From the NCBI GenBank assembly GCA_017552985.1, contig JAFZNO010000032.1, forward strand, positions 1 through 64,000: a stretch of 64,000 bases of DNA, read 5' to 3'. Below the pieces are notes generated by a model that had not been told where the DNA came from, searched no databases, and saw only the letters and a program-made list of their open reading frames with translations. Position 1 is the first letter of the stretch. Every line of letters starts with the position of its first letter. The translations under genes were made by a program, and so were the position numbers. Shown here piece after piece: positions 1-64,000 of this stretch. Source of the DNA: Lachnospiraceae bacterium. GTDB taxonomy: Bacteria > Bacillota > Clostridia > Lachnospirales > Lachnospiraceae.

Positions 1-120
1 CCCTTCTGGTAACAAATAATAGCTTAATATTGTTACTCCAAAGAATACTAATAAGAATATTATTGTTAAAGTAATTATTCTTTCAAATAACTTATCTGAT
101 GTTAATTTTTCTCTTATCAT
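1..120 (-). CDS. N-terminus of an AT-rich membrane protein (cut by window edge)
   Basis: The first 40 codons of a minus-strand gene are visible. The ATG (118-120) follows an AGAGGG-like ribosome site at about 5-8 bases. The protein starts MIREKLTSDKLFERI and runs into a hydrophobic segment (about residues 15-37), so it is probably an inner-membrane protein anchored near its N-terminus. The codons are almost all A/T-ending (ATA, TTA, AGA), unlike the rest of the window, which suggests acquired DNA. The family cannot be named from 40 residues; a SpoIIM-like or ABC-permease-like protein would fit equally well. Confidence 0.6.
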   Translation of the reverse strand, partial: MIREKLTSDKLFERIITLTIIFLLVFFGVTILSYYLLPEG

Positions 121-205
121 AATACCCTCTTTTCTTCAAATTACTATTAATCTTTTCCGATTATTTCTTTATAGTGCCTCAAATGTATTCCAGTTTAATG
201 CAATG

Positions 206-453
206 TTAACTACTTAGCCACAAGTGACATGCAATGCCAGTATTACAGTCATTTGTTTTACTTCCAGGACGGATGAATGTTATAAACGATGCCAAAATGT
301 TTTTTTCGTATGTCCTCCGAGGAGCATTCCAAGTTTTTCGCAAAGCCGCTGGCTTGAGAGGTTGTAATCTTCCACGTATGCATATATGCGCCTGATGCCC
401 TTCACGTTAAAAAGATAATCAAAACATGCCCTTGCTGCAAATTTCAATTCCAT
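206..453 (-). pseudogene. GNAT (RimJ/RimL-type) acetyltransferase remnant, truncated and frameshifted
   Basis: Reading the minus strand from 453 gives the C-terminal half of a ribosomal-protein-type N-acetyltransferase: IRRIYAYVEDYNLSSQRLCE followed by KLGM is the classic acetyl-CoA-binding end of the GNAT fold. The N-terminal half is missing; the remnant begins 3 bases past the stop of the metalloprotease-like gene. The open frame ends at a TAA near 279, but restoring one base in the seven-T run at 300-306 (A7 on the coding strand) lets the frame continue to a stop at 206-208 with FITFIRPGSKTND, which resembles the usual GNAT tail. It is therefore read as a decayed gene. Confidence 0.6.
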
Positions 454-456
454 TAC

Positions 457-1455
457 TTAGAATTTCTGCATATCAATATGTTTCTCCATGTTATTCAAAA
501 GCTTCTTTTCCATTTTGGCGTCCCCAGGAGAGAGCCTTGACAGTAACTTCAGTAATGAGCCATATTCTTCATCCGCTTTTCTGACATCCCCGGTCATAAG
601 TTTATCGTATGCATATAGCACTCTTAAGCTTGAAGAAGAATACGCGCTGCTTTTTTTCAAGTATTCTTGTAATTCATCGTTAAAAATCTCGTCCGCTTCT
701 TCCCTAGGCGCTTTTCTCAAAATCATGCAGAAGAGCAGTTCCTTGCTTGCTTCTAAGCGGTAATATTTCATACTCTTTTCGTCATTCACCGCCGCCTGCC
801 GGAATAAAAGCTCCGCTTCTTCCAATTCGCCCTTATCCAAATGCCTGTAACCTTTCAGCATTTTCATGGTTGCTGCGTATTCACTTTCTTCATCATACTC
901 GAAAAAAGAGTCGGGCATTTCACCGAGAGACTGTTCAGGGTTCCCCGTAATCTGAAGGATCTGGTACATCGCTTTTCGGTCAGCCGGGTTTTTCAATGCC
1001 AGTTTCATATTGTAACCATCATTGGGGGTAATGATTTTAGCCGGCACCAAATTAATCAGTGCCATGCCTAATGAAATGGCAAAAAGCAGAATAAAAATCT
1101 CCCTGACATATATGTTAGTGCTCCATATGCAAAAGGGAAGCGCTACGACGGCCGTTAAAACGTTAAAGAAACCACCGCCTAAATGATATGGCAGCATCGG
1201 TGTCTTCTCCGGCTCGTCACTTATCGGCGGCAGCATTATACACTGCCCCAGCGTTCCAGGGATCTTTTCACGTGCCAGTACCCATTTACCATGTTTCTTA
1301 TATAGCTTCACGGATCCTATGCGAAAAGAAACCATTGTGTATCCAGTCAGCTTTCCCATGCATAAATGACCTGCCTCATGTAATATGGTACACAGAGCAT
1401 AACTACAGACAATTGCGCAAAAAATAATGAATGCCTCAATTAATTTTTCCATCAT
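457..1455 (-). CDS. M50-family (site-2 protease-like) membrane metalloprotease with C-terminal helical domain
   Basis: 332 residues. A hydrophobic N-terminal helix carries the zinc motif HEAGH (residues 26-30). A second membrane region ends in N135...P144-N145-D146-G147, which fits the N-x-x-P-x-DG third-ligand motif of M50 intramembrane proteases. Residues about 90-112 and 118-140 are further membrane segments. The C-terminal half (about 190-332) is soluble, charged and helical with TPR-like spacing, perhaps for substrate binding. A weak GGGAAA ribosome site precedes tandem ATG codons. The gene stands alone, flanked by a decayed acetyltransferase and a palindrome island. Protease function is inferred from motifs; substrate unknown. 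Confidence 0.72.
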   Translation of the reverse strand: MMEKLIEAFIIFCAIVCSYALCTILHEAGHLCMGKLTGYTMVSFRIGSVKLYKKHGKWVLAREKIPGTLGQCIMLPPISDEPEKTPMLPYHLGGGFFNVLTAVVALPFCIWSTNIYVREIFILLFAISLGMALINLVPAKIITPNDGYNMKLALKNPADRKAMYQILQITGNPEQSLGEMPDSFFEYDEESEYAATMKMLKGYRHLDKGELEEAELLFRQAAVNDEKSMKYYRLEASKELLFCMILRKAPREEADEIFNDELQEYLKKSSAYSSSSLRVLYAYDKLMTGDVRKADEEYGSLLKLLSRLSPGDAKMEKKLLNNMEKHIDMQKF

Positions 1456-1544
1456 TGTTTCCCATTTTTCATTTCAGTTTGACATTTCTTGGAACGAAGT
1501 ATTCCAGTTGAACTCAATGTTAACACTTAAGACCCCAACAAACT

Positions 1545-1740
1545 TGAAGTTGCGCGTTTCTACAAGCGGTGCGCAAACAGTCCGGAATGGACTGCTGGGA
1601 GCTTGCTCACAAGCAGACCCATTTCGGACTGTTTGCATAGCGCGCCAGCGCGTCATCCGACGAATGCGAAGCATTTGGCGGATGGCACCGCGTAGCGGAA
1701 TGCGGATGGCACCGCGCAGGCAAACCTCGATTTGCTTATT
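1545..1740. repeat. GC-rich mosaic of nested palindromes and a direct repeat
   Basis: A non-coding block visibly richer in GC than its flanks. It contains a perfect 12-bp inverted repeat (GCAAACAGTCCG at 1573-1584 and its complement at 1625-1636) enclosing smaller hairpins (GCTTG-CTCA-CAAGC, CTGCT/AGCAG). It also has AATGC/GCATT and GCAAA/TTTGC hairpins and a direct repeat GCGGATGGCACCGCG at 1678-1692 and 1702-1716 (24-bp period). This is the architecture of an interspersed mosaic or REP-type element. No transposase or open frame is associated. Confidence 0.65.
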
Positions 1741-1863
1741 TCATTATCCTGAAATATAATATGTCCATATTTTAACATAATTCTTGGCGAAATCAACTAA
1801 ATTACGTATAGTCAAAACAAGCCGAATAATGTTTCTACCATCATCCGGCCCGTTAATTATCTT

Positions 1864-1892
1864 ATGATATCTCGTTTACGGAAAGATATCAT
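1864..1892. repeat. 9-bp inverted repeat downstream of small lipoprotein gene
   Basis: ATGATATCT at 1864-1872 and AGATATCAT at 1884-1892 are perfect complements separated by 11 bases, 20 bases past the lipoprotein stop. On the minus transcript it would form an A/U-rich hairpin, but no U-run follows, so it is at best a weak terminator. The remaining sequence from 1740 to 1912 is AT-rich and shows no coding frame. Confidence 0.4.
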
Positions 1893-1912
1893 ACACTCAC
1901 TTATCATATTTG

Positions 1913-2392
1913 TTATTTTCCCAATCTAATACCCTTTCTACGTAGTATCTCTTTCTGCTTGTCCTCATCATCTATATCTATACTGAGAAACTCATTAAAC
2001 TCTTCTTCCGTAAACTGTTTACCTGTATAAATTTCATTACTTGCACCTGACGGACTCCACGTGGGGTTCTCCATCTCGCCCTCCGCATAGATTTTCCCGT
2101 CTGAATCTATGTAAACGTAATCACTACCCATAGCCCAATAATAAGTGCGACTCCATACTATGTTTATGGTTTCATCCGTAGACACGTCATCCGCATTTGA
2201 ATTTAACTCCGATACTTCAGACGAAGATTCCCGTATTTCTGAAACCTCCCGTTCTTCGGTTACGTTCTTTTCAACAATCTGTTCCAATCCGTTTACGCCT
2301 GATGAAACAGCTCCTCCGGTGTTTTCAGTTCCACATCCTGAAAACGCCACAACCAAAGCACAAGCTACCATTGCAAATACAGCTTTTTTCAT
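1913..2392 (-). CDS. small secreted lipoprotein, function unknown
   Basis: 159 residues from an ATG preceded by GGAGG at 7 bases; a longer frame upstream exists but lacks a ribosome site. MKKAVFAMVACALVVAFSGC is a textbook lipoprotein signal with lipobox cysteine at residue 20. The signal is followed by a Ser/Glu/Val-rich linker (about 25-75) and a small domain with an aromatic stretch (WSRTYYWAMGSDYVY) and alternating polar residues. Expected on the outer face of the membrane. No family is recognised. It has no operon partner: a hairpin lies downstream and remnant sequences upstream. Confidence 0.7.
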   Translation of the reverse strand: MKKAVFAMVACALVVAFSGCGTENTGGAVSSGVNGLEQIVEKNVTEEREVSEIRESSSEVSELNSNADDVSTDETINIVWSRTYYWAMGSDYVYIDSDGKIYAEGEMENPTWSPSGASNEIYTGKQFTEEEFNEFLSIDIDDEDKQKEILRRKGIRLGK

Positions 2393-2588
2393 AATTCCGT
2401 CCTCCTTTGTCGGTGTTCTATCCATACAGACGGAAAATGACTAAAAAAGTTTCAATCAATCCTTATCCAGATAAAATCCACACCGACAAATGGCAATATG
2501 TAATCGTCTATAAAACCATTTCTCATGAAACCTCCATCACTTCATACAGCCCCCTCCTTACTCGCCCTTCTTCCCGTTCTGTATGTCT

Positions 2589-2729
2589 TTAATTATTTTG
2601 TCCTGCTTCTTTGCGAAGGTAACTTTTCAACACCATAATCAACTTCTTGCCATCCTTAACTGTGTAAATACCAAATCTTTTTCCAGGATCAAAAACAAGT
2701 ATCCGGGTATTGTTCGCATAAAAATCCAT
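2589..2729 (-). pseudogene. 46-codon reading frame, probable gene remnant
   Basis: The minus strand from ATG 2727-2729 encodes a 46-residue peptide (MDFYANNTRILVFDPGKRFG, then a lysine-rich end and stop). Its composition looks protein-like (alternating hydrophobic and charged residues, GIYTVKDGKKL), but there is no ribosome site and it overlaps the end of the neighbouring remnant in another frame. The two may be frameshifted parts of one former gene. No family recognised. The gap 2393-2588 otherwise holds only the lipoprotein leader and no clear signal. Confidence 0.3.
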
Positions 2730-2922
2730 GTAGCATTTCGCATTCAGATCGAAGTTTGTTATCATTTAACCGCCTACATATATCTTGGAGAATCTCCTTT
2801 GCTTCCTGCAAATGTGCCATGTTCGGTTTTTCGTCCCAAATTCCGTAACACAGTGCCTTGGCTAATGAAAGACCGATATGCATGTCATCCCGAAATTCAG
2901 CATAATAGCCTTCCTTCAACAA
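2689..2922 (-). pseudogene. 77-codon helical reading frame, probable gene remnant
   Basis: An open minus-strand frame whose peptide (LAKALCYGIWDEKPNMAHLQ near the middle) looks like a real helical protein. It lacks an ATG and a ribosome site, and a TAG lies only a few codons upstream of its TTG. It ends in a frame different from the overlapping 46-codon frame. It is most likely the middle of a decayed gene next to the tRNA. Function unknown. Confidence 0.3.
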
Positions 2923-2975
2923 ATCAATGACATTTCCAACCTAAATATCCGTTGATGTCAAATTGATGTCAGAAC

Positions 2976-3020
2976 AACAAAAAAGAGGTTTCAGAAAGTT
3001 CTCCACTTTCTGAAACCCCT
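2976..3020 (-). terminator. Rho-independent terminator after tRNA-Leu
   Basis: On the minus strand a near-perfect 14-bp stem (GGTTTCAGAAAGT pairing with ACTTTCTGAAACC) with a GGAGA loop is followed directly by six T residues. It begins about 10 bases after the tRNA 3' end. Confidence 0.9.
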
Positions 3021-3031
3021 AATTTATAAGC

Positions 3032-3115
3032 TGCGGAAGATGGGACTTGAACCCACACGGTGTAACCACCACAAGATCCTTAGTCTTGCTCGTCTGCCAG
3101 TTCCGACACTTCCGC
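3032..3115 (-). tRNA. tRNA-Leu, anticodon AAG
   Basis: The minus strand folds as a class II tRNA. The acceptor GCGGAAG pairs with CTTCCGC plus discriminator A. The D arm contains GGAACTGGCAGA, and the anticodon stem CAAGA/TCTTG has the loop CTAAGGA. There is a long variable arm (GGTG/CACC) and a T loop TTCAAGT. The long variable arm and discriminator A identify leucine. The loop places A at position 34, giving AAG for CUU-type codons. The 3' CCA is not encoded. A terminator follows. Confidence 0.93.
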
Positions 3116-3198
3116 TCAGCGCACCGCGCAAATAGTATATTATCATCTTAAGTGCCGAATGTCAACACCTAAAACAACTTTTTTTGAAGCTTTTTTTC

Positions 3199-4989
3199 TT
3201 AGAACTCAAACGCCTCCAAAAGCCCCTCCAAACCGCCTTCTTTGTAGATTTTCTTGTAGTAGTTTACTTCGTCGGCGATCATCTCGTCAATGACGCGCAT
3301 TCCAAGGAGTTCCACGGGCGCCTGATCATCCGTCATCACGTGGTAATTTGCGTCCGCTACCCCCGCGGAAGACGTGGGCACGGCCTTTTTGTAGGGTATT
3401 AATTGCTCCGTCACGACTTGCATCATGTATTTCAGTTCGTCGTTATCTTCCTTCGCAATGTTACTGGCCATAACGTCAAGCATTTCCGGATTCTCGGAAG
3501 CAAAAAACTCGCGGTTGGAAGTTCCCCGTACGTTCACCTGGTAGCAGTTTGGGAAAACGGTACTGATGGTCTGGGATAGATAATGGGTGATGCCCTCATC
3601 GTCGTTCTCGCCGCGCATGTTCATGTTGACCACCATTACGCCGCCGGGATTCAGATGATCCTTCACAAGCGTGAAAAACTCCACGGAAGACATTTGAAAC
3701 GGAATGGTGATGTCCTGATAGGCATCGACCATGATCACGTCGTATTTGCGGTCTATGGCGTTCAGGAAGGCCCTTCCGTCATAGGTATGGACCGGAATCT
3801 CTTCCGACAGGTGAAAGTACTCTCTCGCCAGCTTCGTGATGTCCTCGTCGATTTCCACGCCCTCCACGCTGATGCCGTCGAAGAAACGATTACACTGCGT
3901 CGCGTAGGTACCGGTTCCCATGCCAAGGATCAGCATGTCCATGCTCTCCTTTTCCATGATTCCCGCCATGTAAGGCGCTGCCATGGCATAATCGTAATAC
4001 ATGCCCGTCAACTTTCCGTCCTTCTCATATACGGACTGTACGCCAAAAAGAACGTTGGTGGACAGATAGGTTCTCTTTTCGTCCTCCCGGACCTGAAGGT
4101 AATTATATACGGATTCGCCCTCATAGGTCAGATTGGACTCCCAAAAGGCAAAGCTGTCGGACTTTCCGGTGAAGCAGGCAACGATAAAGATAATGACCCC
4201 TGCAGTCACTTTCACCGCATTCTTTTTATCAGCCTTCTTTCCCTCTGCCACATCTTTTTCCTCAGACTCTTTAGCTTCTCCCGTACCCGGCTCCTTACCG
4301 CTCACGAAATACAACACCGAAAGAGCCAGCAGGATTCCCGCAAAGATCAGGAAGGTGATGGACGTTCCAACGGCCGGAATGGTCAAAAAGGTGGGCACAA
4401 AGGTTCCAATGATGCTTCCTATGGTGTTAAACGCATTCAGCGTACCAACGGTTTTTCCGCTGTCGCCGAGATCGTCGATCGTAAACTTCACCAGCGACGG
4501 CGTCACGGTTCCAAGCAGAAACAGCGGGAACACAAAGACTACCATACAGGCGGCGAAGGCTGCCCAGATCAGGAACATGTGGTTGACCGAAAAGATCATC
4601 ACGGCAGAGATGCCAATGATGATATATTTTCCCAGCACGGGAATCAGCGCGATCCAAATGGCTGCCAGAATGATCCGACCGTAGAGTCTGTCAGGATCAG
4701 GGCGCTTATCCGCAGTGCGTCCTCCATATATGTTTCCCAGTGCCATGGCGATCATGATCGTTCCGATGATAATCGTCCAGACAATCTGTGAGGAACTAAA
4801 ATAGGGGGCAAGCAACCTGCTTGCCCCTAATTCCACCGCCATGACCGACATGCCGGCAAAGAACTCCGTCAAATACAAATAAGTCTTATTTCCTAAAATC
4901 TTTCTCTTTCCACTGCGCATGATACGTCGTACACTCCTGCCTACTGTGTTATGCCTGCTTGTTCCCATATTCCGTGCAGCCTGCCGCAT
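3199..4989 (-). CDS. membrane-anchored spermidine synthase-like protein (MFS-like N-terminus fused to SpeE-type domain)
   Basis: 596 residues. About seven to eight membrane segments lie between residues 35 and 275, with a charged loop near 235-260. A Rossmann methyltransferase-like domain of the polyamine synthase family follows: the nucleotide-binding glycine motif LILGMGTGTY (353-362), an acidic ribose ligand EID (379-381), YDGRAF (403-408) and VDAY (421-424), the position of the catalytic Asp of aminopropyltransferases. The fusion is known in bacteria but its product is rarely proved. The start is uncertain: ATG at 4989 lacks a clear ribosome site, and ATG at 4920 has AGGAG 13 bases upstream. 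It is the last gene of the pepF-lacZ operon, 10 bases after lacZ. Confidence 0.75.
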   Translation of the reverse strand: MRQAARNMGTSRHNTVGRSVRRIMRSGKRKILGNKTYLYLTEFFAGMSVMAVELGASRLLAPYFSSSQIVWTIIIGTIMIAMALGNIYGGRTADKRPDPDRLYGRIILAAIWIALIPVLGKYIIIGISAVMIFSVNHMFLIWAAFAACMVVFVFPLFLLGTVTPSLVKFTIDDLGDSGKTVGTLNAFNTIGSIIGTFVPTFLTIPAVGTSITFLIFAGILLALSVLYFVSGKEPGTGEAKESEEKDVAEGKKADKKNAVKVTAGVIIFIVACFTGKSDSFAFWESNLTYEGESVYNYLQVREDEKRTYLSTNVLFGVQSVYEKDGKLTGMYYDYAMAAPYMAGIMEKESMDMLILGMGTGTYATQCNRFFDGISVEGVEIDEDITKLAREYFHLSEEIPVHTYDGRAFLNAIDRKYDVIMVDAYQDITIPFQMSSVEFFTLVKDHLNPGGVMVVNMNMRGENDDEGITHYLSQTISTVFPNCYQVNVRGTSNREFFASENPEMLDVMASNIAKEDNDELKYMMQVVTEQLIPYKKAVPTSSAGVADANYHVMTDDQAPVELLGMRVIDEMIADEVNYYKKIYKEGGLEGLLEAFEF

Positions 4990-4999
4990 CCCCGTGATT

Positions 5000-9185
<4,186 letters not shown>

Positions 9186-9201
9186 GTTTTAACTCCGGTC
9201 C

Positions 9202-9852
9202 TTACAGTTTATCAACGGTCAGAAATGGCGTGAAATCCTCCGTATCGGATCCAATCTTTCCGCCAAACGTCTTAAGGAGGACGTCCATTACTTTCCGCAC
9301 CGTCTCCGCATCCGTCGACTCATAATCGCAGGAAATAACCTGCTTTACGCGAAGGTCATTTAACGTCTTCTCGTCTTCCTTCTCAAGACTTTCGCGAATG
9401 TCCTCAAAAGTAATCACGCCGTCCTTGGTCGTGATCTCCAAGACACATTCATCTTCCCAGACCTCAATGGCTTTCCTGTCCAGAAAATCCAAAGCTTTCG
9501 CGAGGTTTTTCGCAGTCGTCTTCTTCGGAAGAAGATACAGGAAATCACGGAATTCCTTGACGGGTTTCTTGGGTGCGGAAGCGTCAGACTTCGCGGCAGT
9601 CTTTCCCTTGCCGCTCGCGCCCGCTTTCCCGTTCGCCGCCTTATTCGCATACATCTTTTCCCAAGGCTTGTTATTCGAAGCATTCTTCTTCGATGCGGCA
9701 TTGCCAGGTTTCTTAGGAGCCGCAGAAGCATTCTCTTTCTTTGGCGCAGCCTTACCGGCCGCGGCAGTCGTCTTCTTCGGTGCTTCCTTACCGTCTGCGG
9801 TGCCAACCTTCTTCTTTACCTTCATGTCCGCGATATTCTTACGCTCTGCCAT
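9202..9852 (-). CDS. protein with basic Ala/Lys/Pro-rich tail and small C-terminal domain
   Basis: 216 residues. Residues 1-100 are low complexity, made of Ala, Lys, Pro, Gly and Asn with repeated APKK and AAPKK motifs, reminiscent of histone H1-like or ribosome-associated tails. From FRDFLYLLPKKTTAKNLAKA to the end is a compact acidic domain of about 110 residues with predicted alpha/beta structure (VLEITTKDGVITFEDIRESL). A GAGGA ribosome site precedes the ATG. It lies 16 bases after pepF. The tail could bind nucleic acid; this is inference from charge only. No family recognised. Confidence 0.72.
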   Translation of the reverse strand: MAERKNIADMKVKKKVGTADGKEAPKKTTAAAGKAAPKKENASAAPKKPGNAASKKNASNNKPWEKMYANKAANGKAGASGKGKTAAKSDASAPKKPVKEFRDFLYLLPKKTTAKNLAKALDFLDRKAIEVWEDECVLEITTKDGVITFEDIRESLEKEDEKTLNDLRVKQVISCDYESTDAETVRKVMDVLLKTFGGKIGSDTEDFTPFLTVDKL

Positions 9853-9868
9853 ATTCTTTCCTCGTTTC

Positions 9869-11668
9869 TTATCCTACCAACTTTTCCATTTCATCAAGGA
9901 TTTCTTCAAACGCCTTCATGGCTGCTTCAATGGGAGCTGCCGTCTCCATGTTCACGCCCGCGATCTTAAGAAGCTCTACTGGAGACTTGGTGCAGCCGCC
10001 GGAGAGGAATTTCTTGTACCGTTCAACGGCTGGCGCGCCCTCGTTCAAAATACTCTTCGCGATCGCAACGGACGCGGAGAAGGAAGTCGCATACTGGTAA
10101 ACATAGAAGTTGTAGTAAAAATGCGGGATTCTTGCCCACTCATATGCGATCTGGTCATCCGAGATCATGTCGGGACCATAGTACTTCTTGTTCAGTTCCA
10201 GATACATGGCGTTTAAGTTTTCAGCGTTTAGGCTCTCGCCAGACTCGCAGAGGGCATTGCTGCGCATCTCAAACTCTGCAAACTGGGTCTGGCGGAACAC
10301 GGTTCCCTTAAAGCTGTCAAGATAGTGGTTCAGGAGATATGCCCTCTCCTTCTTGTCCTCCGTGTTCTTCAGGAGATACTCCATGAGCAGGATCTCGTTC
10401 GTCGTGGAAGCAACCTCCGCAACAAAGATCTTGTAATTGGCATAGATAAACGGCTGATTCTCGTTGGAGTAGCAGCTGTGGAGCGCGTGGCCCATCTCGT
10501 GAGCCAGAGTAAACATATTGTCCAGCGTTCCATTGTAATTGAGAAGAACGTAAGGGTGGGTTCCGTAAGCGCCGGCTGAATATGCCCCGCTTCTCTTTCC
10601 CTCGTTCTCATATACGTCGATCCAACGGTTTGCAAAACCCTCGCGAAGCTTTGCCAGATAATCCTCGCCGAGAGGGGCCAGGGCCTTCAGCACGGTGGCC
10701 TTTGCGTCGTCATAGGAAATCTCCTTTGCAACGCCTTCGATCATGGGTGCGTAAACGTCATACATGTGAAGCTCGTCCACGCCAAGACACTTCTTGCGAA
10801 GGCGTACGTAACGATGCAACAGCTCTACGTTTGCGTCGATGGTATCCACCAGGTTCTTGTATACTTCTGGCGATACGTTATTGTGATCCACTGCTGCTTC
10901 CAGCGTGGAATTGTATTTTCTAGCCTGCGCGTTGAAGATCAGCGTCTTCACTTGGCCGTTGTAAAGGCTTGCAAGCGTATTGTTATACTGCTTATATACG
11001 GAATACATCTTTTCGAAGGCATCCTTCCGGACGTTCCTGTCAGGGCATTCCATCAGTGCGCCGTAGGAGCCATGGGAAAGGCGAACGGATTCTCCCTTCT
11101 CGTTTGTCACCTCAGGAAACTGGAAATCTGCATTGTTGAGGATTGAGAACGTATCGGAAGCCACCTGGCTCATCTCCGTCGTCATTGCCATCAGCTTTTC
11201 CATCTCTGCGGAAAGCACGTGTGCCTTCATGCGGCGGATCTCATCGATATAGCCGCGATATAATTCCAGGCCGGGTTCGGCCTTGTAAAATCCTTCCAGT
11301 ATTTCATCATCCATTGCAAGAAGCTCTGGCTCCAAGAATGCCATCATGCCCGCGCCCTGCGCGTAAAGGTTCATCACCTTTGCAGACATTGCCTGGTGCT
11401 TCGTATTCTTTTGATCCTGATCAAACAGTCTCTCGGCATAGTTATATGCAAGATCCAGCTTCTCACCATACTTTGCGCTCCACTCCAGCGCCTTTAAGAG
11501 ATTGTCCGTGCTCTCCGCAAGCTTTCCTTCCAGGCTTGCGATCTTACCGGTCAACTCCGTCAATTCTTTTAAGTCATTCTCCCAATCTTCCGCGGTGGCG
11601 TACATGTCTTCAACCTTCCACGTATCCTCCACCCGCACGTCTTCTCTCTTCAACAATTCCTTAGCCAC
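9869..11668 (-). CDS. pepF: oligoendopeptidase F (M3B metallopeptidase)
   Basis: 599 residues from a GTG with AAAGGA 8 bases upstream; a TTG 7 codons earlier is less likely. The zinc motif HEMGHALHS is at about residue 389 and is followed by the conserved third-ligand region (VAEVASTTNE). The long helical N-terminal part is typical of PepF, which is about 600 residues. It cleaves short peptides in the cytosol and fits with the oligopeptide importer elsewhere in the window. It is the second gene of an operon with a strong promoter at 11979-12007. Confidence 0.93.
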   Translation of the reverse strand: MAKELLKREDVRVEDTWKVEDMYATAEDWENDLKELTELTGKIASLEGKLAESTDNLLKALEWSAKYGEKLDLAYNYAERLFDQDQKNTKHQAMSAKVMNLYAQGAGMMAFLEPELLAMDDEILEGFYKAEPGLELYRGYIDEIRRMKAHVLSAEMEKLMAMTTEMSQVASDTFSILNNADFQFPEVTNEKGESVRLSHGSYGALMECPDRNVRKDAFEKMYSVYKQYNNTLASLYNGQVKTLIFNAQARKYNSTLEAAVDHNNVSPEVYKNLVDTIDANVELLHRYVRLRKKCLGVDELHMYDVYAPMIEGVAKEISYDDAKATVLKALAPLGEDYLAKLREGFANRWIDVYENEGKRSGAYSAGAYGTHPYVLLNYNGTLDNMFTLAHEMGHALHSCYSNENQPFIYANYKIFVAEVASTTNEILLMEYLLKNTEDKKERAYLLNHYLDSFKGTVFRQTQFAEFEMRSNALCESGESLNAENLNAMYLELNKKYYGPDMISDDQIAYEWARIPHFYYNFYVYQYATSFSASVAIAKSILNEGAPAVERYKKFLSGGCTKSPVELLKIAGVNMETAAPIEAAMKAFEEILDEMEKLVG

Positions 11669-11697
11669 GTTTTTATTTCCTTTCGACAATATCCAAA

Positions 11698-11931
11698 TTA
11701 ATTCTGGCCACCCAGTCCGCCCAACGTCTTCAGCAGTTCAAGATCACTTGCCTGAATCTTCAGGCTCGTCTCGATGCGCTCGTTTTCCGGCGTGGTCACT
11801 ATGATCTCAATGACGGAATCCTCCTTTAACCCCTTCTCGTGAACCGCCTGACAAAAAGCGGGAAACTTAGGGTGATTTGCCTTAAATGTATTCCAGGCAC
11901 CGACGAATTTCATCATAATTCCAAAATCCAT
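11698..11931 (-). CDS. small protein of unknown function heading the pepF operon
   Basis: 77 residues, starting at an ATG behind GGAAGAGG. It begins with a helix (MDFGIMMKFVGAWNTFKANH) and then a beta-rich part containing VIEIIVTTPENERIETSLKI, ending LGGLGGQN. No signal peptide or membrane segment. It stands first after a consensus promoter and 29 bases before the pepF GTG, so it is probably well expressed. No family recognised with certainty. Confidence 0.75.
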   Translation of the reverse strand: MDFGIMMKFVGAWNTFKANHPKFPAFCQAVHEKGLKEDSVIEIIVTTPENERIETSLKIQASDLELLKTLGGLGGQN

Positions 11932-11978
11932 TGTTCCTCTTCCTCCATAGTTATCTCAGGATACACTACAACAATCCT

Positions 11979-12007
11979 ATTATACTCGCTTTCTCCTTAT
12001 ATTTCAA
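11979..12007 (-). promoter_or_regulatory. sigma-A promoter of the pepF-lacZ operon
   Basis: On the minus strand TTGAAA (12002-12007) and TATAAT (11979-11984) are 17 bases apart. It lies about 48 bases before the first start codon and just after a terminator, so it is likely the main promoter for the six genes down to 3199. Confidence 0.8.
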
Positions 12008-12009
12008 CT

Positions 12010-12049
12010 AAAAAAAGTGTGTCACGAAGCCTCCATGACACACTTTTTT
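12010..12049. terminator. bidirectional Rho-independent terminator
   Basis: A run of A7, stem AAGTGTGTCA pairing with TGACACACTT, and a run of T6 directly follow the stop of the large lipoprotein gene. The T-run faces that gene's transcript, and the symmetric A-run makes it work both ways. Confidence 0.9.
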
Positions 12050-13990
12050 CTAACCTTTACGTTCTTCTTCACTTTCTTCCGCCACGGTACCCGTAAACCG
12101 GTAGAGTACAATCTCCTCTGCCAGTGGATCTGCACCTGGGATCAGGGAGGACAATCCGTCCTTTCCCGTATTCTCAAAGGACAGCATCAACATCAGTTCC
12201 CCGTCCTTTTGAACGGCCCTCACGCGATAATCACCAACCTTACGGACCAGCTTGGGATAGTAGCGCGTAAAGAGCTCCAACGTTTCTTCATCCGTTGATT
12301 TCAGCTTGATCACGTCCGGCGGATCAGAACGCGTATCCACGTAGAGCCTGTCATAGCCGGAAATCTCCATCTTGTAGGTCTCCACAACGGTTTTCAGCGT
12401 AACGTTGCCCTTGGTCGTAAACTCCAAGGCTGCCGTGTATTCACCCATGGTGCTGTCATAAAACAGCCAAGTGCCTTCCAGAAGCCTTAGCAGCTCAGCT
12501 TCACTGTGATACTCCGGTCCCCTGCGTTCTCCCGCCAGGTCCCGTCCCATCACGTAAGTCGGAAGGGGAACGCCTTCCTTGGTCTTTCTCTTCAGCCAGT
12601 TTTCCGAGCCAAACGCATAATCACCGTAGTAGTTTCCCGAAGTCACCTTGATCCGCAGCTTCGGAACGTCCTCCAGCGTTACGTTAACGCCTATCTTCTC
12701 CCCCTTTTGGAGCGTTACGGTCGCCAGGTTTTCCCCTGGGACGTAGGAGCGTTGCTTTGCAAGTTCCAGACAAATTTCATCTCCGGTGTATACGCGGTCG
12801 ACGCTAATAACACAATTATCCTGCTCCGCCGTGATCACTGCCACGTAGGGAACCGGTTCGTCCTTGGTCTTTTTCTTGGAGGAAGCCGGTTCCTCTTCGA
12901 ATTCCTCCTCTTTGGGTAGCTCAGGGATCTCTATCCATTCCCTGGGCCAATTGACCAAAGCATCCGTTCTCGAGAGATAAAAATCTATCGAGGCGAGGGT
13001 TTGCGGCTGCACCTCATCTATTGGCAGATTGGAGATAAACTTCCACTTTCCCTTTTCCACCTCTGCCCGCATAACGTATTCCGGCTTTTTCTCTTTGCTC
13101 CATACGGCCTTCCGCCAATAAATCTCATAAACATTGCCGCATACGGTTGCCTTCATGAACTCTACCCGGACCGTATTTATTTCCCCGGGTACGTAATAAA
13201 ACAGATTTTTCGCGATGATCGGCCATTCCAAAGGCTTTCTTGCTTCGGAATACTCCAGTCCCGTTCTGGATTTAACAAAATTCTGAATGGATCTGAGGGT
13301 GAGGGCGGTTACGTTGCTGCTCGACAAAGCAAGTTCCTCTTCCGTAAACGGCTCTTCAGGATCATATCCCCCGTCCTCCGGCACGTCATCTATTTCCCCT
13401 CGCATCAAAGCCTTTTCCCTGGCTTCAAGCACGCGGTCTGCGCGCATTCCTTCCCGGATCCACGCGATCTGGTCGTCACTTAAGGTCACTCTCATTCCGG
13501 CGCCGCCTTGCAACACCGTCTGCCAGTCAATCTCCTCTGGGCGATAATATGTGCAGGCAAAAAAGCCATTATCCGTCGCACGAACGGAATACTGAAGCTT
13601 TTTAACCTCCTGCTCCGTCAGCTCCCGCGGCTCTGACTCAGCATCATCCGCCCCATCTGAAACAGTAATTCCCATCGTTTCTGCATAAGCCTGTTGCCTC
13701 TCCGTCAACTCACGGGCGAGATCGTCCAGGGATTTGACCAGCTTAGTCTGGGTAACTTGTTCCTCCGCCGGGCGAAGCTCTTTTGCCTCCCTGCCCTGCG
13801 TCTGATAGGCGTAGGCAGTACGGCTTCCATATTCTTGTTTTTCCATTTCCTGGGTCTGCCGTGCCTCATCCGCACTCTGGAGTGCATCCGCAAAAAACGC
13901 GTTACTCTCCAAAACTTCGCCGCTCTTCCCACAACCGGACAGCAGCGTCATGCAAGCACATAATCCCAGGGCCATCCTTAGCTTTTTCAT
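12050..13990 (-). CDS. large extracytoplasmic lipoprotein, function unknown
   Basis: 646 residues. The signal MKKLRMALGLCACMTLLSGC has its lipobox cysteine at residue 20. A Gln/Glu-rich coiled region (about 35-120) follows, then repeated alpha/beta segments with many Trp, Tyr and Val. A serine/lysine and Glu/Pro-rich linker near residues 355-375 separates two halves. The second half is beta-rich (TLQKGEKIGVNVTLEDVPKL, LEGTWLFYDSTMGEYTAALE), like a solute-binding or lipocalin-type domain. It is a single-gene unit with its own promoter (14051-14080) and terminator. No family recognised. Confidence 0.78.
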   Translation of the reverse strand: MKKLRMALGLCACMTLLSGCGKSGEVLESNAFFADALQSADEARQTQEMEKQEYGSRTAYAYQTQGREAKELRPAEEQVTQTKLVKSLDDLARELTERQQAYAETMGITVSDGADDAESEPRELTEQEVKKLQYSVRATDNGFFACTYYRPEEIDWQTVLQGGAGMRVTLSDDQIAWIREGMRADRVLEAREKALMRGEIDDVPEDGGYDPEEPFTEEELALSSSNVTALTLRSIQNFVKSRTGLEYSEARKPLEWPIIAKNLFYYVPGEINTVRVEFMKATVCGNVYEIYWRKAVWSKEKKPEYVMRAEVEKGKWKFISNLPIDEVQPQTLASIDFYLSRTDALVNWPREWIEIPELPKEEEFEEEPASSKKKTKDEPVPYVAVITAEQDNCVISVDRVYTGDEICLELAKQRSYVPGENLATVTLQKGEKIGVNVTLEDVPKLRIKVTSGNYYGDYAFGSENWLKRKTKEGVPLPTYVMGRDLAGERRGPEYHSEAELLRLLEGTWLFYDSTMGEYTAALEFTTKGNVTLKTVVETYKMEISGYDRLYVDTRSDPPDVIKLKSTDEETLELFTRYYPKLVRKVGDYRVRAVQKDGELMLMLSFENTGKDGLSSLIPGADPLAEEIVLYRFTGTVAEESEEERKG

Positions 13991-14050
13991 GAAAGTCCGA
14001 ATACTCCCTGCAAACGTTTACGTTCCACGCGCATAAAAACACGTAATCTT

Positions 14051-14080
14051 ATTTTAACCGAAATCACCCGTTTTTGTCAA
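14051..14080 (-). promoter_or_regulatory. sigma-A promoter of the large lipoprotein gene
   Basis: TTGACA (14075-14080) and TAAAAT (14051-14056) on the minus strand with 18 bases between; about 60 bases before the start codon. Confidence 0.7.
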
Positions 14081-14097
14081 ATTTAGGCGCATAACAA

Positions 14098-14128
14098 TAC
14101 GGGCAGGGTTTCGTCAAACCCTGCCCGC
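14098..14128 (-). terminator. terminator after kdgK
   Basis: The minus transcript forms CGGGCAGGGTTT / AAACCCTGCCCG around a GACG loop, about 25 bases past the kdgK stop. The following tract is T-rich but interrupted (TATTGTT). Confidence 0.75.
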
Positions 14129-14153
14129 TCCTTATCAAAAAACAAGAGAAATC

Positions 14154-15185
14154 CTATCTCTGGACGCGTCCGGAAGCATCACCGCCTGCAAGCGTCTCCA
14201 CTTCTTTCCTGGATACCATGTTGAAATCTCCGGGAATTGTGTGCTTCAATGCGGAAGCAGCCACGCCAAACTCCAGTGCAGCCTTAAAATCCTTGCCGTC
14301 AAGCATGCCGCAGATCACGCCGCCAGCAAAGGAATCACCGCCGCCCACGCGGTCAACGATGGGATGAATGCTGTATTCCTTGGAATGATAGAATTCCTTG
14401 GTGTCTCTTGAGTAAATGCATGCAGACCAGCCGTTGTCAGATGCGGAATGACTCACGCGCAGGGAGGAAATGCAGTACTCGAAATTGTAATCCGCTACCA
14501 TCTGCTCAAAAATGGACTTGTATCCCGCGAGCTCAAGGTCACCGCTGGTAACGTCCGTGTTGCCGGGCTTATAGCCAAGCACCAGCTCTGCATCCTCTTC
14601 ATTTCCGATGCATACGTCAACATACTTCATCAGATTCTTCATGACTCTCTGGGCCTTTTCGGAAGTCCAGAGCTTCTTGCGGAAGTTCAAGTCTACGGAC
14701 ACCTTAACGCCGGCCTTCTTTGCCGCGATCAGAGCCTTCTCGGTCAGCTCCGCGGCAGCGTCGGAAATGGCGGGAGTGATTCCGGTAAAATGGAACCAGT
14801 CTGCATCCTTAAAGATATCCTCAAAATCAAAATCTGCTTCCGTAGCGGTAGAGATGGAGGAATGCGCCCTGTCATAAACAACCTTGGAAGGTCTCATGGA
14901 GCAACCGCTCTCCAGATAGTAAATGCCAAGTCTTTCTCCGCATCTTGCCACGTGCTTCGTGCAAACGCCGTACTTTCTGAGCGCTGCCACTGCACATTCT
15001 CCGATCTCATTATTCGGAACTGCAGTCACAAACTCAGCGTCATGGCCGTAATTTGCCAGGGAAACAGCAACGTTTGCCTCGCCTCCGCCATAATTTACGT
15101 CAAACTCATCCGCTTGGATAAACTTCTCAAAATTAGGGGTGGACAGTCTAAGCATGATCTCCCCCATCGTAATAACCTTTGCCAT
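14154..15185 (-). CDS. kdgK: 2-keto-3-deoxygluconate kinase (PfkB family)
   Basis: 343 residues. It phosphorylates 2-keto-3-deoxygluconate to KDPG. It has the PfkB layout: substrate region GGGEANVAVSLANYG (34-48), SVDLNFRKKLW in the middle, and the catalytic motif DRVGGGDSFAGG near residue 270-280 with the base Asp. An AGGAGG site precedes the ATG. It is 15 bases after the KDPG aldolase gene and its next step in the pathway is that enzyme, so the pair is one operon. With uxuA and uxuB elsewhere in the window it completes the lower hexuronate route. Other PfkB sugar kinases are possible, but the neighbour settles it. Confidence 0.92.
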   Translation of the reverse strand: MAKVITMGEIMLRLSTPNFEKFIQADEFDVNYGGGEANVAVSLANYGHDAEFVTAVPNNEIGECAVAALRKYGVCTKHVARCGERLGIYYLESGCSMRPSKVVYDRAHSSISTATEADFDFEDIFKDADWFHFTGITPAISDAAAELTEKALIAAKKAGVKVSVDLNFRKKLWTSEKAQRVMKNLMKYVDVCIGNEEDAELVLGYKPGNTDVTSGDLELAGYKSIFEQMVADYNFEYCISSLRVSHSASDNGWSACIYSRDTKEFYHSKEYSIHPIVDRVGGGDSFAGGVICGMLDGKDFKAALEFGVAASALKHTIPGDFNMVSRKEVETLAGGDASGRVQR

Positions 15186-15200
15186 TTTTCTTTCCTCCTG

Positions 15201-16160
15201 TTACTTTTGTACTAGATGCACTGCAAATCCGCCAATCTGCTCCTTCAGGTAGATTGCCTTGTACTTGCCCTTCTCATCTTTCTTGGGCTCCTCAAATTCC
15301 ACGCCAAGCACGCTTTCCATGTAGTTCACGGCGCGCTCGATATAGTTGGTCCGGATCGCGATATGTCCGTTGGCACCCTTAAACGGGGTCTTCATCACTT
15401 CCACTGCCGTTCCTGCAAAGATGGAGCTGTTGCCGATCTTCGCGGGCATGCCAAAGAGGAATGCAAAACGATTGGCAATCTTCAACGCCTCTTCCTCGTT
15501 TGCGCCGTTGATGCCCACGTGTGCCAGTTCAAAGCCCAGCATCGTCTGAACCGCCTCGCGGGTCAGCTGCTCGATCTTATCCCACTCTCCCGCATTGATC
15601 AAATCTCCGGGAACCATCCAGGATCCGCCGCAGGCAATGATCTTCGGGAAATCCAGATACGAGGTCAGATTCTTCGCATTAATGCCGCCGGTGGGCATAA
15701 ATTTCATGTTCACGTAAGGCGCTGCCATTGCCTTGATCTTAGCCAGTCCGCCGGACTGCTCCGCGGGGAAAAACTTAACAACTTCGAGGCCAAGTTCAAT
15801 TGCCTGCTCTATGTCGCTGGGGCTTGAAGTGCCGGGCGTAATGGGTACGCCCTTCTCCTGACAATATTTCACGGTTCTGGGATTAAGTCCGGGACTAACG
15901 ATGAACTTCGCGCCTGCCGCCACTGCCGCATCCACCTGCGCCGCATTTAATACCGTTCCCGCTCCAACGCACATGTTCGGGAAATTCTCCGTCATGATCT
16001 TGATCGCCTCTGCCGCGGCATCCGTTCTGAACGTCACCTCCGCGCAGGGAAGTCCTCCCGCACACAATGCCTTTGCCAATGGCAATGCATCCTCTGCCCG
16101 ATCGATCTTAACAACGGGCACAATCCCAATTTTACTGATCTGTTCCAAAACCGCTTCCAT
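15201..16160 (-). CDS. eda: KDPG/KHG aldolase fused to a C-terminal VOC-like domain
   Basis: 319 residues. The first about 210 residues are a complete class I KDPG aldolase barrel with catalytic Glu41 (CAEVTFRT), Thr/Arg substrate residues and Schiff-base Lys129 in VVKFFPAE, and MPTGGIN near 155-161. It cleaves KDPG to pyruvate and glyceraldehyde-3-phosphate. Normal Eda ends near 213 residues; here about 109 more follow with ELAHVGINGANEEEALKIAN and GHIAIRT, the look of a vicinal-oxygen-chelate (glyoxalase-like) fold. Its task is unknown. AAGGAAAAGGATC precedes the ATG. First gene of the kdgK operon, behind a palindromic operator. Confidence 0.9.
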   Translation of the reverse strand: MEAVLEQISKIGIVPVVKIDRAEDALPLAKALCAGGLPCAEVTFRTDAAAEAIKIMTENFPNMCVGAGTVLNAAQVDAAVAAGAKFIVSPGLNPRTVKYCQEKGVPITPGTSSPSDIEQAIELGLEVVKFFPAEQSGGLAKIKAMAAPYVNMKFMPTGGINAKNLTSYLDFPKIIACGGSWMVPGDLINAGEWDKIEQLTREAVQTMLGFELAHVGINGANEEEALKIANRFAFLFGMPAKIGNSSIFAGTAVEVMKTPFKGANGHIAIRTNYIERAVNYMESVLGVEFEEPKKDEKGKYKAIYLKEQIGGFAVHLVQK

Positions 16161-16270
16161 GATCCTTTTCCTTTCTTGAAACCCCTTAGGGTTCCATTCC
16201 CTATTTGGGGAAATCGTAGTACAAATCTAATGGTTTGTCCATGCATTTTGCGAAAGTGAGTGATTTTCAC

Positions 16271-16292
16271 AAAATGTAAGGGCTTACATTTT
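16271..16292. promoter_or_regulatory. palindromic operator upstream of eda-kdgK
   Basis: AAAATGTAAG-GG-CTTACATTTT is a perfect 10-bp inverted repeat with a 2-bp centre, starting 2 bases downstream of the -10 box. Position and symmetry fit a repressor site. The core TGTAAG..CTTACA resembles LacI-family sites including CcpA cre boxes (which normally have a CG centre) and also GntR-type sites. Confidence 0.7.
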
Positions 16293-16294
16293 TC

Positions 16295-16322
16295 ATTATA
16301 GCATACTTCTTTGGAATTACAA
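16295..16322 (-). promoter_or_regulatory. sigma-A promoter of eda-kdgK
   Basis: Minus-strand TTGTAA (16317-16322) and TATAAT (16295-16300), 16 bases apart. The leader of about 125 bases contains the operator and small hairpins. Confidence 0.7.
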
Positions 16323-16331
16323 GAGGCTACT

Positions 16332-19016
16332 TTAATTATTTTCAGCGTCTGATTCCGAGTGCCCTTCCATTTCCGGTTCAGTCATCACTTCCGCTTCAGC
16401 TGTCATTTCTTCTTCGTTCGTCAATTCTGCTTCGGCCATCACGTTCCCTTCATCCGTCATATCCTCTTGGACCGTCACGTTCTCTTCCTTCATCAATTCC
16501 GCTTCAAACGCTTTTTTTCTGCGTGCCATCCCCTTGGGCAGAACGATAAAAAACAGAGCAAAAACGCAGAGGCTGACCGCCGTGATCAGAATTCCAAGCT
16601 TTTTCCCCTCGGGTTCATAGCTAAGCTCAATCTCATAGTCTCCAGCATCAAGATCCAGCGCAATAAAGGCATCACCGAATTTTGCCGGCTCCTTCTCCTG
16701 GCCGTTGACCAACACCGTCCAACTCTTTTCATAGGGAATGGACAAGATCAGCCTTCCCTCCTCCTCGAGATGCAGTTTTCCCGAGACTTCACGACTGCCA
16801 ACCTTCACGTCAGTCATATGACGCTCACGAAGGAGCTCCAACGCCTCTTTCACCGCGGAAACGTTCAGCTGATACATGGTCACGGGAATCTTTTTCGTAT
16901 CATCGGAGGAATCCCCGTTGGTCATCTTAATCCTTTGTCCTTCCTCCAGAAAGCCCACGTAGAAAAGCACGTCCTTCTTCAGATCCTTAAGGTTGACCTC
17001 AGATGGATTTCCCCCCGTCATCTTGATCTTGGCCGTACCGTAATCCGTAACGCATCCGTAATAGATTCCATCCTCCTCAGGCGTGAAGATAACGTCGTCC
17101 CCGTCCTTTTCGCTTGTTACCTTCGTCAGAATGCTTTCCTCGATCCCCAGATCTTTCAGCAACCCGTTTTGCGTGAGTATGCCCTTCTGCCTTGCATCCT
17201 CCGGAAGGTCAAAGCCTTTGGGCGCCACGTAGCCAAAGGGCAGGGATTCTACGGCCTCATAGAGGTAAATGCCATTCTGCTCATCCTTGATCTTAAAAAG
17301 TTCATTCTCCCATTCCTTGGAATCCGAAAAATAGTAGTTCACGTTTAACAGGGCAGCCGCAAATGGCGTTGCGCCGTCAAAACCATAATACACTTTGCTG
17401 TGCTGCATTCCCATCTTGGTATAATAATCCATCACGTAGGAATTCATGGTCGAAGAAAAGACCGACGCGGACGGGAAGCCTGCCAGCGTGGCATCATTCT
17501 TTGTCTTTCTTCCAAATTTCTCAAAGCGGGAAAATCCCTTCCCGTCGTCCTTGTTTCTCTCATACAGCGCCTGGTAATCCTCCAGGTGTTTCAGATATGC
17601 CGCCCTGTCAGTCGTTCCGACGCTGGTGTACGCCATGTTGATGGCAGTCTCGGAAAGAACTGCCACCATCGCAACCACCACGGTTATGATCCTTACCCAG
17701 CCTTTCTTCTTAACCACGTAAATATACAGGCATGCTGCGTACAGTACAATAAAGGCTAGATTCAAAAGCCAAGTCCAGGTCAAAAAGTCAGACACGTCCA
17801 CAAATTTTTCAATGCACAGCATGAAGGCTCCCGCCCCCAATGCTGACTTAACGATTGTCGCCGGCTTTATGCCGTCCAGATGCGTCAGGCAATCATAACA
17901 AGCCACCAAAACGATCAACACGTAAATAAAGGACTGTCTGGCGGGAAGAGAATCCGGATAATTAAATCCGTGCCAGATAAAATCCAAACCATTTGTGGCA
18001 AAGCTGATCAGAAAGATGCCGGCAAGCGTCATAAATCCCAGTCTTCTGCGAGCCGGGATCTTTTCATTGACGGCATAGAGCGGGATCATGAAAAATACCA
18101 TGGTACCACAATAAATATTGGGCCAGTGCTCCAGCGCCCGTTCCGTGGTGATGGCCATGCAATGTCTTGCCAATACGTCAATGATCGGGAAATAGGACTT
18201 CCACTCCTTGGGAAAATCCATGTCTCCGAAATCCGTTGCCATCAGTGCCTTCACCTCGGGAACCAGGAAAATGGCCGCAAGGCCGCCCGCAAGAAGGGAA
18301 CCAACCGCAAATTTCCATATCATCGAAAAGCTCCGTTTCTCAGCCAGAAACAGATAAATAAAATACAATACCAAAAACAGGCAGATCATGATGGAAATAT
18401 AGAAATTCGTAAAAATGCTAAGTCCCAAGGTAACGACGTACAACCCCATTTTCCCCTGGCGGACCAATCTCTCAAGTCCCATCAGTATCAGGGGCAGAAG
18501 CACCACGCAGTCTATCCACATGACATTCCAGTTATATGCCGCCACAAACCCGCTCATGGCATAGAACGTTGAGCAAAAGAGAGCCGCGAGCCAAGCGTTT
18601 TTCTTGTCTCCCGTGCGGGATCTCAAATAAATCCAGGAAGTGAGTCCTGCGAATCCGATCTTGCATACAACGGCATAACTCATGAATTCGATCAGATACT
18701 TTTGCGGGAATAAAAAAGCGAGCCAGTTAAAGGGACTGGCCAGGTAATAGACGTAAAGTGCCAGGAAATTCGATCCCATCCCCACGTTCCATGAGTAGCT
18801 AAGATCTTCTCCGGCCTTTATTTTTCTCATCATTTCCTGGAAAAAGGGCATGTACTGGTGATACATGTCGGAAAACAAAAAGCATCTCTTTCCAAAGGGG
18901 AAAATCCCATTGCCAATAAAGATTGCCAACATCAAGAAAAACGGCAACAAAAACGCTGCCAGCCAAGTTAGGCGTGGCAGACCCCCTGTCTTTCGTTGCT
19001 CCTTAGCCACTTTCAT
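16332..19016 (-). CDS. YfhO-family multi-spanning membrane protein
   Basis: 894 residues. It starts behind AAGGAG with a basic N-terminus, then about twelve to fourteen membrane helices to residue about 460. A luminal motif early on, FSDMYHQYMPFFQEM (about 48-62), is typical of YfhO and related GT-C-like proteins. An extracytoplasmic beta-rich part follows (to about 815, with YEKSWTVLVNGQEKEPAKFG), then a last helix and a Glu/Met-rich acidic cytoplasmic tail with repeats of the type EAELTNEEEMTAEAEV. In Bacillus YfhO-like proteins take part in glycosylating wall or lipoteichoic polymers; that role here is inference. It lies 6 bases after the DUF2974 gene. Confidence 0.82.
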   Translation of the reverse strand: MKVAKEQRKTGGLPRLTWLAAFLLPFFLMLAIFIGNGIFPFGKRCFLFSDMYHQYMPFFQEMMRKIKAGEDLSYSWNVGMGSNFLALYVYYLASPFNWLAFLFPQKYLIEFMSYAVVCKIGFAGLTSWIYLRSRTGDKKNAWLAALFCSTFYAMSGFVAAYNWNVMWIDCVVLLPLILMGLERLVRQGKMGLYVVTLGLSIFTNFYISIMICLFLVLYFIYLFLAEKRSFSMIWKFAVGSLLAGGLAAIFLVPEVKALMATDFGDMDFPKEWKSYFPIIDVLARHCMAITTERALEHWPNIYCGTMVFFMIPLYAVNEKIPARRRLGFMTLAGIFLISFATNGLDFIWHGFNYPDSLPARQSFIYVLIVLVACYDCLTHLDGIKPATIVKSALGAGAFMLCIEKFVDVSDFLTWTWLLNLAFIVLYAACLYIYVVKKKGWVRIITVVVAMVAVLSETAINMAYTSVGTTDRAAYLKHLEDYQALYERNKDDGKGFSRFEKFGRKTKNDATLAGFPSASVFSSTMNSYVMDYYTKMGMQHSKVYYGFDGATPFAAALLNVNYYFSDSKEWENELFKIKDEQNGIYLYEAVESLPFGYVAPKGFDLPEDARQKGILTQNGLLKDLGIEESILTKVTSEKDGDDVIFTPEEDGIYYGCVTDYGTAKIKMTGGNPSEVNLKDLKKDVLFYVGFLEEGQRIKMTNGDSSDDTKKIPVTMYQLNVSAVKEALELLRERHMTDVKVGSREVSGKLHLEEEGRLILSIPYEKSWTVLVNGQEKEPAKFGDAFIALDLDAGDYEIELSYEPEGKKLGILITAVSLCVFALFFIVLPKGMARRKKAFEAELMKEENVTVQEDMTDEGNVMAEAELTNEEEMTAEAEVMTEPEMEGHSESDAENN

Positions 19017-19022
19017 GTCTTG

Positions 19023-20159
19023 TTACTCCTTTTTTAGTTCACTTTCCAGCCTTTGGATCAGGCTTTCAATTTTATCCAGTGCATTTATGCCTGTCATTTC
19101 AAACAGGCGCTTTATCCCGTCAAGCAATCGCTTTCTCTCTTCGGCGTCCAACTTTTTTATTGCCAAAACCATTTCCAGAAAGCTCTTTTTCTTATCCTCG
19201 CTGATCTGGATCAAGTCATCTTTTTGCGGAGCCTCCAAAACGGAAAACGCCACGCGGATAAACTCCTTTAGCTGATCTCTGTTAAACGTCAAAATCCACA
19301 GATTTACGGTTTCGTCAATAAATTTCCTTCCATTGCTCACGTCAGCGGCTTCCACAAATTTCCCGTCCCTGACCACCCAGGAAAAGGGGTCATGTTGCAG
19401 CAGGCCAATATTATTACTCTCCGTCACCTGATAGGAATTCTCTTGTTCAAACATCATGCCTATGAATGAGGAACGGGGAATGATCTTAACGATCCTGTCC
19501 GCAATCTCGTCATAGGCACTCTTTTCCCGGACTTCTGGCCAAAAGCCCGGACCATCCATATTGTATATTGTCCGTATTCTGCCGCGAATCTCGGCGTCAC
19601 AGTTCATGGCCGCATATACGGCCAGATTCCCGCCCTTGGAATGACCGCCAAGGAAAAAGGAATCTCCCAAACTTGACGAAATTTCACCTAGATACTTTAG
19701 CGCGCAACGCTGCGCGGGGATCGGACTTTGGAAGGTCATGTTAAAATCTTCCTTCCATGCGATCAAAGTCTCATCCGTTCCACGAAAGGCAACGAACGGT
19801 CTTTCGTCCTCTAAATGGATTGTAATGGCAGAAAACTGCGCCTCCCAATCCTTTTCTACCAAATTGACGTAGGCGCAAAGCCTTAATCCTCCAAAACGCC
19901 GGCTCTCCGCCACGTTTTGAAACAATTCGCGATTTGCTTCCTCATATCTTTCGTCTGAAAACAGTCCATCCCGCATGGGATGCACGGTCAATTCCTTTAA
20001 CAAAATGCCGTTGTCTCTTTGGTCCACGCCAGGCACGAGCCCGTCAAATTTCAGGTAACTAAACTGGCAGAGAACCAGAGCGTCAACCTCACATAAAGGT
20101 TTTTCAGAAAAGGGCACGCCGCCCCGTTCCCTAAGGTACGAAAGGATAGAGTCATTCAC
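19023..20159 (-). CDS. DUF2974 (Mbeg1-like) alpha/beta hydrolase
   Basis: 378 residues. The nucleophile elbow GGHSKGGNLA lies near residue 170 with the Ser in HSKGG, followed by NMDGPGFWPEV, both hallmarks of the DUF2974 lipase-like family. ERPFVAFRGTDETLIAWKED upstream matches the lipase class 3-like strand and oxyanion region. The C-terminal about 100 residues are helical and charged. No signal peptide, so cytoplasmic. Its start lies 3 bases past the citrate synthase stop. Substrate unknown; acyl-ester hydrolysis is inferred from the fold. Confidence 0.8.
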   Translation of the reverse strand: MNDSILSYLRERGGVPFSEKPLCEVDALVLCQFSYLKFDGLVPGVDQRDNGILLKELTVHPMRDGLFSDERYEEANRELFQNVAESRRFGGLRLCAYVNLVEKDWEAQFSAITIHLEDERPFVAFRGTDETLIAWKEDFNMTFQSPIPAQRCALKYLGEISSSLGDSFFLGGHSKGGNLAVYAAMNCDAEIRGRIRTIYNMDGPGFWPEVREKSAYDEIADRIVKIIPRSSFIGMMFEQENSYQVTESNNIGLLQHDPFSWVVRDGKFVEAADVSNGRKFIDETVNLWILTFNRDQLKEFIRVAFSVLEAPQKDDLIQISEDKKKSFLEMVLAIKKLDAEERKRLLDGIKRLFEMTGINALDKIESLIQRLESELKKE

Positions 20160-20162
20160 GTT

Positions 20163-21542
20163 TTATGCCTCTTCCTGCGCCTTAACCGCTCCCGCGCGCT
20201 CTTCCATGGGAACGTAATCCCGCTCTTTCATGACGCTTAAATATGCAGGGCGGATGATCTTGTCCATGTTGATCAATTCCTCGATCCTGTGTGCACTCCA
20301 GCCTACGATTCTCGCGATCGCAAAGATCGGCGTATACATCTCAAGAGGGATCTCTAACATACTGTAAACAAATCCGCTGTAAAAGTCAACGTTAGCGCTG
20401 ACGCCTTTATAAATCCTGGCTTTCTGACTGATCACTTCAGGCGCCAGTCTCTCGATCATGGAATACAGGGCGAAATCCTTTTCCCTGCCCTTTTCCTCCG
20501 CGAGCTGTTCCACAAATGCCTTAAATACCTTGGCTCTCGGATCGGAAAGGGAATAAACCGCATGTCCCATGCCATAGATCAGGCCCTTCTTGTCGAAGGC
20601 TTCCTTGTTTAGGATCTTGCGAAGATAATCCCGCACCTCGTCTTCATTCGTCCAATCAGATACGTGCTTTTCAATGTCACGCATCATCTCCACGACCTTG
20701 ATGTTAGCACCGCCGTGCTTGGGACCCTTTAAGGAAGACAGGGCTGCTGCCACCACGGAATAGGTATCCGATCCGGAGGAGGTTACAACACGGGTCGTGA
20801 ACGTGGAATTGTTGCCGCCGCCGTGCTCCATGTGAAGCACCAGTGCAATGTCCAGTACGGTTGCTTCCAGCTTCGTATATTTCTTATCAGGACGAAGCAT
20901 CATCAGAAGGTTCTCCGCCGTGGAAAGCTTCTTCTGCGGGCGGTGAATGTACATGCTGTCGTCATTGGAATAATGATTATAGGCATGATATCCGTATACC
21001 GCCAGCATGGGGAAAATACTGATCAGCTGGAGGCTTTGCCGCAGCACGTTCTCCACGCTGTTGTCTATGCAATTTTTATCATAAGAAGCCAGGGTGAGTA
21101 CGCTCCTGGTCAGGGAATTCATAATGTCTCCGGAGGGCGCTTTCATGATAACGTCCCTGGTAAAGTTTCTTGGCAGGGTACGCCCGGATGCCAGAACGTC
21201 ACAAAACTCTGCCAGCTCCGTCTCATTCGGCAATCTGCCCAAAAGAAGCAGATACGCAATCTCCTCGAAGCCATAGCGCTTCCCCTTAAATCCATTGACC
21301 AATTCAATGCAATCATAACCGCGGTACCAAAGTTTTCCGTCACAGGGTTTCTTCACTCCGTCCACGATCTGGAACGCCTCAATCCTGGAAATATTTGTCA
21401 GTCCGGAAAGAACGCCGTTTCCATTTTTATCCCGGAGGCCGCGCTTCACGCCATACGCGTCAAAAAGCTCAACGTCTATGTCATCCTCCTGGTAACAGAT
21501 CTTCGAATACTCCGACAAGTATTCTTCATTTTTCTTCATCAT
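20163..21542 (-). CDS. citrate synthase
   Basis: 459 residues. It condenses oxaloacetate and acetyl-CoA to citrate. Catalytic regions are visible: MEHGGGNNSTF (His near 240), YGMGHAVYSLSDPRA (His near 324) and ANVDFYSGFVY (Asp near 386). The type is the longer form common in Clostridia. Three nearby ATGs exist; the one at 21542 has AAAGGGGG about 8 bases upstream. A TTGACG element with TACTCT 18 bases on lies upstream. It heads an operon with the DUF2974 hydrolase and YfhO. No aconitase or isocitrate dehydrogenase is near, so it probably supplies glutamate synthesis. Confidence 0.93.
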   Translation of the reverse strand: MMKKNEEYLSEYSKICYQEDDIDVELFDAYGVKRGLRDKNGNGVLSGLTNISRIEAFQIVDGVKKPCDGKLWYRGYDCIELVNGFKGKRYGFEEIAYLLLLGRLPNETELAEFCDVLASGRTLPRNFTRDVIMKAPSGDIMNSLTRSVLTLASYDKNCIDNSVENVLRQSLQLISIFPMLAVYGYHAYNHYSNDDSMYIHRPQKKLSTAENLLMMLRPDKKYTKLEATVLDIALVLHMEHGGGNNSTFTTRVVTSSGSDTYSVVAAALSSLKGPKHGGANIKVVEMMRDIEKHVSDWTNEDEVRDYLRKILNKEAFDKKGLIYGMGHAVYSLSDPRAKVFKAFVEQLAEEKGREKDFALYSMIERLAPEVISQKARIYKGVSANVDFYSGFVYSMLEIPLEMYTPIFAIARIVGWSAHRIEELINMDKIIRPAYLSVMKERDYVPMEERAGAVKAQEEA

Positions 21543-21645
21543 GGGCATTTCCCCCTTTACTTTTTATGCCTTCTTTAACCCTACCTTTTTAGAGTACCTT
21601 GTCAGCCGCCTTTACGTCAATGAATTTTCTATTAAATTTTTCGCG

Positions 21646-21677
21646 AAAAAAAAGTGGGCCATTCTCATGACCCACTC
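21646..21677 (-). terminator. terminator after the alpha/beta hydrolase gene
   Basis: Minus-strand stem GAGTGGGTCAT / ATGGCCCAC with short loop, followed by eight T residues, 10 bases past the hydrolase stop. It closes the apt-relA-hemZ block. Confidence 0.9.
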
Positions 21678-21686
21678 TAAGTCGAT

Positions 21687-22667
21687 TTACTTCTCAGTTT
21701 CCAAAACGATCTTTTTAAGAAATCCCTCCAGGTAAATACAATACTCTTTGTCTTTCGAAACTTCCATAAGGTTGTTTCCCGCGATCACGTAATGATCTGC
21801 CGAATCCCTGACCCAAAACTCCGCATTGCTTTTCGTTTGCTGCAAGAGAAAAGTGTTCTCGATGGAAATAACCGGATCATTCTTTGCCGAAATCACTAAC
21901 ACGGGCTTACTCCCCGTCTTCTTGATCGTTTCCTTGGGAACCATGTTATCAGCTACATCCTTGCCGTAAATCCAGCGAAACGCCTGATGCGTAAACGGAC
22001 GCTGTACGTCCCGAAGGAATCCGGGAATGCCATGCTCCTTTAAGTAGAAGTCCCACTGATCATCCGGAGAGGCGAACGGCGACATTGCAATGCATCCGCT
22101 GATCTCAGGAATCTCCGCCGTGGCATTGATGGCAATGGAACCACCCAGGGAAACGCCTTGCACGACAATGGGAAGATCCTTATACTTGTCTACGCTCTTA
22201 ATGTAATCCACAACTGCCCTGACGTCTTCAACCTCCGTAAATCCCAGTCCCAGTTTCTTTCCGGAACTTTCGCCGTGCGCACGGACTTCCAAGAGGAAGG
22301 ATGCATATCCGTTCTTCTGCATCCATGCGGCATGCGCGTAAAAATACGTTACGGAAGGCTCTTTCTGGGCTCCCAGGTAAATGATCACGCCCTGCGGTTT
22401 GTCCGCTTCCACTTCCGAACACCACAGCACCTCACCGTCAGAAGTCTTTAATGTGTGCGTGATGCTGTCTATTTTCACTTTTGAAGATTTATATACCGCC
22501 TGAAGGGGATGCAAGGCATCATCCTCAACGTTCAAATATTTCACGTGGCGGAATACGTAAAGCATTGTCACAATCGTAGGGATCAAAAGAATAAAAAGAA
22601 TGATTAAAATCCACAAGATGATTCTCTTTTTTCTCCAACTGTAATCTGTGATAACTCCCTTTTTCAC
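21687..22667 (-). CDS. membrane-anchored alpha/beta hydrolase
   Basis: 326 residues from a GTG with GGAGGG about 8 bases upstream. A single N-terminal membrane helix (about 13-38, IILWILIILFILLIPTIVTM) after a basic start anchors the enzyme facing outward. The hydrolase domain has RAHGESSG, the nucleophile GVSLGGS near residue 172, acid KNDPVIS and base His in ADHYVIAG. It resembles YfhR/BAAT-like esterases and serine peptidase-like hydrolases. It is the last gene of its operon, 33 bases after hemZ. Substrate unknown. Confidence 0.82.
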   Translation of the reverse strand: MKKGVITDYSWRKKRIILWILIILFILLIPTIVTMLYVFRHVKYLNVEDDALHPLQAVYKSSKVKIDSITHTLKTSDGEVLWCSEVEADKPQGVIIYLGAQKEPSVTYFYAHAAWMQKNGYASFLLEVRAHGESSGKKLGLGFTEVEDVRAVVDYIKSVDKYKDLPIVVQGVSLGGSIAINATAEIPEISGCIAMSPFASPDDQWDFYLKEHGIPGFLRDVQRPFTHQAFRWIYGKDVADNMVPKETIKKTGSKPVLVISAKNDPVISIENTFLLQQTKSNAEFWVRDSADHYVIAGNNLMEVSKDKEYCIYLEGFLKKIVLETEK

Positions 22668-22700
22668 GTCACTAACCCTCCCGTCATTTCAGCATGAAAT

Positions 22701-24242
22701 TCATGCTTCGTCACTCATCAGTTTCTCTTTCCGTTCTATCATCTCATCGATCTTCTCGAGATACAGGGATACGTCCTTCACGCTGTCGCTCCGTTCGATC
22801 CTCCCGTCCGGATACACTCTCTTACTGATGCATCCCGCGCCCAAGGCGATGATGGTCTGAACCTCCTCCATGATCAATATGTTATAAATGCCATACTTTC
22901 CGGGAAGGGCATAACCCACGTTCTCAAAATTCCCGGACATGTTTTTTTGACGATATAAATAATAGGGATTCATCCCGAGACGTCTGGCGCCTTCGGCCGC
23001 GATCTTCATTGTCTCATCCGTGTTACTGAGCGTCTCAATCCCATGTTCCAGAATCCAGTCGCTCAATTTGGATGCCCGCTTGATCGCCAGGGAATGCACC
23101 GTCAAGCTGTCAGGCGCAAGTCTCACCACCTCGTCAATGGTGTTTTGTACGTCACTTGCCGTCTCCCCCGGAAGGCCTAGGATCAGATCCATGTTAATAT
23201 TGTCAAAGCCCTCCTCGCGAGCCAGGCGATACGCTTCCAAAACCTGTGCAACGGAAGCCTTTCTTCCAATGACGTCCAGCGTCTCCTGCTTCATGGTCTG
23301 GGGATTCACGGAAATACGGCTCACGCCATGTTTCTTAAGTACCTTTAGCTTTTCACGCGTAATGCTGTCCGCACGCCCTGCCTCCACGGTAAATTCCTTT
23401 ACCTGTGAAAAATCAAAATACTTTTTCAGATTGGACAAAAGCTTTTCGAGTTGCTCCGGTTCAAGCGTTGTCGGCGTTCCGCCGCCCACGTAAACCGTAT
23501 CCAGGATCTTGTCCCGATACTTTTCAGCGACAAACTGCATCTCACGGATGAGACAGTCCAGATAGGCGTCTACCTTTTTGCGCCATGCCGCAATGGGAAA
23601 CGACGTAAAAGAACAATAGAGACAAGTGGTTGGGCAAAAAGGAATGCCCACGTACAGACTGTAACCGCCCTGATAATGAATCTTAGAAAGAATCTCCCGC
23701 TCCCTTTGCGCCACGTCCATGCCAAGGAGCGCTTTTTCGTCACTGACAAAATACTTTTGTTTCAGATAAGCTAAGATCTCCTCTTGCGTCTTTCCTTCTT
23801 CAAAAAGACCATAAGCGATCTTGGTTGGGCGGATGCCCGTAAGGCTCCCCCAGGGAAGACTTCTTCCCACGTGCCGTTCCAGCGTCTGGTAAAAAAACGC
23901 CTTAAACCCAGTCTTATAACCCTCATAACCTTCTGAAAGGGTTCCGTCGGCGCTATGCCATTCGTACGTCGCCTCTTCAGGTCCCGACGAAGCATTTTTG
24001 TCCGCCGTCTTTCCCTCAGCTTTCACGTTCATGACCGCACCGGTTTCCCGCAAGTCGATCAGGATCTCTTCCAGGGAAGCTTCCCCGTCCGCCTTCACGT
24101 CCTGCCATTCCTGCAACAGGCTTGTGCTCTCCGGCGTGATCACCTTGACCTGCCGGTCTGGATAAAATGCTTTTGCGATCGAATTTACGTCATATTCAAA
24201 ACTTGGATGGTTTATGTTAACAAACAAATATTTCTTATACAC
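22701..24242 (-). CDS. hemZ: HemZ-type coproporphyrinogen dehydrogenase (radical SAM)
   Basis: 513 residues. The radical SAM cluster motif CPTTCLYC is near residue 205, preceded by YVGIPF and followed by YVGGGTPTTL, all typical of HemN/HemZ. The N-terminal about 160 residues are the HemZ-specific region. HemZ oxidatively decarboxylates coproporphyrinogen III in anaerobic heme synthesis, though in Clostridia related proteins may have another role. A GTG at 24242 overlaps the end of the upstream hydrolase gene and has AAGGAG 13 bases before it; this is the best start but not certain. Confidence 0.87.
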   Translation of the reverse strand: MYKKYLFVNINHPSFEYDVNSIAKAFYPDRQVKVITPESTSLLQEWQDVKADGEASLEEILIDLRETGAVMNVKAEGKTADKNASSGPEEATYEWHSADGTLSEGYEGYKTGFKAFFYQTLERHVGRSLPWGSLTGIRPTKIAYGLFEEGKTQEEILAYLKQKYFVSDEKALLGMDVAQREREILSKIHYQGGYSLYVGIPFCPTTCLYCSFTSFPIAAWRKKVDAYLDCLIREMQFVAEKYRDKILDTVYVGGGTPTTLEPEQLEKLLSNLKKYFDFSQVKEFTVEAGRADSITREKLKVLKKHGVSRISVNPQTMKQETLDVIGRKASVAQVLEAYRLAREEGFDNINMDLILGLPGETASDVQNTIDEVVRLAPDSLTVHSLAIKRASKLSDWILEHGIETLSNTDETMKIAAEGARRLGMNPYYLYRQKNMSGNFENVGYALPGKYGIYNILIMEEVQTIIALGAGCISKRVYPDGRIERSDSVKDVSLYLEKIDEMIERKEKLMSDEA

Positions 24243-24897
24243 AGAATGGATTGTTCTCCTTTTCGTAGCCGATGGTGGTGGCACCGCCGTGTCCCGGATA
24301 AACCTTGGTTTCTTCCGGCAGACAAAACAGCTTGTCCTTGATGGAACGTACCAAACTGCTCATGCTTCCCGTTGGGAAATCCGTTCTTCCCACGCTCTCT
24401 TGGAACAGCGTGTCCCCGCTGATCAGGAAACCTGCCTCCGGAACGTAATAGCAACAACTCCCTCCGGTGTGACCAGGTGTTGCAATCACTTGGAACGTGA
24501 TCCCGGCAATGGTGATCTCCTCGCCATCCCTTACGTACTTGTCCGCTTCCGCAACGCAAGCCCTGCCTGCCATTTCAGACACGTTCATCTCCGCATTTCC
24601 AAGGAGTTCTTTTTCCTCGTTAAGCGCATAAACCAGAATGGGATCCAGCCCCTTCTCCGCCCTCTCGCGGTTTACGGCACCCTTCAGCGCCGAAAGTCCC
24701 CAGATATGATCGAAATGACCATGCGTCAGCAGAATCCCTTCGACCTTCAGATCATTCTTGAATAGGCTGGCATATATGGAAGTCCCCTGATCTGCAGGGT
24801 CCACTGCGATGGCCTTATTCTCGCCTTCCCGATAAATAAAATAGGTATTGGTGGCGCAACTGCCCAGCACCATCTTGCCAATCTTGATCTCACCCAT
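24235..24897 (-). CDS. metallo-beta-lactamase-fold hydrolase (glyoxalase II-like)
   Basis: 220 residues from an ATG behind AAAGGG. The zinc motif THGHFDH lies near residue 59, followed by ATPGHTGGS, an ISGDTLF strand and the last His in YPGHGGATT: the complete binuclear zinc site of glyoxalase II-like enzymes. Cytosolic. It sits between relA and hemZ, a common Clostridia and Bacilli arrangement. It may hydrolyse hydroxyacyl-thiol adducts or related thioesters. Confidence 0.87.
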   Translation of the reverse strand: MGEIKIGKMVLGSCATNTYFIYREGENKAIAVDPADQGTSIYASLFKNDLKVEGILLTHGHFDHIWGLSALKGAVNRERAEKGLDPILVYALNEEKELLGNAEMNVSEMAGRACVAEADKYVRDGEEITIAGITFQVIATPGHTGGSCCYYVPEAGFLISGDTLFQESVGRTDFPTGSMSSLVRSIKDKLFCLPEETKVYPGHGGATTIGYEKENNPFCV

Positions 24898-24910
24898 GTA
24901 ATTATTCCCT

Positions 24911-27214
24911 TTATCCAATGCTTCTCTCGATGTCGATAACGCTCTCGATTCCGTGCAATCTTTCCATGATGTTGTTCAGTGCATCCCTGCCGCTCACTTC
25001 AAAACCAAGCTGCATGGTGACCATGCCCTGCTTATTCGTTCGAGTGTTTAGGGACATGATGCTGATGTTCTTCTCGGTAAATACCTTGGAGATGTCCGCC
25101 AGGAGGCCGTTTCTGTCACGCGCAAACAGATTGATCTCGCACACGTAGGAACCCGTGGGCTGATCGTCCGTGGATTCCCAGTCTGCCTCCATGATCCGGA
25201 TCCGTTCATCCTCCGGAAGATTTAGGATGTTGACGCAGTCCGTGCGGTGAATGCTGATGCCCCTGCCCCTGGTGACAAATCCCACGATTTCATCTCCGGG
25301 TACCGGTGAACAGCACTTTGAAAACCGGACGGAGAGATCAGCGATTCCCTTTACAAGGATGCCGCCCTTCGAACGCATGCGAACGGGATGTCCCGTTGCC
25401 TGGCCATTCTCGGCTATCGTCGCCAACACTTCCTCGTTGGTCAGTTCTTTCTTATGGTCTCTGTCATAATATTCCTGAAGGCGTCCAATGATCTGGCCTT
25501 CCTTCAGGGCTCCGTGACCAATGGCCGCAAGCACGCTGTCCCAATCACGGAAACCATATTTATGCATGATGGCGTCCATGTACTCCGTGGAAAGGAGGCT
25601 CGCCATGTTAATGCCCTTGGCCTTACAATATGCGTTTATGAGATCCTTTCCCCTGGAAACGTTCTCTTCTTTTCCCTGGCTCTTAAACCACTGATTGATC
25701 TTGTTCTTCGCCTGGGTACTCTTTACGACGCTAAGCCAGTCGCGGCTGGGTCCCTTCGAGTTCCCGGAGGTGATGATCTCGATGCGGTCGCCGTTCTTGA
25801 TCTGATAATCGATGGTCACTAACTTGCCGTTGACCCGGGCGCCCACCATCTTGTTGCCCACGGCCGAATGAATGCTGTACGCGAAGTCAATGGGCGTGGA
25901 GCCTGCGGGAAGGTTTTTGACCTCACCGGTCGGCGTAAAGCAATATACCTGATCAGAAAACAGATCCAAGTCATTCTTCAGCAGGTTCATGAATTCACGG
26001 TTGTCCGACATATCCTGCTGCCACTCGAGGATCTGACGCAGCCAAACCAGTTTCTCCTCTTCCTGCGTCTCCACCTTCTTTCCGTCGGAGGCTTCCTTGT
26101 ATTTCCAGTGTGCCGCGATACCATATTCCGCAGCCTTATGCATTTCAAAGGTACGGATCTGAATCTCAAAAGGCTGGCCGCTGGTTCCGATCAGCGTCGT
26201 GTGAAGCGACTGATACATGTTGGCCTTCGGGATGGCAATGTAATCCTTAAATCGTCCGGGAACGGGCTTGTAATGCGCATGGATCTCTCCCAGCGCAGCA
26301 TAGCAGTCCTTGACGGAATCCACAATGATCCTGACGGCAAACAAGTCATAGATCTGATCCAGAGTCTTATTCTGGTTCTTCATTTTCTTATAGATGCTGA
26401 AGAAGTGCTTCACGCGCCCTTCAACCTTAGCCTTGATGCCCGCCGCGTCAATGATGTTGCGCACTTCATCCACAATGCCTTGGATGTATTGCTCGCGGGC
26501 GCTTCGCTTCATGGCGATCTGGTTTACCAGATCCCGGTAAGCTTCCGGCTCCAAATATTTTAAGGACAGGTCGTCCAATTCGATCTTAATTTTGCTGATG
26601 CCCAGTCTCTGGGCGATGGGGCTGTAAATCTCCAGCGTTTCCCTCGCAATGCGCTGCTGGCTTTCAGGTTTTTGGTGCTGAAGCGTGCGCATGTTATGGA
26701 GTCTGTCCGCCAGCTTGATCAGGATAACCCTTATGTCCTTCGCCATGGCAAGGAACATTTTCCGGAGGTTCTCCGCCTGCATCTCAAGTTTGGCTTCCGA
26801 CTGATCCACGTCAGAGCTAAGAGGGATCTTTTCCAGCTTGGTGACGCCGTCCACCAGAAGCGCAACGTCCTCACCGAATTCCCGCACAAGATCCTCCTGC
26901 GTCATCGCCGTGTCTTCCACCACGTCATGTAATATGCCCGCGATGATGGTTTCCTTGTCCATCTCCAACTCTGCCAGGATAATGGCAACGTTCAACGGAT
27001 GAATGATGTAAGGTTCTCCGGATTTTCTGGTCTGGCCTTCATGTGCCTTGCTGGCGGTTTCGTAGGCTTTTGCGATGGCGGTAATGTCGTCACTGGGATG
27101 GTAAGTTTTGACACGCGAAATAAGCTCCTGATACAACTGCTCGGGAGTCTCAAATTCCTGTGGCTTTGCCAACGGACCATCGCTATATTTGACGTCATTC
27201 ATTTCTTCCGTCAT
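24911..27214 (-). CDS. relA: bifunctional (p)ppGpp synthetase/hydrolase (RelA/SpoT, Rel)
   Basis: 767 residues, the usual length of long Rel enzymes. Domains in order: HD hydrolase with His96-Asp97 and Glu100-Asp101 in ILHDVVEDT; alarmone synthetase (about 240-350, with RVKHFFSIYKKMKNQ and the DLFAVRI strand); TGS (about 405-470, CFTPTGEVKNLPAGSTPIDF); a zinc-finger-like region with KCCSPVPGD; and a C-terminal ACT domain (about 695-767). Both active sites look intact, so it can make and destroy the alarmone. It binds the ribosome in starvation. GGAG precedes the ATG. It lies 32 bases after apt. Confidence 0.96.
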   Translation of the reverse strand: MTEEMNDVKYSDGPLAKPQEFETPEQLYQELISRVKTYHPSDDITAIAKAYETASKAHEGQTRKSGEPYIIHPLNVAIILAELEMDKETIIAGILHDVVEDTAMTQEDLVREFGEDVALLVDGVTKLEKIPLSSDVDQSEAKLEMQAENLRKMFLAMAKDIRVILIKLADRLHNMRTLQHQKPESQQRIARETLEIYSPIAQRLGISKIKIELDDLSLKYLEPEAYRDLVNQIAMKRSAREQYIQGIVDEVRNIIDAAGIKAKVEGRVKHFFSIYKKMKNQNKTLDQIYDLFAVRIIVDSVKDCYAALGEIHAHYKPVPGRFKDYIAIPKANMYQSLHTTLIGTSGQPFEIQIRTFEMHKAAEYGIAAHWKYKEASDGKKVETQEEEKLVWLRQILEWQQDMSDNREFMNLLKNDLDLFSDQVYCFTPTGEVKNLPAGSTPIDFAYSIHSAVGNKMVGARVNGKLVTIDYQIKNGDRIEIITSGNSKGPSRDWLSVVKSTQAKNKINQWFKSQGKEENVSRGKDLINAYCKAKGINMASLLSTEYMDAIMHKYGFRDWDSVLAAIGHGALKEGQIIGRLQEYYDRDHKKELTNEEVLATIAENGQATGHPVRMRSKGGILVKGIADLSVRFSKCCSPVPGDEIVGFVTRGRGISIHRTDCVNILNLPEDERIRIMEADWESTDDQPTGSYVCEINLFARDRNGLLADISKVFTEKNISIMSLNTRTNKQGMVTMQLGFEVSGRDALNNIMERLHGIESVIDIERSIG

Positions 27215-27246
27215 CCGTAACCACTCCTACGTCATCAAAATTCTTT

Positions 27247-27771
27247 TTATTTTCCGGGATAAACGATCGCGGAATCCAAACGGTAATCTGCGATCTTCTC
27301 ACGTCCCTTTAATCCTGCCAATTCCATAAGTACCACGACGCCAACCACTTCGCCGCCAAGACTCTCGATCAGCTTGATCATGGCTTCCGTCGTACCGCCG
27401 GTTGCGATCAGGTCATCCACGATCAAAACCTTTTGGCCGGGCTTAATGCTGTCCTTGTGCATTTCAATGGTAGCCTTGCCATATTCCAAGTCATAGTCAA
27501 TGCTCACCGTCTCACAGGGAAGCTTCCCTTTCTTTCTGATCAAAACAAAGGGCTTGTGAAGATTATATGCAATAGGGGTGCCAAAAATAAAACCTCTGGA
27601 TTCCGGTCCCACAACCACGTCGAAGTCCAAATCCTTCACCAGATCCTGCATGGTACTGATGGCCAGATGAAGCCCCTCTGCATCCTGCAGCACGCTGGTT
27701 ACGTCGCGAAAGATGATCCCTTCCTCGGGAAAATCAGGTATTGACCTTACGTATTCTTCCAGTTTTTTCAT
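27247..27771 (-). CDS. apt: adenine phosphoribosyltransferase
   Basis: 174 residues, the normal length. The PRPP-binding motif VLIVDDLIATGGT and the N-terminal IPDFPEEGIIFRD and GPESRGFIFG segments define Apt. It converts adenine and PRPP to AMP in salvage. The ATG is preceded by GGGGAG. Its position just before relA is conserved in Gram-positives and links purine salvage with alarmone control. The 80-base gap upstream contains a GAGC/GCTC hairpin with a C-rich stem on the transcript; no U-tract follows. Confidence 0.96.
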   Translation of the reverse strand: MKKLEEYVRSIPDFPEEGIIFRDVTSVLQDAEGLHLAISTMQDLVKDLDFDVVVGPESRGFIFGTPIAYNLHKPFVLIRKKGKLPCETVSIDYDLEYGKATIEMHKDSIKPGQKVLIVDDLIATGGTTEAMIKLIESLGGEVVGVVVLMELAGLKGREKIADYRLDSAIVYPGK

Positions 27772-27851
27772 GTTCTCTCTCCCCTTTTAGCTTTTGACTT
27801 TTAACAAGAACGAGCCTCCCCCCTAAGGGAAAAGCTCCATTCCTTCGTTCC

Positions 27852-28355
27852 TTATTTCTTACCGCAACATTTCTTGTATTTCTTTCCCGATCCGCAAGGA
27901 CAGGGATCGTTAGGATAAATCTTGTCACCTTTGATCACGGTCGTGGAGGATTTCTGCTCCTTGTAGAGACGCTTTCTGGTCTCATCGTCGAAAATGTCCT
28001 TCCATGCATCAAGCTTGTAAAGCCATTCCGCGTCTGCCGCCACCATATTCTTGTAAAGGAGGGCCTTGTCGAATCCAAGGTTCACCTCGGTGTCCTCTTC
28101 CATCTCTTCAATGGGATTCTTTTCGATCAAGCTGTCATTAATGCCATCGAGGAAGCCCGTCATGGTCATCACGTCAACGCCATAGCGTTCTGCAAGCTCC
28201 TTAACGGTGCCCTTTACGACTTCATCGGGATTCTTTAAGAGCTCCGCATAGATGTCCTGCTCTCTCTTAAAATATACGCCCCAAAGTCTCTGAAGCTCGT
28301 CCTTGCCCAATCTCTCATTGTATGCTACGCTGCGCCATTTCTCTAAAAGTGCCAT
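27852..28355 (-). CDS. SEC-C zinc-binding domain protein
   Basis: 167 residues. A helical N-terminal domain (1-140) with many acidic residues is followed by a C-terminal SEC-C zinc finger, [21 protein letters not shown] split as CPCGSGKK and CC (about 147-167). This finger is like the one at the end of SecA, where it binds SecB and ribosomes. AAGGATG lies about 12 bases before the ATG. It leads the apt-relA-hemZ block. Function unknown; ribosome or chaperone contact is inference. Confidence 0.85.
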
Positions 28356-28467
28356 ATTTTTATACCATCCTTACTTATTTACAGGCCTCATGCCTGCCAT
28401 TTTCCTTATAACTTATACTAGTATATAACAAAAGAGCCCTTAAATCAATAAAAACTTACGTATTCCC

Positions 28468-28497
28468 TTGCGGTTCCCCGCATTTTGGGTATACAAT
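28468..28497 (+). promoter_or_regulatory. possible promoter of the NlpC/P60 lipoprotein gene
   Basis: TTGCGG (28468-28473) and TACAAT (28492-28497), 18 bases apart, about 40 bases before the start. The same gap (28356-28538) holds TATAAT-like sequences on the minus strand near 28410-28425 for the SEC-C gene and a small CAGGC/GCCTG hairpin. Confidence 0.45.
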
Positions 28498-28538
28498 GAG
28501 AGTGTTCTCAGAATAGATTTCACGCGTGGAGAATACAA

Positions 28539-29456
28539 ATGATGAGAAAAAGATTTCGCTGGGCCTTGCCCCTCCTCGTCTGCCTTTTCCTTACCGGATG
28601 CGGCGATGCCGATGCCGTGGCGTCGGTCACCATCGCGGAAAGCGCAATTGAAGCATCGATACCGTCTTCCGGCGACGCCGTCTCCCCTGACGTGAGTCCC
28701 TCAATGGAGCCAAATGATTCGACGGACGGGGCGCAAGGTGACCAAGAGGAACCGGAAATGCACGGTTTGGAATACTTTCTAAAAACTGCCCTGTTACCCA
28801 TCGGAGAAACCGCCTACGTATGGGGCGGCGGTTGGAATGAAGAAGACACGGGAGCCGGCACGGAAGCCTGCACCATTGGGTTAAGCCCCAGATGGAAAGA
28901 ATTTGCAAAAGACCTTCCATCAAACTACAACTACAAAAAGACCCGCTATCAGATCCACGACGGATTGGACTGCTCCGGCTTTGTCGGCTGGGCCATTTAC
29001 AACACTTTGGAAACGGAAGACGGCAAAGAAGGTTACGTATATACTTCTACCGACGTGGCCCAAAACTTAGCCTCTTTGGGATTTGGAGAATTCACGGCCG
29101 CGAAATCCGTGACGGAGTGGAAACCCGGTGACGTCGCCAGCATGAACGGACACGTTTGGATCAGCCTTGGCACCTGTGAAGACGGCAGCGTCTTACTCGT
29201 GCACTCCAGTCCTCCCGGCGTGCGGCTTTGCGGGATTGCCAAGTCATCCAAGGCCAAGGATGCCGTTAAGCTGGCAGAAAACTACATGCAAACCTATTAT
29301 CCAGACTGGTACTCCCGTTTTCCCGATTGCGAGTCCCCCAAGTCTTATCTGAAAAAAACCGCGCAATTCCGATGGGGCGAGGAAACCTTCCCGGATGCGG
29401 CGCAGATCCAGTCCATGACGCCCGAAGCATTGTTAAAACTGCTTTACAATGAATAA
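28539..29456 (+). CDS. NlpC/P60-family peptidoglycan hydrolase, lipoprotein
   Basis: 305 residues. The lipobox is PLLVCLFLTGC with Cys21; a Ser/Asp/Pro-rich linker of about 60 residues follows. The hydrolase domain has YVWGGGWN, the nucleophile Cys in GLDCSGFVGW (about 146), a His in GHVWISLG and a polar third residue, the catalytic triad of NlpC/P60 endopeptidases. They cut peptide stems of peptidoglycan outside the cell. GGAG precedes tandem ATGs. An insertion between the YVWGG motif and the Cys (about 40 residues) is longer than usual. It is followed by a small membrane protein 24 bases on. Confidence 0.88.
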   Translation: MMRKRFRWALPLLVCLFLTGCGDADAVASVTIAESAIEASIPSSGDAVSPDVSPSMEPNDSTDGAQGDQEEPEMHGLEYFLKTALLPIGETAYVWGGGWNEEDTGAGTEACTIGLSPRWKEFAKDLPSNYNYKKTRYQIHDGLDCSGFVGWAIYNTLETEDGKEGYVYTSTDVAQNLASLGFGEFTAAKSVTEWKPGDVASMNGHVWISLGTCEDGSVLLVHSSPPGVRLCGIAKSSKAKDAVKLAENYMQTYYPDWYSRFPDCESPKSYLKKTAQFRWGEETFPDAAQIQSMTPEALLKLLYNE

Positions 29457-29480
29457 CGAAAAAAGAATGAGAGGTATCCC

Positions 29481-29807
29481 ATGTCTGCAAATACGAATGA
29501 CAAGAAAAACGCCGGCGGCACGAATAACAAGCAAACGAAAATGACGGGGAAACGCATCGCCGCCATCATTGGCATTATACTGTTACTTGGCTTATACGTC
29601 ACGACTCTCTTTGTTGCGATCTTTGACAGAAGCTCCTCCGGGCAGTGGTTTATGCTCTGCCTGATCGGCACCGTGACCATTCCTCTCCTCATTTGGATTT
29701 ATACTTGGATGTACGGAGTGCTCGCGCAAAAGCACACCATAGCGTCCTTCGAATTGGAGGATAACGCTTCAGAAAACAAAACGGGAGAAGCCTCCGATCA
29801 GGAATGA
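29481..29807 (+). CDS. small two-helix membrane protein
   Basis: 108 residues with GAGAGG before the ATG. A hydrophilic N-terminus rich in Asn/Lys is followed by two membrane helices (about 25-47 and 56-80) and an acidic tail (ELEDNASENKTGEASDQE). It is co-transcribed with the NlpC/P60 gene, so it may help that lipoprotein. No family recognised. Confidence 0.72.
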   Translation: MSANTNDKKNAGGTNNKQTKMTGKRIAAIIGIILLLGLYVTTLFVAIFDRSSSGQWFMLCLIGTVTIPLLIWIYTWMYGVLAQKHTIASFELEDNASENKTGEASDQE

Positions 29808-29816
29808 CCTCTCCCG
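29774..29816 (-). terminator. terminator between convergent genes
   Basis: CGGGAGA (29782-29788) and TCTCCCG (29810-29816) form a stem. On the minus strand it is followed by TTTTGTTTT, which ends the HAD gene's transcript. The hairpin overlaps the last codons of the small membrane protein. Confidence 0.7.
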
Positions 29817-29823
29817 GTGATTC

Positions 29824-30423
29824 TTATGAATTTAATGCTTCAAGATCTTTCCAAACCTGCCCAGGCGTTTCAAAAACGATCCCGTGGATCCCGAGCTTTT
29901 TGCCAGCCTCAACGTTTGCCGGCAGGTCATCCACAAAGACGCTCTCTTCCGGAATCAGGGAATATCTGTCGAGTAAAAGCTGATAAAACGCCGGATCCGG
30001 TTTGATCAGCTTTACGTTCCAGGAGAGGAGACCTCCATCCATATACTCCCGAAAGACTAGGCCTTTCTTGCATTCTCTCTCGATCTTTTCTGAAAAATTT
30101 GAGAGGCAATAGACGGAAAAGCCTTTTTCTTTGAGCTTTTTTATCCAATCTACCGCATAGTCCCGGATCGTAACGATGTCGGTCATGTCGTCAAAAGCCT
30201 TGTGAAGCTTCTCTTCGATCTCTGGATCATTCTTGACAAATCCAGCCATCACTTCATCAAAGCTCCAGACGCCGCGGTCAAGCTCAGCCCAGACCGGCGT
30301 GAGCACGCTGGCCTTCGCGATGCGTCCGACCTCATCTTCCGAGAAGCCCTTGTCCGCAAGAAACTCCGCCCACCGAAAGTCTGTCAGCACGTTTCCAATG
30401 TCAAAAATTACGTTTTTGATCAC
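29824..30423 (-). CDS. HAD-superfamily phosphatase (YihX-like)
   Basis: 199 residues from a GTG, AAAGGACG lying about 12 bases upstream. Motif I is FDIGNVL with nucleophile Asp8 and the DxGN variant seen in YihX-type sugar-phosphatases. SNFSEK is motif II, KPDPAFY carries the motif III Lys, and FVDDLPANVEAG is motif IV with metal-binding Asps. The cap is helical (about 15-85). Probably a small-molecule phosphatase in the cytosol. It lies 33 bases after purA and may be co-transcribed with the purine genes. Substrate unknown. Confidence 0.85.
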   Translation of the reverse strand: MIKNVIFDIGNVLTDFRWAEFLADKGFSEDEVGRIAKASVLTPVWAELDRGVWSFDEVMAGFVKNDPEIEEKLHKAFDDMTDIVTIRDYAVDWIKKLKEKGFSVYCLSNFSEKIERECKKGLVFREYMDGGLLSWNVKLIKPDPAFYQLLLDRYSLIPEESVFVDDLPANVEAGKKLGIHGIVFETPGQVWKDLEALNS

Positions 30424-30456
30424 GCTCTCACGTCGTCCTTTCTAAGCAAATCCCCT

Positions 30457-31752
30457 TTACGCCTTCTTCAAAGGGCTCTCCCTGTAAATGATGTCCTGTC
30501 TTCTGGGACCATTGCTGATCATGGTGATGGGATAACCGATCTGCTTTTCAATAAACTCAATATAGTTTCTGCAATTCTCAGGAAGATCCTCGTACTTATC
30601 GATGCCGCGGATGTCGCACTTCCATCCGGGAAGCGTTCTGAGCACGGGCTTTGCCTTCTCAAGAAGATGCGTTACGGGGAAGTCCGTCGTCACCTTTCCG
30701 TCGATCTCATATCCAACGCAAACGGGGATCTCGTCCAGGTAGCCAAGCACGTCCAGTACCGTGAAGGCAACGTCCGTGGTTCCCTGCAGGCGGCAGCCAT
30801 ACTTGGAAGCAACGCAGTCAAACCACCCCATTCTTCTGGGTCTTCCGGTAGTTGCGCCGTATTCACCGCCGTCTCCGCCGCGGCGACGAAGCTCATCCGC
30901 CTCATCCCCAAAGATCTCGGAAACAAACGCACCTGCACCTACTGCGGAGGAATATGCCTTACATACCGTCACAACCTGCTTGATCTCATAGGGCGGAATG
31001 CCTGCGCCTACCGCACCGTAAGCAGCGAGGGTGGAGGAACTCGTAACCATGGGATAGATGCCGTGATCGGGATCCTTTAAGGTGCCCAACTGCCCCTCTA
31101 ACAGAACGGTCTTGCCATCCTTCAACGCGCGGTCAAGGAATGCGGAAACGTCGCAAACGTAAGGTGCAACCATCTCTTTATACTCATGCAGCGTCTTTAA
31201 CAGCTCTTCGGGATCGATCTCAGGCTTATTGTAGAGATGCTTTAAGAGAACGTTCTTTACCGCACATACGCTCCTAACCTTTTCAGCCAGTCCTTCCTCG
31301 TCAAACAGCTCGTTGACCTGGAAACCGATCTTTGCATATTTGTCAGAATAAAAAGGTGCGATGCCGGATTTGGTGGAACCAAAGGACTTACCGCCAAGAC
31401 GCTCCTCCTCATACTGATCAAAGAGAATGTGATAAGGCATCACGATCTGTGCGCGGTCAGAAACCAAAATCTTGGGCATGGGCACGTTTCTCTCTACGAT
31501 GGACTGAATCTCCTTGAACAAAAGGGGAATGTTCAGCGCCACGCCATTGCCGATCACGCTGGTGGTATGACCGTAAAATACGCCGGAAGGTAAAGTGTGC
31601 AATGCAAATTTACCATAGCAGTTCACAATGGTGTGTCCTGCGTTTGCGCCGCCCTGAAAACGTACGATAACGTCCGCCTTCTCAGCCATCATGTCCGTGA
31701 TCTTGCCTTTTCCTTCGTCGCCCCAGTTTGCTCCTACAACTGCTTTAACCAT
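30457..31752 (-). CDS. purA: adenylosuccinate synthetase
   Basis: 431 residues from an ATG with AAAGGATG about 8 bases upstream (the frame is open 11 codons further, without a ribosome site). The N-terminal P-loop-like GDEGKGK and catalytic Asp/His (GGANAGHT) are near residues 10-41. IMP and aspartate contacts (KSGIAPFYSDK, GATTGRPRRMGWFD) are intact. It makes adenylosuccinate from IMP, Asp and GTP, the first step to AMP; purB in the same cluster does the next. It lies 64 bases after the purF homologue. Confidence 0.96.
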   Translation of the reverse strand: MVKAVVGANWGDEGKGKITDMMAEKADVIVRFQGGANAGHTIVNCYGKFALHTLPSGVFYGHTTSVIGNGVALNIPLLFKEIQSIVERNVPMPKILVSDRAQIVMPYHILFDQYEEERLGGKSFGSTKSGIAPFYSDKYAKIGFQVNELFDEEGLAEKVRSVCAVKNVLLKHLYNKPEIDPEELLKTLHEYKEMVAPYVCDVSAFLDRALKDGKTVLLEGQLGTLKDPDHGIYPMVTSSSTLAAYGAVGAGIPPYEIKQVVTVCKAYSSAVGAGAFVSEIFGDEADELRRRGGDGGEYGATTGRPRRMGWFDCVASKYGCRLQGTTDVAFTVLDVLGYLDEIPVCVGYEIDGKVTTDFPVTHLLEKAKPVLRTLPGWKCDIRGIDKYEDLPENCRNYIEFIEKQIGYPITMISNGPRRQDIIYRESPLKKA

Positions 31753-31815
31753 ATGTTTCATCCTTTCTTTCCGTGAATTCCTCACGTTTTGAATTCATCA
31801 AGTTTTACGTTCTGA

Positions 31816-33231
31816 CTATTCCCTGCCGTCCCAGCAGTAAGTACAAAGCTTTTCTTTGTCAATGCCAACGGAGTTGATCATGTCGTCCAGTCTGTGGAAA
31901 TGCAAGGTGGTGAAATTGAGCTGCTTTCCAATGCGTGACACCATGTCATTGTATTCGTTCGTGTTGGGATCCACGTACTTCTTTAAGTCAATCTGCAGGC
32001 CTTCCTGCTCCATGTCTTTCAGTACTCTTCTCGCGATCAAGTCCATCTCGGACGTGGATCTGGAGAAATTCAAGTACTTACAGCCGAACAAAAGCGGCGG
32101 GCACGCAGGACGGATGTGAACCTCCTTCGCACCGCTCTGATACAGGAATTCCGTCGTCTCGCGAAGCTGCGTTCCTCGCACGATGGAATCGTCGATCAAA
32201 AGAAGCTTCTTGTCCTGGATCAGGTCATGCACGGGAATCAGCTTCATCTTCGCGATCAGGTTTCTCTGCGTCTGCATCGTCGGCATGAAGGATCTCGGCC
32301 AGGTCGGCGTGTATTTGATAAACGGTCTGGAGAACGGAATGCCGGACTCATTTGCATATCCGATGGCATGTGCCGTTCCGGAATCCGGTACGCCGGCAAC
32401 GATGTCCGGTTTTACGTGATCTCTGCCGGCATCTCTCTTTGCCAAGGCAGCGCCGCAGTTATAACGCATCTGCTCCACGCTGATCCCCTCGTAGGACGAG
32501 GACGGATAGCCGTAATAGATCCAAAGGAAGGTACAGATTTTCATGTCCTTGCCGGGATTCACAAGCGTCTTCACGCCTTCAGGCGTTACCACCGCGATTT
32601 CTCCAGGTCCTAATTCCTTACAATCTTCATATCCAAGGTTCAGATAAGCAAAGCTTTCAAATGAAACGCAATGGGCGTCCTTTTTCTTTCCGATCACCAC
32701 CGGCGTTCTTCCAAGCCGGTCTCTTGCGGCATACAGGCCAAGGGGCGTCAGGATCAAAATGCTCATGGATCCGTCGATGACCTCCTGTGCGTAGCGGATG
32801 CCGTCCACCATGTTGTCCTTCTGGTTGATCAATGCCGCAACCAACTCAGTTGCATTGATCTCGCCGCTGCTCATCTCCATAAAGTGGGAAAGGCCGTTGT
32901 CAAAAATCTGTTTTGTCAAGGCTTCTGCATTGTTGATCTTGCCCACGGTGGTGATGGCGTAGGTGCCGTGATGCGATCTCATAAGCAAGGGCTGTGGTTC
33001 ATAGTCGGAAATACATCCGATTCCCAGATTTCCCTCCATGGAATTCACGTCACCGTCAAATTTCGTACGAAAGGGTGCGTTTTCGATGTTGTGGATTGCA
33101 CGGTCAAAACCTTTTTTGCCATATACCACCATTCCCGCACGGCGCGTTCCCAAGTGGGAATGATAGTCCGTACCAAAGAACAGGTCAAACGTACAATCCT
33201 CTTTTGATGCAACTCCAAAAAATCCGCCCAT
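31816..33231 (-). CDS. purF: PurF homologue (amidophosphoribosyltransferase family) lacking the N-terminal catalytic cysteine
   Basis: 471 residues. The ATG at 33231 has AAGGAG 8 bases upstream; the open frame runs 57 codons further into a palindromic element and that part is not coding. The glutaminase-type domain starts MGGFFGVASKEDC instead of the usual M-C-G-I/V-x-G, so the nucleophile Cys is replaced by Gly. The rest looks intact: DYHSHLGTRRAG, GNLGIGC, the PRPP motif LLLIDDSIVRGT, and cysteines placed like the Bacillus PurF iron-sulphur ligands (KICTF, FGCKY, LCTYCWDGRE). It could use ammonia, act with a partner, or be regulatory. Clustered with purB and purA. Confidence 0.85.
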   Translation of the reverse strand: MGGFFGVASKEDCTFDLFFGTDYHSHLGTRRAGMVVYGKKGFDRAIHNIENAPFRTKFDGDVNSMEGNLGIGCISDYEPQPLLMRSHHGTYAITTVGKINNAEALTKQIFDNGLSHFMEMSSGEINATELVAALINQKDNMVDGIRYAQEVIDGSMSILILTPLGLYAARDRLGRTPVVIGKKKDAHCVSFESFAYLNLGYEDCKELGPGEIAVVTPEGVKTLVNPGKDMKICTFLWIYYGYPSSSYEGISVEQMRYNCGAALAKRDAGRDHVKPDIVAGVPDSGTAHAIGYANESGIPFSRPFIKYTPTWPRSFMPTMQTQRNLIAKMKLIPVHDLIQDKKLLLIDDSIVRGTQLRETTEFLYQSGAKEVHIRPACPPLLFGCKYLNFSRSTSEMDLIARRVLKDMEQEGLQIDLKKYVDPNTNEYNDMVSRIGKQLNFTTLHFHRLDDMINSVGIDKEKLCTYCWDGRE

Positions 33232-33272
33232 GTCATTTCTCCTTACTGTATATTTTGAAGAACTCGGGGCTT

Positions 33273-33430
33273 TGTTTGAACAGACTCTCTCAGGCACGCT
33301 CGCGCTATGAGTGCAGCGTATCGGTACTAATTCCCCTCGCCTGCCGCTTGCGGCAAGCGCAATCGTCACGCGATACGTGGAATAAGTACCGACGCTTGGC
33401 ACACATGCCTGAGAGAGTCTATTTCAAACA
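33273..33430. repeat. 158-bp imperfect palindrome (MITE-like) between purB and the purF homologue
   Basis: The ends are complementary: TGTTTGAACAGACTCTCTCA onwards at 33273-33296 and its complement at 33406-33430, with a perfect 15-bp core (AGACTCTCTCAGGCA). Inner arms CGGTACTAATTCC / GGAATAAGTACCG (12 of 13) and a GCCGC-TT-GCGGC tip complete a long hairpin. No transposase or open frame of its own; it creates a false upstream extension of the purF frame. Confidence 0.8.
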
Positions 33431-33510
33431 TCCCCTCGAGGTTGTTTCAAGCCATTAACTTTACATTAATCCGTTAAATGACATTATAAAAATAATTAAT
33501 CATAGATTTC

Positions 33511-34962
33511 TTACACGTTAATCTCGGCCTTGACGCCAAGGAGATCGGCATTGGCAGCGAGGATGGGGCGGATGACGTTGGTGAGGAAGGCGTCAACCTG
33601 AACAACGCTGCGGCCAACGTATTTCGAAGGATCCATGCATTTCTGAAGGTCTTCGAGGGAGAGGCCAAAGGCGGGATCCGCAGCAATGAGTTCAAGGAGG
33701 TTATTGTCCTTGCCCTCAACCTTGACGTTGCGTCCTGCTTCCATGGAAAGCTCGCGGATGCGCTCGTGAAGCTCCTGACGGTTGCCGCCGTTCTTTACTG
33801 CATCCATCATGATGTTCTCCGTTGCCATGAAGGGAAGCTCGCTGCGAAGTCTCTTTTCAATCACCTTGGGATATACTACAAGGCCATCCACCACGTTCAG
33901 GCAAAGATCCAGGATGCCGTCAATGGCAAGGAAGCCTTCAGGAATGGAAAGTCTCTTGTTTGCGGAATCATCGAGCGTTCTCTCAAACCACTGGGTTGCC
34001 GAGGTAATGGCAGGGTTCAGCGCGTCGATCATAACGTATCTGGACAGGGAAGCAATTCTCTCGCTTCTCATGGGATTTCTCTTGTATGCCATGGCGGAGG
34101 AACCGATCTGCGTCTTCTCGAAGGGCTCTTCCACTTCCTTCAGGTGCTGGAGCAGACGGATGTCATTGCTCATCTTGTGCGCGCTGGCCGCAATGCCTGC
34201 AAGCACGTTGGCCACTCTGGTGTCAACCTTTCTGGAATATGTCTGGCCGGATACGGGATAGCACTCCTTAAAGCCCATCTTTGCAGCGATCATGGGATCG
34301 ATCTTATCGATAGTCTCCTGATCCCCGTTAAAGAGCTCGAGGAAGGATGCCTGGGTACCCGTGGTTCCCTTGGAGCCAAGAAGCTTCATGGTAGAAAGCA
34401 CGTGGTCCAGGTCCTCCAGATCCAGCGAAAACTCCTGAAGCCACAAGGTCGCGCGCTTGCCAACGGTCGTGGGCTGTGCAGGCTGGAAATGGGTGAAGGC
34501 AAGCGTGGGTTGGGCCTTATACTTGTCTGCAAAATCCGCCAGCTCCTTCATCACGTTGATCAACTTCTTGCGAACAAGCTTTAATGCTTCCGTCATTACG
34601 ATAATGTCCGTATTGTCGCCAACGTAGCAGGACGTAGCGCCAAGATGAATGATTCCTGCCGCCTTGGGGCACTGCTGGCCATAAGCGTACACGTGGCTCA
34701 TGACGTCATGGCGTACCACCTTTTCCCTGGCCTGTGCCACGTCATAATTGATATCCTCGGCATGTGCCTTTAACTCATCGATCTGCTCCTGCGTGATGAC
34801 GGGCTTTCCGTTCTGGGAAAGACCAAGCTCCTTCTCCGTCTCGGCAAGGGCGATCCAAAGCTTTCTCCAAGTGCGGAACTTCATGTCGGGGGAAAAGATA
34901 AACTGCATTTCCTTGCTGGCATATCTCTCTGATAATGGACTCTGATATCTGTCAGTACTCAT
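33511..34962 (-). CDS. purB: adenylosuccinate lyase
   Basis: 483 residues. It acts twice in purine synthesis: SAICAR to AICAR and adenylosuccinate to AMP. The fumarase/aspartase signature GSSAMAYKRNPMRSE is near residue 280, with the flexible-loop Ser. HLGATSCYVGDN and the catalytic His region THFQPAQPTT are also present. It is longer than the short bacterial type, like the form found in many Clostridia and in eukaryotes. AAGGAG lies 6 bases before the ATG. It lies 80 bases after purC with a hairpin in the gap. Confidence 0.96.
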   Translation of the reverse strand: MSTDRYQSPLSERYASKEMQFIFSPDMKFRTWRKLWIALAETEKELGLSQNGKPVITQEQIDELKAHAEDINYDVAQAREKVVRHDVMSHVYAYGQQCPKAAGIIHLGATSCYVGDNTDIIVMTEALKLVRKKLINVMKELADFADKYKAQPTLAFTHFQPAQPTTVGKRATLWLQEFSLDLEDLDHVLSTMKLLGSKGTTGTQASFLELFNGDQETIDKIDPMIAAKMGFKECYPVSGQTYSRKVDTRVANVLAGIAASAHKMSNDIRLLQHLKEVEEPFEKTQIGSSAMAYKRNPMRSERIASLSRYVMIDALNPAITSATQWFERTLDDSANKRLSIPEGFLAIDGILDLCLNVVDGLVVYPKVIEKRLRSELPFMATENIMMDAVKNGGNRQELHERIRELSMEAGRNVKVEGKDNNLLELIAADPAFGLSLEDLQKCMDPSKYVGRSVVQVDAFLTNVIRPILAANADLLGVKAEINV

Positions 34963-34993
34963 TTACGTTCTCCTTATGTTTTAAACTTCGATA

Positions 34994-35032
34994 GCCCAAG
35001 GTGCTTACGCCGTCGAAAGCATAGCCTTGGGC
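34994..35032. repeat. hairpin in the purC-purB spacer
   Basis: GCCCAAGG plus TGCTT at 34994-35006 pair with AAGCA and CCTTGGGC at 35017-35032. No U-tract follows on the minus strand, so it looks like an intercistronic stem (processing, stability or partial attenuation), not a full terminator. Confidence 0.6.
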
Positions 35033-35042
35033 CATGATATGG

Positions 35043-35912
35043 TTATACTAATTTTTTACCTGTCAGCAGTTCATATCCCTGAAGGTACTTGTCGATCGTC
35101 TTCTGCACGATCTCGTCCGGCAAGGTCCAGTCATGCTCGTTTGCCTTCAGCCAGTCTCTTGCGAACTGCTTGTCGAAGGAAGGCTGTGCATGTCCGGGCT
35201 CGTAACCCTCCGCCGGCCAGAAACGGGAGCTGTCAGGGGTAAGCATCTCGTCGCCCAAAACAATGTTTCCGTTCTCGTCAAGACCGAATTCAAATTTCGT
35301 GTCAGCGATGATGATGCCTCTGGTCAGTGCGTAGTCTGCGCACTTTTTATATAAAGCGATGGTATAGTCACGGAGCTTGGAAGCATATTCTTCGCCCTTA
35401 CCCGGGAAACGCTTCTCAAGATATTCCACGCTCTGCTCGTAGGAGATGTTCTCGTCGTGATCTCCGATCTCAGCCTTCGTGGAAGGGGTATAGATAGGCT
35501 CAGGTAACTTGTCAGACTCCTTCAGTCCCTCAGGAAGCTTGATGCCGCAAACCGTGCCGTTCTTTACGTAACTAGCCCAGCCGCTTCCGGTGATGTAGCC
35601 GCGAACGATGCACTCCACGGGAAGCATCTCCAGTTTCTTACACATCATGCTGTTGCCGTCGAACTTCGGCTGCTGAAAGAATTCAGGCATGTCCTTTACG
35701 TCAACGGAAATCATGTGGTTGGGAATGATATCCTTCGTCATGTCAAACCAAAACTTGGACATCTGCGTAAGTACGGTACCCTTCTTCGTAACCACGTTGT
35801 GAAGGATCACGTCAAAGCAACTGATGCGGTCCGTGGCAACCATGATCAGGCTGTCGCCGTTGTCATAGATCTCGCGCACTTTACCCTCTTTGATGGGTTT
35901 CAGCTCCTGCAT
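35043..35912 (-). CDS. purC: SAICAR synthetase
   Basis: 289 residues; the ATG at 35912 follows GAGG, while an upstream ATG at 35939 has no ribosome site. KEGKVREIYD at the start and ATDRISCFDVI are the ATP-binding strands; PVECIVRGYITGSGW and DTKFEFGLDENGNIVLGDE are the PurC signatures. It couples CAIR and aspartate. This is the longer, about 290-residue form. First gene of the purine cluster, behind a promoter overlapping a palindrome at 35975-35990. Confidence 0.95.
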   Translation of the reverse strand: MQELKPIKEGKVREIYDNGDSLIMVATDRISCFDVILHNVVTKKGTVLTQMSKFWFDMTKDIIPNHMISVDVKDMPEFFQQPKFDGNSMMCKKLEMLPVECIVRGYITGSGWASYVKNGTVCGIKLPEGLKESDKLPEPIYTPSTKAEIGDHDENISYEQSVEYLEKRFPGKGEEYASKLRDYTIALYKKCADYALTRGIIIADTKFEFGLDENGNIVLGDEMLTPDSSRFWPAEGYEPGHAQPSFDKQFARDWLKANEHDWTLPDEIVQKTIDKYLQGYELLTGKKLV

Positions 35913-35973
35913 ACTCAATTTACCTCGCTCTCTTGTCATACTGAAAAATTATTTCAAAAGAAATCACTTTAAT

Positions 35974-36002
35974 AGATAAACACGTTTATCGAAAATTTTC
36001 AA
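35974..36002 (-). promoter_or_regulatory. purC promoter overlapped by a palindromic operator
   Basis: Minus strand TTGAAA (35997-36002), 17 bases, then TTATCT (35974-35979). The spacer and -10 are covered by GATAAAC-AC-GTTTATC (35975-35990), a perfect 7-bp inverted repeat, a natural place for a repressor. It does not resemble the Bacillus PurR box. Confidence 0.5.
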
Positions 36003-36024
36003 TAGAAAAAATCAAGAAAATTCG

Positions 36025-36056
36025 AAAAAAATCGATGGTTTTTTTGTATAAATCGA
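36025..36056 (-). terminator. weak A/T-rich terminator candidate
   Basis: After the stop of the 284-residue gene the minus strand has TCGAT ... ATCGA followed by seven T residues. The stem is short, so read-through into purC is possible. Confidence 0.35.
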
Positions 36057-36059
36057 GAA

Positions 36060-36914
36060 TCACTCCCCGACGCTAAACCGGTACTGGTTTTTGAGCGATT
36101 CGCAGAGTTTCGCCCCTTCTTCCTGATAGTAGCGCTCGTCGCCGGATTCCTTGGCTTCCCTGCGTTCCCTGAGCATCAGTTCCGCCGGCTGAAGCCGGAA
36201 ATCGAGTCGGAGCTCTTCCATCTTCTTCTCGAGTTCCAAGGTGAGCTCATAATGCTCCATCTCCCCTGCCGCGAACCCGACGTACTGGCTTTCCGACAGT
36301 TCCATGCGCTTTGTGGCAAGAAAGCAAAGATACTCGTCCTCGTTGCCCGTGATCCGGTAGGCAGAAAGGAAGCTGTCACCGGCCTGTCCGTAAAGCATCA
36401 GCCTCGCGTAGGCCACGCCCTTGTTATGACAGATGTTGGCCTTAAGCTCGTCTCCGGGAACGGATAGTCCCATCTCTCCAAACTCCTCCCATTTCAGGAG
36501 CAGTCCGTCATAACCGCGGATGGCTGCCACGTATTTCTTCTTTTTGGCCAGATAATCCACCTGCTCCTTCCGCTTTTCCAGACTCGAGAGGCCCGCGCCC
36601 TTCTTTAGGATCTGTTCTACCTGGCGGATGGTTTCCGCGTCATACAGTCCCACGTACTGCAAGATGGCTGAGACGAAGGTGCTTAAGGATCCCTGCCGGT
36701 GCACCATGGGATACAGAAAATCTGCCAGTTCATCCAGCCCACAACGCTCCCGGATCCAACGGAGCAGTGTATCGCTCATGATGGAGCTGTCGAGAAGAAA
36801 TGCATTTTCCTTAAGCCCGTAACAGAGCTCCTCCATGCAATATACCCGCATTTCCAGGCCCTGGATCAAATATGGTACGGAAGAATACTCTCCCACGCAA
36901 AGATATGCCTGCAT
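36060..36914 (-). CDS. TPR-like helical protein, last gene of the DUF5717/DUF5716 operon
   Basis: 284 residues, starting behind AGGAGG. The N-terminal 110 residues are mixed (MQAYLCVGEYSSVPYLIQGL, then helices with DELADFLYPMV); from about 115 on it is all-helical with TPR-like pairs (YVAAIRGYDGLLLKWEEFGE, HNKGVAYARLMLYGQAGDSF), ending in a charged coiled-coil-like stretch rich in Glu/Arg/Lys. No signal peptide or membrane helix. Its start lies 9 bases after the ATPase-like gene, so it surely belongs to the same transcript. Function unknown; a scaffold or adaptor is a guess. Confidence 0.75.
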   Translation of the reverse strand: MQAYLCVGEYSSVPYLIQGLEMRVYCMEELCYGLKENAFLLDSSIMSDTLLRWIRERCGLDELADFLYPMVHRQGSLSTFVSAILQYVGLYDAETIRQVEQILKKGAGLSSLEKRKEQVDYLAKKKKYVAAIRGYDGLLLKWEEFGEMGLSVPGDELKANICHNKGVAYARLMLYGQAGDSFLSAYRITGNEDEYLCFLATKRMELSESQYVGFAAGEMEHYELTLELEKKMEELRLDFRLQPAELMLRERREAKESGDERYYQEEGAKLCESLKNQYRFSVGE

Positions 36915-36923
36915 AAATGCCTC

Positions 36924-38201
36924 CTAGTCTAACGTGACGTCTTTTTCCCAAACCCTTGTCTCCGCGGAACGGAATTCTCCAAATCCCAGATCCGCAAACC
37001 GCGCGTGAAGCAATTTCTCTCCCTTCACGTACAGCGTCATGCGGATGCGCGCCATGTCTCCGGAGAGTCCATCCAACTCTATGGGCAGAACTGTTTTCCC
37101 GCCGCCCACAAGGCTTGTTGCCGTCAGCTCCACCACGTTTTCGCCCTTTAGATAAAATTCCAGGCTCGTCGTCGCCTTCTTCCAACTTGTTCCCGCATCC
37201 AAGAGGGGAAGGTAGGTGCTGCTCCCCTGCCGGAATACGTTCATGCCAATGTTGCTCTTGAGCTTGTCTTCCCCAAGGAACACGTACTCGCCTGCCACGT
37301 CGCTGGGATGAAAATGCTCGAGCATGCCATGGCATGCGCCCTTGCAAAACAGATTGTTTCCGAGGAAAATCCGCCTCCTGTCACACAGGAACTTCAAAGA
37401 TTCTTTCAGCCAATCCTCCGAAAAATCATCTCCGATCAGATAGACGGATGCAATCCTTCCGTTTCCGATCTTCTCCTGAACCAGCTCTAAGAAGGTGCGG
37501 TCCAGGATCTGGTTGCCTTCCTGTTCCTTGCCGGAAAGGGATGCCTTGGAGGGAAATTCCTCCTCTTCCCTGTGAATAAACGTAACGACGGGCTTTGTCT
37601 TCCGGTTGAATTCCATCCGATAACAGATCATGCGGTTTCCCTGATAGTGAAAGAGAATGGAAGGCTCCTTCCACAGCTCGCCCTGCTGATGGATGAGATA
37701 ATCATAATAGCTCTCCTGATGGGATTGCCAAGCAATCCTCTCCGTCTTAAGCCGGAGATTTGCAGACAATTTTTCCAGAACCGCGATCACGGTTGCGTCC
37801 AACTGGTCACAGGTGATCATCAGCGCTTCGATCTTTTCCGTGCCGGCCGCGCTGGAAAGCATGCCAAGACTCCGCTTGAAAAACAGCGTCAGCAGTGCGA
37901 CGGGATCATATTCTCCGCCGTCGATCTGTACGGACTCCCCGTCCACGGCAAGCTGAAGCAGGTTCTCTACCAGGATCCCTTGATTCTCCTGCGCGTACTG
38001 CAATGCCTCTTTCCCATAAAACCACTGGTTAACGCCAGGGCGTTTGCAGAGCACCGTCGGTATGCTGAAATATTCCGAACCCGCAACGGAAGATACCGTC
38101 TCCACGGGACTGCCCGCCGCATTACAGAAGCTAATCTGGGCATAATCCCATCCGAGGTCATATCCCACGATCAATTTTTGATTACCGCCAATTTTAAGCA
38201 T
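36924..38201 (-). CDS. degenerate Hsp70/actin-like ATPase (DUF5716-type)
   Basis: 425 residues, starting behind GGAGG. It reads like a divergent Hsp70: phosphate-1 strand IVGYDLGWDYAQISF (Asp15, Gly17), FSIPTVLC and FYGKEA early, ALMITCDQLD in the middle, a weakened phosphate-2 (ILFHYQGNRM instead of DxGGGT), YLIGDDF and a CKGAC helix near 290, then a beta-rich C-terminal 120 residues resembling an Hsp70 substrate-binding sandwich (ADLGFGEF). The altered phosphate-2 loop raises doubt about ATP hydrolysis. Family name DUF5716 is from memory. Cytosolic. It stands between the 1189-residue protein and the TPR-like protein. Confidence 0.7.
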   Translation of the reverse strand: MLKIGGNQKLIVGYDLGWDYAQISFCNAAGSPVETVSSVAGSEYFSIPTVLCKRPGVNQWFYGKEALQYAQENQGILVENLLQLAVDGESVQIDGGEYDPVALLTLFFKRSLGMLSSAAGTEKIEALMITCDQLDATVIAVLEKLSANLRLKTERIAWQSHQESYYDYLIHQQGELWKEPSILFHYQGNRMICYRMEFNRKTKPVVTFIHREEEEFPSKASLSGKEQEGNQILDRTFLELVQEKIGNGRIASVYLIGDDFSEDWLKESLKFLCDRRRIFLGNNLFCKGACHGMLEHFHPSDVAGEYVFLGEDKLKSNIGMNVFRQGSSTYLPLLDAGTSWKKATTSLEFYLKGENVVELTATSLVGGGKTVLPIELDGLSGDMARIRMTLYVKGEKLLHARFADLGFGEFRSAETRVWEKDVTLD

Positions 38202-38222
38202 TTTCCGTCCTCCCCGGGAGCC

Positions 38223-41200
38223 CTATCGCAAAGTGAACAGGCTCTCGCCGCAAAACTCCTTAAAATAATAGTGTTCCAACGCTTTATCCAGCGCATCCCC
38301 GTCCTGCATGCCCTGACTCATAACCATGTCGTTGATCATGCCGTACATGGTTCCCGCGGCATCCGCATCCGTCTCGCGGCACTGAAGCGTTCCCGAAACC
38401 GTCATGGTCTCTTCCCCGCCAATTTCTTCCGTCACGTAATACTGCAGCGTCTCGCCAAAGAATAATACAAATTCCCGGCAACAGATCCCGCAGAAAACGT
38501 CTCTCATGTTTTCCGACAGGTATTCCTGACCCTTTTCTCCATCCTTCGCGATCACGTAATGGATCCGGGCACGTCCGCCGGGTTTCGTTCGGTATTCCAC
38601 AAGGCACTTGTCCGCCAGTTCACCTAAGAGATGCCTTTGATGTCTAAGCTTGTGATAAAACTCGAAATGGATCTTCTCCGCCATCATTTCCCGGAGGAAT
38701 GCGTCCAGCGCGCCGTCCACTTCCCTGGATACTTCGGAAGGATTCTCAGCGTAATGCTTTAGGAATGCCAGCTTGCATACCTTTGGCAGGTTCGACTCCC
38801 ACCGTGCGCCGTCCAGCATGACGCGGAAACAAATGGAATCCGCCGTCCGTTCCTTGACAAAATAATCATAACTGCTCTGAATGACGTAAGCCTTGATCAC
38901 GGAGGATTCCCCCGCGTGTTTGTAGTATTCTTCAAAAATCTCAGACCGCTCGGCAACGTAGGCACCTGAGAAGATCATCTGGATCAGGATCCTCTCCTCC
39001 AGCGCCGTAACGTCAAGGGAATTCTCCCGCATCTCCTTCCAAAGGTCCCTAAGATCCTTCAGATGTCCCTCTCCGTATTTGCTCAAGTAATCTAAGGCCA
39101 GCGCACTCGCCTTTCCCCTGCGGAAGAGATACGTTACCGCCGCAGTAATGCTCGGTTCCTCGCCATATCCGCCAGCCAAAAGATTTCCCAAAAGCCTGGC
39201 CAGCGTATTGCCATCCATAAAGTAGGGTCCAAACTCCTGCATCCATGCGTAGGGGACTTCATAATCGCCGCGAAGAACGGCGTACTTAGCCGCTTCCATG
39301 CGCTGCGTGAGCGTGAGCGGCAAAGCCTTCATGATCCCGAAAAGCTCATCCATTTTCTCTGGCTGCGCTCCTTCAAAGAATTGCTTTAACAGGCGCAGGC
39401 AGATCTGTGTTTTCTTTCCCGTCTCCAGTCCTTCCCAGGAACAAAGACCGATCGCCTTCTCGGCCAACTCATCCCCTAAGGGCTCATCCCCGGCTTTATT
39501 TAGGAGGTATAAGTCAAACTCCGGAGACTGCATGTTCTTGTTTTCCAGTCCCTGCAGGAAAAGATCCGGATTTAGGTAACGCTCCGTCTCAAAAGAGATT
39601 TCGTCCGCAAACCGGTTTCCAAAGGCGTCCTCGAAAATCAGCGTACTGTCTTCGCCATAAACCGGTGCAAGAGTCTCACCGCCGATCAGCGGGTATTCCA
39701 TGCCGATCATGCTTCCCTTCGCAAAGACGATCAGTTTCTTCATCCGTTCGTCCTTCACGCGGATCTTCACCGTAAACAGGAGCCTGATCAAGACGTCGGC
39801 ATTCTGCTGGCTTATCACCTCCGGCGTCAGCATCCGGGAATAAATCCGTGCCAGATGACGATTGATCCGTCCCTTGGCGATCTGGTCATTCACAAAATCC
39901 CTGCAGCGCAGCACGTATTTGTCATAGACGTCTGCATATAACACTTTATTATCCAACACGTAATCATACAAAAACGCGGTGCGGTCCTGATCCAATTTAT
40001 TCTGGTAAGAGAAATACAATACTGCTGCCTTGGGCAGGCTCTTTCTCTCCTCCGGATCAATGGATGACATAAAGGATTCGTACAGGTTCGTAATGCGAAG
40101 CTGTTCCTCCACGCCCTTTTCGTACCAAGGCAAAGCCTTTAGTCCAAGAATGCCGCCTCGTACGAAAAGCTCGCACAGATGCTGCACGATGCGCGCGTCC
40201 TTCCGTTTGCGATAGAGTCTTTCCAAGATTCTGCAAAGGATCGGGGAATAATCCTTATCCTTTGCCAGCAAGCCTAAAAAGCGTTCCGCAAGGTCCGGAC
40301 TGAAATAGTCCTTGCGGATGCCATAGTAAAGCACCTGTCTTTCAAACTCGCCAAGCTTTCTCAAAAGCGCAGGATTGCTAAGATATGCCTGCAATGCCTC
40401 GACGTAAATGACAAAGCTGCGGCATCCACGCTCAAACTGCTTTTCCATGAAACGGAGCTTTTCCGCAGGCTTATCCATAAACTCTGCCGAAAGGTAAAGC
40501 AAAAGCCATGCGATCCTCCAGGATTCCGGATTCTTGCGGTAGAGCTGCTCCACCTCGTCCGTCACTTTTAAGATTTCTTCCTCATCCCTGCTTAGAAGCG
40601 TGGTGAGATAAAGGTAATATGCCCAAAGCTCCTCATCAACGTCGGGCTGCCTTTCCATCAGATCCACGGCGTGCGAAAGAAGCCACTGTGCCTCATTCTG
40701 GCTGTCCTGCGTGATCAGGATCTGCGCCTTAAACAGACAAGGCATGGGATCCTCCTCATTCATGGCGATCAGCTTGTCCACCTGCTCCCGCGTCTGGTCC
40801 AGCCAGTTTGCCAGTCCCATCTTGCGGGTGCGGAAACGCTCATAGGTCCTCATGATTTTCACGATCGCCTGGTCCCAGTGAAGTCTTGCCTGATTCACCA
40901 AGTGCGCCATGCCATTTTTCACGGTCACGCGGACCTCAAAACTCGTAAAGGAATTATAAAACACCAACTTTCCGTGATTGATCCCCGGCTTTAATTTTAT
41001 CGGGTCCACGTAAAAGGGAATCCTGGCGTAATTTCCCAGAAAATCTTCTTCCACAAGAAGCGCCTTCTCAAGCACAAGGAACTCTCCGTCCGCCTCCACG
41101 TTGAGTGCCACGTAGCCCCAGCCGCTCCTCGTCACTGAGATCTCCTGCTCCATGAGATGCCACTCACCTTCCGCCTGCTGCATTTCCAGCGTGACCTGCG

Positions 41201-41792
41201 GCGTCTCCGTCAAAAACTCCACGCACTGCTTCTTTCCTGCGTGGATCAGGAATTCTTCCATGTTCTGTTCCCGTCCCGGATAGGCTGCCAGGCCATAATA
41301 TATGGGAATGCTTTGTGAATTGCCATTCTCAAGGATCTTAAGAAATGAATCTGAATAAAAAAGAGACACTGCCTCCTGCCAATTTCCCTTGGCAAGATTT
41401 ATAAAATCCGACAGGTTTTGAATCGTACCCAAAGAGGTCTCCGGCCATCCGTCCTCACACGTCACCTCGTAAGGCAGGGAATATTCTCCCAGATTACTGA
41501 TCACGCGAAAAGCGCCCTTGACCACCTCTCCCGTTTCCAGGCATGAGCCGTGAAGGACGTATGAAATCTCGGCATCCCTGCCGGCAAATTCCGGGGTGAG
41601 ACATTCCACGCGATAATCCGTGGAGAAAACGCGCCCTTTGATCAAAGCATCGTTTTCCCCATAGACCTGAAAGCTTCCCTCGTATTCTTCTCCCGGATAG
41701 ACGGATAGTTCCAGGGTTGCCTGCGAAAAATCAAGGGATCCCGTTTCGCTGCCAAAGTTCCCGCTAAGGACCTCATCTATGACTTCTCTCAT
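38223..41792 (-). CDS. giant cytosolic TPR-like protein with beta-rich N-terminus (DUF5717-type)
   Basis: 1189 residues, ATG with GGGAGGG about 8 bases upstream. Residues about 15-130 and 215-320 are beta sandwich-like (LELSVYPGEEYEGSFQVYGE; LKPGINHGKLVFYNSF). From about 320 to 1000 it is helical repeats with TPR/HEAT spacing (AQWLLSHAVDLM, LDYLSKYGEGHLKDL). The last 150 residues form a mixed domain (ARIHYVIAKDGEKGQEYLSE). No signal or membrane helix. The size and layout suggest a scaffold holding several partners; the Hsp70-like gene follows 21 bases on. The family name is from memory, and no function is known to me. Confidence 0.75.
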   Translation of the reverse strand: MREVIDEVLSGNFGSETGSLDFSQATLELSVYPGEEYEGSFQVYGENDALIKGRVFSTDYRVECLTPEFAGRDAEISYVLHGSCLETGEVVKGAFRVISNLGEYSLPYEVTCEDGWPETSLGTIQNLSDFINLAKGNWQEAVSLFYSDSFLKILENGNSQSIPIYYGLAAYPGREQNMEEFLIHAGKKQCVEFLTETPQVTLEMQQAEGEWHLMEQEISVTRSGWGYVALNVEADGEFLVLEKALLVEEDFLGNYARIPFYVDPIKLKPGINHGKLVFYNSFTSFEVRVTVKNGMAHLVNQARLHWDQAIVKIMRTYERFRTRKMGLANWLDQTREQVDKLIAMNEEDPMPCLFKAQILITQDSQNEAQWLLSHAVDLMERQPDVDEELWAYYLYLTTLLSRDEEEILKVTDEVEQLYRKNPESWRIAWLLLYLSAEFMDKPAEKLRFMEKQFERGCRSFVIYVEALQAYLSNPALLRKLGEFERQVLYYGIRKDYFSPDLAERFLGLLAKDKDYSPILCRILERLYRKRKDARIVQHLCELFVRGGILGLKALPWYEKGVEEQLRITNLYESFMSSIDPEERKSLPKAAVLYFSYQNKLDQDRTAFLYDYVLDNKVLYADVYDKYVLRCRDFVNDQIAKGRINRHLARIYSRMLTPEVISQQNADVLIRLLFTVKIRVKDERMKKLIVFAKGSMIGMEYPLIGGETLAPVYGEDSTLIFEDAFGNRFADEISFETERYLNPDLFLQGLENKNMQSPEFDLYLLNKAGDEPLGDELAEKAIGLCSWEGLETGKKTQICLRLLKQFFEGAQPEKMDELFGIMKALPLTLTQRMEAAKYAVLRGDYEVPYAWMQEFGPYFMDGNTLARLLGNLLAGGYGEEPSITAAVTYLFRRGKASALALDYLSKYGEGHLKDLRDLWKEMRENSLDVTALEERILIQMIFSGAYVAERSEIFEEYYKHAGESSVIKAYVIQSSYDYFVKERTADSICFRVMLDGARWESNLPKVCKLAFLKHYAENPSEVSREVDGALDAFLREMMAEKIHFEFYHKLRHQRHLLGELADKCLVEYRTKPGGRARIHYVIAKDGEKGQEYLSENMRDVFCGICCREFVLFFGETLQYYVTEEIGGEETMTVSGTLQCRETDADAAGTMYGMINDMVMSQGMQDGDALDKALEHYYFKEFCGESLFTLR

Positions 41793-41829
41793 TCTTCGAG
41801 CCCTCCCAAATCAACGTTACGTCAAAGCT

Positions 41830-42696
41830 TTACTCCATGTTCAACCGGTCTCTCACCACGTGAATGGACCAGAAAAACAGAATACATGCAAAAATCACTT
41901 GGGCCAAAAGGCTGACTAAATACCTGTCATTTGCCAGTTGAAACATGACTTCGGGATCCGTCCCCTGACTCGCGCGAAGCATGGTGGAGCCAAGACCTAG
42001 TATGCCGCCAAAAATTGTCATCGCAACCCTCACGCCAATGTATGCCAATATTCCCATAAGACCTTTATTCTTCCAAGAATACTGTCCCAAAGTAAGTGCC
42101 CCAAACAAAATGGCTACGGTGGTAAAGGGAGAGATGAGCGTCGTGCAAGTCAGCAAAATCCCAGACGTTGAAAGGTCAAAGCCTGCGCCTTCACGCAAAT
42201 ATCCAACAAACGTGCCAAATAGCTCTCTAAAGTTGGATACCACCTCGAAGAAGCTGAGCCCCTTCATCTGCGCATAACCAAGCGTGGTCAAGAAGGCCAC
42301 CAGAACGTACAATGCCAAGGTCATGATCAGCATCCAGGTTCCGCCCGTAACAGTCTTTACGATGATAAGCTGGGAAGATTTCACTGGAAGGGTATGTGTC
42401 AGATATCCCTCATCGGAATACATGCTGCGATAAAAACGAAATCCAAGGTAGATGATAAATCCAAAGCTTAATCCGATCAGTATGAGCGTGTAGGATAAAA
42501 GGCCGATCAGAGCCAGAATTCCTCCCACGACGGTAAGCAACACGCCCGAGCCGCTGCTGGCATCAATAATGCTGTGAAATAACGGAGACACAAGATAAAT
42601 CGCACCAATAACGGTGATGCCAAAGAATACTGCCAAAAGCAGACATGCCATCTTGCCAATGCGCCGGAATTCATGCTTAAATAATTTGCCTAACAT
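41830..42696 (-). CDS. ABC-2-type transporter permease
   Basis: 288 residues with GGGAGG before the ATG. About six membrane helices (near 17-40, 52-82, 115-140, 175-205, 220-240, 262-283); LGKLFKHEFRRIGKM at the start is typical of ABC-2 permeases. Its ATG overlaps the stop of the ATPase gene by 7 bases, so the two form one transporter. It resembles exporters for lipids, peptides or antibiotics. The large TPR-like gene starts 37 bases after it. Confidence 0.85.
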   Translation of the reverse strand: MLGKLFKHEFRRIGKMACLLLAVFFGITVIGAIYLVSPLFHSIIDASSGSGVLLTVVGGILALIGLLSYTLILIGLSFGFIIYLGFRFYRSMYSDEGYLTHTLPVKSSQLIIVKTVTGGTWMLIMTLALYVLVAFLTTLGYAQMKGLSFFEVVSNFRELFGTFVGYLREGAGFDLSTSGILLTCTTLISPFTTVAILFGALTLGQYSWKNKGLMGILAYIGVRVAMTIFGGILGLGSTMLRASQGTDPEVMFQLANDRYLVSLLAQVIFACILFFWSIHVVRDRLNME

Positions 42697-43391
42697 GCGA
42701 ACACCTCCCTAAAATATGCATCCACGGATTTCCCCTGCTGCTCCCGGATCTGCGGTGCGGAGCCATACAGGATCAGCCGTCCGTCACGCATAAAGATCAC
42801 CTCGTCCAACACCTGTTCAATGTCGCTGATCAAGTGCGTGGAGATCAGGATGGAAGCATTCTGATGGTAATTGTTTAAGATGGTTCGCAGAATGTAATCC
42901 CTGGCTGCCGGATCCACGCCTGCAATGGGCTCGTCCAGCACGTAAAGGTCCGCATCGCGGCTCATGACCAAAATGAGCTGTACCTTCTCCTTGGTTCCCT
43001 TGGAAAGTGTTTTCATCTTGGCGCGCGGATCGATCTGAAGGTCTTCCAGCATCTTGATGGCTCTCTCCCGTGAGAAATCCTCATAGAAATCCTCAAAATA
43101 GTCTAAAATGCTCGAAATGGTGTCACTGGGTGAAAGGTACGTGCGGTCCGGAAGATAAGAGATCCTTGCCTTGGTTTCCGGTCCGATCTCCTCTCCCAAA
43201 AAGCGGATCTCGCCCTCTGTCGGACGAAGCAATCCGTTGATCATTTTGATCATCGTTGTCTTGCCGCTGCCATTCGGCCCCAAAAGCCCGATGATCTTGC
43301 CTCTCGGAAGGGTAATGGAAACGTTGTTTACCGCCAATTTCCCATATCCGTAATTCTTCGATACGTTGCTAAGCACTAACAGATCGTTCAT
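42690..43391 (-). CDS. ABC transporter ATP-binding protein
   Basis: 233 residues; AAGGAGG before the ATG at 43391. The frame is open 75 codons further upstream but without a ribosome site. Walker A GPNGSGKT (about residue 38), signature LSKGTKEKV, Walker B ADLYVLDEPIAG and the H-loop STHLISD are complete. The LSKG signature and the short length fit exporters of the YtrB/CcmA/EcsA kind. It heads the operon that continues into the 1189-residue protein. Confidence 0.9.
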   Translation of the reverse strand: MNDLLVLSNVSKNYGYGKLAVNNVSITLPRGKIIGLLGPNGSGKTTMIKMINGLLRPTEGEIRFLGEEIGPETKARISYLPDRTYLSPSDTISSILDYFEDFYEDFSRERAIKMLEDLQIDPRAKMKTLSKGTKEKVQLILVMSRDADLYVLDEPIAGVDPAARDYILRTILNNYHQNASILISTHLISDIEQVLDEVIFMRDGRLILYGSAPQIREQQGKSVDAYFREVFAC

Positions 43392-43431
43392 GGTTGTCCT
43401 CCTTCTCTGTCCGTCAAAACCCCTAAATACT

Positions 43432-43460
43432 ATACTAATATAATCTTGTCTTTTTTTCAA
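43432..43460 (-). promoter_or_regulatory. promoter of the ABC-TPR-Hsp70-like operon
   Basis: Minus strand TTGAAA (43455-43460), 17 bases, TAGTAT (43432-43437); about 40 bases before the ATPase start. The divergent plus gene begins at 43531, with no clear promoter of its own in this gap. Confidence 0.5.
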
Positions 43461-43530
43461 TCCTTTTCCCATCGTCACGCATATGGAAAATCTGCATAAA
43501 GTAACGAAAAAGGCTCTGTGAGAAAAACTT

Positions 43531-44823
43531 ATGACGAACCTTGAAATCCCTGACGTTCCCACGGCTCCGGTCTTTCCCGCCGCAGCGTCTGCCGGGACGC
43601 TAAAAATCATGATCACTTCTTCCCTTGGGCTACTGCCCGTTCAAGGTGCGCTTATCCGCGTTTCCTTTGCGGGAGAACCCGGGCAGATCATTGATACCCT
43701 GACCACTGATGAATCCGGGCAGACCAAAGTCATTTCCATTCCGGCACCAAACGTTTCCCTCTCCCTCGCTCCTGACCAGCCACAGCCCTATGCACAGGTG
43801 AGCGTTTCCGTCACGGCACCGGATTATGAAACGGCACTCGTCGACGGCATCCAGATCCTTCCCGGGGAATTGGCCCTTCAGACGATCCGCCTCCGCCCTT
43901 TGTTTCTGCCTGAGACGACAGGCGGGGAAGCGGTCTACGTCATTCCCGCCCACGTACTGTTTGGAGAGTATCCCCCAAAGCTTCCCGAGGAAGAGATCAA
44001 GCCCTTGCCGGATACCGGTGAGATCGTCCTGAGCCGCGTCGTGATCCCGGAATACGTCATCGTGCATGACGGCGTCCCGGGGGACTCTTCCGCCCCCAAC
44101 TATTACGTGCGCTACAAGGACTATATCAAAAACGTGGCCGCAAATGAAATTTATTCTACCTGGCCGGAAGCCGCGATCCTGGCGAACGTGCTTGCCATTC
44201 AATCCTTTACGCTAAACCGCGTCTACGTGGAATGGTACCGGTCTAAAGGCTATAACTTCACGATCACCTCTTCCACGGCCTATGACCAGAAATGGGTCAA
44301 AGGAAGAAACACCTTCGAGAACGTGGACCAAATTGTAGACAACGTCTTTGCCAACTACCTCTCCCGCCCCGGCGTGCGCCAGCCGATTTTTACCGCATAC
44401 TGTGACGGCAAAAACACCACCTGCCGCGGTCTAAGCCAATGGGGCTCCCGCTATTTGGCCGATGAAGGCTATAGCGCCATCGAGATTCTGCGGTATTATT
44501 TCGGCAATGACCTGTATTTGAATTCCGCGCAACAAATTTCCGGCGTGCCATCCTCCTATCCCGGATACAGTCTGCAAAACGGATCTCGCGGCGACAAAGT
44601 CCGTCAGCTCCAAAACCAGTTAAACCGCATTTCGCAAAATTATCCTGCCATACCGAAGCTTGCGGAAGACGGGATCTACGGTCCCCTCACCACCAACAGC
44701 GTCCGCATTTTCCAGCGCATCTTCGGGCTGCCCGAAACCGGCGTCACGGATTATGCCACCTGGTATAAGATCTCGGAAATCTATACCGGCATCACCCGCA
44801 TCTCCGAACCCGGCGCCTACTAA
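43531..44823 (+). CDS. SpoIID-like protein with peptidoglycan-binding domain and no signal peptide
   Basis: 430 residues. An N-terminal proline-rich stretch and a beta-sandwich domain (about 25-130, carboxypeptidase regulatory-like: LLPVQGALIRVSF, TTDESGQTKVISI) are followed by a SpoIID/LytB-like domain (about 195-335; YIKNVAANEIYSTWPEAAIL, CRGLSQWGS) and a C-terminal peptidoglycan-binding repeat (about 346-425; GSRGDKVRQLQNQL, DGIYGPLTTNSVRIFQ). SpoIID cleaves stripped glycan strands in sporulation. There is no hydrophobic N-terminus, so it would need another export route or be released. The ribosome site is weak. It is divergent from the ABC operon and convergent with the AraC gene. Confidence 0.82.
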   Translation: MTNLEIPDVPTAPVFPAAASAGTLKIMITSSLGLLPVQGALIRVSFAGEPGQIIDTLTTDESGQTKVISIPAPNVSLSLAPDQPQPYAQVSVSVTAPDYETALVDGIQILPGELALQTIRLRPLFLPETTGGEAVYVIPAHVLFGEYPPKLPEEEIKPLPDTGEIVLSRVVIPEYVIVHDGVPGDSSAPNYYVRYKDYIKNVAANEIYSTWPEAAILANVLAIQSFTLNRVYVEWYRSKGYNFTITSSTAYDQKWVKGRNTFENVDQIVDNVFANYLSRPGVRQPIFTAYCDGKNTTCRGLSQWGSRYLADEGYSAIEILRYYFGNDLYLNSAQQISGVPSSYPGYSLQNGSRGDKVRQLQNQLNRISQNYPAIPKLAEDGIYGPLTTNSVRIFQRIFGLPETGVTDYATWYKISEIYTGITRISEPGAY

Positions 44824-44939
44824 CGTGTCACGGGGACGTGTCTACTGTCACGTTTCCGCGCAGCGTGTCACGGAGCCGTGTCTGCCGTCACGTTTCCGCG
44901 CAGCGTGTCACGGAACGCGTCTGCGTCTCCGTGCAACCG
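44824..44939. repeat. 40-bp tandem repeat, about 2.8 copies, hairpin-forming
   Basis: CGTGTCACGG recurs at 44824, 44864 and 44904, exactly 40 bases apart. GTCACGTTTCCGCGCAG is shared between the first two units, the third diverges at its end. Within units CACGG/CCGTG pairs form hairpins. It fills the gap between two convergent genes and may end transcription both ways. Confidence 0.85.
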
Positions 44940-45815
44940 CTAGCTGCGATACTTGCCCGGCGATATGCCAAAGGCATCCCGGAAATTTCTCAGGAAAACG
45001 GAATAGTCTCCAAAACCCGCTTTCTGGTATGCCGTCGTCACGCTCTCGCCTTTTTGCAGCAATTCACAGGCGCGGATCAGCCTTTTGTTCATGACGAAGG
45101 CATGTGCCGTCACGCCCGTCAGTTCCTTAAATTTCCGCAGGAAATGATACTTGCTTACGTGCACGCATTCCGCAAGCTGCTCCAGGGTAATGCTCTCCTC
45201 CAGATGCGCTTCCACGTAGGCGTTCACCTGCTCAACCAGCGGATGCTCCGCAACGTACTCCCCTGAGAGCAGCGATTCCTTCCTGCCGCACAAAAGATTC
45301 AAATGGGCAAAAAACAGAGTCAGGTATCCCCTGTCCATGGCACGGCGGATCCCCGTGGATTCGCCGTCCATGGCAAGCTTTAGAAGATACCCGCGAAGCA
45401 TCTCCTCATAGTAAACGGGGAAGTGCCATGCCCTGGAATCCTGCAGGCGGAAGCATTCCGTCAGATCCAGTTCCCCGTCCGAAAGATTCTTCAGGAAGGC
45501 TCCCGTCACCCACAGAATGATGCGCCTGGAATTCTCATGTTTCCCCTCCGTGGGCTGATACTTGTGCATGACATTTTGATCGATCAGCAAAAAATCGCCC
45601 TTGTGCAGGTGGTAGCTTTGGTTTTCTACCATGGAGGAATACTCTCCCTCCAGCACGTAAAGGATCTCATAAAAATTATGATAATGAAAGGCCATGGCTC
45701 CCGTCGGCACGCCTTCCTTCTCATAGGCTTCATAATCCCCGTCGATCAGATACTGTCGTTCCTCCGTCGCCGGCAATCGCCTTATTTTTCCCTTTGTCCG
45801 TCTGCCCTCTTCCAT
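44940..45815 (-). CDS. AraC-family transcriptional regulator with cupin sensor domain
   Basis: 291 residues with GAGGACG before the ATG. The N-terminal cupin (about 20-170) has the FHYHNFYEILYVLEGE and HLHKGDFLLID motifs that hold a sugar. The C-terminal pair of helix-turn-helix motifs (about 190-291) shows LEQLAECVHVSKYHFLRKFK and AGFGDYSVFLRNFRDAFGIS, ending PGKYRS as usual. It is divergent from uxuA (190 bases apart), so it very likely controls the uronate genes, sensing a pathway compound. Probably an activator, since uxuA has a -10 box but no good -35. Confidence 0.9.
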   Translation of the reverse strand: MEEGRRTKGKIRRLPATEERQYLIDGDYEAYEKEGVPTGAMAFHYHNFYEILYVLEGEYSSMVENQSYHLHKGDFLLIDQNVMHKYQPTEGKHENSRRIILWVTGAFLKNLSDGELDLTECFRLQDSRAWHFPVYYEEMLRGYLLKLAMDGESTGIRRAMDRGYLTLFFAHLNLLCGRKESLLSGEYVAEHPLVEQVNAYVEAHLEESITLEQLAECVHVSKYHFLRKFKELTGVTAHAFVMNKRLIRACELLQKGESVTTAYQKAGFGDYSVFLRNFRDAFGISPGKYRS

Positions 45816-45922
45816 CCTACGTCCTCACTTCATGAAATAATTCCATCCATGCCATTCCCAGTGCAGCAATTTTTACATGATTTTCAGCAATATATATTCT
45901 TTTCTTGCATTTATGGTTTGAT

Positions 45923-45965
45923 TATACTAAGAACAAAAGCTGAACGCAAGTGTTTTTGCTTGCGT
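45923..45965 (+). promoter_or_regulatory. uxuA promoter -10 and inverted repeat
   Basis: TATACT (45923-45928) has no convincing -35 box. It is followed by ACGCAAG-(8)-CTTGCGT (45944-45965), an inverted repeat in the leader about 40 bases before the start codon, a candidate regulator site or mRNA hairpin. Confidence 0.5.
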
Positions 45966-46003
45966 ACCATGGATTAATTACCATTGATCAGGAGGATAAA
46001 AAC

Positions 46004-47071
46004 ATGCAGATGACTTTGCGCTGGTATGGCAGCAAGTATGACACGGTTACTTTGAAGCAGATCCGTCAGATCCCCGGGGTGACCGGCGTGATCTCCACCC
46101 TTTACGGCACGGCGCCGGGTGAGGTTTGGGAGATGGAGGACATTCTCGCCCTCAAGAAGGAAATTGAGGACGCAGGCCTTCAACTCGTCGGCATTGAGAG
46201 CGTGAACGTTCACGACGCCATCAAGGTAGGCACGCCCGACCGCGACAAATACATTGACAATTATATCACTACCCTGGAGCGCCTTGGACAGGCCGGCATC
46301 CACATGGTATGCTACAATTTCATGCCCGTCTTCGACTGGACCAGAACGGAGCTTGCCCGGGTTCGTCCCGACGGTTCCACGGTTCTCGCCTACACGCAGG
46401 AAGCCGTTGACGCCTTAAATCCCGAGGACATGTTCGCTTCCATCAGCGGTGACTCCAACGGTGCCATCCTTCCCGGCTGGGAGCCAGAGCGCATGGCACA
46501 CATCAAGGAGCTCTTCGAAATGTATAAGGACGTGGATGACGAGAAGCTCTTTGCAAATCTGAAGTATTTCCTTGAGCGCATCATGCCCGTCTGCGACAAG
46601 TATGACATCAACATGGCGATCCATCCGGATGATCCCGCCTGGAGCGTATTCGGTCTTCCCCGCATCATCATCAACAAGCAGAACATTCTCCGGATGATGA
46701 AGATGGTGGACAACCCGCACAACGGCGTGACTTTCTGTTCCGGCTCCTATGGCACCAACTTAGAGAATGATCTTCCTGACATGATCCGTTCCCTGAAGGG
46801 CCGCATCCACTTCGCTCACGTTCGCAACCTGAAGTTTAACTCTCCCACTGATTTCGAGGAGTCCGCTCATCTTTCCAGCGACGGTACCTTCGACATGTAT
46901 GAGATCATGCTCGCCCTTTACGACATCGGTTTTGAGGGGCCCATCCGTCCTGATCACGGACGCATGATCTGGGACGAGGTGGCAATGCCGGGCTACGGCC
47001 TCTACGACAGAGCACTCGGCGCTACCTACCTCAACGGACTCTGGGAGGCGATCTGCAAGTCCCATAAGTAA
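46004..47071 (+). CDS. uxuA: D-mannonate dehydratase
   Basis: 355 residues, ATG at 46004 behind AGGAGG at 8 bases; an 18-codon upstream extension is unlikely. It dehydrates D-mannonate to 2-keto-3-deoxygluconate. The TIM barrel shows LRWYGSKYD, GIESVNVHD, MAIHPDDPAW, FCSGSYG, GRIHFAHVRN and IRPDHGR, with Cys and His metal ligands of the UxuA family. Codon choice is more G/C-ending (GAG, AAG, CTC) than neighbours, which suggests high expression. First gene of uxuA-uxuB, opposite the AraC regulator. Confidence 0.95.
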   Translation: MQMTLRWYGSKYDTVTLKQIRQIPGVTGVISTLYGTAPGEVWEMEDILALKKEIEDAGLQLVGIESVNVHDAIKVGTPDRDKYIDNYITTLERLGQAGIHMVCYNFMPVFDWTRTELARVRPDGSTVLAYTQEAVDALNPEDMFASISGDSNGAILPGWEPERMAHIKELFEMYKDVDDEKLFANLKYFLERIMPVCDKYDINMAIHPDDPAWSVFGLPRIIINKQNILRMMKMVDNPHNGVTFCSGSYGTNLENDLPDMIRSLKGRIHFAHVRNLKFNSPTDFEESAHLSSDGTFDMYEIMLALYDIGFEGPIRPDHGRMIWDEVAMPGYGLYDRALGATYLNGLWEAICKSHK

Positions 47072-47074
47072 GTT

Positions 47075-47230
47075 TGTCGGGGACTAAACTTAGTCACGGT
47101 TGGAGCATGCAGGCGAGTCCGCCAGACACGCTGCGTTTTCTACTCGGGCCGCGCAGCTTTAAGCTGCCAGTCGCCCTATCCGCCCAGCCGAAATCCATGA
47201 TACCATAACCACGGCCAGGATCCTGGCAGA
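47075..47230. other. hairpin-rich uxuA-uxuB spacer
   Basis: The 171-base gap holds three perfect palindromes: GACTAA-AC-TTAGTC (47082-47095), GCAGCTT-T-AAGCTGC (47153-47167) and CCAGGA-TCCTGG (47215-47226). It is GC-rich, with no reading frame of note. The first word set (CGGGGAC, GTCACGG) is shared with the 40-bp repeat at 44824. Confidence 0.55.
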
Positions 47231-47242
47231 AAGAGTGATGAG

Positions 47243-48859
47243 ATGAAACTAACGTTAGAAGGAATCAGGGAAGGGAAGTCCGAGTACCTTGCAAAGGGAT
47301 ACCGGCTGCCCGAGTTTGATTATGAGAAAGTGAAGAAAAATACACATGAGAGACCCACGTGGATCCACTTCGGCGCGGGTAACATCTTTAGGGCGTTCCA
47401 GGCAAACGTAATGCAAAACCTCCTGAATCAGGGAATCACCGACGTTGGCCTGATTGCCGCGGAAGGATATGATTACGAGATCATCGAAAAAAGCAACCGC
47501 CCCCACGACAACCTAAGCCTCCTGGCAACGCTAAAGGCTGCGGGAACCGTTGAAAAGACCGTGGTTGGATCCATCATGGAGTCCCTGATCCTTGATTCCG
47601 GGAATGATATTGAATACGGCAGACTAAAAGAAATCTTTCAGAATCCCAGCTTGCAAATGGCCAGCTTCACGATCACCGAAAAAGGCTACAGCCTTGTAGA
47701 CGGCAAGGGCGAACTGCTTCCAAGCATTGCGCAGGATTACGAGAACGGTCCCGAAAAGCCTTGCAGCTACCTGGGAAAGGTCGTATCCCTCCTCTACGCA
47801 AGATTTCAGGCCGGCGAGCTTCCCATCGCCATGGTCAGCATGGATAACTGTTCTCATAATGGTGATAAGCTTTATGCTGCCGTAAATGCCTTTGCGGAAA
47901 AATGGACGGAAAAAGGCCTTGCCGACAAGAAATTCCTTGCTTACGTCAATGACAAGACCAAGGTTTCCTTCCCCTGGAGCATGATCGACAAGATCACCCC
48001 CAGACCGGATGCCAAGGTAGAAAAAATGCTCTTGGATGACGGCATGGAGAATCTGGAGCCCGTCATCACCTCCAAAAACACCTATATCGCTCCCTTCGTC
48101 AACGCAGAGGAATGCGAATACCTTGTGATCGAGGATGCCTTCCCGAACGGAAAGCCTCCCATCGATAAAGGCGGCATTATCTTCACGGACCGCGAGACCG
48201 TCGACAAGGTGGAGAAAATGAAGGTTTGTACCTGCTTAAATCCTTTACACACCACGCTTGCCATTTACGGTTGCCTTCTTGGATACACTTTGATCGCTGA
48301 TGAGATGAAAAATCCCCTGCTAAAGAAATTCGTGGAAACCATCGGCTACGTGGAGGGACTTCCCGTTGTCGTTGATCCCGGAATCATTGCTCCGAAGGAT
48401 TTCATTGACGCGGTCGTAAACGTAAGAATCCCCAATCCTTTTATGCCTGACACGCCTCAGAGAATTGCAACGGATACCTCCCAAAAGCTTGCGATCCGCT
48501 TCGGCGAGACCGTAAAGGCATATCAAAAACGTGCTGACCTTAGCGTATGCGACTTAAAGTTCATCCCCCTGGTATTTGCCGGTTGGCTTCGTTACCTGAT
48601 GGCCGTGGATGATCAAGGAAATGCTTTCACGCTTAGCCCCGATCCCCTGCTTGACGTTGCCACTCCTTACGTTGCAGGCTTTGAATTGAGCGGGAAGGAG
48701 AAAGACCTCTCCTGCCTTGACGAGCTCCTTAGCAATGAAAAAATCTTCGGCGTCGACTTGATCAAGCTTGGAATGTCAGATCTTGTAAAGAAATACTTTG
48801 CAGAGCTTTCCGCCGGAATTGGTGCCGTCGAGAAGACGTTGAGAAACTATTTTGCATGA
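47243..48859 (+). CDS. uxuB: D-fructuronate reductase (mannitol dehydrogenase family)
   Basis: 538 residues. It reduces fructuronate to mannonate with NADH, or the reverse. WIHFGAGNIFRAFQAN is the Rossmann start; TITEKGYSL, MVSMDNCSHNGDKL and the catalytic Lys region in the C-terminal domain (FVETIGYVEGLPVVVDPG) fit the family. It is about 50 residues longer than the E. coli enzyme. GAGTGATGAG precedes the ATG. It feeds UxuA just upstream. The 170-base gap between them contains hairpins, so expression may differ. Confidence 0.92.
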   Translation: MKLTLEGIREGKSEYLAKGYRLPEFDYEKVKKNTHERPTWIHFGAGNIFRAFQANVMQNLLNQGITDVGLIAAEGYDYEIIEKSNRPHDNLSLLATLKAAGTVEKTVVGSIMESLILDSGNDIEYGRLKEIFQNPSLQMASFTITEKGYSLVDGKGELLPSIAQDYENGPEKPCSYLGKVVSLLYARFQAGELPIAMVSMDNCSHNGDKLYAAVNAFAEKWTEKGLADKKFLAYVNDKTKVSFPWSMIDKITPRPDAKVEKMLLDDGMENLEPVITSKNTYIAPFVNAEECEYLVIEDAFPNGKPPIDKGGIIFTDRETVDKVEKMKVCTCLNPLHTTLAIYGCLLGYTLIADEMKNPLLKKFVETIGYVEGLPVVVDPGIIAPKDFIDAVVNVRIPNPFMPDTPQRIATDTSQKLAIRFGETVKAYQKRADLSVCDLKFIPLVFAGWLRYLMAVDDQGNAFTLSPDPLLDVATPYVAGFELSGKEKDLSCLDELLSNEKIFGVDLIKLGMSDLVKKYFAELSAGIGAVEKTLRNYFA

Positions 48860-48889
48860 TTTCATATTACCACTTTTAAGTTTATTCGA

Positions 48890-48919
48890 CAAAATCTGAT
48901 TTAGTTTTATCAAATTTTG
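48890..48919. promoter_or_regulatory. inverted repeat over the -35 region of the XRE gene
   Basis: CAAAATCTGAT and ATCAAATTTTG (10 of 11 pairs, 8-base centre) lie just upstream of TACAAT (48931-48936). This is a likely autoregulatory operator. Confidence 0.5.
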
Positions 48920-48938
48920 GGCAGCAGCATTACAATAT

Positions 48939-48972
48939 AGGTAACCTTTCATGAAAAGTGAGGAAGTTACCT
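48939..48972 (+). other. leader hairpin of the XRE gene
   Basis: AGGTAAC (48939-48945) pairs with GTTACCT (48966-48972), with a CTTTCATGAAAAG near-palindrome inside. The stem would cover the GAGGAAG ribosome site and the TTG start. Confidence 0.45.
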
Positions 48973-49289
48973 TGAAAAATCTGCTGATGCTACGCAAGAA
49001 TGCAGGTTTGACGCAACAGGCCTTGGCTGATGAGTTTCATCTAAGTCAACAGACGATTTACAAGTATGAGCGTGGTCATGCCGAACCTGACATCAAAACC
49101 TTAAAACAATTTGCCGACTTCTTCGGCGTTACCGTTGACTTTCTGATCGGCAACGAGAAACCCGTGGAAGAATTGCAACTCGACTTTACCATGGGTGAGA
49201 AGGAAATGATCACAAAGATCCGCAAGCTCACTCCCGAAGTAAAGATCGCTTTGAACGCATTTATCAATTATCTGACCGAAAATAAGTAA
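48972..49289 (+). CDS. XRE-family transcriptional regulator
   Basis: 105 residues from a TTG at 48972 with GAGGAAG 8 bases upstream. The ATG at 48951 lies only about 7 bases past the expected transcript start, so it cannot have a ribosome site. The helix-turn-helix is residues about 1-60: LRKNAGLTQQALADEF, LSQQTIYKYERGHAEPD. A short helical tail (65-105) follows. Small, cytosolic, DNA-binding. It probably regulates itself through the repeat at 48890-48919. Its link to the uronate genes upstream is unknown. Confidence 0.85.
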   Translation: MKNLLMLRKNAGLTQQALADEFHLSQQTIYKYERGHAEPDIKTLKQFADFFGVTVDFLIGNEKPVEELQLDFTMGEKEMITKIRKLTPEVKIALNAFINYLTENK

Positions 49290-49290
49290 A

Positions 49291-49332
49291 AAAGACCAAA
49301 AACGCGCATGGAAACGTTTTGGTCTTTTTTAT
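49291..49332. terminator. bidirectional terminator between XRE and P-ATPase genes
   Basis: AAAAAGACCAAAAACG and CGTTTTGGTCTTTTTT form a long stem around GCATGGAAA. It serves the plus XRE gene and, reading the other way, the convergent ATPase gene. Confidence 0.9.
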
Positions 49333-49361
49333 GTTGACGTGATATTTATCTCAATAATCTT

Positions 49362-52010
49362 CTATTCCTTGCCACGCTCTTTAGGCGGATCCTTCCGGCA
49401 GAGCACGGCGATCACCTCATGTGCGATCAGCGGCATGGCTGCCAAACCGCACAAAATCCCCCACTCACTAACGCTTAACGGCACCGTTCCAAAGGCTTTG
49501 ACCAAAAATGGCAACTCCGTGACTGCAAGCTGCAAGGCGAAGCCGACGGCAACCGCGAGCAACATGACCTTATTCACTACCGGACGCATACAGAAGACGG
49601 AACGGTTTACGTCCCGCATGCCAATGGCATGAAAGAGCTGACTCATTCCCAACACGGTAAAGGCATACGTTTGTCTTCTCGTAAGCAATGGTTCCCCCAT
49701 CTGCCCGAGCCCAGGCAAGGCGAATGCAGCCAAGCTGATCCCTGCGATCAGAATTCCGTAGAAACAGGTACATCCCCATCCGCCCCTGGAAAACAGACTC
49801 TCCCCCGCCTTTCTTGGGGAACACCGCATCAGCGCCTTCCCGTCATTTTGGTCAACGCCCAGTGCCAGCGCAGGCAGGGAGTCCGTGATCAGATTGATCC
49901 ATAGGACGTGACTGCTCTTAAGCGGCGAGGCAAATCCAAAAACCACTGCAGCAAACATGGTAAGAAGCTCCCCAAAGTTAGAAGAAAGCAGAAAGATCAC
50001 TGTCTTCCGAATGTTTTCGTACACGCCCCTGCCCTCTTCCACCGCGCGCTCAATGGTTGCGATGTTATCATCCGTCAGCACGACGTCCGAAGCCTCCTTT
50101 GCCACGTCCGTGCCATTCTTTCCCATGGCGATCCCGACGTCTGCCGCCTTTAGTGAAGGGGCGTCATTTACGCCGTCCCCCGTCATGGCAACAATCTTTC
50201 CCTGACTTTGCAATGCCTTTACGATCTTCCTCTTTTGTGCCGGCGTTACTCTGGCAAAAATGCGTATCTTCCTTCGTACCATCTCACCGGCAAGCCTTTC
50301 TTCCGACAGACGTTCCAGTTCCTCTCCCGTCATGCACTGCTCCGCACTTTTTGCGATCGCCAGTTCTTTTCCAATGGCAAGCGCCGTCGCCGCATGGTCT
50401 CCCGTGATCATGACGGTTTCCACGCCAGCCTCCCGCAATTCCCTTACGGCTCCTTTTGCTTCAGGGCGCGGCGGATCACCCAAGGCGATCAATCCCAGAA
50501 ACGTCCAGGATCCCTTCTCCAGCTTTCCCGTTTCATCTCGCGCCAATCGCCCCTGCCCTTCATGCATCGTCATTCCGCCGTTCATGGCAACGGCCAGCGT
50601 GCGGTAGGCCATGCGTGATAAATCCTCCGCCCCCTTTTGAATCTCCTTTCGCATCTGCGGCGTCATGTTTTCCTTTCTGCCGCCAAGCAGGATCTCCCGG
50701 CATTCCGGAAGGATTGCGTCTGGCGCTCCTTTTCGATAACCAATCAGTCTGCCACCGCTCAAGTGACAGGTCGTCATCTTTCGGGTTTCTGAGGAGAAAG
50801 GGATCTCTTTGATCCTGGGAGCAAGTCGCTCCAATTCCTCCCGTTCCATTCCAAACCGTCTACCCAATTCCAAAAGAGCAAGCTCCGTGGGATCTCCAAC
50901 CTGCCCATCCCATACGGCATTATTACACAACGTGAAGCCTTGCAGAAATTCCTTTGGCGGCGCGCCGTAAGCTTCCTCTCTTCCGTCCCTCGCATGTTCG
51001 CCATCGCCAGAAAGGCTCCATAACCTTTGATCCCAAAATCCCATCTGGGCATGCATCTGGTTTTGCGTAAGCGTTCCCGTCTTATCGGAACATACGACGT
51101 TTACCGCGCCCAGGGTTTCCACGCTCGGAAGCCTTCGAACGATGGATCCTGCTTTGGCAAGGCGCGTGACCGACAACGCAAGACAGATCGTCACCACCGC
51201 CGGCAGGCCCTCGGGCACGGCGGCAACCGCCAGGGAAATTGCCGTAAGGAGCATCTGGAACACGTCTCTCTTTTGTAACACTGCGATCCCAAATAATACC
51301 GCGCATAATAACAGTGATAACAGGCTCAGAACGAATCCCAACTCTCCCAGGCGCTTTTGCAATGGCGTCGGCTCTTCTTTTTCCTGCCCTATCATGTCCG
51401 CAATCTTGCCAAGCTCCGTCTGCATGCCGACGGCCGAGACCACGCCCCGGCCTTTTCCACTGACCACCATGGTAGAGGCGTAAGCCATTTCCCCGTGCTC
51501 CGGTGCATGACCAGAGTTTCCGCGAAGTTCTCCCTTCATGGCATGCTTTTCAACAGGAAGGGATTCCCCCGTGAGCGCCGATTCCTCCGTCATGAGCTCC
51601 ACGGCTTCCGTCAGCATGACGTCCGCCGGTACCCGGTCGCCCGCCTCCAGGCAGATAACGTCTCCCAAAACAACGCAGGCTGCAGGAATCCGTTTTTCTT
51701 TTCCATCCCGGAGCACCGTTGCCGCAGGACTTTGCAAGTCTTCCAATGCCTCCAGCGCCTTCCTCGCCTTGCCTTCCTGCACCAAACCCACGCAGGCGTT
51801 TAGGAGGACGACCGCCGCAATGATCCCTGCATCACTGAATTCCCCCAGCACGACTGACACAAATGCCGCCACCATTAGCACGTAGATCAACGGATCTTGA
51901 AGTTGCTCCAAAAATCTATGGATAAGGCTCTTTCCTTTAGGCCTTCGAAGTTCATTTCTTCCGTCTTTTGCTAATCTTCTCGCCGCTTCCGCCTCTGACA
52001 GTCCTTGCAT
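49362..52010 (-). CDS. calcium-type P-type ATPase
   Basis: 882 residues, GGAG 10 bases before the ATG. It moves a divalent cation, probably Ca2+, out of the cell. Present: N-terminal cation-ATPase region (LSEAEAARRLAKDGRNEL), TGES in the actuator (MTEESALTGESLPVEKH), the VPEGLPAVV transport helix, phosphorylation site CSDKTGTLT (Asp near residue 310), KGAPDAIL, TGDGVNDAPSL, and a C-terminal helix bundle. The P2A-like Glu/Asn/Asp transport residues (NLITDSLPALALGVD) are seen. It stands alone between two terminators. Confidence 0.93.
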   Translation of the reverse strand: MQGLSEAEAARRLAKDGRNELRRPKGKSLIHRFLEQLQDPLIYVLMVAAFVSVVLGEFSDAGIIAAVVLLNACVGLVQEGKARKALEALEDLQSPAATVLRDGKEKRIPAACVVLGDVICLEAGDRVPADVMLTEAVELMTEESALTGESLPVEKHAMKGELRGNSGHAPEHGEMAYASTMVVSGKGRGVVSAVGMQTELGKIADMIGQEKEEPTPLQKRLGELGFVLSLLSLLLCAVLFGIAVLQKRDVFQMLLTAISLAVAAVPEGLPAVVTICLALSVTRLAKAGSIVRRLPSVETLGAVNVVCSDKTGTLTQNQMHAQMGFWDQRLWSLSGDGEHARDGREEAYGAPPKEFLQGFTLCNNAVWDGQVGDPTELALLELGRRFGMEREELERLAPRIKEIPFSSETRKMTTCHLSGGRLIGYRKGAPDAILPECREILLGGRKENMTPQMRKEIQKGAEDLSRMAYRTLAVAMNGGMTMHEGQGRLARDETGKLEKGSWTFLGLIALGDPPRPEAKGAVRELREAGVETVMITGDHAATALAIGKELAIAKSAEQCMTGEELERLSEERLAGEMVRRKIRIFARVTPAQKRKIVKALQSQGKIVAMTGDGVNDAPSLKAADVGIAMGKNGTDVAKEASDVVLTDDNIATIERAVEEGRGVYENIRKTVIFLLSSNFGELLTMFAAVVFGFASPLKSSHVLWINLITDSLPALALGVDQNDGKALMRCSPRKAGESLFSRGGWGCTCFYGILIAGISLAAFALPGLGQMGEPLLTRRQTYAFTVLGMSQLFHAIGMRDVNRSVFCMRPVVNKVMLLAVAVGFALQLAVTELPFLVKAFGTVPLSVSEWGILCGLAAMPLIAHEVIAVLCRKDPPKERGKE

Positions 52011-52054
52011 TCCCCGCGTTCTCCGTCACATTCCAAATCACTTTCATGTATATG

Positions 52055-52088
52055 CAAAAAAAGACTGGCAATGCACTTGCCAGTCTCT
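52055..52088 (-). terminator. terminator after the unknown membrane protein gene
   Basis: Minus-strand stem GACTGGCAAGTG / CATTGCCAGTC followed by seven T residues. Confidence 0.9.
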
Positions 52089-52103
52089 CTCTAAATTATT
52101 TCG

Positions 52104-53159
52104 TTATTCCGTGATCACCACGGGCTCCGCGTCCTTCCCATGAGGCATTGCCACGAGCTCTACGCTTCCAGCTCGAGCGTCAACGGTGAACTCCAGACTG
52201 TCTAACGTTCCGTATGCCCTGCTGCATAGCTTTTCGTTGACTACGTCCAAGCTGACGGTTTCCATATCCATAAGCGCCATAAACTCCCCCATAAAGTTTT
52301 GCATTCCATGATCCGTCATGCCTTTACTTAAATTCCCGATTCTGTATCCGTCCTTTTCAAATACTATCAAAATTGGTTCTGGGGCCTCATCGCTCAAGTT
52401 ATGAAGTGCACAGAACGCTGCTGCTCGCATCTGGGAGAGATATTTTAAGTCACTTGACCTAGAGTCGTGCTCGTCAAAAGACGCCAGGGACTCAACACCG
52501 CTCACCCATATAAACGACGCCACGACAAAAGAAGCAGTTCTCACCAGGTAAGACGTAAATGAATTCTTTGGCCTTCTGGTCGGATCCGGGTTGGTTTCAT
52601 CCTTAAACTTTTCTTCTGGAAAACGCAAGGCCGTATATATGACGTAACCTATCCAAAAAAGAAGAACCGGCGCGGCCAAAATGATTACTCCATGCGATGC
52701 GGGATATAAATTATTCATGTTTGTCACCCATACGCCAAAACCGATCAGCGCAGCGACGGAGCATGCAATTCTCAGTACGTCAGAGCCTTGCTCATTCTCA
52801 AGTTCCCTTGTCTCCTTCGTAACCAATTCTTCCAAATTTACGTGATAATCCTCCTTTTTCTCCGGAAGCAGCATCTTGCGCTTTTTCAACTTCGCCAAAT
52901 AGTTATAACACGTCCCCCATTTGACTAAATACTTTAAGAAAAACAAAATGGCTACCGGAAATGCATATAAAAAACACGTCATGATCAAGACTTGATAGTC
53001 ATTGACGCTCTGATCGTTTCCCCACGTTTTGAATAGTACGAAAAGAATTACCGCGATGCTCACCACGAGAAGACCCAATACCCACACGTGTTTTTTCAGG
53101 CTTTTCAGGTCTTCCAAGTCAAAACGTATGTAATTATTGTCCATACCATAATCTTGCAC
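52104..53159 (-). CDS. membrane protein of unknown function
   Basis: 351 residues from a GTG at 53159 with AAAGGAGTG 8 bases upstream; ATG 5 codons on is a second choice. Five or so membrane helices: near 26-47, 58-80, 127-145, 150-170 and 203-220; the loop after the second is basic. The C-terminal 120 residues are soluble with beta-alpha pattern (EPILIVFEKDGYRIGNLSKG, LEFTVDARAGSVELVAMPHG). No family recognised. Single gene with its own promoter and terminator. Confidence 0.75.
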   Translation of the reverse strand: MQDYGMDNNYIRFDLEDLKSLKKHVWVLGLLVVSIAVILFVLFKTWGNDQSVNDYQVLIMTCFLYAFPVAILFFLKYLVKWGTCYNYLAKLKKRKMLLPEKKEDYHVNLEELVTKETRELENEQGSDVLRIACSVAALIGFGVWVTNMNNLYPASHGVIILAAPVLLFWIGYVIYTALRFPEEKFKDETNPDPTRRPKNSFTSYLVRTASFVVASFIWVSGVESLASFDEHDSRSSDLKYLSQMRAAAFCALHNLSDEAPEPILIVFEKDGYRIGNLSKGMTDHGMQNFMGEFMALMDMETVSLDVVNEKLCSRAYGTLDSLEFTVDARAGSVELVAMPHGKDAEPVVITE

Positions 53160-53198
53160 GCTGATCACTCCTTTTGTCCAACATCTTATCTTAATCAT

Positions 53199-53227
53199 AA
53201 TTTATCATCTAGCTTTTCATTTGTCAA
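53199..53227 (-). promoter_or_regulatory. sigma-A promoter of the unknown membrane protein gene
   Basis: TTGACA (53222-53227) and TAAATT (53199-53204) on the minus strand, 17 bases apart; about 40 bases before the GTG. Confidence 0.75.
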
Positions 53228-53271
53228 TAATATTTTATCGTGCCTCAATAATTTATTTCCGTGATTTACAC

Positions 53272-53303
53272 AATAAAAGAGACTGGCCCTCTGGTCAGTC
53301 TCC
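53272..53303 (-). terminator. terminator of the oligopeptide transporter operon
   Basis: Minus-strand stem GGAGACTGACCAG / CTGGCCAGTCTC with a short GAGGG loop, then TTTTATTG, close after the fused ATPase stop. Confidence 0.85.
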
Positions 53304-53320
53304 TTCTCTTATCGTATTTC

Positions 53321-54997
53321 TTATCGCAGTAATTCTTTTGTGTAGGGGTCCTTGGGATTCCGGAAGATCTCCTCCGTGTCACCGATCTCCAAGATCTTTC
53401 CGTCCTTCATGACCATGATCCTGTCGCTCACCTGATAGATTACGTTGATGTCATGGGAAATAAACAAAAACGCCGTTTTCAGTTCTTCCTGCAAACTCCT
53501 GATCAGATCCAGGATCTGCGCCTGAATGGTCACGTCCAAAGCGGATACGGGCTCATCCGCGATGACAAGACCAGGTCTTGTGATCAGAGCCTGTCCAATG
53601 CTAATGCGCTGGCGCTGGCCGCCGGAAAGCTGGGACGGCCTTCTCGTAAAGTATTTATCCTTAAGGCCCACCTTGTGAAGCATGTCATAGGCTGCTGCCA
53701 CGCGGTCCTTCTCCGTCATCGCCTTGGAGGGATCCAGAATGCCCTGTGCCCGAAGCGGTTCCTGTAAGAGCCATCCGATCGTCTTACTCGGATTGAGACT
53801 GCTATAGGGATCCTGGAATACCATCTGCGGACTGTTGGAGTGATGGACAATGCTTCCCTCCACCATTTTATTCAGTCCGAGGATCGCCTTGGAAAGCGTG
53901 GTCTTTCCGCATCCGCTCTCCCCAACAAGTCCGAGGATCTCTCCTTCATACAGGTCAAACGTGGCGTTTTGCACCACGGTCTTCTTGATCGTCTTTCCGA
54001 ACAGGGAATTGGCATTCTCCCGGTAAGAAACGCTGAGGTCCCGCACCTCCACCAAGGGCTTCAGCTCTTGTTTCTTCCCGTCACCTTTTTTTCCCTGGGC
54101 TTCCTTGAGCTTTTGATGGGCAGATTTTTTCTTGCCCGTGCGCCCCGGAACGGCACTGATCAGTTTCTTCGTATAGTCACCTCTGGGATCACTAAAGATC
54201 TCCTCCGTGATTCCTTCCTCAACAATGCATCCGTCCTGCATCACGAGGATTCTGTCACAGAGTCTCCTCGCAAGGTTTAAGTCATGCGTAATAAAGAGCA
54301 AGGAATTTTTCTGCTCCTGATTGATCTTTTTTAGCAGGTCAATGATCTGGTTCTGAACGGTTACGTCCAGCGCCGTCGTAGGTTCATCCGCAATGATCAG
54401 GCCGGGATGCAGTATTACCGCCATGGCGATCATCACGCGTTGCCTCATGCCTCCGGAAAGCTGATGGGGATAGCAATCGTAGACTCTTTCCACGTCGCGG
54501 AGGCCAACGCCCCGGAGCGCGCCCAAAACGCGTGCCCTGCGTCTCTCCTTCTCTTCCAAACGGCGCTGATGCCAACCGGCAAGGCCGTTTTTAGCTTCCG
54601 GAGTCTTTGCTTCCTTTTTCGTCTCATAACTGCTGCCCTGTCTGTCATGAAGGATCAGGACTTCCTCCACCTGCGCCCCCACCTTCATGGTCGGGTTCAG
54701 GGACGTCATGGGTTCCTGGAATACCATGGACATTTTCTGACCCTGATACTCGCGATACAGCGCAGTATTCCGCGGCACGCCCGCCTCCAGAAGAAGCTGA
54801 TCGTCATAATAGATTTCACCTGACGTAACGCGCGCCGTCTCAGCGACAAGCCCCATCAGCGTCAGAGCCGTCACGGACTTTCCAGAACCGGACTCGCCCA
54901 CCACGCCAAGGATCTCGCCGTCACCGATCTCAAATGAAACGTCCTTTACGACTTCCGGTCCGTCGAACGCCACGGACAAATGCTTGATCTTGATCAT
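53321..54997 (-). CDS. fused oligopeptide ABC transporter ATPase (OppD-OppF in one chain)
   Basis: 558 residues, ATG at 54997 with GGAGG 10 bases upstream and overlapping the permease stop as ATGA. Two complete nucleotide-binding halves: the first with GESGSGKS (34-41), LSGGMRQRVM and ADEPTTALD; the second (from about 312) with GESGCGKT, LSGGQRQRI and ADEPVSALD. A lysine-rich linker (about 285-310, KKSAHQKLKEAQGKKGDGKK) joins them. It powers peptide import with the two permeases and the binding lipoprotein of the same operon. In most relatives the two halves are separate proteins. Confidence 0.93.
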   Translation of the reverse strand: MIKIKHLSVAFDGPEVVKDVSFEIGDGEILGVVGESGSGKSVTALTLMGLVAETARVTSGEIYYDDQLLLEAGVPRNTALYREYQGQKMSMVFQEPMTSLNPTMKVGAQVEEVLILHDRQGSSYETKKEAKTPEAKNGLAGWHQRRLEEKERRRARVLGALRGVGLRDVERVYDCYPHQLSGGMRQRVMIAMAVILHPGLIIADEPTTALDVTVQNQIIDLLKKINQEQKNSLLFITHDLNLARRLCDRILVMQDGCIVEEGITEEIFSDPRGDYTKKLISAVPGRTGKKKSAHQKLKEAQGKKGDGKKQELKPLVEVRDLSVSYRENANSLFGKTIKKTVVQNATFDLYEGEILGLVGESGCGKTTLSKAILGLNKMVEGSIVHHSNSPQMVFQDPYSSLNPSKTIGWLLQEPLRAQGILDPSKAMTEKDRVAAAYDMLHKVGLKDKYFTRRPSQLSGGQRQRISIGQALITRPGLVIADEPVSALDVTIQAQILDLIRSLQEELKTAFLFISHDINVIYQVSDRIMVMKDGKILEIGDTEEIFRNPKDPYTKELLR

Positions 54998-55821
54998 CTC
55001 TTTCCCGCCTCCTTTCGCCGAATTCCTTCGCTCAGAAGGGAGAATCCAAGTACGATCCACACGATGGTAAGTCCAGGCGCCAGCGCATACCAGGGCGCAC
55101 GGCCAAGGTATCCCTGCGCATCCGAAAGCATCTTTCCAAGACTTGCATCCGGCGGCTGAACGCCAATGCCAAGATAACTCATGCCAGACTCCGCGAGGAT
55201 CGCGTTATTAAAGCCTATGGTCACGCTAACCCAGAACACGGACCATATGTTAGGCAAAATGTGTACAAACAGAATGCGCAGTTTCTTTACGCCCATTAGT
55301 CTCGCGCGGCAAACGAAATCCGCATCCCGCAGGCGTATGAATTCGCTTCGCACGATCCTGACGTAGGAGGGTGCAAACACGATGCCCAAAGAAAAAATCA
55401 CGTTCTGCTTTCCGCTCCCCAAAATACTGATCACGACAAGCGCCAAAAGAATGCTTGGAAATGCATTGATGGCATCCGTGATGCGCATGATGATCTCATC
55501 CAAAATCCCGCCAAAATATCCGGTGATCGCACCGATCAAGATCCCTGCGCCTGCGGAGATCACCACGATCAGGCTGCTGACGATCACGGTGGTTCCGATG
55601 CCCTGCATCACTCTGGAGAAAATGTCCCTGCCGAAATTGTCCGTTCCAAAGAGATGACGAAGGCTGGGCCCGTGAAAACGCTCCGCCGCAGACATGGCGG
55701 TGGTGCTAAAAGGCGTCCAGAAAAAGCTGAGGATTCCGAGCATGACTGCAAGACCGGTCATCACCAGTCCCACCAGAAAGTATGCATTCTGTTTTTTGAA
55801 CCACGCTCCCACTTTCTTCAC
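54994..55821 (-). CDS. oligopeptide ABC transporter permease (DppC/OppC-type)
   Basis: 275 residues from a GTG at 55821 with AAGGAG 7 bases upstream; the frame is open 17 codons further to a TTG near the DppB stop but without a site. The N-terminal helix, six membrane helices and the EAA loop (FVCRARLMGVKKLRILFVHI) are typical; FGTDNFGRDIFSRVM is the OppC/DppC signature. It pairs with the DppB-type permease 54 bases upstream. Confidence 0.92.
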   Translation of the reverse strand: MKKVGAWFKKQNAYFLVGLVMTGLAVMLGILSFFWTPFSTTAMSAAERFHGPSLRHLFGTDNFGRDIFSRVMQGIGTTVIVSSLIVVISAGAGILIGAITGYFGGILDEIIMRITDAINAFPSILLALVVISILGSGKQNVIFSLGIVFAPSYVRIVRSEFIRLRDADFVCRARLMGVKKLRILFVHILPNIWSVFWVSVTIGFNNAILAESGMSYLGIGVQPPDASLGKMLSDAQGYLGRAPWYALAPGLTIVWIVLGFSLLSEGIRRKEAGKR

Positions 55822-55875
55822 GGAATTCTCCTTTTCCTCAGGCTTACGGAGTGCCTGACGGATTTCAAACAATGA

Positions 55876-56835
55876 TTACTTGTTGCTGATCCTGGGATCG
55901 ATCACGCGGTAAAGCACGTCCACCAGGAAATATACGACGATCACGACAAAAGTGATATATAAGATCAAGATCTCCACTACGGGGAAGTCTCTTGTTGATA
56001 TCGAACTAATAAGCAGTTTGCCGATGCCCGGAAGGCTGAAAACCTGCTCGACCACAATACTGCCGGCAACAATCTCGGCCACGATCATGCCAAGGAAGGT
56101 TACGACGGGCATCATGGCGTTGCGCAGCACGTGGCCGTACGCCACGCGGCGTTCGGACGCGCCTTTACTGTAGGCGGTACGCACGTAATCGCTGCCGCTC
56201 TCGGTCAGCATGGAATTTCGAAGGAATCTTGCCGTCATGGCAATCTTGGGAATGGCCACGGAGATGGCCGGGAAGATCAGATAGCGAACACAGCCCCAAA
56301 AGTTTTCCCTGTAGCTGACGTAGCCGCCCGGAGAAAACCATTTGAGTAATATGCCAAAGAGATACGTCACAAGGACGCCAAGGAAGAACGACGGGATTGC
56401 CATCGCCGTCTGCGACCCCATGTTCATCACCACGTCCAGAAACCTGTTTTTGGTTCTGGCCCACAGCACGCCTAAGGGAATGGCGATCACGGCGATCAAA
56501 ACCATGGAAATCGCTGCCAGGAGCAAGGTCACGGGAAGCTTGTCCCCAATGAGCTCTGCCACGGGCATCATTTGGTTCATGTTTTTGGAATAACGGTAGC
56601 TTTCACCGAAATCCCCCTTGAGGACGTTGCCAGCCCAGCGGAAATAACGCACGACGGGAGGCTTGTCCAGGCCCAGTTCCTTTCGCAGGGCCTCTTCCCT
56701 CTCCGGCGTGGCTTCCGTTCCAAGGATGGAGGTTACCACGTCGCCGGGAATGATCTGAAACGCAAGGAAAGCCAGCACGGATACCAGGAACAACGTCATA
56801 ATGAGAGTTACGATTTTTTTCACCAGGTATTTCAT
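55876..56835 (-). CDS. oligopeptide ABC transporter permease (DppB/OppB-type)
   Basis: 319 residues, ATG at 56835 with TAGGAGGG 8 bases upstream; a 20-codon upstream extension runs into the hairpin array and is not coding. MKYLVKKIVTLIMTLFLVSV is the first helix, FQIIPGDVV and the EAA loop (YVRTAYSKGASERRVAYGHV) mark the DppB/OppB family. About six membrane helices. It follows the binding-protein gene after a 281-base gap full of hairpins. Confidence 0.92.
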   Translation of the reverse strand: MKYLVKKIVTLIMTLFLVSVLAFLAFQIIPGDVVTSILGTEATPEREEALRKELGLDKPPVVRYFRWAGNVLKGDFGESYRYSKNMNQMMPVAELIGDKLPVTLLLAAISMVLIAVIAIPLGVLWARTKNRFLDVVMNMGSQTAMAIPSFFLGVLVTYLFGILLKWFSPGGYVSYRENFWGCVRYLIFPAISVAIPKIAMTARFLRNSMLTESGSDYVRTAYSKGASERRVAYGHVLRNAMMPVVTFLGMIVAEIVAGSIVVEQVFSLPGIGKLLISSISTRDFPVVEILILYITFVVIVVYFLVDVLYRVIDPRISNK

Positions 56836-56853
56836 GCCAGCCCTCCTAATGGA

Positions 56854-57099
56854 ATCGCCTTCGGCGATGTAATACTCCATTTCACTCGGCTCCATATGGC
56901 GAAGAAAATTGCGTTACAAAATCGGTACCGCAATTTTCTTCGGTCGCCTCGTTTCATTTCGTATGAGTATCGCTTCGCGATTGTTTTTGCTTCATTTGCT
57001 CCGTCCCCTTTTAGGCGAAGAAAAATCTGCCGCAAAACCGGCGTCAGATTTTTCTTCGGGGGACGTCGCTTCATTCCGCATTGTAATCGCCTTCGCGAT
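56854..57099. repeat. array of five hairpins between the binding-protein and permease genes
   Basis: Three short ATCGC-TTC-GCGAT type hairpins (56854-56868, 56969-56981, 57086-57099) alternate with two long ones whose arms begin CGAAGAAAA: 56900-56913 with 56929-56942, and 57016-57029 with 57045-57058 (14 bp each, perfect). No frame or terminator T-run. It looks like a REP-type array. Confidence 0.85.
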
Positions 57100-57116
57100 G
57101 GATTTTAAGGCTCTGT

Positions 57117-58718
57117 TTACTTGTTAAAATATACGGTGCTCATGTCCTGAACGTAGATGGGGTAGAATTTGTATCCTGCCAGATTCTTGTTCAGTGCGAT
57201 GGTGATGGGGGGATCCTGGATGAATGCGGTTCCTGCCTCCTTCACGAAGATCTCCTCTGCCTGCTTATAGAAATTTGCCTTCTCCTGCAGGTTCATGCTC
57301 GCCTCTGCCTTCTTGTAAACTTCATCGTATTCAGCACTGCTGAAGTTAATGAAGTTTTTCTTGTGGTCGCTCTGGAAACGGACCATCAGATAGCTGGGCG
57401 TCATGTCGCTCGTGATCGCACAGATGGATGCCTGGTAATTTCTGCCCTTGTATACGTCCTCAAGCCAAGTATTCCACTCAACCAGTTCGATCTTGCAGTT
57501 GATGCCTGCTGCCTGCATCTGGTCAGCAAGAACCTCTGCCGTCTGAACGTGAGCTTCGTAGTTGGACGGAACGATCAAAGAAAACTCGATCCCGTTAGGA
57601 TATCCTGCCTCAGCAAGGAGCTGCTTAGCCTTTTCAATATTGGCGCCGCTGCCGTAAGTGCCGTTTAAGTCAACGTAGTAATCCTTTAAGGTGGGCAACA
57701 TCGGAGCGCTGATGATGGCGCCGTTGCCGCCGGTAACGAACTCATTTGCGAGATCTCTGTCCATTGCATAGCACACTGCCTGACGAACCTTTACGTTGTC
57801 AAAGGGTGCTACGGCATTGTTCAGGAACATTGCCTGCAATGCGTCAGAGGGTGCCGCAAGGATCTGATAATCGTTTGCCAGCTCTGCTGCCTGGGAATCG
57901 GTCAGATAAGAATACAGATCAATGCTGTGGCCCTTGAGCTCCAAAAGTGCGGAGTCAGCGCCGCTCACGATCTTAAAGTTCACTTCATCCAGGTAAGGAA
58001 GTCCTTCCTGCCAGTAGTCCGGATTCTTCTTTACCACCAATCCCTCCTGGGGCTTGTAGGATACAAAAGAAAAAGGCCCGGTACCAATGGGATTACTGCC
58101 TTCTGCCTCTCCGCTTCCCTTAGGAATGATGGCTGTCGTAAAGCTGTAGATCAGCTCAAGGTTGGCGCTGCCCGTGGTTACCTGGACCGTATGCTCGTCT
58201 ATAACGTCAACGCTCTTCAGCGTTGCAAGGCTCGCTACCAGCACAGTGCCGTCAAGAAGTCCTGATGCCCTCTCCAAGGAATATTTCACGTCCTCAGCCG
58301 TAACGTTTGCTCCGTTGTGAAACTTAACGTTGTCACGCAAGGTAAACGTATAGGTGAGCCCATCCTCCGAAACGGAGTAATCACTAGCGACTGCACAGAT
58401 TAACGAACCATTTTCATTGACCTTTAAAAGGCCTTCAAAAATGTTGAACAGAATTTCCTTAGTTCCTGCCGCAGTTGCTTTGTGTGGGTCAAGACTGTCA
58501 ATATCCTGTTGTACTCCGACTACTACCTTTCCGCCATATTTGGAATCCTTGTTTCCATTCGGATCCTCGGTTCCCTGGCCAGAAACGGAAGCCTGGCTTC
58601 CCTGCGTAGCGTCCGGAGCTGTAGAGGACTCATTCCCCGAAGACTTGCCACCTGCGCATCCGCCCAGTGCAGCGACCAAGAGAAGTGCCATGAGGGTAAT
58701 GCTAAATTTCTTCTTCAT
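57117..58718 (-). CDS. oligopeptide-binding lipoprotein (solute-binding family 5)
   Basis: 533 residues, GGGAGAG before the ATG. Lipobox LVAALGGC with Cys21, then a Ser/Gly/Thr linker of about 40 residues. The family 5 signature (NIFEGLLKVNENG, YTFTLRDNVKFHNGANVTAEDV) and VRQAVCYAMDRDLAN are clear. It catches peptides outside the membrane and hands them to the permeases. First gene of the operon, with a promoter at 58774-58801. The hairpin array after it probably lets it be made in excess. Confidence 0.94.
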   Translation of the reverse strand: MKKKFSITLMALLLVAALGGCAGGKSSGNESSTAPDATQGSQASVSGQGTEDPNGNKDSKYGGKVVVGVQQDIDSLDPHKATAAGTKEILFNIFEGLLKVNENGSLICAVASDYSVSEDGLTYTFTLRDNVKFHNGANVTAEDVKYSLERASGLLDGTVLVASLATLKSVDVIDEHTVQVTTGSANLELIYSFTTAIIPKGSGEAEGSNPIGTGPFSFVSYKPQEGLVVKKNPDYWQEGLPYLDEVNFKIVSGADSALLELKGHSIDLYSYLTDSQAAELANDYQILAAPSDALQAMFLNNAVAPFDNVKVRQAVCYAMDRDLANEFVTGGNGAIISAPMLPTLKDYYVDLNGTYGSGANIEKAKQLLAEAGYPNGIEFSLIVPSNYEAHVQTAEVLADQMQAAGINCKIELVEWNTWLEDVYKGRNYQASICAITSDMTPSYLMVRFQSDHKKNFINFSSAEYDEVYKKAEASMNLQEKANFYKQAEEIFVKEAGTAFIQDPPITIALNKNLAGYKFYPIYVQDMSTVYFNK

Positions 58719-58773
58719 AATGCTCTCCCTTTCTTCAAGAAAATAAATCTCTCACTATTCAATTGTCACCCTC

Positions 58774-58801
58774 ATTGTAACATAGAAATTGGGAAAAGCA
58801 A
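58774..58801 (-). promoter_or_regulatory. promoter of the oligopeptide transporter operon
   Basis: TTGCTT (58796-58801) and TACAAT (58774-58779), 16 bases apart on the minus strand; about 55 bases before the start codon. Confidence 0.65.
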
Positions 58802-58833
58802 GTTTTTTTCTAAGTACAAAGCGATACTAACGG

Positions 58834-60594
58834 TTAATTCCCCAAATATCGCTCCCTTGGAATCACAACGCAGTACTTCCCGTTCCCATTTGTTTTCTTG
58901 ATGACGAAACCGTTCTCCTCCAGCAATTCCGTTCCCTGATCCCCTAAATACACAGTCTTGATCACGTATGCAACCGGCAGGCTTGGATCCATGCTTTCCG
59001 GCAAAACGTTCACGTAATGGAATTTTTCATGATAAGACTGTCCGTATTGATCCACGGTCTCTCCTTGGAAAAACCTTGCATCCACGGAAAGCGCAAACAA
59101 AGTCAATATTTCCGAAACACTCGCCGAACCGGCATATTGCGTGTCCGGAGTGATCACGATTTGCCTGCAATCCGTTTGCTTTTCGTCTCCCGCGATCCGT
59201 ACCGCATCCAGGAACTCGGCATAGAAATTGCTTCGCAGCGTCTGGGCATGTTCCGTAAAATACGCATTGACAAACAAAACGCTCATGATCCCATAAGCCA
59301 ATAGGATCAGCAACGCTCTTTTGTTTAGGTACGAAACGGCAAAATCAATGCCAAGGCCGGCCATAAGCAACAATGCGTAATGCAGCACGTTCACCCGGTT
59401 TACGTTAACGTTAGCCGTGATAAGGCCCGAAAGATTTCCAATCGCAAAGAAAAACAATGCGGCTGCATAACCTGCTTTTTTAATGGAATTCTCCTCGCTT
59501 CGCATCTGCCGGATGCAGGCATACGTGCCCACCAAAACGAACGGAAGGAAACATTTTGTGACAACCCCAAAGCCCGGCACCGTATTCCACGGCAACGTGT
59601 CGCCCGACACGTAGACATTCTTTAGGCTCTGGAAGTTTTTTATAAGCTGTGCAAGTTTATCATCGCTAAAAAAGAGAATGTCCCGCGATCTCACGCTTTC
59701 AGGGAAATATGGCATGGTACAAAAGAACGTCTTGATGGTATTCCACTTGAAAGCATTGATCATCATGGTAAGATAGATAGGCCATGCAACAAAAGCGTAA
59801 ACGGCAACGCAGATCAGCACCTCATGCCACTTTAGGATCCTTTTGACCAAGAGATATCCTGCCATTCCAAACAATAATAACGGTACGGTATAAAAGGCAA
59901 TGCCATAGCAATACATGCAAAGCGCGAACCCCACCATGGAGAAATACAGCCATCGCTTTTTTCCGTCGAGTCCCTTGAGCAACAACCAGATGCTGATCAG
60001 CAGAACGTGAGGGAAAAGATTGCAATCCAATGCCCATCTGCTCTGCATAAAATGCCAGGGATTACAAACGGCAAAGGCAAGCGTGACGTAAGCCGCCCTT
60101 GTTCCGCAAAGCTTCTTCGCAATGCCGTAAAGGGCCGCGAGGCCGAGCATGCTCGCGATCAGTATGGGAATCCTTGCCGTGATCACGTTCAAACCAAACA
60201 GTTTAATAAACGGAACCATGCAATAGGATAAGAGCACGCTCATTTGCCCATATCCCCATGCCGTAAAATGTGTCGGAAGGAAGGTTCCAAAACGATCCGT
60301 CGCATAATCTGCCAATGCTTTCGCGTCCACGGCCGCCATGGCGCCGTCCTGGTTCATTCCCCCGGGAACCGCGCCAAATTTCCACGCACGAAGAAGAAAT
60401 GCCACGAACAGCATCCCTAAAAATACGTAGATCTCCCGCGAATTCTTTTTCTGACCGGAAGTAACGTCATCCACCGTTTTGGCAGTACCTTCCGCTTTTG
60501 CGGTCTTTTTAACGCGATCCAGCGCGATCACCGCTCCGGCCATTAGCATAAAAAGGATGGTAAACAGCTCATTGTAGAACAAAACCACGTTCAT
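58834..60594 (-). CDS. membrane glycosyltransferase-like protein (GT-C/ArnT-like)
   Basis: 586 residues, ATG at 60594 with GGAG 9 bases upstream (the frame also has a TTG 5 codons earlier). About twelve membrane helices; the first outer loop has GGMNQDGAMAAVDAKALADY, with the acidic residues expected for a lipid-linked sugar transferase, and SRWALDCNLFPHVLL follows. A soluble C-terminal part (about 450-586) has alternating strands. It lies 18 bases after manC, so it likely transfers a sugar to a surface polymer made from GDP-mannose or GDP-fucose; that is inference. Confidence 0.8.
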   Translation of the reverse strand: MNVVLFYNELFTILFMLMAGAVIALDRVKKTAKAEGTAKTVDDVTSGQKKNSREIYVFLGMLFVAFLLRAWKFGAVPGGMNQDGAMAAVDAKALADYATDRFGTFLPTHFTAWGYGQMSVLLSYCMVPFIKLFGLNVITARIPILIASMLGLAALYGIAKKLCGTRAAYVTLAFAVCNPWHFMQSRWALDCNLFPHVLLISIWLLLKGLDGKKRWLYFSMVGFALCMYCYGIAFYTVPLLLFGMAGYLLVKRILKWHEVLICVAVYAFVAWPIYLTMMINAFKWNTIKTFFCTMPYFPESVRSRDILFFSDDKLAQLIKNFQSLKNVYVSGDTLPWNTVPGFGVVTKCFLPFVLVGTYACIRQMRSEENSIKKAGYAAALFFFAIGNLSGLITANVNVNRVNVLHYALLLMAGLGIDFAVSYLNKRALLILLAYGIMSVLFVNAYFTEHAQTLRSNFYAEFLDAVRIAGDEKQTDCRQIVITPDTQYAGSASVSEILTLFALSVDARFFQGETVDQYGQSYHEKFHYVNVLPESMDPSLPVAYVIKTVYLGDQGTELLEENGFVIKKTNGNGKYCVVIPRERYLGN

Positions 60595-60611
60595 CCTTCC
60601 AGACTCCAATC

Positions 60612-61961
60612 TTATAGCTCGTGCTTCTTCTTGTCAGAAACACTGATATCCGTTCCCAGCTGAACCTCTATGATCTGAAGCTCCGTCTCTGCATAAACAG
60701 TATGCTTGCAACCCACGGGCATGCGGATCACGTCCCCAACTTTCACTTCCTGCTCCACGCCGTCCAACACGGCTTTTCCCTTACCGGCGATCACAGTCCA
60801 AACTTCATCGCGCCTCTCGTGGCTGTGATAGTTCATGCCATGTCCGGGATTCAACGTCACCTGAATGGTCAAGCTCTCTGGCTTTACGTCGAGCACGCGG
60901 AAGCTTCCCCAGCTCTTTTCCGCAAACATGATCTGCTGATCAATGGCATCCACGTAGGGTTTGATATAGGAGCTCTGTTCCTTGTCACTGACAAGAATTC
61001 CGTCCGGGCTGGCGGCGATCACCAAATTCTTAAGCCCCATGCCAAGAATGGGGATTCCCAGCTCATTAATGGCGTGTACGTCCTTGCAAGTTTCATTCAG
61101 GCGCACGTCGCCGATGGAGCACTCTTCCATGGCTTCCGTTAAGGTATTCCAGGTTCCCAGATCCTTCCACTGTCCCTGAAACCGCAGCACGGCAATGTCT
61201 TTCTCATGCTCAACCACGGCATAATCGAAGCTGATCTTCGTGAGCGCGTCATACTTATGGAACAAATCCTGATAGTCCGTAAAGTCGATCAGTTCATGCG
61301 CCCTCTCCAGCACGTACTTAAGCTTGTAGGCAAACACGCCGCCATTCCAAAGACCGCCGGCATCAATGTACTTTTGCGCCGTGGCTGCGTCTGGCTTTTC
61401 CTTAAAGGTATCCACCTTGGCAACCTGTTCCTTGCCCGTCGGAATAATATATCCGTACTTCTCAGACGGGTAGGTGGGATCAATGCCCATCAGCGTTAAA
61501 TTGGCCGTTCCTGCCTGCGCAAGTTCCCACAGTTTTTTGAGCGACTCAAAATAATCCTTTTCCACGTAAGGATCCACGGGGCAAACGACAACGGCCTCCT
61601 CCTCAGGAACTCCCATCACGTCGTGCAAATATGCCGTCGCAAGCGCGATCGCGGGGAACGTATCTCTCCTGCAAGGTTCAACGGAAATGCCCACGTTCTC
61701 TCCCAACTGGTTATGAATTGCGCTAACTTGTGATTTCGAAGTTGCGATCGTCACCGTAGCCGTGGGATCCACCGCCTTGATCTGACGGTACACGCGCTGC
61801 ACCATGGATTCATAGGCTTCCTCCGGGGCATTGTTCGCCGCCTGGCCTTGTATTTCATCAGCAGGCTTATGGAATATTTTTATGAATTGCTTTGACCGGA
61901 CGTCATTGGAAAGGGGCCAAAGACGCTTTCCCGATCCACCTGAAAGTAATACAATGTTCAT
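60612..61961 (-). CDS. manC: mannose-1-phosphate guanylyltransferase / mannose-6-phosphate isomerase
   Basis: 449 residues, GGAG 9 bases before the ATG. The N-terminal nucleotidyltransferase starts NIVLLSGGSGKRLWPLSND, with EPCRRDTFPAIALA and FKEKPD for substrate. The C-terminal cupin (about 350-435) has NPGHGMNYHSHERRDEVW and is the isomerase half, zinc ligands His/His/Glu visible. It makes GDP-mannose, the feed of gmd and fcl upstream. Gap of only 3 bases to fcl. Confidence 0.94.
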   Translation of the reverse strand: MNIVLLSGGSGKRLWPLSNDVRSKQFIKIFHKPADEIQGQAANNAPEEAYESMVQRVYRQIKAVDPTATVTIATSKSQVSAIHNQLGENVGISVEPCRRDTFPAIALATAYLHDVMGVPEEEAVVVCPVDPYVEKDYFESLKKLWELAQAGTANLTLMGIDPTYPSEKYGYIIPTGKEQVAKVDTFKEKPDAATAQKYIDAGGLWNGGVFAYKLKYVLERAHELIDFTDYQDLFHKYDALTKISFDYAVVEHEKDIAVLRFQGQWKDLGTWNTLTEAMEECSIGDVRLNETCKDVHAINELGIPILGMGLKNLVIAASPDGILVSDKEQSSYIKPYVDAIDQQIMFAEKSWGSFRVLDVKPESLTIQVTLNPGHGMNYHSHERRDEVWTVIAGKGKAVLDGVEQEVKVGDVIRMPVGCKHTVYAETELQIIEVQLGTDISVSDKKKHEL

Positions 61962-61964
61962 GCT

Positions 61965-62909
61965 CTATCTCTCCGCCCTCATGGGATTGTTCAAAAAGTC
62001 CTCGTACGCGAGACGGATGCCGTCCTCCAGTTCCGTCTTGTAGGTCCATCCAAGCTTCGTTGCCTTGCTGACGTCGAGAAGCTTTCTCGGCGTGCCGTTT
62101 GGCTTGGACGGATCCCAGAGGATCTCTCCCTGGTATCCCACAACCTTTGCCACGAGTTCCGTCAGTTCCTTGATCGTCAGTTCCTTTCCCGTACCTGCGT
62201 TCACGGTCTCATCACCGCTGTAATGATTCATCAGGAATACGCAAAGGTTTGCAAGGTCATCCACGTACAGGAATTCTCTTAAAGGACTTCCGTCACCCCA
62301 ACAGGTTACGGTCTTTGCGCCTGCCACTTTGGCCTCATGGAATCTTCTGATCAGTGCGGGAAGCACGTGACTGTGTTCCGGATGATAATTGTCGTTGGGT
62401 CCGTAGAGGTTCGTTGGCATTACGGAAATGTAATCCGTGCCATACTGTCCGTTCAAGTATTCACAATATTTTAAGCCACTGATCTTCGCCAAAGCATAGG
62501 CCTCATTGGTCTGCTCAAGGGAAGAAGTCAGAAGGCAGCTCTCCGGCATGGGCTGAGGCGCCATGCGGGGATAAATGCAGGAACTTCCAAGAAACTCCAG
62601 CTTCTTACAACCGTTCTTCCATGCGGAATGAATGACGTTCATTTCAAGGATCATGTTATCATACATGAAGTCAGCCTTGGCCGTTGCATTTCCCATGATG
62701 CCGCCAACCTTTGCAGCCGCAAGGAACACGTACTCTGGCTTCTCTTCCTCAAAAAATTTCTCTACCTGATCCTGTCTTGTCAGGTCCAGTTCCTTATGGG
62801 TTCTAAGGACAAGATTGTGATATCCCTGTCTTTCCAATTCCCTTACGATTGCAGAACCTACCATTCCGCGATGTCCCGCAACGTAAATCTTTGCATTTTT
62901 CTCCATCAT
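61965..62909 (-). CDS. fcl: GDP-L-fucose synthase
   Basis: 314 residues. It converts GDP-4-keto-6-deoxymannose to GDP-L-fucose by epimerisation and reduction. The NADP motif is GHRGMVGSA (near 12-20). The short-chain dehydrogenase triad is seen in FLGSSCIYP and [28 protein letters not shown] and [10 protein letters not shown] are family signatures. GGAAAGAG precedes tandem ATGs. It lies 49 bases after gmd. Confidence 0.95.
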
Positions 62910-62958
62910 TTAATTTACTCTTTCCCGCCATTTCACGGCGCATCATTTATCTTTTTCC

Positions 62959-64000
62959 TTATTTCACAACACCTTTTTCCAAATACTCGGCAAGGTTCGT
63001 CTTAATGTGCTCCTCTGCGCGTTCCACGGCTACTTTCTTCATGTCGTGCTCCGTCATGATCCGCACAAGCTCCTCGAAGCTGGTCTTCGTCGGATTCCAG
63101 CCAAGCTCGCGCTTAGCCTTGGAAGGGTCTCCCCAAAGGTTAACCACGTCCGTCGGGCGGTAAAAGTCAGGTGACACTTCCACGAGCACCTTTCCGGTTG
63201 CCTTGTCAATACCCTTTTCGTCCATGCCCTCTCCCTGCCATTCCAGTTCAATTCCGGCATGATGAAAGGCCAAGGTTGCAAATTCACGCACGGAGTGCTG
63301 CACGCCCGTTGCAATGACAAAATCTTCCGGTTTTTCATTTTGTAGGATCAGCCACATGCACTCCACGTAATCCTTTGCATAACCCCAGTCACGAAGACTG
63401 GAAAGGTTGCCAAGATATAGTTTGTCCTGTTTCCCCTGGGCGATGCGGGCAGCTGCAAGCGTGATCTTTCTCGTAACGAAGGTCTCTCCGCGGCGCTCAG
63501 ATTCATGATTGAAAAGAATTCCTGAGCAGCAGAACATGTTGTATGCTTCCCTGTATTCTTTTGTGATCCAGAATCCATATTGTTTTGCTACGGCGTAGGG
63601 GCTGTAAGGATGGAACGGGGTATTCTCGTTCTGGGGAACCTCTTCCACCTTGCCGTAAAGCTCCGAAGTGGATGCCTGATAGATGCGGCAAGTCTCTGCA
63701 AGGCCGCAAACGCGCACTGCCTCCAACACGCGAAGCACGCCTGTTGCATCCACGTCAGCCGTAAACTCCGGTACGTCAAAGCTTACCTGCACGTGGCTCT
63801 GCGCCGCAAGGTTATATATCTCATCCGGTCTAACGCTTCCGATCACTTTCACAAGGCTCATGGAATCTGCCAGGTCCCCATAGTGCAGGTGGAATCTGGG
63901 ATTCCCCTCCAGATGTGCGATTCTCTCCCTAAAATCTACGCTGGAACGTCTAATGATTCCATGTACGTCATAGCCTTTTTCAAGTAAAAACTCCGATAAA
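62959..64000 (-). CDS. gmd: GDP-mannose 4,6-dehydratase, N-terminus beyond window
   Basis: About 347 codons are in the window; the frame is open to the edge ([20 protein letters not shown] is the first part seen), and only about 15-20 N-terminal residues with the first glycine loop are missing. Clear family marks: [54 protein letters not shown] with the Tyr-x3-Lys pair, and YFRPTDV-like [13 protein letters not shown]. It makes GDP-4-keto-6-deoxymannose from GDP-mannose and starts the gmd-fcl-manC run as seen here. Confidence 0.94.

Follow-up and report, generated by a model that had tools for sequence, protein, structure and literature searches.

A conserved DUF5717-DUF5716-TPR core in Lachnospiraceae that may preserve the frame of a dedicated Hsp70 machine

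The conserved unit of the operon analysed here is smaller than five genes, and consists of DUF5717, DUF5716 and a 284-residue TPR-derived protein. Profile comparisons indicate that DUF5716 almost certainly descends from Hsp70. We consider it an evenly balanced proposition that the three genes preserve the frame of a former dedicated Hsp70 machine, and that their products now act as an ATP-independent scaffold complex.

The window, by which we mean the whole stretch of 64,000 nucleotides analysed, carries this core together with two ABC exporter genes (Table 1). Re-reading the DNA bore out the coordinates of the five genes and the lengths of the last three products (1189, 425 and 284 residues), as given in an earlier, sequence-only reading. 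The ATPase and permease genes overlap by 7 nt, and gaps of 37, 21 and 9 nt precede the 1189-, 425- and 284-residue genes, respectively. Shine-Dalgarno-like sequences were present at all five starts (AAGGAGG, GGGAGGT, GGGAGGG, GGGGAGGA and AGGAGG, in gene order), and the SpoIID-like gene is indeed divergent from the operon. The single promoter that had been claimed did not stand out, with 7 promoter-like matches between positions 34000 and 44500 versus 8.7 +/- 3.2 in shuffled sequences. A terminator-like site or stable fold was not found directly 3' of the 284-residue gene. The family names DUF5717 and DUF5716, given in that reading, were correct, since Pfam assigns DUF5717_N (7.3e-253, score 841.8) and DUF5717 (4.5e-90, score 302.4; cut-off 25 for both) to the 1189-residue protein, and DUF5716_C (3.2e-84, score 282.8; cut-off 34.7) to the 425-residue protein. 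These entries are described as of 'unknown function', and our literature searches found no paper on the two families. Scanning Pfam at E 1 gave no match for the permease or the 284-residue protein. The SpoIID-like protein matched PG_binding_1 (4.7e-14), as well as TIGR02669 (6.5e-10) and Pfam SpoIID (6e-4), the latter two under the cut-off.

Table 1. Features of the locus, in positions of the window
Feature	Position	Strand	Remark
ABC ATPase	42690..43391	-	genus-level neighbour, outside conserved core
ABC permease	41830..42696	-	genus-level neighbour, outside conserved core
DUF5717 protein, 1189 aa	38223..41792	-	scaffold candidate, weak TPR matches
DUF5716 protein, 425 aa	36924..38201	-	putative pseudo-Hsp70; predicted orthologue of sister-family HspB
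Phosphate-1 remnant VGYDLG, residues 12-17 of DUF5716 protein	38151..38168	-	
Approximate SBD-beta-equivalent region, DUF5716 residues 316-425	36927..37256	-	from profile alignment
284-aa TPR-derived protein	36060..36914	-	homology to sister-family operon TPR protein
120-nt gap	35940..36059	.	site where most named relatives have c3
SpoIID/LytB-like protein with peptidoglycan-binding domain	43531..44823	+	divergent local neighbour

DUF5717 was present in 199 of 200 Lachnospiraceae genomes, and the DUF5717, DUF5716 and TPR genes were strictly consecutive in 36 of the 40 loci read from this family. Judged by substitution rates, the retained core genes are under strong selection: in comparisons with the two nearest relatives, DUF5717 and DUF5716 have dN/dS values of 0.037-0.049. 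The genes upstream of the core varied widely among loci. The five genes had been read as one unit, with a complex perhaps serving the adjacent ABC exporter or envelope or spore assembly. We surveyed 5 kb upstream of DUF5717 in 40 other Lachnospiraceae loci with at least 2.7 kb of upstream room. A close ATPase relative (64-70% identity) together with the permease was seen in just two loci, L122, where the orientation is opposite, and L158, which belongs to the window's own genus. On this count the ABC exporter was rejected as part of the unit; it is a local addition in and near the genus Acetatifactor. Among named relatives, chosen by DUF5717 similarity of 36% or more, the pair was co-directional upstream of DUF5717 in 51 of 68 testable loci, and in 33 of them no more than 150 nt separated the end of the permease match from DUF5717. 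Permease BLAST alone is a weak test of ABC linkage, because identity falls to 27-57% for this protein in most close relatives; the slower-changing ATPase was therefore added to it. The SpoIID-like gene, found near the core in most named relatives, was near it in 6 of the 60 loci of the first survey.

Most named relatives carry a further gene, c3, between the TPR gene and, for example, purC (L164). It encodes a protein of about 395 residues, with two predicted transmembrane helices in most members (15 of 20) and a single helix in the remaining 5. An HMM found c3 in 64 of 79 named loci; the 15 others comprised the seven closest to the window (L159-L163, L167, L178), seven incomplete loci, and L219, which lacks it. 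c3 was not detected in the window's 120-nt gap or in the rest of its genome, in a search run without a positive control, and no more than 18 of 41 Lachnospiraceae loci had it near the core, so that membrane tethering through c3 would not be general. The helices of c3, the frequent ABC pair of the named relatives and the peptidoglycan-binding domain of the SpoIID-like protein all speak for an export or envelope module. Against this stand the rarity of the pair across the family, the near-universal DUF5717 and the shifting upstream neighbours, and we regard such a module as improbable.

The core genes recur in sister families of the order, where they form part of a larger operon. This encodes three intact Hsp70s (HspA, HspC and HspD, the last fused to a vWA domain), HspB, a GrpE-ended protein (c6), a TPR protein, the DUF5717 scaffold and sometimes the transmembrane protein c3. 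DxGGGT and the GGS adenosine motif were intact in every HspA (15/15), HspC (15/15) and HspD (11/11). The c6 proteins are 502-645 residues long, apart from one of 279, and a C-terminal GrpE domain was found in all 12 scanned (of 15). No J-domain match was obtained for the operon proteins of L105 (Pfam) or L103 (NCBIfam). The Hsp70-like proteins of the operon appear to lack the alpha lid, judging from their lengths and, for HspD, from domain limits. DUF5717 is encoded there by two genes (315-419 and 842-915 residues) in nine of the loci read and by one (1299 and 1302 residues) in two. HspB is, by profile alignment, a pseudo-Hsp70 orthologous to DUF5716.

The relationship of DUF5716 to Hsp70 was examined with hhalign, using DUF5716 sequences from 40 loci (the window included, the fused L141 excluded), a clean HspB set (n=15, HspD fragment L099 removed) and a TPR set without the L112 pseudo-Hsp70. 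DUF5716 aligned with HspB over 421 columns (P 100, E 4.5e-57) and with intact HspC over 410 columns (P 99.8, E 2e-27; 3-418 to 14-528), which agrees with the earlier description of the 425-residue protein as a degenerate Hsp70. Controls gave P 0.1 for DUF5716 against both the GrpE protein and the cleaned TPR set, and 0.0 for HspB against the latter. HspC was the closest to HspB (P 100, E 1.1e-71), and a narrower Acetatifactor DUF5716 alignment gave P 97.8 with HspC, falling to 15.5 for HspA and to 1.4 for HspD. The DUF5716 profile alone matched no chain among PDB sequences, and the link to Hsp70 passes through HspB, which in L103 matches the DnaK structure 2v7y (4.9e-11, over 22-503). DUF5716 is thus predicted to be a full-length Hsp70 derivative, with a nucleotide-binding domain (NBD) and a beta substrate-binding domain (SBD-beta); by its length it is too short for an alpha lid after SBD-beta. 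In a tree of 47 rows, HspB and DUF5716 were separated from HspA, HspC, HspD and DnaK at 100/100, the bootstrap being unsettled, and DUF5716 formed a single clade at 100/99; several rows were long or odd in composition.

The 425-residue protein keeps the phosphate-1 motif GYDLG and lacks DxGGGT, as had been noted. An apparent loss of phosphate-1 in the L112 pseudo-Hsp70 was rejected, as the open frame starts further upstream and the segment is kept. GGG was absent from the phosphate-2 columns of all 40 aligned DUF5716 sequences, and DxGGGT from all 15 HspB. An Asp remains at phosphate-2 in 14/15 HspB sequences, and 10/15 still have GGGF in their adenosine loop; the ancestral pseudo-Hsp70 may therefore have bound nucleotide. 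The segment between the phosphate-2 and adenosine motifs measured 59-84 residues in DUF5716 (40/40) and 134-152 in HspB (15/15), compared to 146 in HspC (n=15), 153 in HspD (n=11), 177-182 in HspA (n=13) and 143 in the genome's own DnaK; HspD was cut at 500 residues for both this comparison and the tree, which makes the length of its remaining part uninformative. DUF5716 is therefore short of about 75 residues, which we take, from the general layout of the DnaK NBD, to be the part holding subdomain IIB. It is, as read from the alignment, a pseudo-Hsp70 without the segment on which GrpE acts.

A cytomotive role had also been proposed; DUF5716 would then polymerise as an actin-like filament on the DUF5717 scaffold. 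The NBD of Hsp70 and MreB share the actin fold, and the intact operon Hsp70s gave secondary MreB matches. DUF5716 itself matched no MreB or FtsA profile, GGG is missing from its phosphate-2 columns throughout the 40 sequences, and the profile match continues through an SBD-beta-like region that actins of the MreB/FtsA type do not have. A filament is accordingly disfavoured, and we give it very little credence.

The intact Hsp70s of the sister operon were not seen in the Lachnospiraceae surveyed. At 1e-80, HspA was found in none of 120 Lachnospiraceae genomes; the same search recovered it in 34 of 197 genomes of the order, all 34 outside the family. HspC, HspD and c6 were not found at 41 Lachnospiraceae loci or in the window's own genome, and the N-terminal part of c6 gave two weak matches in 343 genomes across the class. 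The own genome encodes a single canonical Hsp70, next to which lies a single GrpE; one further, weak match falls in a 346-residue frame. We infer, with parsimony deciding between loss and gain in place of a rooted species tree, that the Lachnospiraceae core very probably arose by reduction from a motor-bearing machine.

Of the other two core proteins, the 284-residue one shows homology to the sister-family TPR protein, over the N-terminal half of the latter (P 99.9), and three genomes carry a fusion of its relatives with DUF5716. The beta sandwich and helical repeats that had been read in the 1189-residue protein were both faintly visible: TPR_19 matched 4 and TPR_2 matched 3 of 15 DUF5717 C-parts (E up to 0.1), and one of 10 N-parts matched BACON_2 (0.0024). 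The DUF5717 profile had no match among PDB sequences.

Taken together, a chaperone-like complex on a scaffold is the best reading of the locus, and stands from the earlier proposal once its cytomotive part and tie to export are removed. An ancestral HspB would have become DUF5716 by dropping the subdomain IIB segment, and the motors and GrpE protein would have been lost in Lachnospiraceae while the frame was kept. DUF5716 would cease to bind and cycle ATP, DUF5717 and the TPR protein would hold it in one complex, c3, where present, would tie this to the membrane, and the SBD-beta face would grip a client or partner without an ATP cycle. An ATP-independent scaffold or holdase function is plausible at slightly below even chances, and we propose more tentatively that the whole family keeps a near-universal, motorless, passive chassis of an Hsp70 machine with a function of its own.

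The operon resembles the DnaK-GrpE machine in its order of NBD and SBD-beta, its GrpE domain and, in the sister families, its several Hsp70s. It differs in the apparent lack of an alpha lid, in a GrpE domain placed at the end of a long protein, in the absence of J-domain matches, and in the window's lack of motors and GrpE protein. DUF5716 could instead borrow a motor, docking on the NBD of the housekeeping DnaK as Hsp110 does on Hsp70, with DUF5717 and the TPR protein directing DnaK to selected clients. A genome with a single canonical Hsp70 and GrpE would fit, and the closeness of HspB to HspC recalls the pairing of Hsp110 with Hsp70, whose NBDs face one another (PMC4753570). Like Hsp110/Grp170 (Sse1p), DUF5716 has diverged from Hsp70 and may assist a partner Hsp70. 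Hsp110 possesses a helical bundle and is able to bind ATP, and Sse1p requires ATP binding (PMC4753570), whereas DUF5716 lacks the IIB segment and the DxGGGT loop. A co-chaperone of DnaK seems unlikely, though less so than a filament or an export module.

A conflict or defence system of the GAP1-N2 GTPase type is suggested by a comparable mix of parts, namely HSP70, GrpE, a second, reduced HSP70 and a beta-repeat protein fused to TPR, in the excerpts available (PMC7159879). HspC and HspD of L103 also match the PADLOC candidate PDC-M61B (8.5e-11 and 4.4e-7). Scans of operon proteins and of part of the neighbours at 60 loci gave no match to a GTPase or GAP1 family; the sole such name was DO-GTPase2, to which the window's ABC ATPase has a P-loop match below the threshold (0.0096). 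The three core proteins of the window had no PADLOC match, and their near-universal presence is unlike that of a patchy defence island. The reduced HSP70 of the GAP1-N2 systems lacks the peptide-binding domain (PMC7159879), whereas here SBD-beta is kept and the ATP loops are lost. We find a defence role very improbable.

Specialised Hsp70s are described in Myxococcus, which has two DnaKs and two GrpE homologues (PMC11019930) and the PilZ-DnaK chaperones CsdK1 and CsdK2 (PMC10313047). These are likewise additional to a housekeeping Hsp70, and come with either a second GrpE or a client of their own; the descriptions available to us, on which this comparison is based, mention no scaffold kept without Hsp70 motors. 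Eubacterial genomes encode one nucleotide exchange factor, GrpE, according to the review PMC4753570, although Myxococcus reportedly has two (PMC11019930); the GrpE domain on a long protein within an Hsp70 operon is a further candidate kind.

DUF5716 and DUF5717 are core genes without names in a large family of gut bacteria, and the tie to a multi-Hsp70/GrpE operon supplies them with a probable origin and testable biochemistry. The full motor, the pseudo-Hsp70 with a whole NBD and the pseudo-Hsp70 without the IIB segment form a natural series, in which one can ask what the Hsp70 fold does after the ATP cycle is lost. A second reduction, to the pair of DUF5717 and pseudo-Hsp70, is possible in genome G324. 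If true, scaffold and pseudo-Hsp70 would be the functional centre, in motor-bearing operons as well.

Re-reading the DNA bore out the coordinates that the sequence-only reading gave for its five genes, together with the ATPase/permease overlap, the gaps and the ribosome sites. The naming of a DUF5717/DUF5716 pair also held, as Pfam assigned the 1189-residue protein to DUF5717 (both halves) and the 425-residue protein to DUF5716; its scan gave zero matches for the 284-residue TPR-derived protein and for the ABC permease. Promoter-like matches did not exceed chance, which leaves the single promoter proposed ahead of the five genes unsupported. The source organism belongs to Lachnospiraceae: DUF5717 of the window was 98% identical to that of 'uncultured Lachnospiraceae bacterium' CAMKQH010000001.1 and 97% to that of 'Acetatifactor sp.' JAILLF010000043.1.

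The N-terminal part of DUF5717 was present in 199/200 genomes drawn across Lachnospiraceae (the window's own counted) and, with lower scores, in 6/16 genomes from other families of the order; its C-terminal part was found in 13/293 genomes of the class, all 13 Lachnospiraceae. We read 40 further Lachnospiraceae loci, picked from genomes with a DUF5717 match, so that finding DUF5717 in them was built into the choice. The order DUF5717, DUF5716, TPR-derived gene was strictly consecutive in 36 of the 40; in L149 an extra open reading frame separates the first two, in L141 the last two are fused, and in L143 and L151 the TPR gene was not detected at the locus. With the window included, DUF5716 occurred in 41/41 loci and the TPR gene in 39/41. 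DUF5716 and the TPR protein form a single open frame in three genomes (L141, 684 aa; L253, 726 aa; L254, 729 aa), good evidence that the two act together.

The exporter behaved differently from the five-gene unit that had been proposed, since close relatives of the window's ATPase and permease lay within 5 kb upstream in only 2/40 Lachnospiraceae loci, L122 (in opposite orientation) and L158 (from the window's genus). ATPase matches in five further loci were rejected as the same exporter, being other ABC proteins at 21-28% identity. Among 79 named loci, 68 were testable (11 had too little upstream sequence), and the pair was upstream of and co-directional with DUF5717 in 51 of these; the permease match lay ≤150 nt from DUF5717 in 33 of those 51. 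Judged by gene order, the exporter pair is a local neighbour of the core. Near the ATPase, in the window and in many named relatives too, stands a gene for a SpoIID/LytB-like protein that ends in a peptidoglycan-binding domain. A further neighbour, the predicted membrane protein c3 (~395 aa, coiled-coil-like by eye), has two predicted transmembrane helices in 15/20 members and one in 5/20; it was near the core in 18/41 Lachnospiraceae loci and behind the TPR gene in 64/79 named loci, and was not found in the window's genome or closest relatives. Clusters c7 and c4, which hold purF- and purB-like genes, come after the core in several other loci as well, and its position ahead of purine genes is thus often retained (purF and purB families recognised on L119 homologues, purC from its resemblance to the gene that follows c3 in L164).

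In profile comparison, DUF5716 aligned from end to end with HspB, the pseudo-Hsp70 of the sister-family operon (P 100, E 4.5e-57), and over 410 columns with the intact Hsp70 HspC (P 99.8, E 2e-27); unrelated operon proteins gave P 0.1. A narrower Acetatifactor alignment of DUF5716 gave P 97.8 against HspC, 15.5 against HspA and 1.4 against HspD. The DUF5716 profile matched no PDB chain and HspB of L103 matched a DnaK structure over nearly its full length (4.9e-11), so the link to Hsp70 structures runs through HspB. A 100/100 branch parted HspB and DUF5716 from HspA, HspC, HspD and DnaK, in a tree where HspB is not a clade, the bootstrap had not settled and several rows are long or compositionally unlike. 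The DxGGGT loop and adenosine motif were intact in HspA (15/15), HspC (15/15) and HspD (11/11); the loss of the loop noted earlier in the 425-residue protein proved general, with GGG in 0/40 DUF5716 and DxGGGT in 0/15 HspB. From phosphate-2 to the adenosine loop, HspB retains the full 134-152 residues and DUF5716 only 59-84, the absent stretch presumably corresponding, going by the known DnaK fold, to subdomain IIB. GrpE is described as rotating this subdomain and so opening the nucleotide cleft (PMC4753570, available text), and loss of the GrpE protein thus coincides with loss of its target. The stretch after the nucleotide-binding domain (NBD) has medians of 93-114 residues in DUF5716, HspA, HspB and HspC, against 245 in DnaK, and is too short to hold an alpha lid.

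In the sister families, DUF5717 was split into two genes in 9 loci read and single in 2, and was followed by a longer gene series: HspA, c6, HspB, HspC, HspD, TPR and sometimes c3.

Features of the window and of sister-family loci
Feature	Coordinates	Length	Remark
Purine genes (purF-, purB-, purC-like)	31816-35939		window; downstream of core, same direction
SpoIID/LytB-like gene	43531-44823		window; divergent from ABC ATPase
HspA		554-560 aa	sister-family operon
c6		502-645 aa, once 279	sister-family operon
HspB		472-536 aa	sister-family operon
HspC	L103:7577-9211	537-549 aa	sister-family operon
HspD	L103:5495-7573	690-696 aa	sister-family operon
TPR protein		~390 aa	sister-family operon
c3			some sister-family loci only (L100, L105)
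G317 operon	L099:205-3375		HspD and TPR genes in pieces
G324 genes	L112:5816-10915		DUF5717 as two genes, one HspB

Pfam HSP70 E-values, one example each, were 2.6e-66 (HspA), 1.4e-53 (HspC) and 2.8e-88 (HspD, where a vWA domain follows in the example), and c6 ended in a GrpE domain in 12/12 scanned. Six families (f4, f78, f83, f85, f88, f89) had HspA, c6, HspB, HspC, HspD and TPR together at a single locus; in f77 (L109-L111, L113-L115) the motor-bearing operon is broken up over several places with its parts still kept. Identity of HspA to its first row across families was 61-84%, and that of the DUF5717 C-part 18-26% among sister-family rows and 12-18% to Lachnospiraceae rows. Among genomes outside the family, G317 scored highest for DUF5717_N and DUF5716_C; its c6 has just 279 aa, and its fragmentation reflects either sequencing errors or an intermediate state. 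For HspC and HspD of L103, a match to PADLOC candidate PDC-M61B covers the Hsp70 domain and probably reflects the shared NBD alone.

The HspA model at 1e-80 matched 0/120 Lachnospiraceae genomes and 34/197 genomes of the order, these 34 spread over eight families with Lachnospiraceae not among them; HspA, HspC, HspD and c6 were not found at the 41 Lachnospiraceae loci. Parsimony would favour loss of the motors in Lachnospiraceae over gain elsewhere, given that eight further families have HspA and that DUF5716 has a derived NBD when set beside HspB and all the Hsp70s in the comparison. Beyond the descent, architecture, co-conservation and fusion that these comparisons establish for the core, we propose that DUF5717 would serve as scaffold, DUF5716 would have no ATP cycle, and the complex would hold a client or partner through SBD-beta, tied to the membrane by c3 where it occurs. 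The main rival is that the core would act as co-chaperone for housekeeping DnaK; in the window's genome a single canonical Hsp70 and, adjoining it, a single GrpE are encoded on another contig, and there is an additional weak match in a 346-aa frame.

Comparison with the two closest relatives gave dN/dS values of 0.037-0.049 (DUF5717 and DUF5716) and 0.007-0.022 (TPR protein); with three remoter relatives, at dS >1, the values were 0.06-0.18. These low values and the near-universal retention argue against decay of the core genes. In G324, the locus seems to have just DUF5717 and one HspB, with unrelated genes following, possibly a second, independent reduction; this genome was not among the HspA-matching genomes of the order sample, its membership of which we take from settings shared with the survey that sampled it.

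Literature searches returned no paper on DUF5716 or DUF5717, the sole text match (PMC8115291) concerning another subject in the text available. GTPase-centred systems are described in the accessible part of PMC7159879 as carrying HSP70, GrpE, reduced HSP70 and beta-repeat/TPR proteins; unlike these, the operons here had no GTPase among their scanned proteins. Extra Hsp70s and a second GrpE are described in Myxococcus (PMC11019930, PMC10313047, available text).
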